DNA of 39,982 nt from Rhodospirillales bacterium. GTDB lineage: Bacteria > Pseudomonadota > Alphaproteobacteria > Kiloniellales > JAKSDN01. Position 1 is the first letter of the stretch, and every line of letters starts with the position of its first letter. Where the stretch lies: NCBI GenBank assembly GCA_029859805.1, contig JAOUCL010000010.1, positions 1-39,982 on the forward strand, in the 5' to 3' direction. A program made the translations under genes and the position numbers. Positions 1-39,982 of the stretch are shown one piece after another. The notes under the pieces are model-generated. The model searched no databases. It was not told the DNA's origin and saw nothing but the letters and a program-made list of their open reading frames with translations.

Positions 1-401
1 AGCACGTCGGCCTCGACGTTGACCATGACGATGTGCTTGCCGGCGCGGCAGGCGGCCTGGGCGTAGGCGATGCCGGCCGCCGGATCGCCGGTCGACTCGA
101 TCACGACCTCCAGCCCGTCGGCGGCGATCAGGCCCGGGGCGTCGTCGGTCAGGTGGGTGGCGCCGGTCTCCAGCGCCTCGGCGAAGGAGCCGGCGCCGAC
201 CCGCGCTTCGTCCCAACCGGTCGCCGCGCAGGCCTTGCGCGCGCGCTCCACGTCCAGGTCGGCGACCGCCAGGACGTGCAGCCCGGGTATGACCCGTGCC
301 TGGGCCAGGAACATGGAGCCGAACTTGCCGGCGCCGATCAACCCGGCGCGCACCGGCCGGCCCTGCGCGGCGCGCCTTTGCAGCAGCGTATAGAGATTCA
401 T
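1..401 (-). CDS. NAD(P)-binding oxidoreductase, COG4091 (SAF-domain, homoserine dehydrogenase-like), partial
   Basis: The gene starts at an ATG at 401 and runs off the left edge, so only about 133 N-terminal residues are present. They begin MNLYTLLQRR and carry a Rossmann nucleotide-binding loop, RAGLIGAGKFGSMF, at about residues 18-31. A second stretch reading VVIESTGDPAAG fits the cofactor-binding half of Gfo/Idh- or homoserine-dehydrogenase-like proteins. The N-terminus matches the COG4091 group (predicted homoserine dehydrogenase with a C-terminal SAF domain), whose substrate is usually unassigned. The SAF domain would lie outside the window, so the family call rests on the N-terminus alone. 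Confidence 0.7.
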   Translation of the reverse strand, partial: MNLYTLLQRRAAQGRPVRAGLIGAGKFGSMFLAQARVIPGLHVLAVADLDVERARKACAATGWDEARVGAGSFAEALETGATHLTDDAPGLIAADGLEVVIESTGDPAAGIAYAQAACRAGKHIVMVNVEADV

Positions 402-551
402 CCTTCGCCCCTCTCGTCGCGGGCGCTTCCCCGCAGCGGCGCTAAGCGCCTCGCGCGAGTCTACACCGGATTCCCGGCCGGTCCAGTGGCGCGGCTGTGT
501 CAAGTCCTGTTATCTTCGAGGCTGCCCGAAAAAAACAGCAGGAAGAGACCG

Positions 552-758
552 ATGGACGAGGACGTGTTCAATATGGAGGTGCGCAAGTTCCTCAAGAAGG
601 TCGGCGTCACTTCGCAGCGCGAGATCGAGACCGCGGTGCGCGAAGCGCTCGCCGCCGGAAAGCTCGCCGGCGGTGAGACCCTCAAGGCCAAGGTGCACCT
701 CACCGTCGAGGGACTCGACCTCGCCCACGACATCGACGGCGATATTTCGCTTAGTTGA
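552..758 (+). CDS. DUF6494 family small protein
   Basis: This is a 68-residue protein beginning MDEDVFNMEVRKFLKKVG, preceded by an AGGAAG ribosome-binding site about 6-11 bases upstream of the ATG at 552. The frame stays open far upstream, but the Shine-Dalgarno and the family-like N-terminus favour this start. The sequence is a short helical, lysine/glutamate-rich protein with no signal peptide or membrane segment. It resembles the DUF6494 family of small cytoplasmic proteins of unknown function. Its last 8 bases overlap the 3' end of the convergent phosphodiesterase gene. Confidence 0.75.
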   Translation: MDEDVFNMEVRKFLKKVGVTSQREIETAVREALAAGKLAGGETLKAKVHLTVEGLDLAHDIDGDISLS

Positions 759-1800
759 GCGGAAAGGCCGGCGGCAGCGCCATCCCCTTCTCCGCCATCA
801 CGCCACGCAGGCGGTCGGGGTAGTCCGTGATGATGCCGTCGACGCCGAGATCGATCAGCGTCGCCATGTCGGCCGGGTCGTTCACGGTATAGGGCACAAC
901 CTTTAGACCCAGATTCCGGGCCTCGCGCAGGTCGACCTCGCGCAGATCGCCGTAGAACGGCGACCAGACCCGGCCTCCCGCCTGCTCGATCAGGCGCGGT
1001 ACCGACCCTTCGAAGGCGTCGACATCGAGTCCCGCGGTCCAAGGCGAGGCGCCGGGCCGGCCACGCTCGACATTGTCGAGCCAGTTCTGCTCGGCCGTGA
1101 GATAGGCCGTCGCGATCTCCGGCGCCAAGTCCTGGGCCATTTTCAAGGTTCGCCAGTCGAAGGACTGCAGGGTCGTTCGCCCGGCCGCGCCCGCTTTCTG
1201 GACCGCGCCCACCAGTGCCGCGGCGAAGGCTTCGGGCGCCGGCGACTCGGCGGGCGCCAGCGGCGAGATCTTGGTTTCGATGTTGTAGCGGATGCTGCCG
1301 CCGGAGAGCGCCTCGGTCCGCGCGAAGACCGCCTCGAGGGACGGCACGGTGACGCTGTCCAGGCCCGCCTGCCCGGGAAAGCGGCGCGCAGATTTGCTGT
1401 CCGGCCGCAGGCGGCCGACGTCGTAGCCCCGGAGCTGGGCGAAATCCAGCTCGACGAGGGCCGGGCCGGGGCCCTCGAGCCAGGCGCCGTCGGGACCGCG
1501 GGTGCGTTCGGGGCTGAGCTGCTGGTCGTGATGCACGACGAGCACGGCGTCGCGGGTCATGCCGACATCCATCTCCAGCGTGGTGACGCCGAGCGCGAGC
1601 GCGCCCTCGAAGCCGGGCAGGCTGTTCTCGGGATAGAGGCCGCGCGCGCCGCGGTGGCCCTGCAAATCGAAGCTCGACGACATGGTCTGGCTCCTCGCGG
1701 TGTCCCCCCTCGGCACGAGGTAGCTGATCAGCGTGAGCCCGGCAAGGACCGCGGTGACGACCAGCCAGACGCGCGAGGCTTTCGAGAGACTAGCGGGCAT
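751..1800 (-). CDS. glycerophosphodiester phosphodiesterase (GDPD), membrane-anchored
   Basis: The 349-residue protein is predicted to hydrolyse glycerophosphodiesters to glycerol-3-phosphate and an alcohol. One hydrophobic segment at residues 11-29 gives an N-terminal membrane anchor or uncleaved signal. The GDPD hallmark follows: GHRGARGLYPEN with His49-Arg50 and Glu58-Asn59, then EMDVGMTRDAVLVVHHD with the metal and catalytic Glu/Asp/His. The C-terminus (PYTVNDPADM, GVDGIITDYPDRL) is the usual TIM-barrel end. An alternative start at Met40 would give a cytoplasmic form, but the hydrophobic segment argues for the longer one. It lies 45 bases downstream of recQ on the same strand and may be co-transcribed with it. 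Confidence 0.9.
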   Translation of the reverse strand: MPASLSKASRVWLVVTAVLAGLTLISYLVPRGDTARSQTMSSSFDLQGHRGARGLYPENSLPGFEGALALGVTTLEMDVGMTRDAVLVVHHDQQLSPERTRGPDGAWLEGPGPALVELDFAQLRGYDVGRLRPDSKSARRFPGQAGLDSVTVPSLEAVFARTEALSGGSIRYNIETKISPLAPAESPAPEAFAAALVGAVQKAGAAGRTTLQSFDWRTLKMAQDLAPEIATAYLTAEQNWLDNVERGRPGASPWTAGLDVDAFEGSVPRLIEQAGGRVWSPFYGDLREVDLREARNLGLKVVPYTVNDPADMATLIDLGVDGIITDYPDRLRGVMAEKGMALPPAFPLN

Positions 1801-1845
1801 GCGGCGTCCTGCCGTCTTGCCGAACGAGGGGGCGCGACGACCGCG

Positions 1846-3654
1846 TCATTCGGCACCATGTTCGGCGATCACGGCCAGGAAGTCCTCGCCGTAGCGGTCC
1901 AGCTTGGCCTGGCCGACGCCCGAGATACCCGCCAGCTCCTGCAGCCGGCGCGGCCGCGCCCGGGCCATGGCGGCCAGGGTCGAGTCGTGGAAGATGACGT
2001 AAGGCGGCACCTCCTGGGCCTTGGCGAACTGCAGGCGCCGGGCGCGCAGGGCCTGGAACAGGGTTTCGTCCCGCGCGTCCTCGAAAAGGACCGGCCGGCG
2101 CCCCTTGGCCGCCGCCGGACGGCCGCGCACCGGGTCGCGGCGCAGCTCGATCCGCCGCTCGCCGCGCAGCACCGGCCGCGCCTCGGGTCCGAGGCGCAGG
2201 CCGCCGTGGCCCTCGATGTCGACGGCCAGCAGGCCGAGCGACACCAGCTGGCGGAAGATCGAGCGCCACTCGGCGCGGGAGAACTCGCCGCCGATGCCGT
2301 AGGTGCTGAGCGCGTCGTGGCGGAACTTGCGGACCTTCTCGGTATCGCCGCCGAGCAGCACGTCGATGACGTGCTGGGCGCCGAAGATCTGGCCGGTGCG
2401 GTAGACGCAGGACAGCGCCTTCCGCGCCGCCTCTGTGCCGTCGAAGCTGGCCGCCGGCTCAAGGCAGGTGTCGCAGTTGCCGCAGGGCTCGGGCAGCGTC
2501 TCGCCGAAGTACTCGAGCAGCACCTGGCGGCGGCAGCGCACGGTCTCGCAATAGCCCAGCAGGGCGGCCAGCTTCTGTCGCTCGATGCGCTTCTGCCCGT
2601 CCGGCGCCGCCGAGGCCTCGAGCAGCTGGCGCAGCTTGACCACGTCCTCCAGGCCGTAGGTCATCCAGGCCTCGGACGGCAGGCCGTCGCGCCCGGCCCG
2701 TCCCGTCTCCTGGTAGTAGGCCTCGAGGCTCTTGGGCAGGTCGAGGTGCGCGACGAAGCGCACGTCCGGCTTGTCGATGCCCATGCCAAACGCGATGGTC
2801 GCGACCATCACCAGGCCGTCTTCCTTGATGAAGCGCTCCTGGTGGCGGGTCCGCACCGCCTTGTCCAGGCCGGCATGGTAGGGCAGGGCGGGAACGCCGC
2901 GCTCCGAAAGCCTCTGGGCTATTTCCTCGACTTTGGCGCGGGTCATGCAATAGACGATGCCCGACTCGCCCCCATGCCCATCGGCGAGGAAGGCCTCGAG
3001 CTGCGCGCGCGGGTTCGCCTTGGGCTGCACCCGGTAGCGGATGTTGGGCCGGTCGAAGCCGGCGACGAAGACCGCGCCGTCGGCGAGCTCCAGGTGGCGC
3101 AGGATGTCGCGGCGGGTCGGCCCGTCGGCCGTCGCGGTGAGCGCCAGGCGCGGCACCTGCGGAAAGCGCTCGTGCAGCACCGTGAGGCGGCGGTACTCGG
3201 GCCGGAAGTCGTGGCCCCACTGCGAGACGCAATGCGCCTCGTCGATCGCGAAAAGGGCGATCCGGGTGCGGCCCAACAGGCCCTGGAAGGAGTCGGTCAG
3301 GAGCCGCTCGGGCGCGACATAGATCAGGTCGAGGTCGCCCGCCTCCAGGTCGCGCTCGATCGCCAGCGCCTCGCCGTACCCGATGCTGGAGTTGAGCGCC
3401 CCGGCCCTGATCCCGGCCTGCCGCAAGGCCTCGACCTGGTCCTGCATGAGCGCGATCAGCGGCGAGACCACGACCGCGGTGCCCGGGCGGCAGAGCGCCG
3501 GGATCTGATAGCAGAGCGACTTGCCGCCGCCGGTCGGCATGAGCACGAGCGCGTCGCCGCCCTCGATCACATGCGCGATGATCTCCGCCTGCTCACCGCG
3601 GAAGGACTCGAAACCGAAAACGTCCCGCAGGACCTCGAGGGCTTGGCGCGCCAT
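1846..3654 (-). CDS. recQ: ATP-dependent DNA helicase RecQ
   Basis: The protein has 602 residues from the ATG at 3654; an in-frame ATG at 3705 would add 17 residues that do not look like RecQ. It is a 3'-5' superfamily 2 helicase for recombinational repair. Visible motifs are Walker A MPTGGGKS (about 39-46), the DEAH box in AIDEAHCVSQWGHDF (about 136-150), motif VI (YQETGRAGRDGLP), and the zinc-binding Cys set CETVRCRRQ...CGNCDTC. The end (LQELAGISGVGQAKLDRYG) is an HRDC domain. The length is typical of bacterial RecQ. It is divergent from the reductase gene on its right. Confidence 0.95.
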   Translation of the reverse strand: MARQALEVLRDVFGFESFRGEQAEIIAHVIEGGDALVLMPTGGGKSLCYQIPALCRPGTAVVVSPLIALMQDQVEALRQAGIRAGALNSSIGYGEALAIERDLEAGDLDLIYVAPERLLTDSFQGLLGRTRIALFAIDEAHCVSQWGHDFRPEYRRLTVLHERFPQVPRLALTATADGPTRRDILRHLELADGAVFVAGFDRPNIRYRVQPKANPRAQLEAFLADGHGGESGIVYCMTRAKVEEIAQRLSERGVPALPYHAGLDKAVRTRHQERFIKEDGLVMVATIAFGMGIDKPDVRFVAHLDLPKSLEAYYQETGRAGRDGLPSEAWMTYGLEDVVKLRQLLEASAAPDGQKRIERQKLAALLGYCETVRCRRQVLLEYFGETLPEPCGNCDTCLEPAASFDGTEAARKALSCVYRTGQIFGAQHVIDVLLGGDTEKVRKFRHDALSTYGIGGEFSRAEWRSIFRQLVSLGLLAVDIEGHGGLRLGPEARPVLRGERRIELRRDPVRGRPAAAKGRRPVLFEDARDETLFQALRARRLQFAKAQEVPPYVIFHDSTLAAMARARPRRLQELAGISGVGQAKLDRYGEDFLAVIAEHGAE

Positions 3655-3772
3655 GAGTCCAGTTATAGCAAGGATAGCAGGCCGGGCCCGACCGAAAAGC
3701 GACATAGCCGTTGAGCGCGCCGCGTCCTTGCCTCAGGATGGCGCTCCAGTGTCACGGGGGAGGAGCGTTGCA

Positions 3773-4759
3773 ATGAAGGTCGTTCAGTTTGCCCGCTACG
3801 GCGTGCCGCACGAGGTCTGCGCCTGCGTCGAGATGGAAGACCCCGGCGCGCCGGCGGCCGACGAGGTCGTGATCGCGATCGAGGCCGCGCCGATCAACCC
3901 CGCCGACCTGCTGATCATCGAAGGCCGCTATCCGGGCCCCGCCGAGTTGCCGGCGCCGCTCGGGATCGAGGGCGTGGGCCGCGTCGTCGCCGCGGGATCC
4001 GGGGTCACGGAGCTCGCCGCGGGCGACCGGGTCATGAGCCTGGCGCGCGCCAACTGGGCCGAGAGGATCACGATCAAGGCGGCCCAGGCGATCAAGCTGC
4101 CGGCCGATCTGGACGTTCTGCAGGCCGCCATGATGAAGGCCAACCCGGCGACCGCCCTGCTCATGCTGCGCGACTACGTGGACCTCGAGGCGGGCGACTG
4201 GATCATCCAGAACGCGGCCAACTCGGCGGTCGGCCAGCACGTCATCCGGCTCGCCAAGGCGCGCGGCATTCATACCGTCAACGTCGTGCGGCGCGACTCC
4301 CTTGTCGAGCCGCTCAAAGGGATCGGCGCCGACCTCGTCGTGGTGGACGGCGACGATCTGGCCGCGCGGGTGCGGGACCGGAGCGGCGGGGCGAAACTCG
4401 CGATCGACGCCATCGGCGGCGAGGCGACCTTGCGGCTGGCCGACTGCCTGGCGGACGGCGGGACGGTCGTGAACTACGGATTCCTGAGCGGCCAGCCCTG
4501 CATGATCACCCCCCATCAGGCGATCGTCCACGGCGTCACCCTGAAGGGGTTCTGGCTCGCCGGCCTGTTCCGCACGGCGGCGCCCGAGCGGATCCGGGCG
4601 ATCTATGCCGAGGTTGCCCGCCATCTGGCCGACGGCACGCTCGCGGCGCCGGTCGAGGCGACCTACGACATCGCTGACATCAAGGATGCGCTGGCCCACG
4701 CCGAGCGCGAAGGCCGCGACGGCAAGATCCTGATCACGCCGAACGGCCCGGTCGGCTGA
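3773..4759 (+). CDS. MECR-like zinc-independent medium-chain reductase (2-enoyl thioester reductase family)
   Basis: The 328-residue protein starts at an ATG 6 bases after a strong GGGGGAGGAG ribosome-binding site. The frame is open upstream, but that site fixes the start. It is a medium-chain dehydrogenase/reductase: a GroES-like N-terminal half (INPADLLIIEGRYP, GIEGVGRVVAAG) and a Rossmann half (NAANSAVGQHVIRLAKARG). The stretch MMKANPATALLMLRDYV is characteristic of mitochondrial-type trans-2-enoyl-CoA/ACP reductases (MECR/ETR1). No structural-zinc cysteine cluster is seen. A role in reducing enoyl thioesters with NADPH is inferred; a quinone-oxidoreductase role is the alternative. Its stop codon abuts the stop of the convergent PaiB-like gene. 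Confidence 0.8.
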   Translation: MKVVQFARYGVPHEVCACVEMEDPGAPAADEVVIAIEAAPINPADLLIIEGRYPGPAELPAPLGIEGVGRVVAAGSGVTELAAGDRVMSLARANWAERITIKAAQAIKLPADLDVLQAAMMKANPATALLMLRDYVDLEAGDWIIQNAANSAVGQHVIRLAKARGIHTVNVVRRDSLVEPLKGIGADLVVVDGDDLAARVRDRSGGAKLAIDAIGGEATLRLADCLADGGTVVNYGFLSGQPCMITPHQAIVHGVTLKGFWLAGLFRTAAPERIRAIYAEVARHLADGTLAAPVEATYDIADIKDALAHAEREGRDGKILITPNGPVG

Positions 4760-5398
4760 CTAATCCTCCCCGGCCCGGCGCATCGCGGCGGCCAGCTCCT
4801 GGTCCCCCGGGTGGTCGCCCGCTTCCAGGGCGGTGACCACGCCACGCCGGTCCGCGTCCGTCTTGTTCTGGCTGAGCTTGGCTTTAGCCTCGAGCCGGGT
4901 GATCGGTATCTCGAAGGCGACGATGCCGCGCAGCATGCGGCGGATGTATTTGTCGTCCTGCCCAGCCATGGACCAGGGCACCGCGGAGCCGGCTTCGTGG
5001 GTTTCCACCAGACGCTCCTGATGCGCCTTGGTTCTGGCCGCGTCGTCGATGATCCGCGGCGCGCCGTAGGCGTGCACCGCCAGGTAGTTCCAGGTCGGCA
5101 CCGCCGGGCCGCCGGCGTACCAGCTGGGCGAGATGTAGCCATGCGGCCCCTGGAAGATAACGAGCGCCTCGTGCCCCTCGGCATCGAGCTTGGCGAAGTC
5201 CTTCCACTGCGGGTTAGCCTTGGCCATGTGGCAGAGCAGGGTGCCGTGCGGTCCAGGCTCGGGATCGTAGAGGAAGGGCAGGTGCGTGGCCACGGGAGCG
5301 CCCTCGGCGGCGGTCACCAGGAGAGCGAAGCTGTGCTCGCGCATCATCCGGCGGGCTTCGGCCTGGTCGGTCACGGCGAAGACCTCTGGGACGTACAT
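4760..5398 (-). CDS. FMN-binding PaiB-type protein
   Basis: The 212-residue protein begins MYVPEVFAVTDQ and is preceded by GGGAAGG. The fold is the split-barrel FMN-binding family that includes Bacillus PaiB: THLPFLYDPEPG, then LLCHMAKANPQWKDF, then GPHGYISPSWYAG and VPTWNYLAVHAYG. These are the family signature blocks in the usual order, and the length is normal for the family. Members are annotated as negative transcriptional regulators, but no DNA-binding domain is visible here and a flavin-dependent enzymatic role is equally possible. It lies 80 bases downstream of sdhB on the same strand and could be a read-through member of that transcript. Confidence 0.9.
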   Translation of the reverse strand: MYVPEVFAVTDQAEARRMMREHSFALLVTAAEGAPVATHLPFLYDPEPGPHGTLLCHMAKANPQWKDFAKLDAEGHEALVIFQGPHGYISPSWYAGGPAVPTWNYLAVHAYGAPRIIDDAARTKAHQERLVETHEAGSAVPWSMAGQDDKYIRRMLRGIVAFEIPITRLEAKAKLSQNKTDADRRGVVTALEAGDHPGDQELAAAMRRAGED

Positions 5399-5478
5399 GG
5401 TTTTGCCTTCCCTGAAAGAGCGCCCGGCCGCCGGATCGTTTCGGCGCTTGGCCGGCACCTGCCTGCCGTGCCGCGCTG

Positions 5479-6258
5479 CTACCCCCTTCTTTCGAGCATC
5501 AGCTTCTTGAGCTCGGCGATCGCCTTGCCTGGGTTGAGGTTCTTGGGGCAGGTGCGGGTGCAGTTCATGATGGTGTGGCAGCGATAGAGCCGGAAGGGGT
5601 CCTCCAGTTCGTCCAGGCGCTCGCCGGCGGCCTCGTCGCGGGAATCGACGATCCAGCGGTAGGCCTGGAGCAGGACCGCCGGGCCCAGGTAGCGATCGCC
5701 GTTCCACCAGTAGCTGGGGCAGGAGGTCGAGCAGGAGAAGCAGAGGATGCACTCCCACAGGCCGTCCAGCCTGGCGCGCTCCTCGGGCGACTGCGGGCGC
5801 TCGCGCTCGGGCGCCGGGGTCTCGGCCTTGAGCCAGGGCTCGATCGCGGTGTACTGGGCATAGGCCTGGGTGAGATCGGGCACCAGGTCCTTGACCACCG
5901 GCTGGTGCGGCAGCGGATAGACCTTCACGTCGCCCTTCATGTCGCTGAGGTACTTGGTGCAGGCGAGCGTGTTGGTGCCGTCGATGTTCATGGCGCAGGA
6001 GCCGCAGACCCCCTCGCGGCAGGAGCGCCGGAAGGTCAGCGTGGCGTCGACCTCGTCCTTGATCTTGATCAGCGCGTCCAGGACCATCGGCCCGCAGTCG
6101 TCCAGGTCGAGGTGATAGGTGTCGAGGCGCGGGTTCTCGCCCGAATCCGGGTCCCAGCGGTAGACCTTGAAGGCCTTGACGGTCTTGGCGCCGTCCGGCT
6201 TCGGCCAGACCTTGCCTTTCTTGATCTTCGAGTTCTTGGGCAGGGCGAATTCGACCAT
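5479..6258 (-). CDS. sdhB: succinate dehydrogenase iron-sulfur subunit
   Basis: This 259-residue subunit passes electrons from SdhA flavin to the quinone site of complex II. All three cluster motifs are present: the [2Fe-2S] ligands Cys80, Cys85, Cys88 and Cys100 ([10 protein letters not shown]...TLAC), and [12 protein letters not shown] (Cys170, 173, 176, 180) together with Cys227, Cys233 and Cys237 ([14 protein letters not shown]) for the [4Fe-4S] and [3Fe-4S] clusters. The length is normal for alphaproteobacteria and mitochondria. It is the last gene of sdhCDAB, 27 bases after sdhA. Confidence 0.98.
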
Positions 6259-6285
6259 GGCTGGGCTGTCTCCTCCGGCCGTCCC

Positions 6286-8073
6286 TTAGTAGACCCGGGC
6301 CTTGGGCGGGAAGGACTGCACCTCGTTGGTCATCGGCTGCATGTGGACCGGCCGGTAGTCGAACGTCACCTTGCCGGCTTCGTCGCACCACAGCAGGCTG
6401 TGCTTCATCCAGGTCTCGTCATCGCGTTCGGGGAAGTCCTCGCGGGCGTGCCCGCCGCGGCTCTCCTCGCGATTGAGCGCGCCGTTTATGGTCACCGTCG
6501 CCTGATAGATCAGGTTGTCGAACTCCAGGGTCTCGACCAGGTCCGAGTTCCAGATCAGCGAGCGGTCGCTGACCCCGATGTCCTGGCGCTTGGCCCAGGT
6601 CTCGGCCAGCTGGTCCACCCCCTCCTGCAGCACCTCGCCGGTGCGGAACACGGCGCAGTGGTCCTGCATGATCCTCTGCATCTCCAGGCGCAGCGCGGCG
6701 GTCGGGATCTCGCCCTTGGCGTGGCGCGCCCTGTCGAGCCGGGCGAGCGCCGGCTCGTCGGCGTCGAGCGGCAGCGGCGGGTGCGGCTCGCGCGGCTTCA
6801 GGGTCTGGGCGCAGTGCCGGCCCGCGGCGCGGCCGAAGACGACCAAGTCGAGCAGCGAGTTGGAGCCCAGGCGGTTGGCGCCGTGCACCGAGACGCAGGC
6901 CGCCTCGCCGATCGCCATGAGGCCGGGCACCGCCGACTCCGGATCGCCGTTCTCGAGCTGGACGGCCTCGCCGGTATAGAGCGCCGGGATGCCGCCCATG
7001 TTGTAGTGCACCGTCGGCAGCACCGGCATCGGCTCCTTGGTCACGTCGACGCCGGCGAAGATGCGTGCAGTCTCCGAGATGCCCGGCAGGCGCTGATGCA
7101 CCAGGTCGGGGTCCAGGTGCTCGATGTGCAGGTGGATGTGGTCCTTGGCGGGACCCACGCCCCGGCCCTCGCGGATCTCCAGGGACATGGCGCGGCTGAC
7201 CACGTCGCGGCTGGCCAGGTCCTTGGCGCTGGGCGCATAGCGCTCCATGAAGCGCTCGCCCTCGGAATTCGTCAGATAGCCGCCCTCGCCGCGCACCCCC
7301 TCGGTGATCAGGCAGCCGGCGCTGTAGATGCCGGTCGGGTGGAACTGCACGAACTCCATGTCCTGCAGCGGCAGGCCGGCGCGCAGCGCCATGGCGTTGC
7401 CGTCGCCGGTCTGGGTGTGGGCGCCGGTGCAGGAGAAATAGGCCCGGCCGTAGCCGCCGGTGGCCAGGATCGTCGTGTGGCCGAGAAAGCGGTGGATCGT
7501 GCCGTCGTCCAGGTTCCAGGCGACCACGCCGCGGCAGGCGCCGTCGTCCATCATCAGGTCGATGGCGAAATACTCGATGAAGAACTCGGCCCGGTTCTTC
7601 AGGCTCTGCTGATAGAGGGTGTGGAGCATGGCGTGGCCGGTCCGGTCGGCCGCCGCGCAGGTGCGGTGCGCGATGCCCTCGCCGAAGCGCGTCGTCATGC
7701 CGCCGAAGGGCCGCTGGTAGATCTTGCCCTCGGGCGTGCGGCTGAACGGCACGCCGTAGTGCTCGAGTTCGACGATCGCCGGGATCGCCTCGCGGGTCAT
7801 GTACTCGATGGCGTCCTGGTCGCCCAGCCAGTCCGAGCCCTTGACCGTGTCGTACATGTGCCAGCGCCAGTCGTCCTCGCCCATGTTGCCGAGCGCCGCC
7901 GAGACGCCGCCCTGGGCCGCCACGGTATGGCTGCGGGTCGGAAACACCTTGGTGATGCAGGCGGTCTTCAGGCCGGCCTCGGCCAGGCCCAGGGTCGCGC
8001 GCAGACCGGCCCCGCCGGCGCCAACGACGACGACGTCGTAGGTGTGGTCGATGATCTCGTAGGCCGTGGTCAT
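6286..8073 (-). CDS. sdhA: succinate dehydrogenase flavoprotein subunit
   Basis: The 595-residue catalytic subunit of complex II oxidises succinate to fumarate on the cytoplasmic face of the inner membrane. The FAD-binding loop [13 protein letters not shown] is at residues 14-26, and the covalent FAD attachment is His49 in [11 protein letters not shown]. Substrate-site blocks [20 protein letters not shown] and [13 protein letters not shown] are intact, as is the C-terminal [19 protein letters not shown]. It starts only 4 bases after the sdhD stop, which suggests coupled translation. Length and sequence are typical and nothing is missing. Confidence 0.98.
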
Positions 8074-8077
8074 GGAG

Positions 8078-8458
8078 TCACACCCTGAACAGCAGCAGCA
8101 GGACCGAAAGCACGCCGGTCAGCCCGAGCACGATGGAGGCGGCCTGGACCGCGAGAATGGCGGTGAACTTCACGCTCTTGCGCGGCACGTAGTCCTCGAT
8201 CACCTCCTGGAGCCCCCGGGCGCCGTGATAGAAGACGGCGACGATCAGCAGGAGCAGCAGGCCGGCCACCAGAGGGGAGGCGGCCCAGGCCCGCACGGTC
8301 TCGTAGCCGGCGCCGCTCATGACCGCCACCGAGGCGGCGAACCACAGGGTGAGCGGGATCAAGGCCAGCGCGGAGAAGCGCAGCCCCCACCAGTGGCCCG
8401 CGCCCTCCTTGGCGGAGCCCAGGCCGCGCACCCGGCCGAGCGGCGAGCGCCGGCTCAC
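8078..8458 (-). CDS. sdhD: succinate dehydrogenase membrane anchor subunit SdhD
   Basis: The 126-residue protein starts at a GTG that overlaps the sdhC stop as GTGA, an arrangement typical of coupled translation; this is why the GTG is preferred to the ATG 78 bases upstream. There are three hydrophobic helices (around residues 30-46, 60-77 and 98-120). Between the second and third lies [16 protein letters not shown], which contains the haem- and quinone-site His and Asp/Tyr region of the SdhD family. It pairs with SdhC to bind haem b and ubiquinone in the inner membrane. It is short and divergent, as these anchors usually are. Confidence 0.93.
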
Positions 8459-8853
8459 CAGGCGCCGCTCCGCATGGCATAGCCCAGCACCCAGCTGCCC
8501 AGGGTGAGCGCGCAGGCGGCGAACACCATCAACCAACCGGAGCGGTACAGGTCGGGCAGCTCGAGGCCATAGCCGGCGTCCCAGAACAGGTGCCGGATGC
8601 CGTTGCAGAGGTGATAGAAGAGCGCGAAGGACCAGCCGAGCAGCAGCACGCGGCCGATAATGGAGCCGATCAGGGCCTGCGCCGTGGCGAAGGCCTCGGG
8701 CCCGGCCGCCGCGGCGGCCAGCCAGTAGACCAGCAGCAACGTCCCCGGCGTCAGCGCCACGCCCGTCATACGGTGCAGGAACGACAGCACCGAGGTCAGC
8801 TGCGGCCGGTAGACCTGCAGGTGAGGCGACAGGGGCCGGTTATCGCTGGACAT
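8455..8853 (-). CDS. sdhC: succinate dehydrogenase cytochrome b556 subunit SdhC
   Basis: The 132-residue protein starts at the ATG at 8853, preceded by GGGGGAAGG. Upstream in-frame codons to 8940 are rejected because the family N-terminus begins here (MSSDNRPLSPHLQVYRPQLT). The signature SPHLQVYRPQLTSVLSFLHRMTG and the haem-ligand block FYHLCNGIRHLFWDAG are both present. Three transmembrane helices are evident. It is the first gene of sdhCDAB; a promoter-like sequence lies about 85-113 bases upstream. Confidence 0.96.
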   Translation of the reverse strand: MSSDNRPLSPHLQVYRPQLTSVLSFLHRMTGVALTPGTLLLVYWLAAAAAGPEAFATAQALIGSIIGRVLLLGWSFALFYHLCNGIRHLFWDAGYGLELPDLYRSGWLMVFAACALTLGSWVLGYAMRSGAW

Positions 8854-8937
8854 GAACCCGCCTTCCCCCAGAGGTCCTTTCGAGCCCCCGTCGATACGGA
8901 TGGCCGCAGGAAGATTGCGAACCCGATTGACTTGGAT

Positions 8938-8966
8938 CATTTAGCCTCCGTGACCGGAGGAGTCAA
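8938..8966 (-). promoter_or_regulatory. predicted sdhCDAB promoter with palindrome in the spacer
   Basis: On the minus strand a -35 TTGACT (8961-8966) and a weak -10 TAAATG (8938-8943) are separated by exactly 17 bases. This implies a start near 8931 and a leader of about 78 bases before sdhC. The spacer contains a perfect inverted repeat, CCTCCG-N4-CGGAGG (8945-8960). A repressor bound there would block RNA polymerase. No known regulator was matched to the repeat. Confidence 0.5.
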
Positions 8967-9012
8967 CGACACCGGCCCGCCCAAAGGGCGAGCCCTTACT
9001 GCACCGCAATAT

Positions 9013-9065
9013 GACCCCCATGACGCAGTAGACGGAGATGCACAGGCCCCAATCCCTAGGGGGTC
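9013..9065. repeat. inverted repeat upstream of sdh promoter
   Basis: Seven-base arms GACCCCC (9013-9019) and GGGGGTC (9059-9065) flank a 39-base interior. Nothing else of note is seen between the sdh promoter and the DnaA-box-like cluster. It could be a weak structural element or chance in GC-rich DNA. Confidence 0.3.
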
Positions 9066-9095
9066 GACTAGGAGCGGAGATTGTGCGATGCGGAA

Positions 9096-9158
9096 TTGTG
9101 GATAAAGTTGTGAAGAAACTCGCGCAACATTGTGAAATATGATCCAAGTTATGCACAA
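9096..9158. promoter_or_regulatory. cluster of DnaA-box-like 9-mers beside an AT-rich patch
   Basis: A perfect DnaA box in reverse orientation, TGTGGATAA, lies at 9097-9105, and a one-mismatch box, TTATGCACA, at 9149-9157. TGTGAAGAA (9109-9117, 7 of 9) and TGTGAAATA (9131-9139, 6 of 9) lie between them. The adjoining 9141-9190 is AT-rich for this genome (16 of 50 bases are G or C). This layout, boxes next to an easily melted stretch in an intergenic region, is that of a replication origin, but it could also be a DnaA titration site or a DnaA-controlled promoter. The usual alphaproteobacterial oriC neighbours (hemE, parAB, mnmG) are not in this window. Confidence 0.4.
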
Positions 9159-9260
9159 GAAAATTACTTTGGAACGATTTTTCATATTGCCCGGAAACGG
9201 CTGCTCGGCGACCCTGTCCTGGCACGCGAAAGCGCCGGGATGTTGGCGATGCGTGAGCCG

Positions 9261-9823
9261 CCCGCGAAGGCGGGTTCCGTTACGGGCTTCGGCCCGGAGC
9301 GGCGTCCGATTGGAGCGACGGCGGGTCACGCGGAGACGGCTCCCGGGGATCGCGGACCTCCTCACGGAGGACCGTGGTTCGGCGAGGCCGGCGGGTCCAT
9401 TTCGGTGGACGCGGGGCCGGCCCGGAGGGTCTCCCCCGGGCCCATGCCCAGACCGTCGGCCCGGAAGGCGACTGCCGGGCATTCCCGCCCTTGGCCTTCC
9501 GGTGAACCCCGCCCTCCGCCCTGCGCGGGAGAGGCGGGCCGGTCGGACGAGAGGCCCTTTCGGGGGTCTTGAGGAGGCTGGGTGTTTCCGGGACCTTCGG
9601 GATCCCACCAAGTCCTTCGGGACCTTGGCGGCGGTCCTCCGGGTTCCAAGGGCCCCCTCGGGTTCGACGGCAGGTCCTTCGGGACCATGCCGGAGAGCTT
9701 GAGGACCTTGGGGAAATCCTCGGATTTCCGCAGAAGCATCGGGTGCCTCTCGCCGGGGCCCTCCAGCCCAGGCGGCTCGGTCGACGGAGCGTTAGAGATC
9801 GTTGCGGCGAAGCCTGCCTTCGC
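9261..9823 (+). other. non-coding hairpin-rich region (candidate structured RNA)
   Basis: No reading frame here has a convincing start, ribosome-binding site or family resemblance. Instead there are many short perfect or near-perfect hairpins: 9261-9274, 9283-9296, 9357-9370, 9395-9410, 9421-9440, 9590-9606, 9608-9628, 9668-9692, 9712-9729 and 9807-9823. Four of them (9283, 9590, 9608, 9668) close on the sequence C-TTCG-G, the very stable cUUCGg tetraloop when read as plus-strand RNA. Three with the core TCC-TTCG-GGA or close to it fall within about 100 bases. I recognise no known RNA family. It could be one large RNA, a decayed repeat array, or protein-free spacer. Confidence 0.4.
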
Positions 9824-9973
9824 GCCGATGGTCCGAACGCCACCGGAGAGGTTCGAGGGTCGCCCGGCGGAGCCGGCCGCAGGGTCGCGGCTTCCGGGAG
9901 GTTCGCCTCTTGAGGTCGCCGTTCCTCGCCACCGACGTGGGTCCTGCCGGGGCCGTGGTCGGGCGGAGAACGC

Positions 9974-10035
9974 AAAAAAGACCCCGCCGCCTTCCTGTGC
10001 AGGAGCCCTCACCGGCTCCATGAGGCGTCGGGGTC
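9974..10035 (-). terminator. rho-independent terminator
   Basis: Read on the minus strand, the arm at 10024-10035 (GACCCCGACGCC) pairs with 9980-9991 (GGCGGCGGGGTC) over 12 positions with one A-G mismatch, and is followed directly by six T residues (9974-9979). An inner 6-bp hairpin, GGAGCC-N6-GGCTCC (10002-10019), sits inside the loop. It would end the candidate small RNA, or mch read-through transcripts. Confidence 0.7.
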
Positions 10036-10083
10036 CGTGTCCTCCAGGGCACTGTCGAGAGAGCGATCTCTCGAACCCGGCGC
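9974..10083 (-). ncRNA. candidate small RNA or structured mch 3' region
   Basis: On the minus strand a promoter-like sequence (10089-10117) is followed about 110 bases later by a strong intrinsic terminator (9974-10035). No protein gene lies between them. Near the start is a perfect 8-bp hairpin, TCGAGAGA-GCGA-TCTCTCGA (10055-10074). An 8-base inverted repeat (ATGAGGCG at 10020-10027, CGCCTCAT at 10081-10088) could pair the 5' end with the terminator's own 5' arm, giving two alternative folds. With the predicted start near 10082 only part of that arm would be transcribed, whereas a transcript reading through from mch would contain all of it. It does not match SRP RNA, tmRNA, RNase P or 6S motifs that I can recognise. 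Confidence 0.4.
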
Positions 10084-10088
10084 CTCAT

Positions 10089-10117
10089 TTCTTATGGGCC
10101 GCGACTCCGATTGTCAA
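10089..10117 (-). promoter_or_regulatory. sigma70-type promoter for the candidate small RNA
   Basis: A perfect -35 TTGACA (10112-10117) and -10 TAAGAA (10089-10094, 3 of 6) are spaced by 17 bases. The start would be near 10082. A dyad, CAACCA-N7-TGGTTG (10115-10133), overlaps the -35 and may be an operator. The promoter lies 47 bases beyond the mch stop codon. Confidence 0.5.
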
Positions 10118-10163
10118 CCAAGTTTTGTGGTTGGCGTGCGAAAATTACTACATGTAGGGTCCA

Positions 10164-11246
10164 TTAGGACGAAGACCGCGACAAAGGCGCCAACCACCAG
10201 CGGCGCGGCAAGAGCACCGAGTAGTCGAGGTCCAGCACCACCGCCGGGTCGTATCTGCCTTCGGAGTCCTTGTAGGGAAAATCCTCGCAGACCCGGTCCT
10301 TGGTCGCGACAGTGCGCAGACGCAGCGCGCCGACGTCGTTGCGATCGGTCAATTCGACCTTCTCGAGAACTTCCGACCAGGCATAGATCGTGTCTCCGGC
10401 AAAGCTGGGGGCGGTGTGGGCGCCGCCGTTGATCGCGGCGATCCGAAAAGCGCCGGAGAGGCCGTTGAAGCTCAGTGCGCGGGCGATCGAAATGATGTGT
10501 CCGCCGTAAACGATGCGCCGACCGAATCGGCCCTCCTTTTCGACATGCTGGTTGAAGTGGACCCGCGCCGTGTTGTGGTAGAGGCGTGCCGCCATCTGGT
10601 GCTCGGCCTCTTCGATGGTCATGCCGTCCAGGTGGTCGATCCGATCGCCCGGTGAGTAATCCTCCCAGGAGCCGCCGTGCAGGCGATCGACGTTCTGCGC
10701 CGTGACCTTGACCCCCTCCGGCACTTCGAGGTTCTCGAATGCCACTTGGTCCTGCAGCGTCGGGACCTCGGGCGGGGCGACCGGGGCCTCGGGGTCTCGC
10801 TTCCTGACCATGACCCAGCGCACGTAGCCGAGCACACGTCCGCCGCCCTCCTTGAAGCCTTCGGTGCGCACGTAGACGACGCCGGTCTTGCGGTTCGAGT
10901 TCTCCTTGAGACCGATCACCGTGCTCATCGCGTGCAAGGTCTCGCCTGGATAGACCGGCGCAAGGAAACGGCAGTCGGCGTAGCCCAGATTGGCGACCGC
11001 GTTCAGCGAGACGTCCGGCACGCTCTGGCCGAACACGATGTGAAACACCAGAAGGTCGTCGAGCGGCGCGCGTTGGTAGCCGAGCGCTTGAGCGGCTGGT
11101 GTGGATGAGTGGAGGGCAAAGCGGCTGCCATAGAGCGCCGTATAGAGCGCGCAGTCGCCTTCTGTGACGGTTCGCGGCGGCCCGTGGGGAATCGTCACCC
11201 CAAGGCTGAAATCCTCGAAAAAGCGGCCCCGATAGGTCCTGGTCAC
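10164..11246 (-). CDS. mch: mesaconyl-CoA hydratase (two-domain MaoC protein)
   Basis: The 360-residue protein starts at a GTG overlapping the upstream lyase stop as GTGA. It interconverts mesaconyl-CoA and beta-methylmalyl-CoA in the ethylmalonyl-CoA pathway. The N-terminus (GRFFEDFSLGVTIPHGPPR, TEGDCALYTALYGSRFAL) and the stretches LLVFHIVFGQSVPDVSLNA, VEKEGRFGRRIVYGGHIIS and SFAGDTIYAWSE match the tandem MaoC/hot-dog layout of this enzyme, as does the length (about 345-360). A related itaconyl-CoA hydratase is the main alternative but is usually shorter. It is co-transcribed with a CoA-ester lyase that could cleave the product. Confidence 0.85.
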   Translation of the reverse strand: MTRTYRGRFFEDFSLGVTIPHGPPRTVTEGDCALYTALYGSRFALHSSTPAAQALGYQRAPLDDLLVFHIVFGQSVPDVSLNAVANLGYADCRFLAPVYPGETLHAMSTVIGLKENSNRKTGVVYVRTEGFKEGGGRVLGYVRWVMVRKRDPEAPVAPPEVPTLQDQVAFENLEVPEGVKVTAQNVDRLHGGSWEDYSPGDRIDHLDGMTIEEAEHQMAARLYHNTARVHFNQHVEKEGRFGRRIVYGGHIISIARALSFNGLSGAFRIAAINGGAHTAPSFAGDTIYAWSEVLEKVELTDRNDVGALRLRTVATKDRVCEDFPYKDSEGRYDPAVVLDLDYSVLLPRRWWLAPLSRSSS

Positions 11247-12127
11247 GACGTCGCGGAGTCCAGCTCTTCGATGGCCTCGGCCAGCGCGACCAGGCGTTGC
11301 GCGCTCGCCACGTGGAGGTTCTCGATCAGCTTGCCGTCGACCACCACGACGCCCTGGCCCTCGGCGGCGGCGGCGGCGTGGGCCTCGATGATCTTGTGCG
11401 ACCAGGCGACCTCGTCGGGCGAGGGCGCGAAGACCTCGTTCGACTTGGCGACCTGCTTGGGGTGAATGAGCGTCTTGCCGTCGAAGCCGAGCTCCTGGCC
11501 CTGGAGGCAGGCCTCGGCAAATCCTTCGTCGTCCTGCAAATCGAGGTGCACCCCGTCGACGATGGCGAGACCGAAGGCGCGCGCGGCGAGCAGGCAGAGG
11601 CCGAGCGAGGTCAGCACCGGCAGGCGCGCATCGGTATGGCTGGCCTGCAGCTCCTTGACCAGGTCCGAGGTGCCCATGACCAGACAGGACAGCCGCTTGC
11701 TGGCCGAGGCGACCGCCTCGGCATGGAGCATGCCGAGCGGCGTCTCCATCATGCACATGATGTCCATCTCGTCCGGCGCGCCGGCCCCGACCATCTGCAT
11801 CTCGAGATCGTGGACCATGGCCGCGCTCTCCACCTTGGGCAGGAGGACCGCGTCGGCGCCACTGGTCGCGACGGCCGTGAGGTCCTCGTGGCCCCAAGGC
11901 GAATCGAGCGGGTTGATACGCACGACCAGCTCGCGCTTGCCGTAGCCGCCGGCCTTCACGGCCTCGACGACCTGCTGGCGCGCCAGAGCCTTGGCGTCGG
12001 GGGCGACCGCGTCCTCGAGATCGAGGATCAGCGCGTCGGCCGGCAGGCCGCGGGCCTTTTCGAGCGCGCGCGCGTTGGAGCCGGGCATGTAGAGAACGGA
12101 ACGGCGCGGCCGGGCAGCCTTGTCCAT
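11243..12127 (-). CDS. CitE-like CoA-ester lyase (malyl-/methylmalyl-/citramalyl-CoA type)
   Basis: The 294-residue protein of the HpcH/HpaI aldolase superfamily starts at 12127 after GGGGAGAG. Motifs are present in order: LYMPGSNARALEKAR, LILDLEDAVAPD, VVRINPLDSPWGHEDL, LLPKVES, MMETPLGML, MGTSDLVKEL and GKTLIHPKQV. These supply the metal-binding Glu/Asp and CoA-binding residues of CitE-like enzymes. Coupling to mch suggests beta-methylmalyl-CoA or malyl-CoA cleavage to glyoxylate plus propionyl- or acetyl-CoA. A malyl-CoA thioesterase (Mcl2) or citramalyl-CoA lyase is also possible; the sequence alone does not decide. Confidence 0.85.
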   Translation of the reverse strand: MDKAARPRRSVLYMPGSNARALEKARGLPADALILDLEDAVAPDAKALARQQVVEAVKAGGYGKRELVVRINPLDSPWGHEDLTAVATSGADAVLLPKVESAAMVHDLEMQMVGAGAPDEMDIMCMMETPLGMLHAEAVASASKRLSCLVMGTSDLVKELQASHTDARLPVLTSLGLCLLAARAFGLAIVDGVHLDLQDDEGFAEACLQGQELGFDGKTLIHPKQVAKSNEVFAPSPDEVAWSHKIIEAHAAAAAEGQGVVVVDGKLIENLHVASAQRLVALAEAIEELDSATS

Positions 12128-12234
12128 GGCCTCTCTCCCCTTGTTCCTGCCTTGGGATTCGGCCGCGGACTATAAACCCTGGGCCGCCTGTGGCAAGGTG
12201 CAGCGGTCACAGCCGGGGACCGCATTTTCTCTTT

Positions 12235-13104
12235 ATGTCCATTCTCTCGATCCAGTCGCACGTCGCCTACGGCCATGTCGGCAATGCGGCGGCGGCCTTC
12301 CCCTTGCAGCGCCTCGGATTCGAGGTCTGGCGGGTCAACACGGTGCAGTTCTCCAACCACACCGGCTATCCCTCGTGGCGCGGCCGGGTGTTCGAGGCGG
12401 CGCACGTCGCCGAGCTGGTCGCGGGCATGGCCGAGCGCGGCGTGCTGGGCGGCTGCGACGCCGTGCTCTCGGGCTATATGGGCGACGCCGGGCTAGGCGC
12501 CGTGATCCTCGATGCGGTGGCCCGGGTGCGCGCGGAGAACCCCGCGGCGCTCTATGCCTGCGACCCGGTCATGGGCGACGTCACGCAGGGGGTCTTCGTG
12601 CGCCCGGACATCCCGGCCTTCATGCTCGAGCGGGCCGTGCCCGCGGCCGATATCATCACCCCCAACCAATTCGAGCTGGAGCTGCTCACGGGCATCGAGG
12701 TGAGCAGTCTCGCGGACGCCGTGGCGGCTGCGCGCCATGTGCTCGCACTCGGCCCCAAGGTCGTGCTAGTCACCAGCCTGAAGCACGACGCGACGGCGGC
12801 GGGCGAGATCGAGATGCTGGCGGTAACGGAGCAGGCGGCCTCGAGGGTGGTGACGCCGTTCTTCCACATGGACCCGGCGCCCAACGGCGCCGGCGACGCG
12901 CTCGCGGCCCTCTTCCTTGCTTTCTATCTGAAGGAAGGCGGGTCGATCGAGGCGGTGCCAGGGGCGCTCGGCCACGCGGCCGCCGCCATCTTCGCGGTGA
13001 TCGCCGAGACCCGGCGGGCCGGCACCCGCGAGCTGCAGCTGATCGCCGCCCAGGACGAGTTCGCCCGACCGGCGCGGCGCTTTCCCGTCGCGGAGGTGAC
13101 CTAA
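12235..13104 (+). CDS. pdxY: pyridoxal kinase
   Basis: The 289-residue ribokinase-family enzyme phosphorylates pyridoxal in the vitamin B6 salvage pathway. The N-terminus SILSIQSHVAYGHVGNAAA and the block VQFSNHTGY are diagnostic of PdxK/PdxY. DPVMGD (about 119-124), ITPNQFELELLTG and the catalytic NGAGDALAALF follow in the right places. No strong Shine-Dalgarno is seen before the ATG at 12235, but the family N-terminus begins exactly there. It is divergent from the lyase gene, and its stop abuts the stop of the convergent antiporter gene. Confidence 0.93.
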   Translation: MSILSIQSHVAYGHVGNAAAAFPLQRLGFEVWRVNTVQFSNHTGYPSWRGRVFEAAHVAELVAGMAERGVLGGCDAVLSGYMGDAGLGAVILDAVARVRAENPAALYACDPVMGDVTQGVFVRPDIPAFMLERAVPAADIITPNQFELELLTGIEVSSLADAVAAARHVLALGPKVVLVTSLKHDATAAGEIEMLAVTEQAASRVVTPFFHMDPAPNGAGDALAALFLAFYLKEGGSIEAVPGALGHAAAAIFAVIAETRRAGTRELQLIAAQDEFARPARRFPVAEVT

Positions 13105-14889
13105 TCAAACCTGGCCCGCCTCGGCCTCGGCGTCCTGGGCGAAGAGCTCCTCCAGCTCCTCGGCCGCTTCCTTGGCGAGATCGATCATCTTCTGCTCGTC
13201 GTCGTGCAGTCCGTAATGGGCGTAGAGCCGGCGTTCGTCATGCTCGCGGAACTTCTTGACCACCCTGTCCGCCTCGTAGTCGGGGAGCCCCAGGCCCTCG
13301 AGCACCGACCGCGCGATGTCGAGGCTCGAAAGAAAGGTCTCGCGTTGAATGACGGCAACCCCCAGGTCCATCAGCTGATAGGCGTGTTTGCGGTTGCGCG
13401 CACGGGCATAGATCTTCAGGTCCGGAAAATGCTTGCGCACGGTTTCCGCGGTGCGGAGGGAGGCCTCGACTTCATCGATGGCAAGCACGAAGACGACCGC
13501 CTGCTCGGCCTTGGCCGCGTGCAGCAGGTCGAGGCGCGACGGGTCGCCGTAATAGATCTTGTTGCCGTAGCGCCTGACGAAGTCGACCTGTTCCTGGCTA
13601 CCCTCGAGCGCTGTGAAGCCGATCCGCTTGGCGCGCAGGATGCGCGCGACGATCTGCCCGAAGCGGCCGAATCCGGCGATGATGACCTGGTTCTCCTCGC
13701 CCGACGGGGCCTCGAAATCGTCCCCGTCGGTCTTCTTCTTCCGGCCCGGCAAGAACCTCTCCTCGGCCATGACGAGCAGCGGCGTGACCACCATGGACAG
13801 AATCACGACCAGGATGAGCAGCTTGGCAAGATCGCGTTCCATGACCTGGGAGACGACGGCCAGACCGAGGATCACGAAGGCGAATTCGCCCCCTTGAGAC
13901 AGCACGACCGCGAGCTTGCCGGCAGCGCGGCTGCTGTGCCCGGCCACCTTGGCGACCCCGAAGAGCACCAGCGCCTTGAGCAGGACGAGCGCGACGACCA
14001 GGGCGCCGACCTCGAGCGGCTTTTCCAGAAGCAGGCCGAAGTCGACCGACATGCCGACGGCTATGAAGAACAGGCCCAAGAGCAGGCCCTTGAAGGGCTC
14101 GATATTCGCCTCCAGCTCATGGCGGAACTCGGAGTCGGCGAGCAGCACGCCAGCCAGGAAGGCGCCCAAGGCCATGGAGAGGCCGGCCAGCTCCATCAGC
14201 AACGCCATGCCGATCACGGTCAAGAGGGCCATGGCGGTAAAGACCTCGCGAACCCGCGTGCGGGCGGCAATGCGGAAGGCGTGGCGCAGCAGGAAGTGAC
14301 CGCCGACTACCACGCCGACCAAGACCGCCGCCACCTTGAGCACGGAGAGCAGGGCACCGCCTCCGGCCACGCCCTCCGGCGCCGCGCCGAGCAGCGGTAC
14401 CAGGGCCAGGATGGGGATCACGGCCAGATCCTGGAACAGCAGGATGGAGAAAGCCGCGCGGCCATGCCGGGTGGTCAGCTGGTTCCGCTCCGCCAGAATC
14501 TGCAGGGCGAAAGCGGTGGACGAAAGCGCCAACGCCAGCGAGGCGACCACCGAGGCCACGAACGGCAAGCCCAGTGCCGCGCCGCCGAGGGCCAGGAGGG
14601 CGGCCGTGAGGAGAACTTGCGCACCACCCAATCCGAAGATCGACTTGCGCATGACCCACAACCGGCCGGGCTGCAGCTCGAGGCCGATGACGAATAGCAG
14701 CAGGACGACGCCGAACTCGGCGAAGTGTAGGATCGCCTCGACGTCGCTTATGAGGCCGAGGACCGAGGGCCCGATGACCGCACCCGCCGCCAGGTAGCCG
14801 AGCACCGAGCCGAGCCCGGCGCGCTTGGAAAGCGGCACGGCCAGCACCGCCGCGCCCAGAAAGATCGCCGTCTGCCCCAAGAGTGACAT
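13105..14889 (-). CDS. CPA2-family cation:proton antiporter, KefB/KefC-like
   Basis: The 594-residue membrane protein starts at the ATG at 14889; 22 more in-frame codons upstream are not family-like. About twelve hydrophobic helices occupy residues 1-390, with the CPA2 blocks FAEFGVVLLLFVIGLELQ, LLFQDLAVIPILALVPLLG and LSQGGEFAFVILGLA. A TrkA-N/RCK nucleotide-binding domain follows (NQVIIAGFGRFGQIVARIL, YGDPSRLDLL), then an acidic tail. This layout is that of Kef-type potassium efflux systems and YbaL. Potassium/proton exchange is the likely role; regulation by glutathione adducts cannot be judged from sequence. No KefF/KefG partner is adjacent. Confidence 0.9.
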   Translation of the reverse strand: MSLLGQTAIFLGAAVLAVPLSKRAGLGSVLGYLAAGAVIGPSVLGLISDVEAILHFAEFGVVLLLFVIGLELQPGRLWVMRKSIFGLGGAQVLLTAALLALGGAALGLPFVASVVASLALALSSTAFALQILAERNQLTTRHGRAAFSILLFQDLAVIPILALVPLLGAAPEGVAGGGALLSVLKVAAVLVGVVVGGHFLLRHAFRIAARTRVREVFTAMALLTVIGMALLMELAGLSMALGAFLAGVLLADSEFRHELEANIEPFKGLLLGLFFIAVGMSVDFGLLLEKPLEVGALVVALVLLKALVLFGVAKVAGHSSRAAGKLAVVLSQGGEFAFVILGLAVVSQVMERDLAKLLILVVILSMVVTPLLVMAEERFLPGRKKKTDGDDFEAPSGEENQVIIAGFGRFGQIVARILRAKRIGFTALEGSQEQVDFVRRYGNKIYYGDPSRLDLLHAAKAEQAVVFVLAIDEVEASLRTAETVRKHFPDLKIYARARNRKHAYQLMDLGVAVIQRETFLSSLDIARSVLEGLGLPDYEADRVVKKFREHDERRLYAHYGLHDDEQKMIDLAKEAAEELEELFAQDAEAEAGQV

Positions 14890-15087
14890 GGTCCGCCAAG
14901 GCCTCCGTTCCGTTGTCCGCCCGTCGCCCGGTTCGCCGCGCCCCGAGAGCGCCATCGCTTTTCATTCTTCATATACTTCATATAGCAAAGATGCCGCGAC
15001 GCCTGCTGAAACGTCTGACGCCTTCCTGCGCGGACGCACCGGCCGAAACCTGTTACCCTCCCGGCCGTGCAAGCGGGAAGGATGATC

Positions 15088-15615
15088 ATGACCGTTGCCG
15101 CGCGCGGTTTTTTGGACCTCGTGGCCGATTTGCGGTCGGTCGCCGACAGCGATGCCTCTGGCGTCACAGACCCGATCGCGCTGCCTGCGGTGCCCGGCGG
15201 ATACCTGCTGCTGGCCCGACTCGCGACCGCGCTGCCCCTGGAGGTCGCTAGGCTGTCCGCGACGACGCTGCCGGCGGGCTGGTACGTCTACGCCGGCAGC
15301 GCCCGCGGCCCCGGCGGCATCCGAGCCCGAGCGGGGCGACACCTGCAGCGCGGCAAGCGGCCGCACTGGCATGTCGACTATTTGACCGAAGCGGCGGCAG
15401 ATCTCTGGGTCTTCGCCGCTCCGGGCGGGAGGGAGTGCGACCTGCTGCGCGGACTCCTGGCGCGGCCCGCTTTCGACACAGCCCTCGCCGGGTTCGGCAG
15501 CAGCGACTGCCGCTTCTGTGCTAGCCACCTGCTGGCCGTACGCCCGGGCCACGCCGGACAGGATCGGCACTGCCCGGAACCCGGGCGCCGCCGCACAGGC
15601 GCTCAGTTTAAATAA
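15088..15615 (+). CDS. GIY-YIG/DUF123 domain protein
   Basis: The 175-residue protein starts at the ATG at 15088, 7 bases after GGGAAGG; a GTG at 15067 and an ATG at 15082 are worse placed. The central block GWYVYAGSARGPGGI, followed by RAGRHLQRGKRPHWHVDYL, is the DUF123 version of the GIY-YIG nuclease fold, and SSDCRFCASHLL supplies the conserved cysteines near the end. Members occur alone or fused to endonuclease III; a nucleic-acid role is likely but unproven. The last 13 bases overlap the 3' end of asd, convergently. Confidence 0.85.
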   Translation: MTVAARGFLDLVADLRSVADSDASGVTDPIALPAVPGGYLLLARLATALPLEVARLSATTLPAGWYVYAGSARGPGGIRARAGRHLQRGKRPHWHVDYLTEAAADLWVFAAPGGRECDLLRGLLARPAFDTALAGFGSSDCRFCASHLLAVRPGHAGQDRHCPEPGRRRTGAQFK

Positions 15616-16619
15616 TCGCTGGTCAGCTTCTCGGCGATCTGCACGGTGTTCAGGGCCGCGCCCTTGCGCAGGTTGTCCGAGACCACCCAGAGCGACAGGC
15701 CGTTCTCGACCGTCGGGTCGCTGCGGATGCGGCTGACGAAGACAGCGTCCTCGCCCGCGCACTCGGCCGGGGTGACATAGCCATCGTCGGCCCGGCGGTC
15801 GATCACCGTGACGCCCGGCTGGTTGCGCAGCGCCCGGCGCGCCTCGTCCTCGTCGACCGGGTTCTCGAACTCGAGGTTGACCGCCTCGGCGTGGCCGATG
15901 AAGACCGGAACGCGCACGCAGGTCGCGGTGACCAGGATCGAGGGGTCGAGGATCTTCTTGGTCTCGACCACCATCTTCCACTCTTCCTTGGTCGAGCCGT
16001 CTTCCATGAAGACGTCGATCTGCGGGATCACGTTGAAGGCGATCTGCTTGGTGAACTGTTCGGGCCTGACCGGCTCGTTGACGTAGACGCCGCGGGTCTG
16101 GTTGAACAGCTCGTCCATGGCGTCCTTGCCGGCGCCCGAGGTCGATTGGTAGGTCGCCACGACGACTCGGCGGATGCGGGCCAGCTCGTGCAGCGGCTTC
16201 AGCGCCAGCACCATCTGGATGGTCGAGCAGTTCGGATTGGCGATGATATGGCGCCGGGTATAGCCGGCGATATCGTCCGGGTTGACCTCGGGCACGATCA
16301 GCGGCACGTCCGGGTCCATGCGGAACTGCGAGGTGTTGTCGATCACCACGGCGCCGGCCCGGGCCGCGCGCGGCGACTGCTCCGCAGAGACCTTGGCGCC
16401 CGGCGAGGAGAGCACGATGTCGGTGCCCTTGAAGTCGAAGCTCGAGAGATCCTGGACCTTCAGCACGTCGTCCTCGCCGAAGGAGACCTCGACCCCGGCC
16501 GAGCGCTCGGAGGCCAGCGCCACCACGTCGTCGGCCGGGAAAGCGCGCTCGGCGAGTGTGGTCAGTATTTCCCGCCCGACGGCGCCCGTGGCGCCGGCAA
16601 CGGCCACCTTGTAACCCAT
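15603..16619 (-). CDS. asd: aspartate-semialdehyde dehydrogenase
   Basis: The 338-residue enzyme reduces aspartyl phosphate to aspartate semialdehyde, the branch point to lysine/diaminopimelate, threonine and methionine. The NADP-binding loop VAVAGATGAVGREI is at residues 5-18, the catalytic Cys is Cys131 in IIANPNCSTIQM, and the blocks YQSTSGAGKDAMDEL and RVPVFIGHAEAVNLEFE are intact. The product feeds the dapF step encoded elsewhere in the window. In related genomes it follows leuB closely; here two tiny genes lie between. Confidence 0.97.
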   Translation of the reverse strand: MGYKVAVAGATGAVGREILTTLAERAFPADDVVALASERSAGVEVSFGEDDVLKVQDLSSFDFKGTDIVLSSPGAKVSAEQSPRAARAGAVVIDNTSQFRMDPDVPLIVPEVNPDDIAGYTRRHIIANPNCSTIQMVLALKPLHELARIRRVVVATYQSTSGAGKDAMDELFNQTRGVYVNEPVRPEQFTKQIAFNVIPQIDVFMEDGSTKEEWKMVVETKKILDPSILVTATCVRVPVFIGHAEAVNLEFENPVDEDEARRALRNQPGVTVIDRRADDGYVTPAECAGEDAVFVSRIRSDPTVENGLSLWVVSDNLRKGAALNTVQIAEKLTSDYLN

Positions 16620-16797
16620 GGAATCCGTCCGCCTGATCGTCAGAGGTACATTGATGAGAGCGGCATGAGTTACGCCGCCCGGCGGTTTATTGCAAGAAAA
16701 GACGGAGCCGGCCTTGAGGTCGTATCGGGCGGAAGACGGCGCACCACAGACGCTACCGATCCGGGTCGAGGTGTGCGGTCTCGGCCGGCGGCCGTGA

Positions 16798-16824
16798 CAA
16801 AGGCCCCCCGCTGGGAGGCCTTTG
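16798..16824 (-). terminator. terminator of small secreted-protein gene B
   Basis: CAAAGGCC (16798-16805) and GGCCTTTG (16817-16824) form a perfect 8-bp stem 27 bases beyond the stop of the gene at 16851-17036. The stem can extend inward by C-G pairs. Its T-rich outer arm provides the weak U tract, so it may work in both directions. Confidence 0.55.
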
Positions 16825-16850
16825 CCGTTTCGTACCTTGAGCGGGATTCG

Positions 16851-17036
16851 TCAGTTCGAGCTGCTCTCGACCTTCGGCGTCTGAGGCGTGCTCTGTCCCG
16901 ACTGGTCGGCCTGGGCAACTTCCAGGCTGTCCTGCGTCTGCGCAGTGGTAGTCGCGTGGCCGCAGCCGCCTTCTGCCCAGGCCGGCGCGGCTAGAACGCT
17001 CAAGGTGAAGGCAACGACCGTAAATGATTTGAGCAT
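16851..17036 (-). CDS. small exported protein B (61 aa), unknown function
   Basis: The ATG at 17036 follows an excellent AGGGGTGG ribosome-binding site. The precursor has a clear Sec signal peptide (MLKSFTVVAFTLSVLAAPAWA, cleavage after AWA at about residue 21), leaving a mature peptide of about 40 residues. That peptide is rich in Gln, Thr and Ser, has one Cys and one His (EGGCGHATTT), and ends VESSSN. No family is recognised. It has its own promoter-like sequence and terminator and is followed by asd. The gene just upstream encodes a peptide with a similar design and a similar end (ESSSK), suggesting duplication. Confidence 0.7.
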   Translation of the reverse strand: MLKSFTVVAFTLSVLAAPAWAEGGCGHATTTAQTQDSLEVAQADQSGQSTPQTPKVESSSN

Positions 17037-17068
17037 AGTCCACCCCTTTGCAACCATGGTATGCGAGA

Positions 17069-17097
17069 AGCCTAAACCGACTGCGAACTGTTCTCAA
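17069..17097 (-). promoter_or_regulatory. predicted promoter of small exported protein B
   Basis: TTGAGA (17092-17097) and TAGGCT (17069-17074) are separated by 17 bases and lie between the terminator of gene A and the start of gene B. The -10 is weak (3 of 6). Confidence 0.4.
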
Positions 17098-17140
17098 GAC
17101 AATTAATCGTAAGGCCAGCCCGAGGCCCTGCGCGGAGCAA

Positions 17141-17173
17141 GAAAAGGACCGCCTGTCTGCGACAGGCGGTCCT
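17141..17173 (-). terminator. rho-independent terminator after small gene A
   Basis: A perfect 13-bp stem (17145-17157 with 17161-17173, arms AGGACCGCCTGTC and GACAGGCGGTCCT) has a 3-base loop and is followed on the minus strand by TTTTCTTG. It lies 27 bases after the stop codon of the gene at 17201-17392. Confidence 0.85.
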
Positions 17174-17200
17174 AGATTGGAGCTTTCCGTAACGTAGAGA

Positions 17201-17392
17201 TCACTTGGAGCTGCTCTCCCGTCCAGGCCGCGCAGGCGAGGGGCTGCTCGCCAGATCGATCCGCGCGACTTCGGTGCTCGTGGCGCAGATGGGCTGCGCC
17301 CTGGATCCGCGGCCGCCGCCGGCCAGGGCCGGCGCCCCGGGAGTCAAAGCGGTTCCGGAGCCGAATACGATAATCGCCAGTTCGTTATTCAC
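17201..17392 (-). CDS. small protein A (63 aa), possible exported paralogue of protein B
   Basis: The start is a GTG at 17392 with AGGTGGGTGA about 6-15 bases upstream; an in-frame TGA lies 9 bases before it, so no longer form exists nearby. The N-terminal 24 residues (VNNELAIIVFGSGTALTPG, then APALA) look like a signal peptide ending in A-L-A, but the positive charge is missing and two polar or proline residues interrupt the core, so it may be weak or decayed. The remainder is Ser/Arg/Pro-rich with one Cys and ends ESSSK. A promoter-like sequence and a strong terminator bracket it. No family is recognised. Confidence 0.5.
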   Translation of the reverse strand: MNNELAIIVFGSGTALTPGAPALAGGGRGSRAQPICATSTEVARIDLASSPSPARPGRESSSK

Positions 17393-17431
17393 GTTTTCTC
17401 ACCCACCTGAACTGAAGAGCAAGACAAGGTA

Positions 17432-17460
17432 GGCATATGTACTACGGCGTGTCTAATCAA
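17432..17460 (-). promoter_or_regulatory. predicted promoter of small gene A
   Basis: TTGATT (17455-17460) and TATGCC (17432-17437) are spaced by 17 bases, with the GTG start about 33 bases after the implied transcription start. The match is modest. Confidence 0.35.
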
Positions 17461-17506
17461 CGCTGCGTGAGGTCGCCGCGAGGTCGGGCCCCAGGGGTCC
17501 CGGGCG

Positions 17507-18619
<1,113 letters not shown>

Positions 18620-18648
18620 GACCTCTCCCCTTCCCCTCTATCCCGGGC

Positions 18649-19251
18649 CTAGAGCCAGGGCTGTTCCTGCCTGCGTTTCGCCTCGAAGGCGTCGATCTTG
18701 TTCGCCTTCTGCAAGCTCAGCCCGATGTCGTCGAGACCGTTCATGAGGCAGTGCTTGCGGAAGGGGTCGATCTCGAACTGGACCCGCCCGCCGTCGGGCC
18801 CGGTGATCTCCTGCGTCTCCAGGTCGACGGTGACGACGGCATTGGCGCCGCGCTCGGCGTCGTCCATCAGCAGGTCGACCTGCTCTTGCGGCAGGGCGAT
18901 CGGCAGGATGCCGTTCTTGAAGCAGTTGTTGTAGAAGATGTCGGCGAAGCTGGAGGCGATGATGCAGCGGATGCCGGCGTCCAAGAGCGCCCAGGGCGCG
19001 TGCTCGCGCGACGAGCCGCAGCCGAAGTTCTCGCCGGCGACCAGGATCTTCGCGTCCCTGTAAGCCGGCTGGTCGAGCACGAAGCCCTTCTTGTTGCCGT
19101 CCTCGTCGAAGCGCAGCTCGTAGAACAGGCCCTCGGAGAGCCCGGTGCGCTTGATCGTCTTGAGGAACTGTTTCGGGATAATCTTGTCGGTATCGACGTT
19201 GACCATCGGCAGCGGCGCCGCGACGCCGGTGAGTCGCGTGAATTTCTGCAT
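18649..19251 (-). CDS. leuD: 3-isopropylmalate dehydratase small subunit
   Basis: The 200-residue small subunit of isopropylmalate isomerase starts at the ATG at 19251 after TAGGGG. The codons upstream to 19332 are not family-like. The N-terminus [20 protein letters not shown], the block [20 protein letters not shown] and [11 protein letters not shown] are diagnostic. It works with LeuC, which is here encoded about 2.8 kb away beyond two cell-wall genes. Length is standard. Confidence 0.96.
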
Positions 19252-19373
19252 GACCCCTACCCCGGTTTCTGAGACACGCCATATTCTCTTGGCGCCAACG
19301 GCGCATAATAGGCGAGGGCACGAGGCGGGCAAAAGGAATTGCGACCGGCGCCGCGGGCGCGGCCTCGAGGCTG

Positions 19374-19982
19374 TTAGGTGCCCCAGTAGCGGACCCGCCC
19401 GGTATCGACGTGGATGAATCCCGATTTGCTATAGAGTCCGACACCGCCGGCCTCGAGTTCGCGCGCCGCCCGGTGCAGGAGCGCGAGCTCTCGGTCGGGC
19501 AGTCGGACGTCGACCGCCATACCGCGCATATGCAGGCTGCGCTTGGCGACCCCGCCGCTCTCAGCCGAGAGCTGCGCATTGGTTTTGGGCGAGCGGTAGC
19601 CGGAGATGATCTCCAAGGGCGCCATGCTGGCGACCTTGCGGCGCAGCGCGAAGAGCAGGTCGAGCAGGTCGCGATCCATGGCGACCGCCTCCCCGGTGCG
19701 CCAGTCGCGCAGAACATGGTCGATCTCGTGCAGCGCCTCGGGCACATAGCTGCCCGCGCGGGCATAGGTGATCGACAGACGTTCGCCGGTGTGCAGCGAG
19801 ACCAAGGCGAGGTCCCGTTCCGGCGGCATCGTCTCGATCAGGCGCCGCGCCGCGAGCGCGCGCGCCACCGCTAAGGTCGAGATGACGGTGCCGAAGGCGG
19901 CCACCTTTGCGGCGCGGGACAGAAACCGACGACGCGTGTCCGGCTTCCCGCAGGCCGTTCGCTGGGATCTATCTCCTGCCAT
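19374..19982 (-). CDS. YcbK-type DUF882 protein (M15-like), Tat-exported
   Basis: The 202-residue protein has a twin-arginine signal ([11 protein letters not shown] at about 17-27, hydrophobic region, then ARALA), so it acts in the periplasm. The catalytic-like domain has the M15/DUF882 blocks [26 protein letters not shown] and [17 protein letters not shown], which place the zinc-binding His and Asp residues. Members resemble D-Ala-D-Ala carboxypeptidases and are linked to peptidoglycan remodelling. The ATG at 19982 is chosen over one 36 bases upstream because it begins just before the Tat motif. An L,D-transpeptidase gene lies immediately upstream, as ycbB lies next to ycbK in E. coli. Confidence 0.88.
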
Positions 19983-20201
19983 CGCTGTTTTCCCGCCTCG
20001 ACCGGGAGTCCCCCCCATGAGCGCGAACGCGTTGCCGAACCCAGGAACTCGCTACGAAACACCCCTAGCCATTACACGGGGCAGGCACGCGGTGCAACCG
20101 GGCTTAACGCAAGATCACGGAATTGCCTCAATTGCATGGCGGGTTCGGACAGCAGCCTATCGCCGCGCCGGCCGATCTGAAGACCTGCGGCGAAGATCGC
20201 C

Positions 20202-21842
20202 TCAGTAGGTCACGCGGGTCGCGCGCGGACCGAGCAGAGCGTCTGCCAGAGCATGGTCGCGCTTATAGACGTCGTTGCGGAAATGAACGCTTCCGTCCTT
20301 GTTCACCCAGGCGGTCAAGTAGCTGATATGTACGGGCAAGGGCTTGGCCAGGGTCACGACCTTCCGCTCGCCAGACTCGATCGAGGCCTCGATTTTGGCC
20401 AGCGACCAGCCGGGGTTCCCGGCCAGCACCACCTCGGCGAGCCGCGGCGGGTGTTGGACTCGAATGCAGCCGTGGCTGAAGCTGCGCGCGGCCTTATCGA
20501 ACAGCGCCTTGGTCGGCGTATCGTGCAGATAGACGTTGAAGTGGTTGGGCAGCATGAACTTGATTCGACCGAGGGCGTTGCCATCGCCCGAGCCCTGGCG
20601 CAGTTTGAAGGGGAAGTCGGCAGCCGTGTATCGCTGCCAGTCAACGGTCCGCGGGTCGACCGCCGCCGCGCCGCTTTTCCAACTATTGAACACCTCGAAC
20701 TTGTTGCTCGACAGGTAATTCACATTCTTCTTGATCTTGGGCAACAGTTCCTTGGACGCGATGCTCGGCGGCACATTCCAATAAGGATTGATCTCGAGAT
20801 AGGTCATGTCTTTGCTGAACACCGGCGTCTTATGGTAGGGCTTGCCGATCACCACGCGCATGTCGAGTACCGTCTTCTCGCCGTCCACAAACTTGAGCGT
20901 GAAGTCCGCCAGGTTGACGAAGACATAACGCCGGCCCAGGTCGTCAGGCATCCAGCGGCGCCGTTCCAGGTTCAAAATCATCTGCTCGATGCGCGCCTCG
21001 ACGGGAACGTTCAGCGCCTCGAGCGTGCGCCGGCCGAGGGCGCCATCCGCCTCCAGCCCGTGGCGAAACTGCATTTGCTTCACGGCCGCGACGAGCGCGT
21101 CGTCGTAAAGGTTCGGGTCGCCGCCCGCGCGCGCTGCGTCCTGGTCAGGCACCAGATCGCCCGAGACTCGTAGACGCGCACGCAACAGCGGGACACGAGA
21201 CTCCGACATACCCGGCTTCAGGGTCGGACCGGCCGGTACCGATTGCCAACCCCCGTCGCGGGCGATCAGCCGGTAGCGGGTTAGGGCCGTCTTGAGACGG
21301 TTGTAGCGCGGCGTCTGCGGCCGGTAACGCTGGACGAAGGCCTCGAGATCCACCGCCCCGGCGGCGCCGGCTATGACCTCCGCCTTGTCGACGTCCTCGC
21401 GGAACAGAAAGAGCGCCGGGTCGGCGGCGTTCGGGGCGATCCGGCCCTGGCCCAGGTCGGCGGCAAAGCGCATGAGACCCATGCTGAGCCGCACCTCGAG
21501 CTGCGCCAACAGGTCCATGCGCGTGGCCCCCAAAAGGGCATCGATGGCGGCGCCGCCGTAGTCGTCCGGGTCCAGCGCGTCCTCGTTGGCCGCGACCAGA
21601 ATTTTCGCCAGTGTGACGGCCCGCTCGCCGGCCGCTTCCGCCGTCACCCACACCGGCCGCATGCCGCGGTCGGCATAGAACCTGGTGAGCGTGGCCAGCG
21701 CCGCGGTCTCATTGTCGGCCTCCGCCACCAGCGCGCCCGAGCTCAGCTCCCGGGCGAGCGCCTCGGCAAACCCGGCGGCGGCAGCCTGCGGCGGCGCCAA
21801 CAGTAGCAGAGCACAGCCGATCGAAACGATACGATTGAGCAT
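20202..21842 (-). CDS. YcbB-type murein L,D-transpeptidase
   Basis: The 546-residue precursor has a Sec signal peptide (residues 1-23, ending AAAA). It then has a scaffold region, a peptidoglycan-binding segment (DALVAAVKQMQFRHGLEADG...LEALNVP) and a YkuD catalytic domain. The active site is SHGCIRVQHP with Cys459. Such enzymes make 3-3 (meso-DAP to meso-DAP) crosslinks in peptidoglycan. The start follows GGAGGGG. It sits between leuC and the DUF882 gene, all on the same strand. About 220 bases with no gene separate it from the DUF882 gene. Confidence 0.93.
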   Translation of the reverse strand: MLNRIVSIGCALLLLAPPQAAAAGFAEALARELSSGALVAEADNETAALATLTRFYADRGMRPVWVTAEAAGERAVTLAKILVAANEDALDPDDYGGAAIDALLGATRMDLLAQLEVRLSMGLMRFAADLGQGRIAPNAADPALFLFREDVDKAEVIAGAAGAVDLEAFVQRYRPQTPRYNRLKTALTRYRLIARDGGWQSVPAGPTLKPGMSESRVPLLRARLRVSGDLVPDQDAARAGGDPNLYDDALVAAVKQMQFRHGLEADGALGRRTLEALNVPVEARIEQMILNLERRRWMPDDLGRRYVFVNLADFTLKFVDGEKTVLDMRVVIGKPYHKTPVFSKDMTYLEINPYWNVPPSIASKELLPKIKKNVNYLSSNKFEVFNSWKSGAAAVDPRTVDWQRYTAADFPFKLRQGSGDGNALGRIKFMLPNHFNVYLHDTPTKALFDKAARSFSHGCIRVQHPPRLAEVVLAGNPGWSLAKIEASIESGERKVVTLAKPLPVHISYLTAWVNKDGSVHFRNDVYKRDHALADALLGPRATRVTY

Positions 21843-22053
21843 TGACCCCTCCAGCCTTCGTGCCCTCGTTTCAAGTTGTACGCGAGCAGGCGAACTTCAA
21901 CCCAGGTCTTTCGTGATGGCGGCGCTTTAACGACCGGCTGCGCCGGTTCGGTGGGCCGGGCCCGTGCGTGTTCCTGTCGGGGCGGTCAACAGCGGGCCGT
22001 GGGACGCGAGCGCCGTCGCAATCTCGATCCGAGTGCTGCGACCGGTCAGTGTT

Positions 22054-23463
22054 CTAACCCACCAATTCCCTGACATCGGCGATGCGCCCGGTCACGGCCG
22101 CCGCCGCGGCCATGGCGGGGCTCATCAGGTGGGTGCGGCCGCCGCGGCCCTGGCGGCCCTCGAAGTTGCGGTTCGAGGTCGAGGCGCAGCGCTCGCCCGG
22201 CTCCAGCTTGTCCGCGTTCATGGCCAGGCACATGGAACAGCCCGGCTCGCGCCACTCGAATCCGGCCTCCATAAAGACCTTGTCCAGGCCCTCTTCCTCG
22301 GCCTGGTGCTTGACCAGGCCCGAGCCCGGCACGATCAGCGCCTGCACGCCCTCGGCCACCTTGCGGCCCTTGGCCACTTGGGCGGCCTCGCGCAGGTCCT
22401 CGATGCGCCCGTTGGTGCAGGAGCCGATGAACACCTTGTCGACGGCGATCTCGCCGATCGGCGTGCCGGCGGTGAGCCCCATGTAGGCGAGCGAGCGCTC
22501 CATGGCCTGGCGCTTGCCTTCGTCCGGCGCGCTATCAGGATCGGGCACCCGGCCCGTGACCGGCACCACGTCCTCGGGGCTGGTGCCCCAGGTGACCTGA
22601 GGCGCGATCTCGGCGGCGGCCAGCGTGACCTCCTTGTCGTAGCGCGCATCCGGATCCGACGGCAGGTTGCGCCAGGAGGCCTCCGCCTGCTCCCAGGCGC
22701 CCGCCTTGGGTGCCATGGGCCGGCCCTTGATGTAGTCGAAAGTGGCCTGGTCGGGCGCGATCAGGCCGGCGCGTGCGCCCGCCTCGATCGACATGTTGCA
22801 GACCGTCATGCGGCCTTCCATGGACAGGTCCGTGATCGCCCGCCCGGCGTATTCGATGACGTGGCCAGTGCCGCCGGCGGTGCCGATCTTGCCGATGATG
22901 GCGAGGATCAGGTCCTTGCCCGTCGTGCCCGGGGGCCGCGCGCCTTCGACGGTGATCCGCATGTTCCGGGCCGGCTGCTGGATCAGCGTCTGGGTCGCCA
23001 GCACGTGCTCGACCTCGGAGGTGCCGATACCGAAGGCGAGCGCCCCGAAGGCGCCGTGGGTCGAGGTGTGCGAATCGCCGCAGACGATGGTCATGCCCGG
23101 CAGGGTAAAGCCCTGCTCGGGCCCGATGATGTGCACGATGCCCTGGCGCGGATCGTCCACCTCTATGTAGGGTACGCCGAAGTCGGCGCAGTTGCGGATC
23201 AGCGTCTCGACCTGGATGCGGCTTTCCTCGTCGGCGATGCCCGCCGAGCGGTCGGTCGTAGGCACGTTGTGGTCGGCCACGGCCAGCGTCGCCTCCGGCC
23301 GTCGCAGCTGGCGGCCGGCGAGCCTGAGGCCCTCGAAGGCCTGCGGGCTGGTCACCTCGTGCACCAGGTGGCGGTCGATATAGATCAGGCAGGTGCCGTC
23401 GTCCTGGCGGTCGACCAGGTGGCTTTCCCAGATCTTGTCGAACAGCGTGCGCCCGGCTGACAT
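22054..23463 (-). CDS. leuC: 3-isopropylmalate dehydratase large subunit
   Basis: The 469-residue aconitase-family subunit carries the [4Fe-4S] cluster of isopropylmalate isomerase. Start at 23463 after GAGGAGGAAG; the upstream open frame belongs to no real protein. Blocks seen: [60 protein letters not shown] and [10 protein letters not shown] (cluster cysteines). It follows rplS, as in many alphaproteobacteria, but leuD does not come next. The 210 bases after its stop hold only a small hairpin near 21931-21945. Confidence 0.97.
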
Positions 23464-23508
23464 CGCTTCCTCCTCGTCGTAAGGGACGGGGAGAATAGCG
23501 CGCCGTCC

Positions 23509-23571
23509 CGGCCGGGCAAAGCCCGGCCGCCGCTCGGTGCAGCCGGCCTCGATACCGCCCTTTAAAGGCGG
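23509..23571 (-). terminator. hairpins between rplS and leuC (possible terminator or processing site)
   Basis: Two hairpins lie after the rplS stop: CCGCC-N7-GGCGG (23555-23571) and a perfect 9-bp CGGCCGGGC-AAA-GCCCGGCCG (23509-23529). Neither is followed by a clear U tract, so partial termination or RNA stabilisation between the rpsP-rplS and leu segments is a guess. Confidence 0.35.
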
Positions 23572-23575
23572 CGCC

Positions 23576-24037
23576 TCAGCCCTCGGCCTGCTTCTTGGCC
23601 GCCTGGGCGGCGGCGCGGGTCTCGGCCTTGACCTTGGCCGCCGCTTCGCGCTCGCCCTGGGCGGCCTTGCCGGCGGCGCCGGTGGTCTTCTCGGCGATGC
23701 GCGCGCGCTTGCCGGTGCGCCCGCGCAGGTAATAGAGCTTGGCCCGACGCACGTCGCCGCGGCGCACCAACTCGATCGAGTCGATGCGCGGGCTGTACAG
23801 CGGGAAGATGCGCTCCACGCCCTCGCCGTAGGAGATCTTGCGCACCGTGAAGGAGGAGTTGACCCCGCGGTTCTTGCGCGCAATGCACACGCCCTCGAAG
23901 GCCTGGATGCGCTCGCGCGAGCCCTCGACCACCTTGACGTTGACGCGCAGCGTGTCGCCCGGATTGAATTCGGGCTGCGCGCGCTGCTGGGCCAGCTTGG
24001 TCACCTGCTCGTGCTCGAGCTGTTCGATCGTGTTCAT
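23576..24037 (-). CDS. rplS: 50S ribosomal protein L19
   Basis: The 153-residue protein binds at the 30S-50S interface. The L19 core is complete: [56 protein letters not shown] and [20 protein letters not shown] basic Ala/Lys/Glu-rich tail of about 35 residues extends beyond the core. It ends the rpsP-rimM-trmD-rplS run, 30 bases after trmD. Confidence 0.97.
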
Positions 24038-24067
24038 GGCTCTCATCCTCGGCCGTCGCTTGTTTCT

Positions 24068-24781
24068 TCAGTCTCTTCGTTTCGCCCGGTAGCGCGCCCA
24101 GAGGTCCGGGCGCCGCTGTTTCGTGATCCGCTCCGCCTCGGCCAGCCGCCAAAGGCGGACCTTCTCGTGGTGGCCCGAGACCAGAACCTCCGGCACCTCT
24201 CGGCCGCGCCAGTCCGCTGGGCGCGTGTAGAGCGGATACTCCAGAAGGCCCCGCTCGAAGGATTCCTCCTCCAGGCTCGCTTCGTTACCCAAGACCCCCG
24301 GCAGCAGACGCAACACCGCATCGATCAGCGCCAGGGCCGCCGGTTCACCGCCCGAGAGCAGATAGTCGCCGACGCTCACTTCCTCGACCCCACGGGCATC
24401 CAGGACCCGCTGGTCGACCCCTTCGTAGCGGCCGCACAGCAGGGTCATGCCCGGCTCCGCAGCCAACTGCCGCACCCGCGCCTGATCGAGCAGGCGCCCG
24501 CGCGGGCTTAGATAAACCACCGGCCCGGGCCGTGCCTCGACCGCGGCCAGCGCCGCGTCGACCACGTCCGGCCGCATCACCATGCCGGGCCCGCCGCCGA
24601 AGGGCTGGTCGTCGACGGACCGGTGTTTATCGCGCGCGAAGTCCCGGATGTCCAGAACCTCCAGCGCCCAAAGACCGTTTTCCAGCGCCTTGCCGGCCAA
24701 GCTGACGCCGAGCGGCCCCGGAAACACCTCCGGAAAGAGGGTGAGCACCCTCGCCGTCCAGGGTTCGGCCCGCGCGGTCAT
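24068..24781 (-). CDS. trmD: tRNA (guanine-N1)-methyltransferase
   Basis: The 237-residue enzyme makes m1G37 in tRNAs, which prevents frameshifting. The SPOUT knot blocks are intact: [42 protein letters not shown] and [20 protein letters not shown]. The ATG at 24781 is chosen; an ATG four codons upstream is possible. It follows rimM by 90 bases. Confidence 0.96.
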
Positions 24782-24871
24782 GTCGCCGCCCATCCGTCGC
24801 CAGGGCCACGAAGCGGCGCTTTATGCCGCCTCGCGCCTGCTTTGTCCAGCCCCCGCCTGCGCCCGGCCGGG

Positions 24872-25414
24872 CTAGCCATCTTCGGTCTCCGCCCGGTCGC
24901 CCCGGGGTTCGGTCTCGGCCGGCGGATCGACGACGATACGGCTGCTCTCGAGGTCGACGAGCGGCACCGCCACGCGATTGAAGGGCAGGAAAAGCGGCCG
25001 GCCCTCCGGCCCGCCGTCCAGTTCTAGGACATCGCCGGCGCCGAAATCGTGTACCGCCGTAACCCGGCCGAGCGGCCGGCCGTCGCGGTCCTCGGCGGCC
25101 ACGCCGACCAGATCGGCATAGTAATAGGTCTCGTCCTCCTCGAGCGGCGGCAGCGCGTCGCGCGCGACATAGAGCCGTGTCCCCTTCAGCGCCTGGGCCC
25201 GGTCGCGGTCGCCGATCCCCCCGATGCGGGCCAGCAGAGCGTCCTTGACGCGGCCGGTCACGGTGAGATCGAAGCGCCGCCGGCCCTGCTCATCGCTCAA
25301 CGGGCCGTAGGACGCCAAGTCCTCCGGCACCTCGGTGAAAGACTTGACGCGCACCTGGCCGCGGACGCCGTGGGGTCCGGCGATCACCCCAAGGCAGACG
25401 CGCGCCTCGCCCAC
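24872..25414 (-). CDS. rimM: ribosome maturation factor RimM
   Basis: The 180-residue 16S rRNA-processing factor binds S19 in 30S assembly. A GTG at 25414, 22 bases after the rpsP stop, gives the family N-terminus ([19 protein letters not shown]). The open frame further upstream merely reads through the rpsP repeats and encodes an arginine/proline-rich shadow, so it is not part of the protein. [21 protein letters not shown] and the PRC-barrel part ([29 protein letters not shown]) are typical. Confidence 0.93.
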
Positions 25415-25436
25415 GGCCGGCCCCGACGGGGCGCGC

Positions 25437-26318
25437 TCAGGCCTTTTTCGCCTTGTCCTCGGCGGCCTCCGTTTCGGCCGGCGCCTCCTCAGCAGCAGGC
25501 TCCTCGGCCGGGGCTTCCTCGGCAGGCGCCGCTTCGGCGGCAGCTTCCTCGGCCGGAGCTTCCTCCGCAGCAGGCTCCTCGGCCGGAACCTCCTCGGCAG
25601 GCGCTGCTTCGGCGGCGGGTTCCTCGGCCGGAGCCTCTTCCGCCGCAGGCACCTCGGCCGGGACCTCCTCGGCAGGCGCTGCTTTGGCGGCGGGTTCCTC
25701 GGCCGGAGCCTCTTCCGCCGCAGGCTCCTCGGCCGGGGCCTCCTCCGCAGGCGCCGCTTCGGCGGCAGATTCCTCGGCCGGCGCCTCTTCCGCCGCAGGC
25801 TCCTCGGCCGGGGCCTCCTCCGCAGGCGCCGCTTCGGCGGCAGATTCCTCGGCCGGCGCCTCTTCCGCCGCAGGCTCCGCGGCCGGGGCCTCCTCGGCAG
25901 GCGCCGCTTCGGCGGCGGGTTCCTCGGCCGGTGCCTCTTCGGCAACCGCAGCCTCCACAGCAGGTGCCGCCGCGGCCGCCTCCTTGGCCTCCGCGCGCTC
26001 CTTCAAGCGCTCGAGCGTCTTTGCCCTGGGCTGGCTCTTCTTGGTTTGCTCCGGGATCGCCGGCATCTGGATGATCTCGGCCTGGCCCAGGAAGCGGGCC
26101 ACCCGGTCGCTCGGCCGGGCGCCGACCGAGACCCAGTGCCTGGCGCGCTCCTCGTTCAGGCTCAGACGCTCCGGGTGGTCCTTGGGCACCATCGGATTGT
26201 AGGTGCCGATCTTCTCGATGAAGCGGCCGTCGCGGGGGCTGCGCGAATCGGCCACCACGATACGGTAGAAGGGGCGCTTCTTGGCGCCGCCGCGGGCCAG
26301 TCGGATTCTCAAAGACAT
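25437..26318 (-). CDS. rpsP: 30S ribosomal protein S16 with long repetitive acidic tail
   Basis: Residues 1-85 are an ordinary S16 ([46 protein letters not shown]). The protein then continues to 293 residues, over three times the usual 80-90. After a basic linker (about 95-115) come six 25-residue units (residues 124-273) of the pattern [10 protein letters not shown] plus 15 similar residues, rich in Ala, Glu and Pro, then a partial unit and a Lys-rich end. Extended S16 tails occur in some alphaproteobacteria; this one is unusually long and regular. Function of the tail is unknown. The gene lies 52 bases after ffh. Confidence 0.95.
25470..25949 (-). repeat. 75-bp tandem repeats inside rpsP
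   Basis: About 6.4 copies of a 75-base unit encode the 25-residue S16 tail repeat. The copies beginning at 25711 and 25786 are nearly identical over their full length, and a third begins at 25861 with few changes, so expansion or slippage has been recent. Copies at both ends are more diverged. The unit is an exact multiple of three, so copy-number change keeps the frame. Confidence 0.9.
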
Positions 26319-26370
26319 GGTCGTTCCTTTTGCTGGTGTCGTGTCGTCGTCGGTTATCGTCGCAGTGCCG

Positions 26371-27738
26371 TCAGCGCGGAAAGCCGCCGCCGCCGGGCGG
26401 CAGGCCGGGCAGGCCGTGGCGCATCAGGCCCTTCTTGTCCATCTTGGAGACCCGTTTCATCATGCGGCTGGCCTCCTTGTGTTGCTTCAGGAGCTTGTTG
26501 ATCTCCTGCACGTTGGTCCCCGAGCCGCCGGCGATGCGTTGCTTGCGGCTCGCCTTGATGATCTCGGGCCGGCGCCGTTCCTTGGGGGTCATGGACGACA
26601 GGATGGCGAGCTGGCGCTTGATCACGCCGTCGTCGACCTTGGCGTCCTTCATCTGCCTCTGGATCTTGGGCACGCCGGGCAGCATGCCCATCAGGCCGCT
26701 CAATCCACCCATCTTCTGCAGCTGCCTGAGCTGGCTGGCCAGGTCGTCCAGATCGAACTTGCCCTTCTGTATCCTCTTGGCGAGCTTTTCGGCGTCGTCT
26801 TGCTCGATGGTCTCGGCCGCCTTCTCGACCAGCGAGACCACGTCGCCCATGCCCAGGATGCGGCCGGCGATCCGGTCCGGGTGGAAGGCCTCCAGCGCGT
26901 CCAGCTTCTCGCCGGTGCCGAGCAGCTTGATCGGCCGGCCGGTCACCGCCTTCATGGAGAGCGCCGCGCCGCCGCGCGCGTCGCCGTCGGCGCGGCTCAG
27001 CACAATGCCGGTCAGGCCCACCTTCTCGTTGAAGTTCGTGGCCACCGTGACGGCGTCCTGGCCGGTCATGGCGTCGGCCACCAGCAGGGTCTCGTGTGGC
27101 TTGACGGCGGCGCCGACCTCGGCCACCTCGGCCATCAGCGCCTCGTCGATGGCAAGCCGCCCGGCGGTGTCCAAGAGCACCACGTCGAAGCCTTCCAGGG
27201 CGGCGGTCTGCACGGCGCGCTTGGCGATCGCGACCGGCGGCTCGCCGGGCACGATGTCCAGCGTGCGCACCCCGGCCTGCTCGCCGAGCACGGCGAGCTG
27301 CTGCTGGGCGGCCGGCCGGCGCACGTCGAGCGAGGCCATCAGCGACTTCTTCTTGTCGCGCTCCCTGAGGCGAAGGGCGATCTTGGCGGTCGTCGTGGTC
27401 TTGCCGGAGCCCTGCAGGCCGACCAGCATGACGACGGCGGGCGGCGGCACCTCGAGCCCGAGAGCCTCGCCTTGGCTGCCCAGGGTCTCGACCAGGTGGT
27501 CGTGCACGATCTTGACCACCATCTGCCCGGGCGTGACCGAGCGCAGCACCTGCTCGCCCACGGCCTTCTCTTTGACCGCCTCGACGAAATCCTTGACCAC
27601 GGAGAGCGCCACGTCGGCCTCGAGCAGCGCGATGCGCACCTCGCGCAGCGCGGCCGTGACGTCGGCCTCGCTGAGCGCGCCGCGCCGCGTCAGCTTGTCG
27701 AAGACCTGGCCGAGCCGTTCCTGCAGGCTGTCGAACAT
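26371..27738 (-). CDS. ffh: signal recognition particle protein Ffh
   Basis: The 455-residue SRP54 GTPase binds 4.5S RNA and signal sequences and docks with FtsY, which is also in this window. An N-terminal helical domain is followed by the G domain, with [40 protein letters not shown] and [16 protein letters not shown]. The C-terminal part is the methionine-rich M domain ([35 protein letters not shown]). Length is standard. The leader upstream contains a hairpin at 27791-27815. Confidence 0.98.
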
Positions 27739-27790
27739 CGTGTGTCAGCGTTCCCGCTTAGATCCGCACCGCGCCCAAACGCCCTTCGCG

Positions 27791-27815
27791 CCAGTGCGCG
27801 AAACTCGCGGACTGG
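27791..27815. other. hairpin in the ffh leader
   Basis: CCAGT-G-CGCGA-AAC-TCGCG-G-ACTGG is a 10-bp stem with one mismatch, 53 bases upstream of the ffh start codon. It has no U tract. It may structure the leader or simply separate ffh from the lipoprotein gene ahead of it. Confidence 0.35.
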
Positions 27816-27897
27816 CGGGGCTCCTCGGAGCCGGGGTGTTCCCCTTGGCTTGAGCGGAGCGGACCCTAAGCCGGGCGCCGCCCCGCGTCAAGCCGGA

Positions 27898-28734
27898 TCA
27901 GTTCGGCCCTTTTTGAACCTTGGCCTGCGCCGCGCGCTTTTCGGCCAGCTCGAGGCGCAGATCTCGCGCCATCTTGCCGACTTCCTTGGTGAGCGCGAGC
28001 GCCGCCGCCAGCTTGGCCTTGTCGACGACCTCCTCGGCGGCATTGGAGGAATTGATCATGGTCGAGAGCGTGGCGGCCGCGTCCTCCACTGTGGTCGACG
28101 CGTAGCCATAGGTATAGCCGTTGCGCACGTCGAGCAGTACGGCCTGGGCGATACCCTCGGCCTCGATGCTTTCGCTGGGCGCGATGTAGAAACCGATCAG
28201 CGTCAGCCACGTGATGGCCAGGGGGTTGGTCGTCCGTTCGCTCTTGCTCAGGGTCTCGTAGATCAGCACCACGTCTACGTGCTGGCGCGCGGCGGCAAGG
28301 CGGATGTCGCGTACCGTCTGCTCGATGCAGGGACCGTAGGGACCGCAACCGTAACCCTCCCGTTCCGCCTTCGAGAGGGGCTGGCGCGCCAGGGCCGCGA
28401 TCAGCGGGCTGACCGGCAGGAACTCGCCCCAACCGGGGCCCAGATCTCCGGCCATGGCCAGCCAAGCCTCGGCCTCGGCCTGAGGGACCGGCGTCAGCCG
28501 GCCGCCGTCGATCCGCGCGATGCCGACGCGCGCCGGGAAGGTCAGGATCGGCTCCACGTCGGCCGCCTCGCGGATGTCGGCGTCCATCGCGCCGGCCCCG
28601 GCCGCCTGGGCCTGCGACTCATAGCGCTCGAGATACGCCTTGCCCGAAGTCGTCTGCGTGTAGGTCGTGCAGCTGATCAGAAAAAAGACCATGCCCAGGC
28701 TCGCGCCCAGGCGCACGGAATTGCTGAATGTCAT
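27898..28734 (-). CDS. predicted lipoprotein, unknown function
   Basis: The 278-residue precursor starts at the ATG at 28734 after GGGGGTGTG. The signal sequence ends in a lipobox, FFLISC-TT, so the mature protein would be lipid-anchored at Cys22. The body has two cysteines close together (YGCGPYGPCIEQ), a hydrophobic stretch near residues 164-178 (LAITWLTLIGFYIAP), a segment resembling outer-membrane lipoproteins that respond to envelope stress (LDVRNGYTYGYASTT), and a C-terminal Ala/Lys/Glu-rich helix likely to form a coiled coil. No definite family is assigned. It is followed by ffh after about 160 bases. Confidence 0.8.
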   Translation of the reverse strand: MTFSNSVRLGASLGMVFFLISCTTYTQTTSGKAYLERYESQAQAAGAGAMDADIREAADVEPILTFPARVGIARIDGGRLTPVPQAEAEAWLAMAGDLGPGWGEFLPVSPLIAALARQPLSKAEREGYGCGPYGPCIEQTVRDIRLAAARQHVDVVLIYETLSKSERTTNPLAITWLTLIGFYIAPSESIEAEGIAQAVLLDVRNGYTYGYASTTVEDAAATLSTMINSSNAAEEVVDKAKLAAALALTKEVGKMARDLRLELAEKRAAQAKVQKGPN

Positions 28735-28902
28735 GGCACACCCCCGGTCGGAATTGATCCAGGGTGCCAGCCTGCCGGGAAAAGCAAGCTGCTTTCGGGT
28801 CATTCTGTGTCAGGAATGAGGCGCGCCAGGGTCGGCGGCCACCGGGCCGGCCCGGGTCTATCAGGGTTCTTCCGCACCGCGCAGAAGCGCGTCGGCTACC
28901 GG

Positions 28903-29181
28903 TCAGTTACGGCAGTTCGCGGTCTGGCGGTTGTAGAAGTAGTCGTTCGCGATCTCGGCCGGGTCCACGGGCTCGGTCAACATCTCGGCCGCCATCTTCC
29001 CGTACTTGAGCGCATGGCGCATGAACACGTAGTTGGTCGCCAGATCGACAGAGGGCTCCTCATGCCCGCAGGTCGAACAGGTGACCGTCGTCCCCAAATC
29101 CTTCACCACGAAGGAGTGGCATGCACCCTCCGCGGTGCACTCCACCAGATATCCTTCGGGCCGCTTGCCTATGATGATCAT
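28903..29181 (-). CDS. Cys-rich small protein, possible zinc ribbon (92 aa)
   Basis: The ATG at 29181 follows GGAGAAGAG and overlaps the stop of a 45-codon upstream gene as ATGA. The protein (MIIIGKRPEGYLVE...) holds two cysteine pairs that could bind zinc, ECTAEGACH and TCSTCGHEEP, about 17 residues apart. A helical second half (VFMRHALKYGKMAAEML, NDYFYNRQ) follows, then a last Cys near the end. There is no signal peptide. No family is recognised. The upstream region contains two CtrA-type motifs, so cell-cycle-linked control is a possibility. Confidence 0.75.
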   Translation of the reverse strand: MIIIGKRPEGYLVECTAEGACHSFVVKDLGTTVTCSTCGHEEPSVDLATNYVFMRHALKYGKMAAEMLTEPVDPAEIANDYFYNRQTANCRN

Positions 29182-29315
29182 GTCTCTTCTCCGATGATCG
29201 GCAGGAGATCGAGCGCAGCGACCATGAGAACCGCCATGATGCCGGCCGCCGGCGCGCATTCCTGGACCGTCCCTCCGATCCTGTCCTGCGCGGGCCTGGC
29301 ACATAGCGCGGTCAT
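29178..29315 (-). CDS. 45-aa membrane-like peptide coupled to the zinc-ribbon-like gene
   Basis: This short gene begins at an ATG at 29315, 6 bases after a perfect AGGAGG, and its TGA overlaps the next gene's ATG as ATGA. These two features support real translation. The peptide starts MTALCARPAQDRIGG. Residues 23-41 are a hydrophobic run (AAGIMAVLMVAALDLLPII), enough for one short membrane helix, followed by GEET. It could be a small membrane protein, or a leader peptide whose translation delivers ribosomes to the downstream gene. No family is recognised. Confidence 0.55.
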   Translation of the reverse strand: MTALCARPAQDRIGGTVQECAPAAGIMAVLMVAALDLLPIIGEET

Positions 29316-29368
29316 CGGCCGCCTCCTGTGGTGAATGTTTCTTATTGATTGCTGGGACTAACTGTAAC

Positions 29369-29383
29369 TTAATAAAGTATTAA
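29369..29383. promoter_or_regulatory. CtrA-type site 1 (TTAA-N7-TTAA)
   Basis: TTAA, seven bases (TAAAGTA), TTAA: an exact match to the core CtrA recognition motif. It lies 54 bases upstream of the 45-codon gene's start, where a promoter-binding regulator would act. Confidence 0.5.
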
Positions 29384-29442
29384 TCTCAATAAAAACTTAA
29401 TAACAATTTGGGTAAAATATTATTTATTAACTATATGGCATT

Positions 29443-29457
29443 TTAATATATCGTTAA
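29443..29457 (+). promoter_or_regulatory. CtrA-type site 2 (TTAA-N7-TTAACC)
   Basis: TTAA, seven bases (TATATCG), TTAA followed by CC: a match to the fuller consensus TTAA-N7-TTAAC on the plus strand. It is 74 bases from site 1. Confidence 0.55.
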
Positions 29458-29655
29458 CCTTGTTTGTCCCGCGTGCGGGGTGATTTTTACTAGCCGTGGG
29501 ACGTTCGGCATGACCTTGCCAGCGGAAAAGGCGCGCCGGCGATCGAAGGTAGGTGCGCGGCGGGATCCGGCATCGGCGGTGCCCGGCCTTCCGTCGCCCG
29601 CGCGCCGGCCCAGCCATCTGGACTTGCCCCCCCGCACGGCCCTATAACCCGGCCC

Positions 29656-30489
29656 ATGCAGGAACGCGCCTTCATCAAGATGCACGGCCTCGGCAACGAC
29701 TTCGTCGTGATCGACGCGCGCCGGGAGCCTTTCGACCTGGACGACGCGCAGGCACGGACGATCGCCGACCGGCGGCTTGGGGTCGGCTGCGACCAGCTGA
29801 TCGTCATGGAGCCGGCGGCCAGCAGCACGGCCGACGTCTTCATGCGCATCCGCAACGCCGACGGCGGCGAGGTCGAGGCCTGCGGCAACGCCACGCGCTG
29901 CGTCGCCGCCCTGCTCATGGCCGAGCGCGGCGGCGAACGCTGCACCGTCGAGACCCGGGCCGGCCTGCTCGAGGCGAAGCCCGCCGGACCCGACCGGATC
30001 GCGGTCGACATGGGCGAAGCGCGGCTGGGCTGGGGCGACATCCCGCTGGCGCGCGAGATGGACACGCTGCACCTGGGGCTGTCCGCGGACGGCCTGTCGG
30101 ACCCGGTGGCGGTCAATATCGGCAACCCGCACGCCGTCTTTTTCGTTGACGATGCGGAGGCGGTCGACCTGACCGGCCTGGGTCCACGCCTGGAGCACGA
30201 TCCGCTGTTCCCTGAGCGCGCCAACATCGGCGTCGCGCAGGTAAGCGGAGCCGACCGGCTGCGCCTGCGCGTCTGGGAGCGCGGCGTGGGGATCACTCGC
30301 GCCTGCGGGACCGGCGCCTGCGCCGCCGCCGTGGCGGCCCACCGCCGCGGGCTGTCGGGACGCAAGGTCGAGGTGATGCTGGACGGCGGTTCGCTGCTCC
30401 TCGAGTGGCGCGAGGACGGCCACGTCGTCATGACCGGCCCCGTCGCGACCTCGTTCCGCGGCGTGTTGAATGGCGGCCTCCTGCCATGA
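29656..30489 (+). CDS. dapF: diaminopimelate epimerase
   Basis: The 277-residue enzyme converts L,L- to meso-diaminopimelate for lysine and peptidoglycan. Both catalytic cysteines are present: Cys76 in EACGNATRC and Cys217 in [11 protein letters not shown]. The N-terminus [15 protein letters not shown] is diagnostic. No clear Shine-Dalgarno precedes the ATG. The stop overlaps the start of mtaB as ATGA, so the dapF-mtaB-ftsY genes form a tightly coupled operon. Confidence 0.97.
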
Positions 30490-31742
30490 CCACCGTGATC
30501 GAGGACAGCGAGATCATCACCTTCGGCTGCCGGCTGAACGCCTTCGAGTCCGAGGTGATGCGCGGCCATGCGCGGGCCGCGGGGCTGGCCGGCGCGGTCA
30601 TCGTCAACACCTGCGCCGTGACCGCCGAGGCCGAGCGGCAGGCGCGCCAGGCGATCAGGCGGGCCCGGCGCGAACGGCCCGGGGCAGAGATCATCGTGAC
30701 CGGCTGCGCGGCGCAGATCGACCCGGAGGCCTACGCCGCCATGGCCGAGGTCGACCGGGTGCTCGGCAACGAGGAAAAGCTGAAGCCCGAGAGCTTCGGG
30801 CCCGGGGCGAAGGCACGCATCGCGGTCGACGATATCATGACGGTCGAGCAGACCGCCGGCCACCTGATCGAGGGCTTCGAGGGCCGCACGCGCGCCTTCG
30901 TCCAGGTCCAGCAGGGCTGCGACCACCGTTGCACCTTCTGCGTCATCCCCTATGGCCGGGGCAACAGCCGCTCGGTGCCGGTCGGCGAAATCGTCCGCCA
31001 GGCCGCGCGCCTAGCCGACAACGGCGTGGCCGAGGTCGTACTGAGCGGCGTAGACATCACCGGCTACGGCCGGGACCTGCCGGGCCGGCCCGGCTTGGGG
31101 CAAATGGCGCGCCGGCTGCTCGCCCTGGTGCCGGGGTTGCGGCGTCTGAGGCTCTCCTCGGTCGACCCGGTTGAGCTGGACGACGACCTGTTCCGCCTGC
31201 TGGCCGAGGAGGAGCGGCTGATGCCGCACCTTCACCTTTCGCTGCAGTCCGGCGACGACATGATCCTGAAGCGCATGAAGCGCCGCCACCTGATGGCTGA
31301 CGCCAGGCGCCTCTGCGCGCGGGCGCGGGCGCTGCGCCCAGACGTGGTCTTCGGCGCCGACCTGATCGCCGGCTTCCCGACCGAGACCGGGGCGATGTTC
31401 GAGAACACGCTGGCCGCCGTCGAGGACCTGGGCCTGACCTATCTTCACGTCTTCCCCTATTCGCCGCGGCCGGGGACCCCGGCGGCGCGCATGCCGCAGG
31501 TGCCGGGCCGGGAGCGCAAGGCGCGTGCGGCACGCCTGCGGGCAGCCGGGGAGGCCGCGCTGGCGAAGTTCCTGCAAGGCCGGGTCGGCTCGACGGCGCG
31601 CGTGCTCGTCGAAAAGCCGGGCTTCGGCCGCAGCGAGCACTACGCCCCGGTGGCGCTCGCGCAGGGCACGCCCGGCCGGATCGTCGAGGCCAGGATCGCC
31701 GGCCTGGCCGACGGCCGCTTGACCGGGGAAGCGCTCCGGTGA
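30486..31742 (+). CDS. mtaB: tRNA (N6-threonylcarbamoyladenosine-C2)-methylthiotransferase MtaB
   Basis: The 418-residue radical-SAM enzyme converts t6A37 to ms2t6A37 in tRNA. The N-terminal UPF0004 domain has its three cluster cysteines (Cys15, Cys43, Cys74), and the radical-SAM CxxxCxxC is Cys145, Cys149, Cys152 in [36 protein letters not shown] and [12 protein letters not shown] are typical of the MtaB branch. The C-terminus has a TRAM-like segment. It overlaps dapF by 4 bases and ftsY by 4 bases. Confidence 0.93.
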
Positions 31743-32677
31743 ACGAAGCGGCGGTCAAGGGCGGCTGGCTCGCCCGCCTCAAGGCCGGCCTGACGCGCTC
31801 ATCGGGCAAGCTGGGCGAAGGCATTACCGGGATCTTCACCAAGCGCCGGCTGGACGACGCGGCCCTGGAGGAGCTTGAGGAGCTGCTCATCTCGGCCGAC
31901 CTGGGCGTCGCCACGGCGGCCAAGCTGGCCGCCGGCCTGGCCGGGGAAAAATTCGACAAGGAGGTCGCGCCGGACGAGGTGCGGCAGGCGCTCGCCGGCC
32001 AGATCGCCGCGATCCTCGCGCCCGTCGCCCGGCCGCTCGCCGTCGACCCGGCGCACAGGCCCCACGTCGTGCTGGTCGTCGGCGTGAACGGCAGCGGCAA
32101 GACCACGACGATCGGCAAGCTCGCCAAGCAACACCGAGACCGGGGCTTGAAGGTGCGCCTAGCCGCCGGCGACACCTTCCGGGCCGCGGCCATCGAACAG
32201 CTGCAGATCTGGGGCGAGCGGTCCGGCTGTCCGGTGCTCGCCAAGCAGCCGGGCGCCGACGCCGCGGGCCTGGCCTACGAGGCCCTTGAGACCGCCCGGA
32301 GGGAAGGCGACGACCTGCTGCTGATCGACACTGCCGGGCGCCTGCACAACAAGGCCGAGCTGATGGCCGAGCTGGAGAAGGTGGTCCGGGTGCTCAAGAA
32401 GCTCGACCCGGAGGCGCCGCACGACTGCCTGCTGGTGCTCGACGCCACGACGGGCCAGAACGCCCACGCCCAGGTCGAGACCTTCAAGCAGCTGGTCCAG
32501 GTGAGCGGCCTCGTCGTCACCAAGCTGGACGGCTCGGCGCGCGGCGGCGTGCTGGTCGCGCTGGCCGAGAAGTTCGGCCTGCCGGTCCACGCCGTGGGCG
32601 TCGGCGAAGGCATCGAGGACCTCCACGCCTTCAAGGCCGAAGACTTCGCAAGGGCGCTGGTGGGGGTGGACGAGTAG
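31739..32677 (+). CDS. ftsY: signal recognition particle receptor FtsY
   Basis: The 312-residue SRP receptor GTPase starts at a GTG that overlaps the mtaB stop as GTGA. It has the short alphaproteobacterial form without the long acidic A domain: about 55 residues with an amphipathic Lys/Arg start (WLARLKAGLTR), then the NG domain. G-motifs are VVGVNGSGKTTTIGKLA, AAGDTFRAAAIEQL, LLIDTAGRLHNK and VVTKLDGSARGG. It receives ribosome complexes bound by Ffh. Confidence 0.97.
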   Translation: MNEAAVKGGWLARLKAGLTRSSGKLGEGITGIFTKRRLDDAALEELEELLISADLGVATAAKLAAGLAGEKFDKEVAPDEVRQALAGQIAAILAPVARPLAVDPAHRPHVVLVVGVNGSGKTTTIGKLAKQHRDRGLKVRLAAGDTFRAAAIEQLQIWGERSGCPVLAKQPGADAAGLAYEALETARREGDDLLLIDTAGRLHNKAELMAELEKVVRVLKKLDPEAPHDCLLVLDATTGQNAHAQVETFKQLVQVSGLVVTKLDGSARGGVLVALAEKFGLPVHAVGVGEGIEDLHAFKAEDFARALVGVDE

Positions 32678-32682
32678 GCGGC

Positions 32683-33030
32683 TCAGCCGCCCTTCGCTTT
32701 GAACTGCGCGTAGAGCTTCTCGGGCGCGCTGTCGAAATACTTGAACAAGGCCGGGCAGAGCCAACCCTCCATGTCCAGGTCCCCGCTGTAGTACCAATTG
32801 CCCTCGTGTTCCTCCCGGCGCCACTCGAGCTCGGCCCGAAATACGGGAAACGGTCTGTCGGAGAAAATCAGCGCGAAGCCCTCGTCCGCATTCGGGATAT
32901 CGGCGACCATACGCTCGATGATGACATCCGCACCGGAAACAAAAGGCTCTTGGACGAGCCCGACCTTCACGTCGTCGAAGACCCACATGCCCAGGTGTTT
33001 GTAAGGGTGGATCACGCGGATCGCGTTCAT
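32683..33030 (-). CDS. DUF6717-like protein (115 aa)
   Basis: The 115-residue protein starts at the ATG at 33030 after GGAGAGAG. It begins MNAIRVIHPYKHLGMWVFDD and continues with VGLVQEPFVSGAD, which resembles the DUF6717 family. There is no signal peptide or membrane segment. The C-terminal half is Trp/Tyr-rich (EGNWYYSGDLDMEGWLCPAL). Function unknown. It converges on ftsY with 5 bases between stop codons, and follows the Nudix gene on the same strand. Confidence 0.75.
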   Translation of the reverse strand: MNAIRVIHPYKHLGMWVFDDVKVGLVQEPFVSGADVIIERMVADIPNADEGFALIFSDRPFPVFRAELEWRREEHEGNWYYSGDLDMEGWLCPALFKYFDSAPEKLYAQFKAKGG

Positions 33031-33104
33031 AATTCTCTCTCCATCGGCAAAGCGCCGAAAAGGCCTCTGCCGACCCAAGGGCCGCGTGGTGAGACGCCCA
33101 ACGC

Positions 33105-33659
33105 CTAGCGCCGCCGCAGGTCGCCGGTTTCGCCGGGCGGGTTGCTGCGCGGTGCGAAGCTGGGCTGGTCGCGCACCTCCTGAAAGTGCCCCAGCGCCCA
33201 GTGCACGGAGGGAAATGCGATCTCCTGCCAGGGAATGTCCTGCCAGCGGAACAGGTCCAGCTCGAGGGTCTCCGGCCCGGGCGCGACCTCCGGCGCGCCG
33301 AGGCGCGCGCGGAAGATCAACTGGATCTGACTGATCCGCGGGATCGAGTAGACGGCCAACAGCTGATCGATCTCGATTTCCGCCCGGGCCTCCTCCCAGG
33401 CCTCGCGCCGCGCGCCCCCGGGCGCGCTCTCGTGAAGCTCGAGAAAGCCGGCGGGCAGGGTCCAGAATCCCTTGCGCGGATGGATCGCACGGCGGCATAG
33501 CAACACCCGGTCCCGCCAGGCGACGACGGAGCCGACCACGACTTTCGGGTTCTCGTAATCGACAAATCCGCAGTCCTCGCAGATCCGCCGCGGGCGATCG
33601 TCTCCGTCCGGGATCCGACGCACGAAACTGGGGCTTGGCGAAGGTCCGCTTTTCGTCAT
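33105..33659 (-). CDS. Nudix hydrolase with N-terminal Cys motif
   Basis: The 184-residue protein starts at the ATG at 33659; an ATG 54 bases upstream is less likely. The segment RRICEDCGFVDYENP, then the Nudix box GFLELHESAPGGARREAWEEARAEI (GX5EX7REXXEEX), place it among Nudix enzymes of the NudC/ADP-ribose-pyrophosphatase-like type. Only one CxxC pair is visible, so a full four-Cys zinc ribbon is not supported. The substrate, a nucleoside diphosphate derivative, cannot be named. Confidence 0.9.
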   Translation of the reverse strand: MTKSGPSPSPSFVRRIPDGDDRPRRICEDCGFVDYENPKVVVGSVVAWRDRVLLCRRAIHPRKGFWTLPAGFLELHESAPGGARREAWEEARAEIEIDQLLAVYSIPRISQIQLIFRARLGAPEVAPGPETLELDLFRWQDIPWQEIAFPSVHWALGHFQEVRDQPSFAPRSNPPGETGDLRRR

Positions 33660-33744
33660 GGTCGCAGTGTGGTCCAGCCCGGAATCCAGGACAAGCCGAC
33701 GCGTGCGGCGCAAGCCTGCCTGCGCATACCGGCACGAGCTTCTC

Positions 33745-33764
33745 CCCCGAAACTCCTATCGGGG
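33745..33764. other. hairpin between divergent genes
   Basis: CCCCGA-N8-TCGGGG forms a perfect 6-bp stem in the 210-base gap between the Nudix gene and the small secreted protein. No U tract follows on either strand. Confidence 0.3.
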
Positions 33765-33776
33765 CATTGAGGAAAT

Positions 33777-33819
33777 GTTAACAGTCTTCGTTAACGATGG
33801 CTAATACCCCGTTTACACT
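33777..33819 (+). promoter_or_regulatory. promoter with paired GTTAAC motifs before the small secreted protein
   Basis: A -35-like TTAACG (33791-33796) and -10 TACACT (33814-33819) are spaced by 17 bases. Two GTTAAC palindromes lie at 33777-33782 and 33790-33795, the second overlapping the -35. The TTAA cores are 9 bases apart, not the 7 of a full CtrA site, so CtrA is not claimed. Confidence 0.4.
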
Positions 33820-33870
33820 ATTCACGCGAGTGTCTCGTCTAAGCATGACACCAGGAGGTTAAATCTCTCG

Positions 33871-34185
33871 ATGGCCAAGATCTCGAAAAGCATCGTGCTG
33901 GCGGCTGCCTTCATCCTACCCTTGTCCGGCGCGCCCGCCGAGGCGCAGCAGCTGTGCAGTGAGCGCGGCAAGGTGATCGGACAGTTCTCCAAGGTGTACA
34001 AGGAAACCCCCGTGGCCGGCGGGCTGACCCGGGACGGCCGCCTGATCGAGATCCTGTCCACCGGCGACGGCAGCACCTGGACGATCGTCATCTCCAAGCC
34101 CGGTGGCGAAACCTGCGTCATGATGGCCGGCGAGGGTTGGCGTCCGCTCAAGCTCAAGGCCATCGAGCTCGGCCCCGAGGCGTGA
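33871..34185 (+). CDS. small exported protein (104 aa), unknown function
   Basis: The ATG at 33871 lies 12 bases after AGGAGG. A Sec signal peptide (KSIVLAAAFILPLSGAPAEA, cleavage after AEA near residue 25) leaves a mature protein of about 80 residues. That protein has two cysteines (QQLCSERGK and GETCVMM) that could form a disulfide. The sequence between them (VYKETPVAGGLTRDGRLIEI, then SGDGSTW-like ILSTGDGSTWTIVISKPGG) suggests a small beta-rich domain. It looks like a conserved alphaproteobacterial periplasmic protein without an assigned function. mreB follows after 104 bases. Confidence 0.82.
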   Translation: MAKISKSIVLAAAFILPLSGAPAEAQQLCSERGKVIGQFSKVYKETPVAGGLTRDGRLIEILSTGDGSTWTIVISKPGGETCVMMAGEGWRPLKLKAIELGPEA

Positions 34186-34229
34186 AGAGAAATCCGCCAT
34201 CCGACAGAATTCCTGTTCGGATTTAATAA

Positions 34230-35330
<1,101 letters not shown>

Positions 35331-35410
35331 TCTCCAGGGGGCGCCGGGACAACGAGCACGGCCCCTGATTCACCGCAGATAGTTGACCCGTCAGACCACG
35401 TCGCCGGCGA

Positions 35411-36616
35411 TCAGCCGGCTGCCGCCTCGAGCGCGGCGACGCCGGGCAGGGTCTTGCCTTCCAGCCATTCGAGAAAGGCGCCGCCGGCGGTCGAGACGTA
35501 GGAGAAACCGTCCGCTACCCCGGCATGGGCGAGCGCCGCCACGGTGTCGCCGCCGCCGGCCACCGACAGCAGCCGCCCGGCGCGGGTCAGCTCCGCCGCC
35601 GCCTGCGCCACGGCGTTCGTGCCGGCATCGAAAGGCGGCACCTCGAAGCAGCCGAGCGGCCCGTTCCACACCAGGGTCCGGCACTCGCCCAGACGCCGTG
35701 CCAGGTGAGCGGCCGTGGCCGGGCCGACATCGAGGATCATCTCATCCTCGGGCACTTCCTTGATCGACACGGTGCGGCTCGGCGCGCCGGCCTTCAGTTC
35801 GGCGGCCACCAGCGCGTCGCTCGGCAGCACGACGTCGCAGCGGGCTTCCTTGGCCTGCTCGACGATGGCCCGCGCCGTCTCCGCCATGTCGTGCTCGCAA
35901 AGCGAACGGCCGACCACCACGCCCAGGGCGTTCAGAAAGGTGTTCGCCATGCCGCCGCCGATCACCAGCATGTCGACCCGCCGCACCAGATTGCCGAGCA
36001 GGTCGAGCTTGGTCGAGATCTTGGCGCCGCCGACGATCGCCGCAACCGGCCGCGCCGGCGACTCGAGCGCGTTGGCCAGGTGCTCCAGCTCGCCCTGCAT
36101 CAGGCGCCCTGCCGCCGCCGGCAGCAGGCGCGCCAGCGACTCGACCGAGGCATGGGCGCGGTGTGCGGTGGAAAAGGCGTCGTTCACATAGATATCCCCG
36201 AGCTTCGCGAGGTCCGCGGCGAAGCCGGCGTCGTTCGCCTCCTCGCCCGCATGAAACCTCAAGTTCTCGAGCAGGGCCACCTGGCCGTCGCCCAGGCCTG
36301 CCACCGCCTCGGCCGCCGCCGGGCCGACGCAGTCGGCAGCGAAGACGACCGGCCGGCCGCCCAATGCCGTCGAAAGGGGCGCGACGAGCGGCGCCAAAGA
36401 CAGCTCCGGAACGTGCTTCCCTTTTGGCCTGCCGAAGTGGGACAGCAGAACGATGCGCGCGCCCCTGTCGGCGAGCTCGCCGATGGTCGGCACCAGGCGG
36501 TCGATTCGGGTCGTATCTGTGACCCGCCCGGCCTGCATGGGGACGTTGAGATCGGCGCGCAGCAGCACGCGGCGTCCCGCCACATCCAGGTCTTCAAGGG
36601 TGTTGAACTGTGCCAT
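35411..36616 (-). CDS. pgk: phosphoglycerate kinase
   Basis: The 401-residue glycolytic and gluconeogenic enzyme transfers phosphate between 1,3-bisphosphoglycerate and ADP. The N-terminal domain has [24 protein letters not shown] and [13 protein letters not shown]. The hinge and C-terminal domain have [45 protein letters not shown] and [12 protein letters not shown]. Length is typical. It converges on mreB, and gap and tkt, common neighbours, are absent. Confidence 0.97.
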
Positions 36617-36640
36617 CCCAAATTCTCCACTGTTATGCAG

Positions 36641-36669
36641 TGAATACGGAACAGGCGGGTCTATGGCAA
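36641..36669 (-). promoter_or_regulatory. predicted pgk promoter
   Basis: TTGCCA (36664-36669, 5 of 6) and a weak TATTCA (36641-36646) are separated by 17 bases just upstream of pgk. The short leader carries a perfect hairpin, CACTG-TTATG-CAGTG (36628-36642), close to the GGAG ribosome-binding site, though part of it overlaps the -10. Confidence 0.4.
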
Positions 36670-36747
36670 GCCCCGGTCGCTGGGTCGGTTGACTTCCCGG
36701 CAGGCCGGACCCAGGTTTGCAGGCGCAAAACTGCCACGAGGTGCACT

Positions 36748-37548
36748 ATGGCTTACGGGCTCGCCCTGATCACCGGTGCGACCAGCGGCATCGGCGAGAC
36801 CTTCGCCCGCGAGCTGCCGCGAACAACCGGCCTGCTCCTGACCGGCCGCGACGACGCGCGGCTGGCCGCCCTCGCCGAGGAGCTGGCCGAGCCGGGCCGC
36901 CAGGTCGAGACCCTGGCCGCTGACCTCGCCGGGGACGCCGGTCGGCAGGCGTTAATCGCACGCGCGGCCGAGCTGCCGATCGACCTGCTGATCAACAATG
37001 CGGGGCTCGGCTACTTCGTCCCCTTCGTCGACAACCCGGCGGAGCGCGAAGGCGAGATGATTCAGGTGAACTGCCTGGCGCCGGTGCTGCTGACCCGGGC
37101 GCTCCTGCCGGGCATGCTGGCGCGGGCGGCCGAGAGCGGCCGGCGGGCCGGCGTGATCGTCGTCGCCAGCACGGCCGCCTTCTACCCGCTGCCCGGGCTC
37201 GCCACCTACACAGCCACCAAGGCCTTCGATCTGTCCTTCGCCGAGAGCCTGGCCGGAGAGCTGCACGGAGTTCCGGTGGACGTGCTGGCGCTTTGCCCCG
37301 GACCAACGCACTCCAACTTCTTCGACCGTTCGGGATTGCCGAATCTGAAGCCCGCCGCCATGGCCAGCCCGCGCCAAGTGGTGCGCGAAGGCCTGGCGGC
37401 ACTCGGCCGGCGCACTGTCCATGTTGTCGGCAGCGCCAACCGGCTGGCGGCCGCCGCGACCCGCCTGGCGCCCCGGCCCTTACTGCGCGCAGGCGCGCGC
37501 AGCACCATGCGGCGCTGGGGCAAGCGGCGCCGGGCAGGAGAGGTCTGA
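36748..37548 (+). CDS. short-chain dehydrogenase/reductase
   Basis: The 266-residue SDR starts at the ATG at 36748 with GAGG upstream. The cofactor motif TGATSGIG is at residues 9-16, NNAG at about 83-86 and the catalytic Tyr-x-x-x-Lys in GLATYTATKAF. A Ser-Thr pair (VVASTAAFY) precedes it. The tail is basic with Arg/Lys clusters, which may associate with membrane. The closest look is to the YqjQ/DltE-like SDRs; substrate unknown. It is followed 3 bases later by a methyltransferase, a pairing that suggests a shared lipid- or fatty-acid-related role, which is inference only. Confidence 0.9.
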   Translation: MAYGLALITGATSGIGETFARELPRTTGLLLTGRDDARLAALAEELAEPGRQVETLAADLAGDAGRQALIARAAELPIDLLINNAGLGYFVPFVDNPAEREGEMIQVNCLAPVLLTRALLPGMLARAAESGRRAGVIVVASTAAFYPLPGLATYTATKAFDLSFAESLAGELHGVPVDVLALCPGPTHSNFFDRSGLPNLKPAAMASPRQVVREGLAALGRRTVHVVGSANRLAAAATRLAPRPLLRAGARSTMRRWGKRRRAGEV

Positions 37549-37551
37549 GCC

Positions 37552-38598
37552 ATGGCTGGGCCGCCCCTCGCCCCACTGGCGCGGACCGCCTATGCGCTCG
37601 GACAAAGCGCGCGCGTCGGCCTGTTCTGGAGCCAGTACTGGCTGACCGCCCGGCTCACCAAGCCGGTCGAGGCGCCCCGTCCGATCGCCGGGCGATTCCC
37701 CGGGGCGCGGCGGGTCCGCGCCGATCTCCTCGAGCTTCTGATGCGGGACTGGCGCAACATCGAGGCCGGCCATTACCGAATGCCGCATGATCTGGCGGCG
37801 TCCCCCTTCAGGGCCCTGGCGGACGCCGGCAGGTATTTCGCCGATCTGCGGCAGGTGGAACGCCGGCGCCATGCCCGCGACGCCCGGGAGGTCCGGCGCG
37901 ACGGTCCGCCACAAGACGGCCTGCCGTCCTACTACCTGCAGAATTTCCACTACCAGACCGACGGCTACCTGAGCCGGCGCTCGGCCGAGCTCTATGATCA
38001 TCAGGTCGAGGTGCTGTTCGGCGGCGGCGCCGACGCCATGCGCCGACAGGCTCTGGTGCCGCTCTACCACTTTCTCGAGGGGCGGCGAAGCGCAGACACC
38101 CGGCTAGTCGACCTGGCCTGCGGGACCGGACGGTTTCTCACCTTCGTCAAGGACAACTATCCGCGCCTCGAGATCACCGCGCTCGACCTCAGCCCGGCCT
38201 ACCTGGCCAAGGCGCGGGAGCTGCTGAGCCCCTGGCGCCGCGTCGATTTCATCGAAGCGCCGGCCGAGGCGACTGGTCTTCCGGATGGCAGCTGCGACGT
38301 CGTCACGTGCATCTATCTGTTCCATGAGCTGCCCCGGGGCGTACGCCGGCGCGTCGCCCGGGAGATCGCGCGCATCCTGAGGCCGGGCGGAAAGCTCATC
38401 TTCCTGGACTCGCTTCAGCTCGGCGACGAGCCGGATTACGACGGCCTGCTGGAGTATTTCCCGGTGGCCTTTCACGAGCCCTATTACGCGGACTACATCC
38501 GCCAGGATCTGCCGGCCGCCTTCGCCGCCGCAGGGCTCACCCTGGAGCAGGTAGAGCGGGTCTATCTGTCGCGCCTGATGGTGCTCGCCAAGCCCTGA
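37552..38598 (+). CDS. class I SAM-dependent methyltransferase with N-terminal extension
   Basis: The 348-residue protein has a class I methyltransferase domain in its C-terminal part, with motif I RLVDLACGTGRFLTFVKDNY at about 184-203, ITALDLSPAYLAKARELL, CDVVTCIYLFHELPRG and ILRPGGKLIFLDS. The first 170 residues are an unusual Arg-rich helical region (LLELLMRDWRNIEAGHYRMP, LPSYYLQNFHYQTDGYLS) seen in uncharacterised alphaproteobacterial methyltransferases. Start 3 bases after the SDR stop implies one transcript. Substrate unknown. Confidence 0.85.
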   Translation: MAGPPLAPLARTAYALGQSARVGLFWSQYWLTARLTKPVEAPRPIAGRFPGARRVRADLLELLMRDWRNIEAGHYRMPHDLAASPFRALADAGRYFADLRQVERRRHARDAREVRRDGPPQDGLPSYYLQNFHYQTDGYLSRRSAELYDHQVEVLFGGGADAMRRQALVPLYHFLEGRRSADTRLVDLACGTGRFLTFVKDNYPRLEITALDLSPAYLAKARELLSPWRRVDFIEAPAEATGLPDGSCDVVTCIYLFHELPRGVRRRVAREIARILRPGGKLIFLDSLQLGDEPDYDGLLEYFPVAFHEPYYADYIRQDLPAAFAAAGLTLEQVERVYLSRLMVLAKP

Positions 38599-38611
38599 AG
38601 CAAACGCTATG

Positions 38612-38627
38612 TTAATCGCTCGGTAAC
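38612..38627 (+). promoter_or_regulatory. degenerate CtrA-like site before the response regulator
   Basis: TTAA-TCGCTCG-GTAAC has the right spacing and one mismatch to TTAA-N7-TTAAC. It lies 18 bases before the response regulator's start codon. Confidence 0.3.
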
Positions 38628-38644
38628 CGCATCGTTCTAGGCTG

Positions 38645-39064
38645 ATGGTCATGAGCCTGCACGAGCCAGCCCCGGAGCGCCAGTCTCTCCCGCCGACAGC
38701 GCACAGCGTGCTGATCGCCGACGACGACGACACGCTCCGGGAACAGCTCGCCACCTACCTCGATCGCCAAGGGATCCGCTGCCTCCTCGCCAAGGACGGC
38801 GCCGAGACCCTCGAGATTCTCGAGGCCCAGCGGCCCGAAGTCGTTCTGCTCGACGTCTGCCTGCCGGACATGAGCGGCCTCGAGATCGCCCGGCGCATCC
38901 GCCAGGCAACGCCCAGGCCCGAGGTCATCTTGATGTCCGGCTACGACGACGCCGTGAGCGAGGCCAAGCGGGCCGACCTCGAGGTCTTGATGGTGATCGA
39001 GAAACCGGTGCCGCTTTGGGCCGTCGCCCGGGCCCTCGACCAAGCCTTCGACCGGGCCGCTTAG
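38645..39064 (+). CDS. single-domain response regulator
   Basis: The 139-residue protein is one receiver domain without an output domain. The acidic pocket is Asp26-Asp29 in LIADDDDTL, the phospho-acceptor Asp70 in VVLLDVCLPDMSG, the switch Ser98 in ILMSGYDD and the conserved Lys120 in IEKPVP. Such proteins (CheY, DivK and CpdR are examples) act by protein contact. No kinase gene is next to it. ATGs at 38645 and 38651 are both possible starts, and neither has a strong ribosome-binding site. Confidence 0.9.
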   Translation: MVMSLHEPAPERQSLPPTAHSVLIADDDDTLREQLATYLDRQGIRCLLAKDGAETLEILEAQRPEVVLLDVCLPDMSGLEIARRIRQATPRPEVILMSGYDDAVSEAKRADLEVLMVIEKPVPLWAVARALDQAFDRAA

Positions 39065-39095
39065 CATCCGTCACGGGGTCGGAGCGGCCCCTCCG

Positions 39096-39982
<887 letters not shown>

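Follow-up and report, generated by a model that had tools for sequence, protein, structure and literature searches.

An AT-rich island with two exact TTAA-N7-TTAA motifs as the probable CtrA-controlled regulatory region of a small operon in a Kiloniellales-type alphaproteobacterium

The window (the whole stretch of 39,982 bases that was analysed) belongs to the genome of a Kiloniellales-type alphaproteobacterium (5.36 Mb, 550 contigs), and its most AT-rich place is an island between a pair of minus-strand small ORFs and the plus-strand dapF gene (Table 1). The original prediction counted 19 G or C letters among the 100 bases of this island, which is exact on recount; the lowest count for a 100-base stretch at more than 200 bases from the island is 34. 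The island holds 6 of the 17 TTAA words of the window. Two exact TTAA-N7-TTAA motifs, 74 bases apart from start to start, had been described here, with the second one running on into CC, and both points are confirmed. These are the only two copies in the window, and they are located in the promoter region, 53 and 127 bases ahead of the ATG of the 45-codon ORF. The adjacent uncharacterised genes of 45 and 92 codons are also as described; they are encoded on the minus strand and overlap at ATGA, where the start of the 92-codon gene overlaps the stop of the 45-codon ORF. A search of the region 28800-29800 with Rfam (E up to 1) gives no match to an RNA element.

Table 1. Features of the AT-rich island and its neighbourhood (positions in the window; G001 and G002 are the two other genomes of the genus).
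Feature	Position	Strand	Remarks
92-codon gene, putative zinc-binding small protein	28903-29181	-	C15, C35 and C38 invariant in 12 aligned homologues
45-codon ORF	29178-29315	-	AGGAGG before ATG; no family in Pfam, NCBIfam or PHROGs
AT-rich island, six TTAA words	29361-29460		19/100 G/C; kept in G001 and G002
Candidate proximal promoter, TTGAGA (29389-29384)-17-TACAGT (29366-29361)	29361-29389	-	consensus scan only
CtrA-type site 1, TTAATACTTTATTAA	29369-29383	-	weak flanks, rank 47/52
Candidate distal promoter, TTAACG (29457-29452)-16-TATAGT (29435-29430)	29430-29457	-	consensus scan only
CtrA-type site 2, TTAACGATATATTAA	29443-29457	-	GG precedes (TTAACC on the plus strand); flank rank 8/52; half-sites invariant in three genomes
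Terminator-like hairpin between island and dapF	29464-29483	+	in window and G001, absent in G002
dapF, divergent neighbour	29656-30489	+	DAP_epimerase (Pfam); judged not the target

Codons 1-16 of the 45-codon ORF are identical in the three genomes of the genus, and 15 of the remaining 29 codons vary, mostly with a change of the amino acid. Because the first 16 codons are invariant and the rest is variable, this ORF may be more a leader than a protein. Purifying selection acts on the 92-codon gene (dN/dS 0.12-0.31), and its family is patchy, with members in 14 out of 61 genomes from the order; its two nearest records are labelled uncultured Kiloniellales bacterium. No family is found for the 92-residue protein in NCBIfam or PHROGs, and in Pfam the matches are sub-threshold only. 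The comparison of its profile with PDB sequences gives a best E value of 0.005 (TIF1-beta, 30 positions), and the fold search with its AlphaFold2 model (pLDDT 77, about 90 in the core) has no hit below E 1.4; an RNA polymerase I subunit and a RING2 domain head the list. From the cysteines it can be guessed that the protein might be a small zinc-binding regulator or adaptor. Around the island, the most conserved block is 29276-29355, where 1 of 80 columns varies among the three genomes, compared with 16 of 80 in 29196-29275; this block covers the 5' leader, the Shine-Dalgarno sequence and the first codons of the 45-codon ORF. Elsewhere in the window, an ORF of 293 codons at 25437-26318, ribosomal protein S16-like when read by eye from its start, is much longer than S16 usually is, and its opposite strand reads as near-repeats.

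CtrA is an OmpR-type response regulator and a master switch of alphaproteobacteria, and the assignment of the two motifs to it would not stand in a genome lacking ctrA. A CtrA equivalog is encoded in the window genome (NF045991 of NCBIfam, 430 bits for a cut-off of 350). A second CtrA-like response regulator (G000:C161:17358-18023, L019), which at 320 bits stays below this cut-off, is 56% identical to Caulobacter CtrA. With respect to auto-regulation of ctrA, the 600 bp upstream of this gene have one-mismatch pairs only and no exact site. Across the window genome, TTAA words are paired at the N7 spacing in 65 places and at spacings 7-9 in 89 places, which leaves 24 for N8 and N9 together and makes N7 about five times commoner than N8 or N9. 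In G001 the corresponding numbers are 57 for N7 and 25 for N8 and N9 (82 for spacings 7-9), and the reversed control word AATT has no spacing preference in the window genome (23 places for N7, 58 for N7-9). Close N7 pairs in AT-rich intergenic DNA are also seen elsewhere (L008, 1501/1534; L090, 1567/1638; L081, 4626/4637), and the 15-mer at L081 4626 is identical to site 2. The window also has a TTAA-N9-TTAA at 33778-33794, which is intergenic and letter-for-letter the same in G001.

The surroundings of 52 of the 65 N7 sites were examined, namely the two of the window and 50 other listed places of the genome. A gene starts outward within 300 bp at 42 of these 50 listed sites and at 6 of 11 N8/N9 pairs, which is a weak contrast (two of the 11 pairs share a TTAA with an N7 site), and the median distance from an N7 site to a gene start is 130 bases. 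The gene caller places all 50 listed N7 sites between genes, and it does the same for 11 of the 11 N8/N9 pairs, so that the intergenic location proves nothing and was rejected as an argument. A TATAAT-like hexamer (at least 4 matches) peaks at 27 bases from the site start, where it occurs in 12 of 56 gene-facing views (from sites with a gene within 300 bp; 40 offsets scanned) versus 3 of 43 other views, and this peak is reached by none of 2000 shuffles and none of 2000 rotations. With this spacing the site is centred on the -35 element, as described for most CtrA-induced promoters of Caulobacter (PMC11264516). Among the neighbours, scanned with Pfam for 50 of the 52 genes (two short ones of 42 and 50 aa, L098, were left out), a raw count of 16 belongs to flagellum, Flp pilus, cell-wall/division, cytoskeleton or signalling families or to DUF2336: FliX, FlaG, Flp pilin (two), MraZ, bactofilin, PilZ, receiver, histidine kinase, CHASE, GGDEF, PAS, SPOR, cell-wall hydrolase and DUF2336 (two). 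Gene classes of this kind are members of the CtrA regulon in other organisms. Signal transduction is among the most enriched categories in a comparative study (PMC2877005). As judged from the spacing preference, the fixed -10 distance and the neighbour genes, TTAA-N7-TTAA is a working CtrA motif in this genome.

It had been proposed to see whether the two sites rank among flagellar and division targets, and this is the case for site 2 and not for site 1. Site 2 has the TTAACC flank preferred by the other 50 sites, and its rank (8 of 52) is near those of the fliX/flaG, mraZ and bactofilin sites. Site 1 (rank 47 on the same flank matrix) is found beside two Flp pilin sites (ranks 48 and 50).

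Both sites and the island are retained in the two other genomes of the genus. When the three genomes are aligned, none of the 16 half-site columns and 3 of the 14 spacer columns vary, and all six TTAA words are unchanged, including the two unpaired ones; the probability of seeing no change among A/T columns is 0.03 over the 24 TTAA columns and 0.12 for the 16 paired columns. On the scale of the genome, a kept counterpart in the window genome is found for 17 of 32 N7 places and 5 of 18 N8/N9 places of G001. This comparison took in 52 of the 65 N7 and 12 of the 24 N8/N9 places of the window genome, such that misses may be places outside the comparison, and after correction for these shares the kept rates are about 0.66 (N7) and 0.56 (N8/N9). 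Since these corrected rates are close, conservation at the level of the genus says little, and the retention is weak evidence for CtrA sites. The concern that the motifs may not be conserved in relatives has a divided answer: they are kept within the genus, but outside it an exact N7 site occurs at 0 of 12 places upstream of homologues of the 92-codon gene (450-600 bp examined) and in 0 of 27 regions upstream of dapF (500 bp each, one cut to 382; dapF is matched in 51 genomes beyond the genus, and 27 of them were used). AT-rich islands, having 4-11 G/C per 60 bases (8 in the window), are nevertheless present at 5 of these 12 places, one of them in G059, and four of the five islands lie ahead of a small ORF (about 64 codons), which in turn precedes the homologue of the 92-codon gene. 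The loci L024, L025, L027 and L028 belong to four genomes of a different family; there, this ORF comes with a 150-base island of down to 4 G/C in 60. As these islands are without exact N7 sites, AT-richness itself may be what is needed at the homologues of the 92-codon gene, and the island may be older than the CtrA sites or may have arisen more than once.

It is conceivable, although unlikely, that the island is an AT-rich promoter or a silencing region for MucR/Ros (H-NS-like) proteins, with TTAA words that simply reflect its composition and T-A steps and with no role for CtrA. The window genome has four MucR/Ros genes above the Pfam cut-off, for proteins of the MucR family about five AT-rich bases that include a T-A step are sufficient (PMC5693944), and the island offers such DNA, with 19 T-A steps in its 100 bases. 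The homologues behind islands without exact N7 sites (G059 and the four genomes of the other family) and the equal conservation of all six TTAA words are also in agreement with this possibility. However, the T-A steps are no more than the composition gives (16.4 expected, P 0.20), whereas TTAA words (6 versus 2.65 expected, P 0.028) and N7 pairs (2 versus 0.06 expected, P 0.0007) are enriched. Control by CtrA and binding of MucR are not mutually exclusive, as Caulobacter has promoters common to both regulators (PMC4241560).

That both sites are chance pairs in AT-rich DNA, marking nothing, is quite improbable. The 24 N8 and N9 pairs of the genome imply that roughly 12 of the 65 N7 places may be background, and the weakly informative retention in the genus leaves room for this explanation; the preferred CC flank of site 2 argues against it, as does the rarity of two pairs in 100 bases at the composition of the island (P 0.001-0.003). 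Shuffles of the whole window give no TTAA-N7-TTAA match. In shuffles preserving the mono- or dinucleotide composition of the island itself (20,000 per setting), 0.06-0.08 N7 pairs are expected per 100 bp, and at least two pairs are obtained with P 0.0025 (mononucleotide) or 0.0033 (dinucleotide); for a stretch of 140 bp, P is 0.001-0.003. Among shuffles with five or more TTAA words, about 0.8-1.7% have two or more pairs (31 of 1833, 47 of 2707, 13 of 1540 and 54 of 4804), and six TTAA words placed at random form two pairs at the N7 spacing in 2.4% of the trials. From these shuffle and placement results, the site pair is moderately above chance, even in DNA as AT-rich as this. The objection that random AT-rich regions would look similar largely fails in view of the genome-wide N7 preference and the rare occurrence of the pair in the island shuffles.

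Promoter-like hexamer pairs in the region are found on the minus strand only, in all three genomes. The -35 hexamer of the distal candidate is the upstream half-site of site 2, with TTAACA-17-TATAGT in G001 and G002, and site 1 is within the spacer of the proximal candidate, whose -10 hexamer reads TACAAT in these two genomes. Both candidates recur in G001 and G002 at 10 of 12 consensus positions; a third minus-strand match, TTAAAA-16-AATAAT, is seen in the window only. A good -10 hexamer at the dominant distance of 27 bases is absent for both sites on both strands (four combinations), the best one having 4 of 6 matches (CTTAAT, plus strand from site 1), and on the minus strand of site 2 TATAGT is at 22 bases from the site start. 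The 27-base -10 hexamer is also missing in 44 of the 56 other gene-facing views, and a -35-centred site with the -10 element at the usual distance is typical of CtrA-activated targets but not required of all. The minus-strand promoter matches, the hairpin and the dapF regions without a site make the minus-strand pair a likelier target than dapF. That the sites would instead act on dapF, together with the mtaB-like and ftsY genes that follow it, for which the 198 bases between the end of site 2 and the dapF start could speak when compared with the genome-wide median, is highly implausible. The promoter-like matches are all on the other strand, the terminator-like hairpin intervenes in G001 as in the window, though it is missing from G002, 0 of the 27 examined dapF regions outside the genus have a site, and the TATAAC that lies 7 bases ahead of the dapF ATG would fit a separate promoter for this gene.

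The island is thus probably the regulatory region of the minus-strand 45/92-codon operon, which would be a member of the CtrA regulon at the level of the genus, and it is most likely a CtrA-controlled, possibly MucR-silenced promoter of this operon and not of dapF. The motif, the N7 preference and -10 geometry of the genome, the ctrA gene and the retention in the genus are direct results of the computation, and together with the rarity of the pair they make the proposed regulon membership of the small-gene pair likely; the lack of a -10 hexamer at the dominant distance, the weak flanks of site 1 and the absence of sites outside the genus count against it. Phosphorylated CtrA (CtrA~P) would bind at site 2 with good likelihood and, less probably, at site 1. 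The -35 element of the sigma-70-like TTAAC(G/A)-16/17-TATAGT promoter is overlapped by site 2, and therefore activation would be likelier there, whereas site 1 sits in the spacer of 17 bases of TTGAGA-17-TACA(G/A)T, and CtrA~P bound in this place would sooner block the polymerase than activate transcription. MucR/Ros silencers would probably also bind or coat the surrounding AT-rich DNA with its many T-A steps. A two-promoter switch, in which CtrA~P would turn the distal promoter on (site 2 as -35) and the proximal one off (site 1 in the spacer) and would thereby swap the transcript start of the conserved operon of the putative zinc-binding small protein, is a doubtful extension of CtrA control; if true, it would be a clean regulatory rewiring on a shared silenced island, as homologous genes in other genera of the order have an AT-rich island and no CtrA sites.

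The 15-base palindromic motif, the CtrA equivalog and the genome-wide -10 element at 27 bases are shared with the CtrA-activated promoters of Caulobacter crescentus; unlike in these, the -10 hexamers of the island are off the dominant distance, the candidate for site 2 being 5 bases closer. As in the Caulobacter pilA promoter, there is more than one CtrA-type site upstream of a gene for a small protein. PMC11264516 describes several CtrA sites for pilA, both inducing and repressing, and in that promoter they are four degenerate sites with site 1 at -35, whereas the island has two exact sites 74 bases apart. The Caulobacter ctrA P1/P2 promoters (PMC11264516) resemble the island in that one candidate promoter would be activated and the second blocked; in Caulobacter it is P1 that is repressed and P2, further downstream, that is activated, and in the island, with its candidate starts, this order would be reversed. 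The AT-rich promoter DNA and the presence of both mucR and ctrA also recall the MucR/Ros-silenced, CtrA-activated G1 promoters such as hvyA (PMC4241560).

The CtrA switch is well known, and only this target is new. For an uncultured Kiloniellales-type genus, the analysis gives sequence-level evidence that TTAA-N7-TTAA is used as a CtrA signal with the -35 geometry, and it names a predicted regulon, to which the island itself contributes a single predicted target, the small uncharacterised operon. The 92-codon-gene family, whose members in two families of the order are preceded by AT-rich islands, would be a reasonable subject for work on CtrA and MucR in a cultivated relative.
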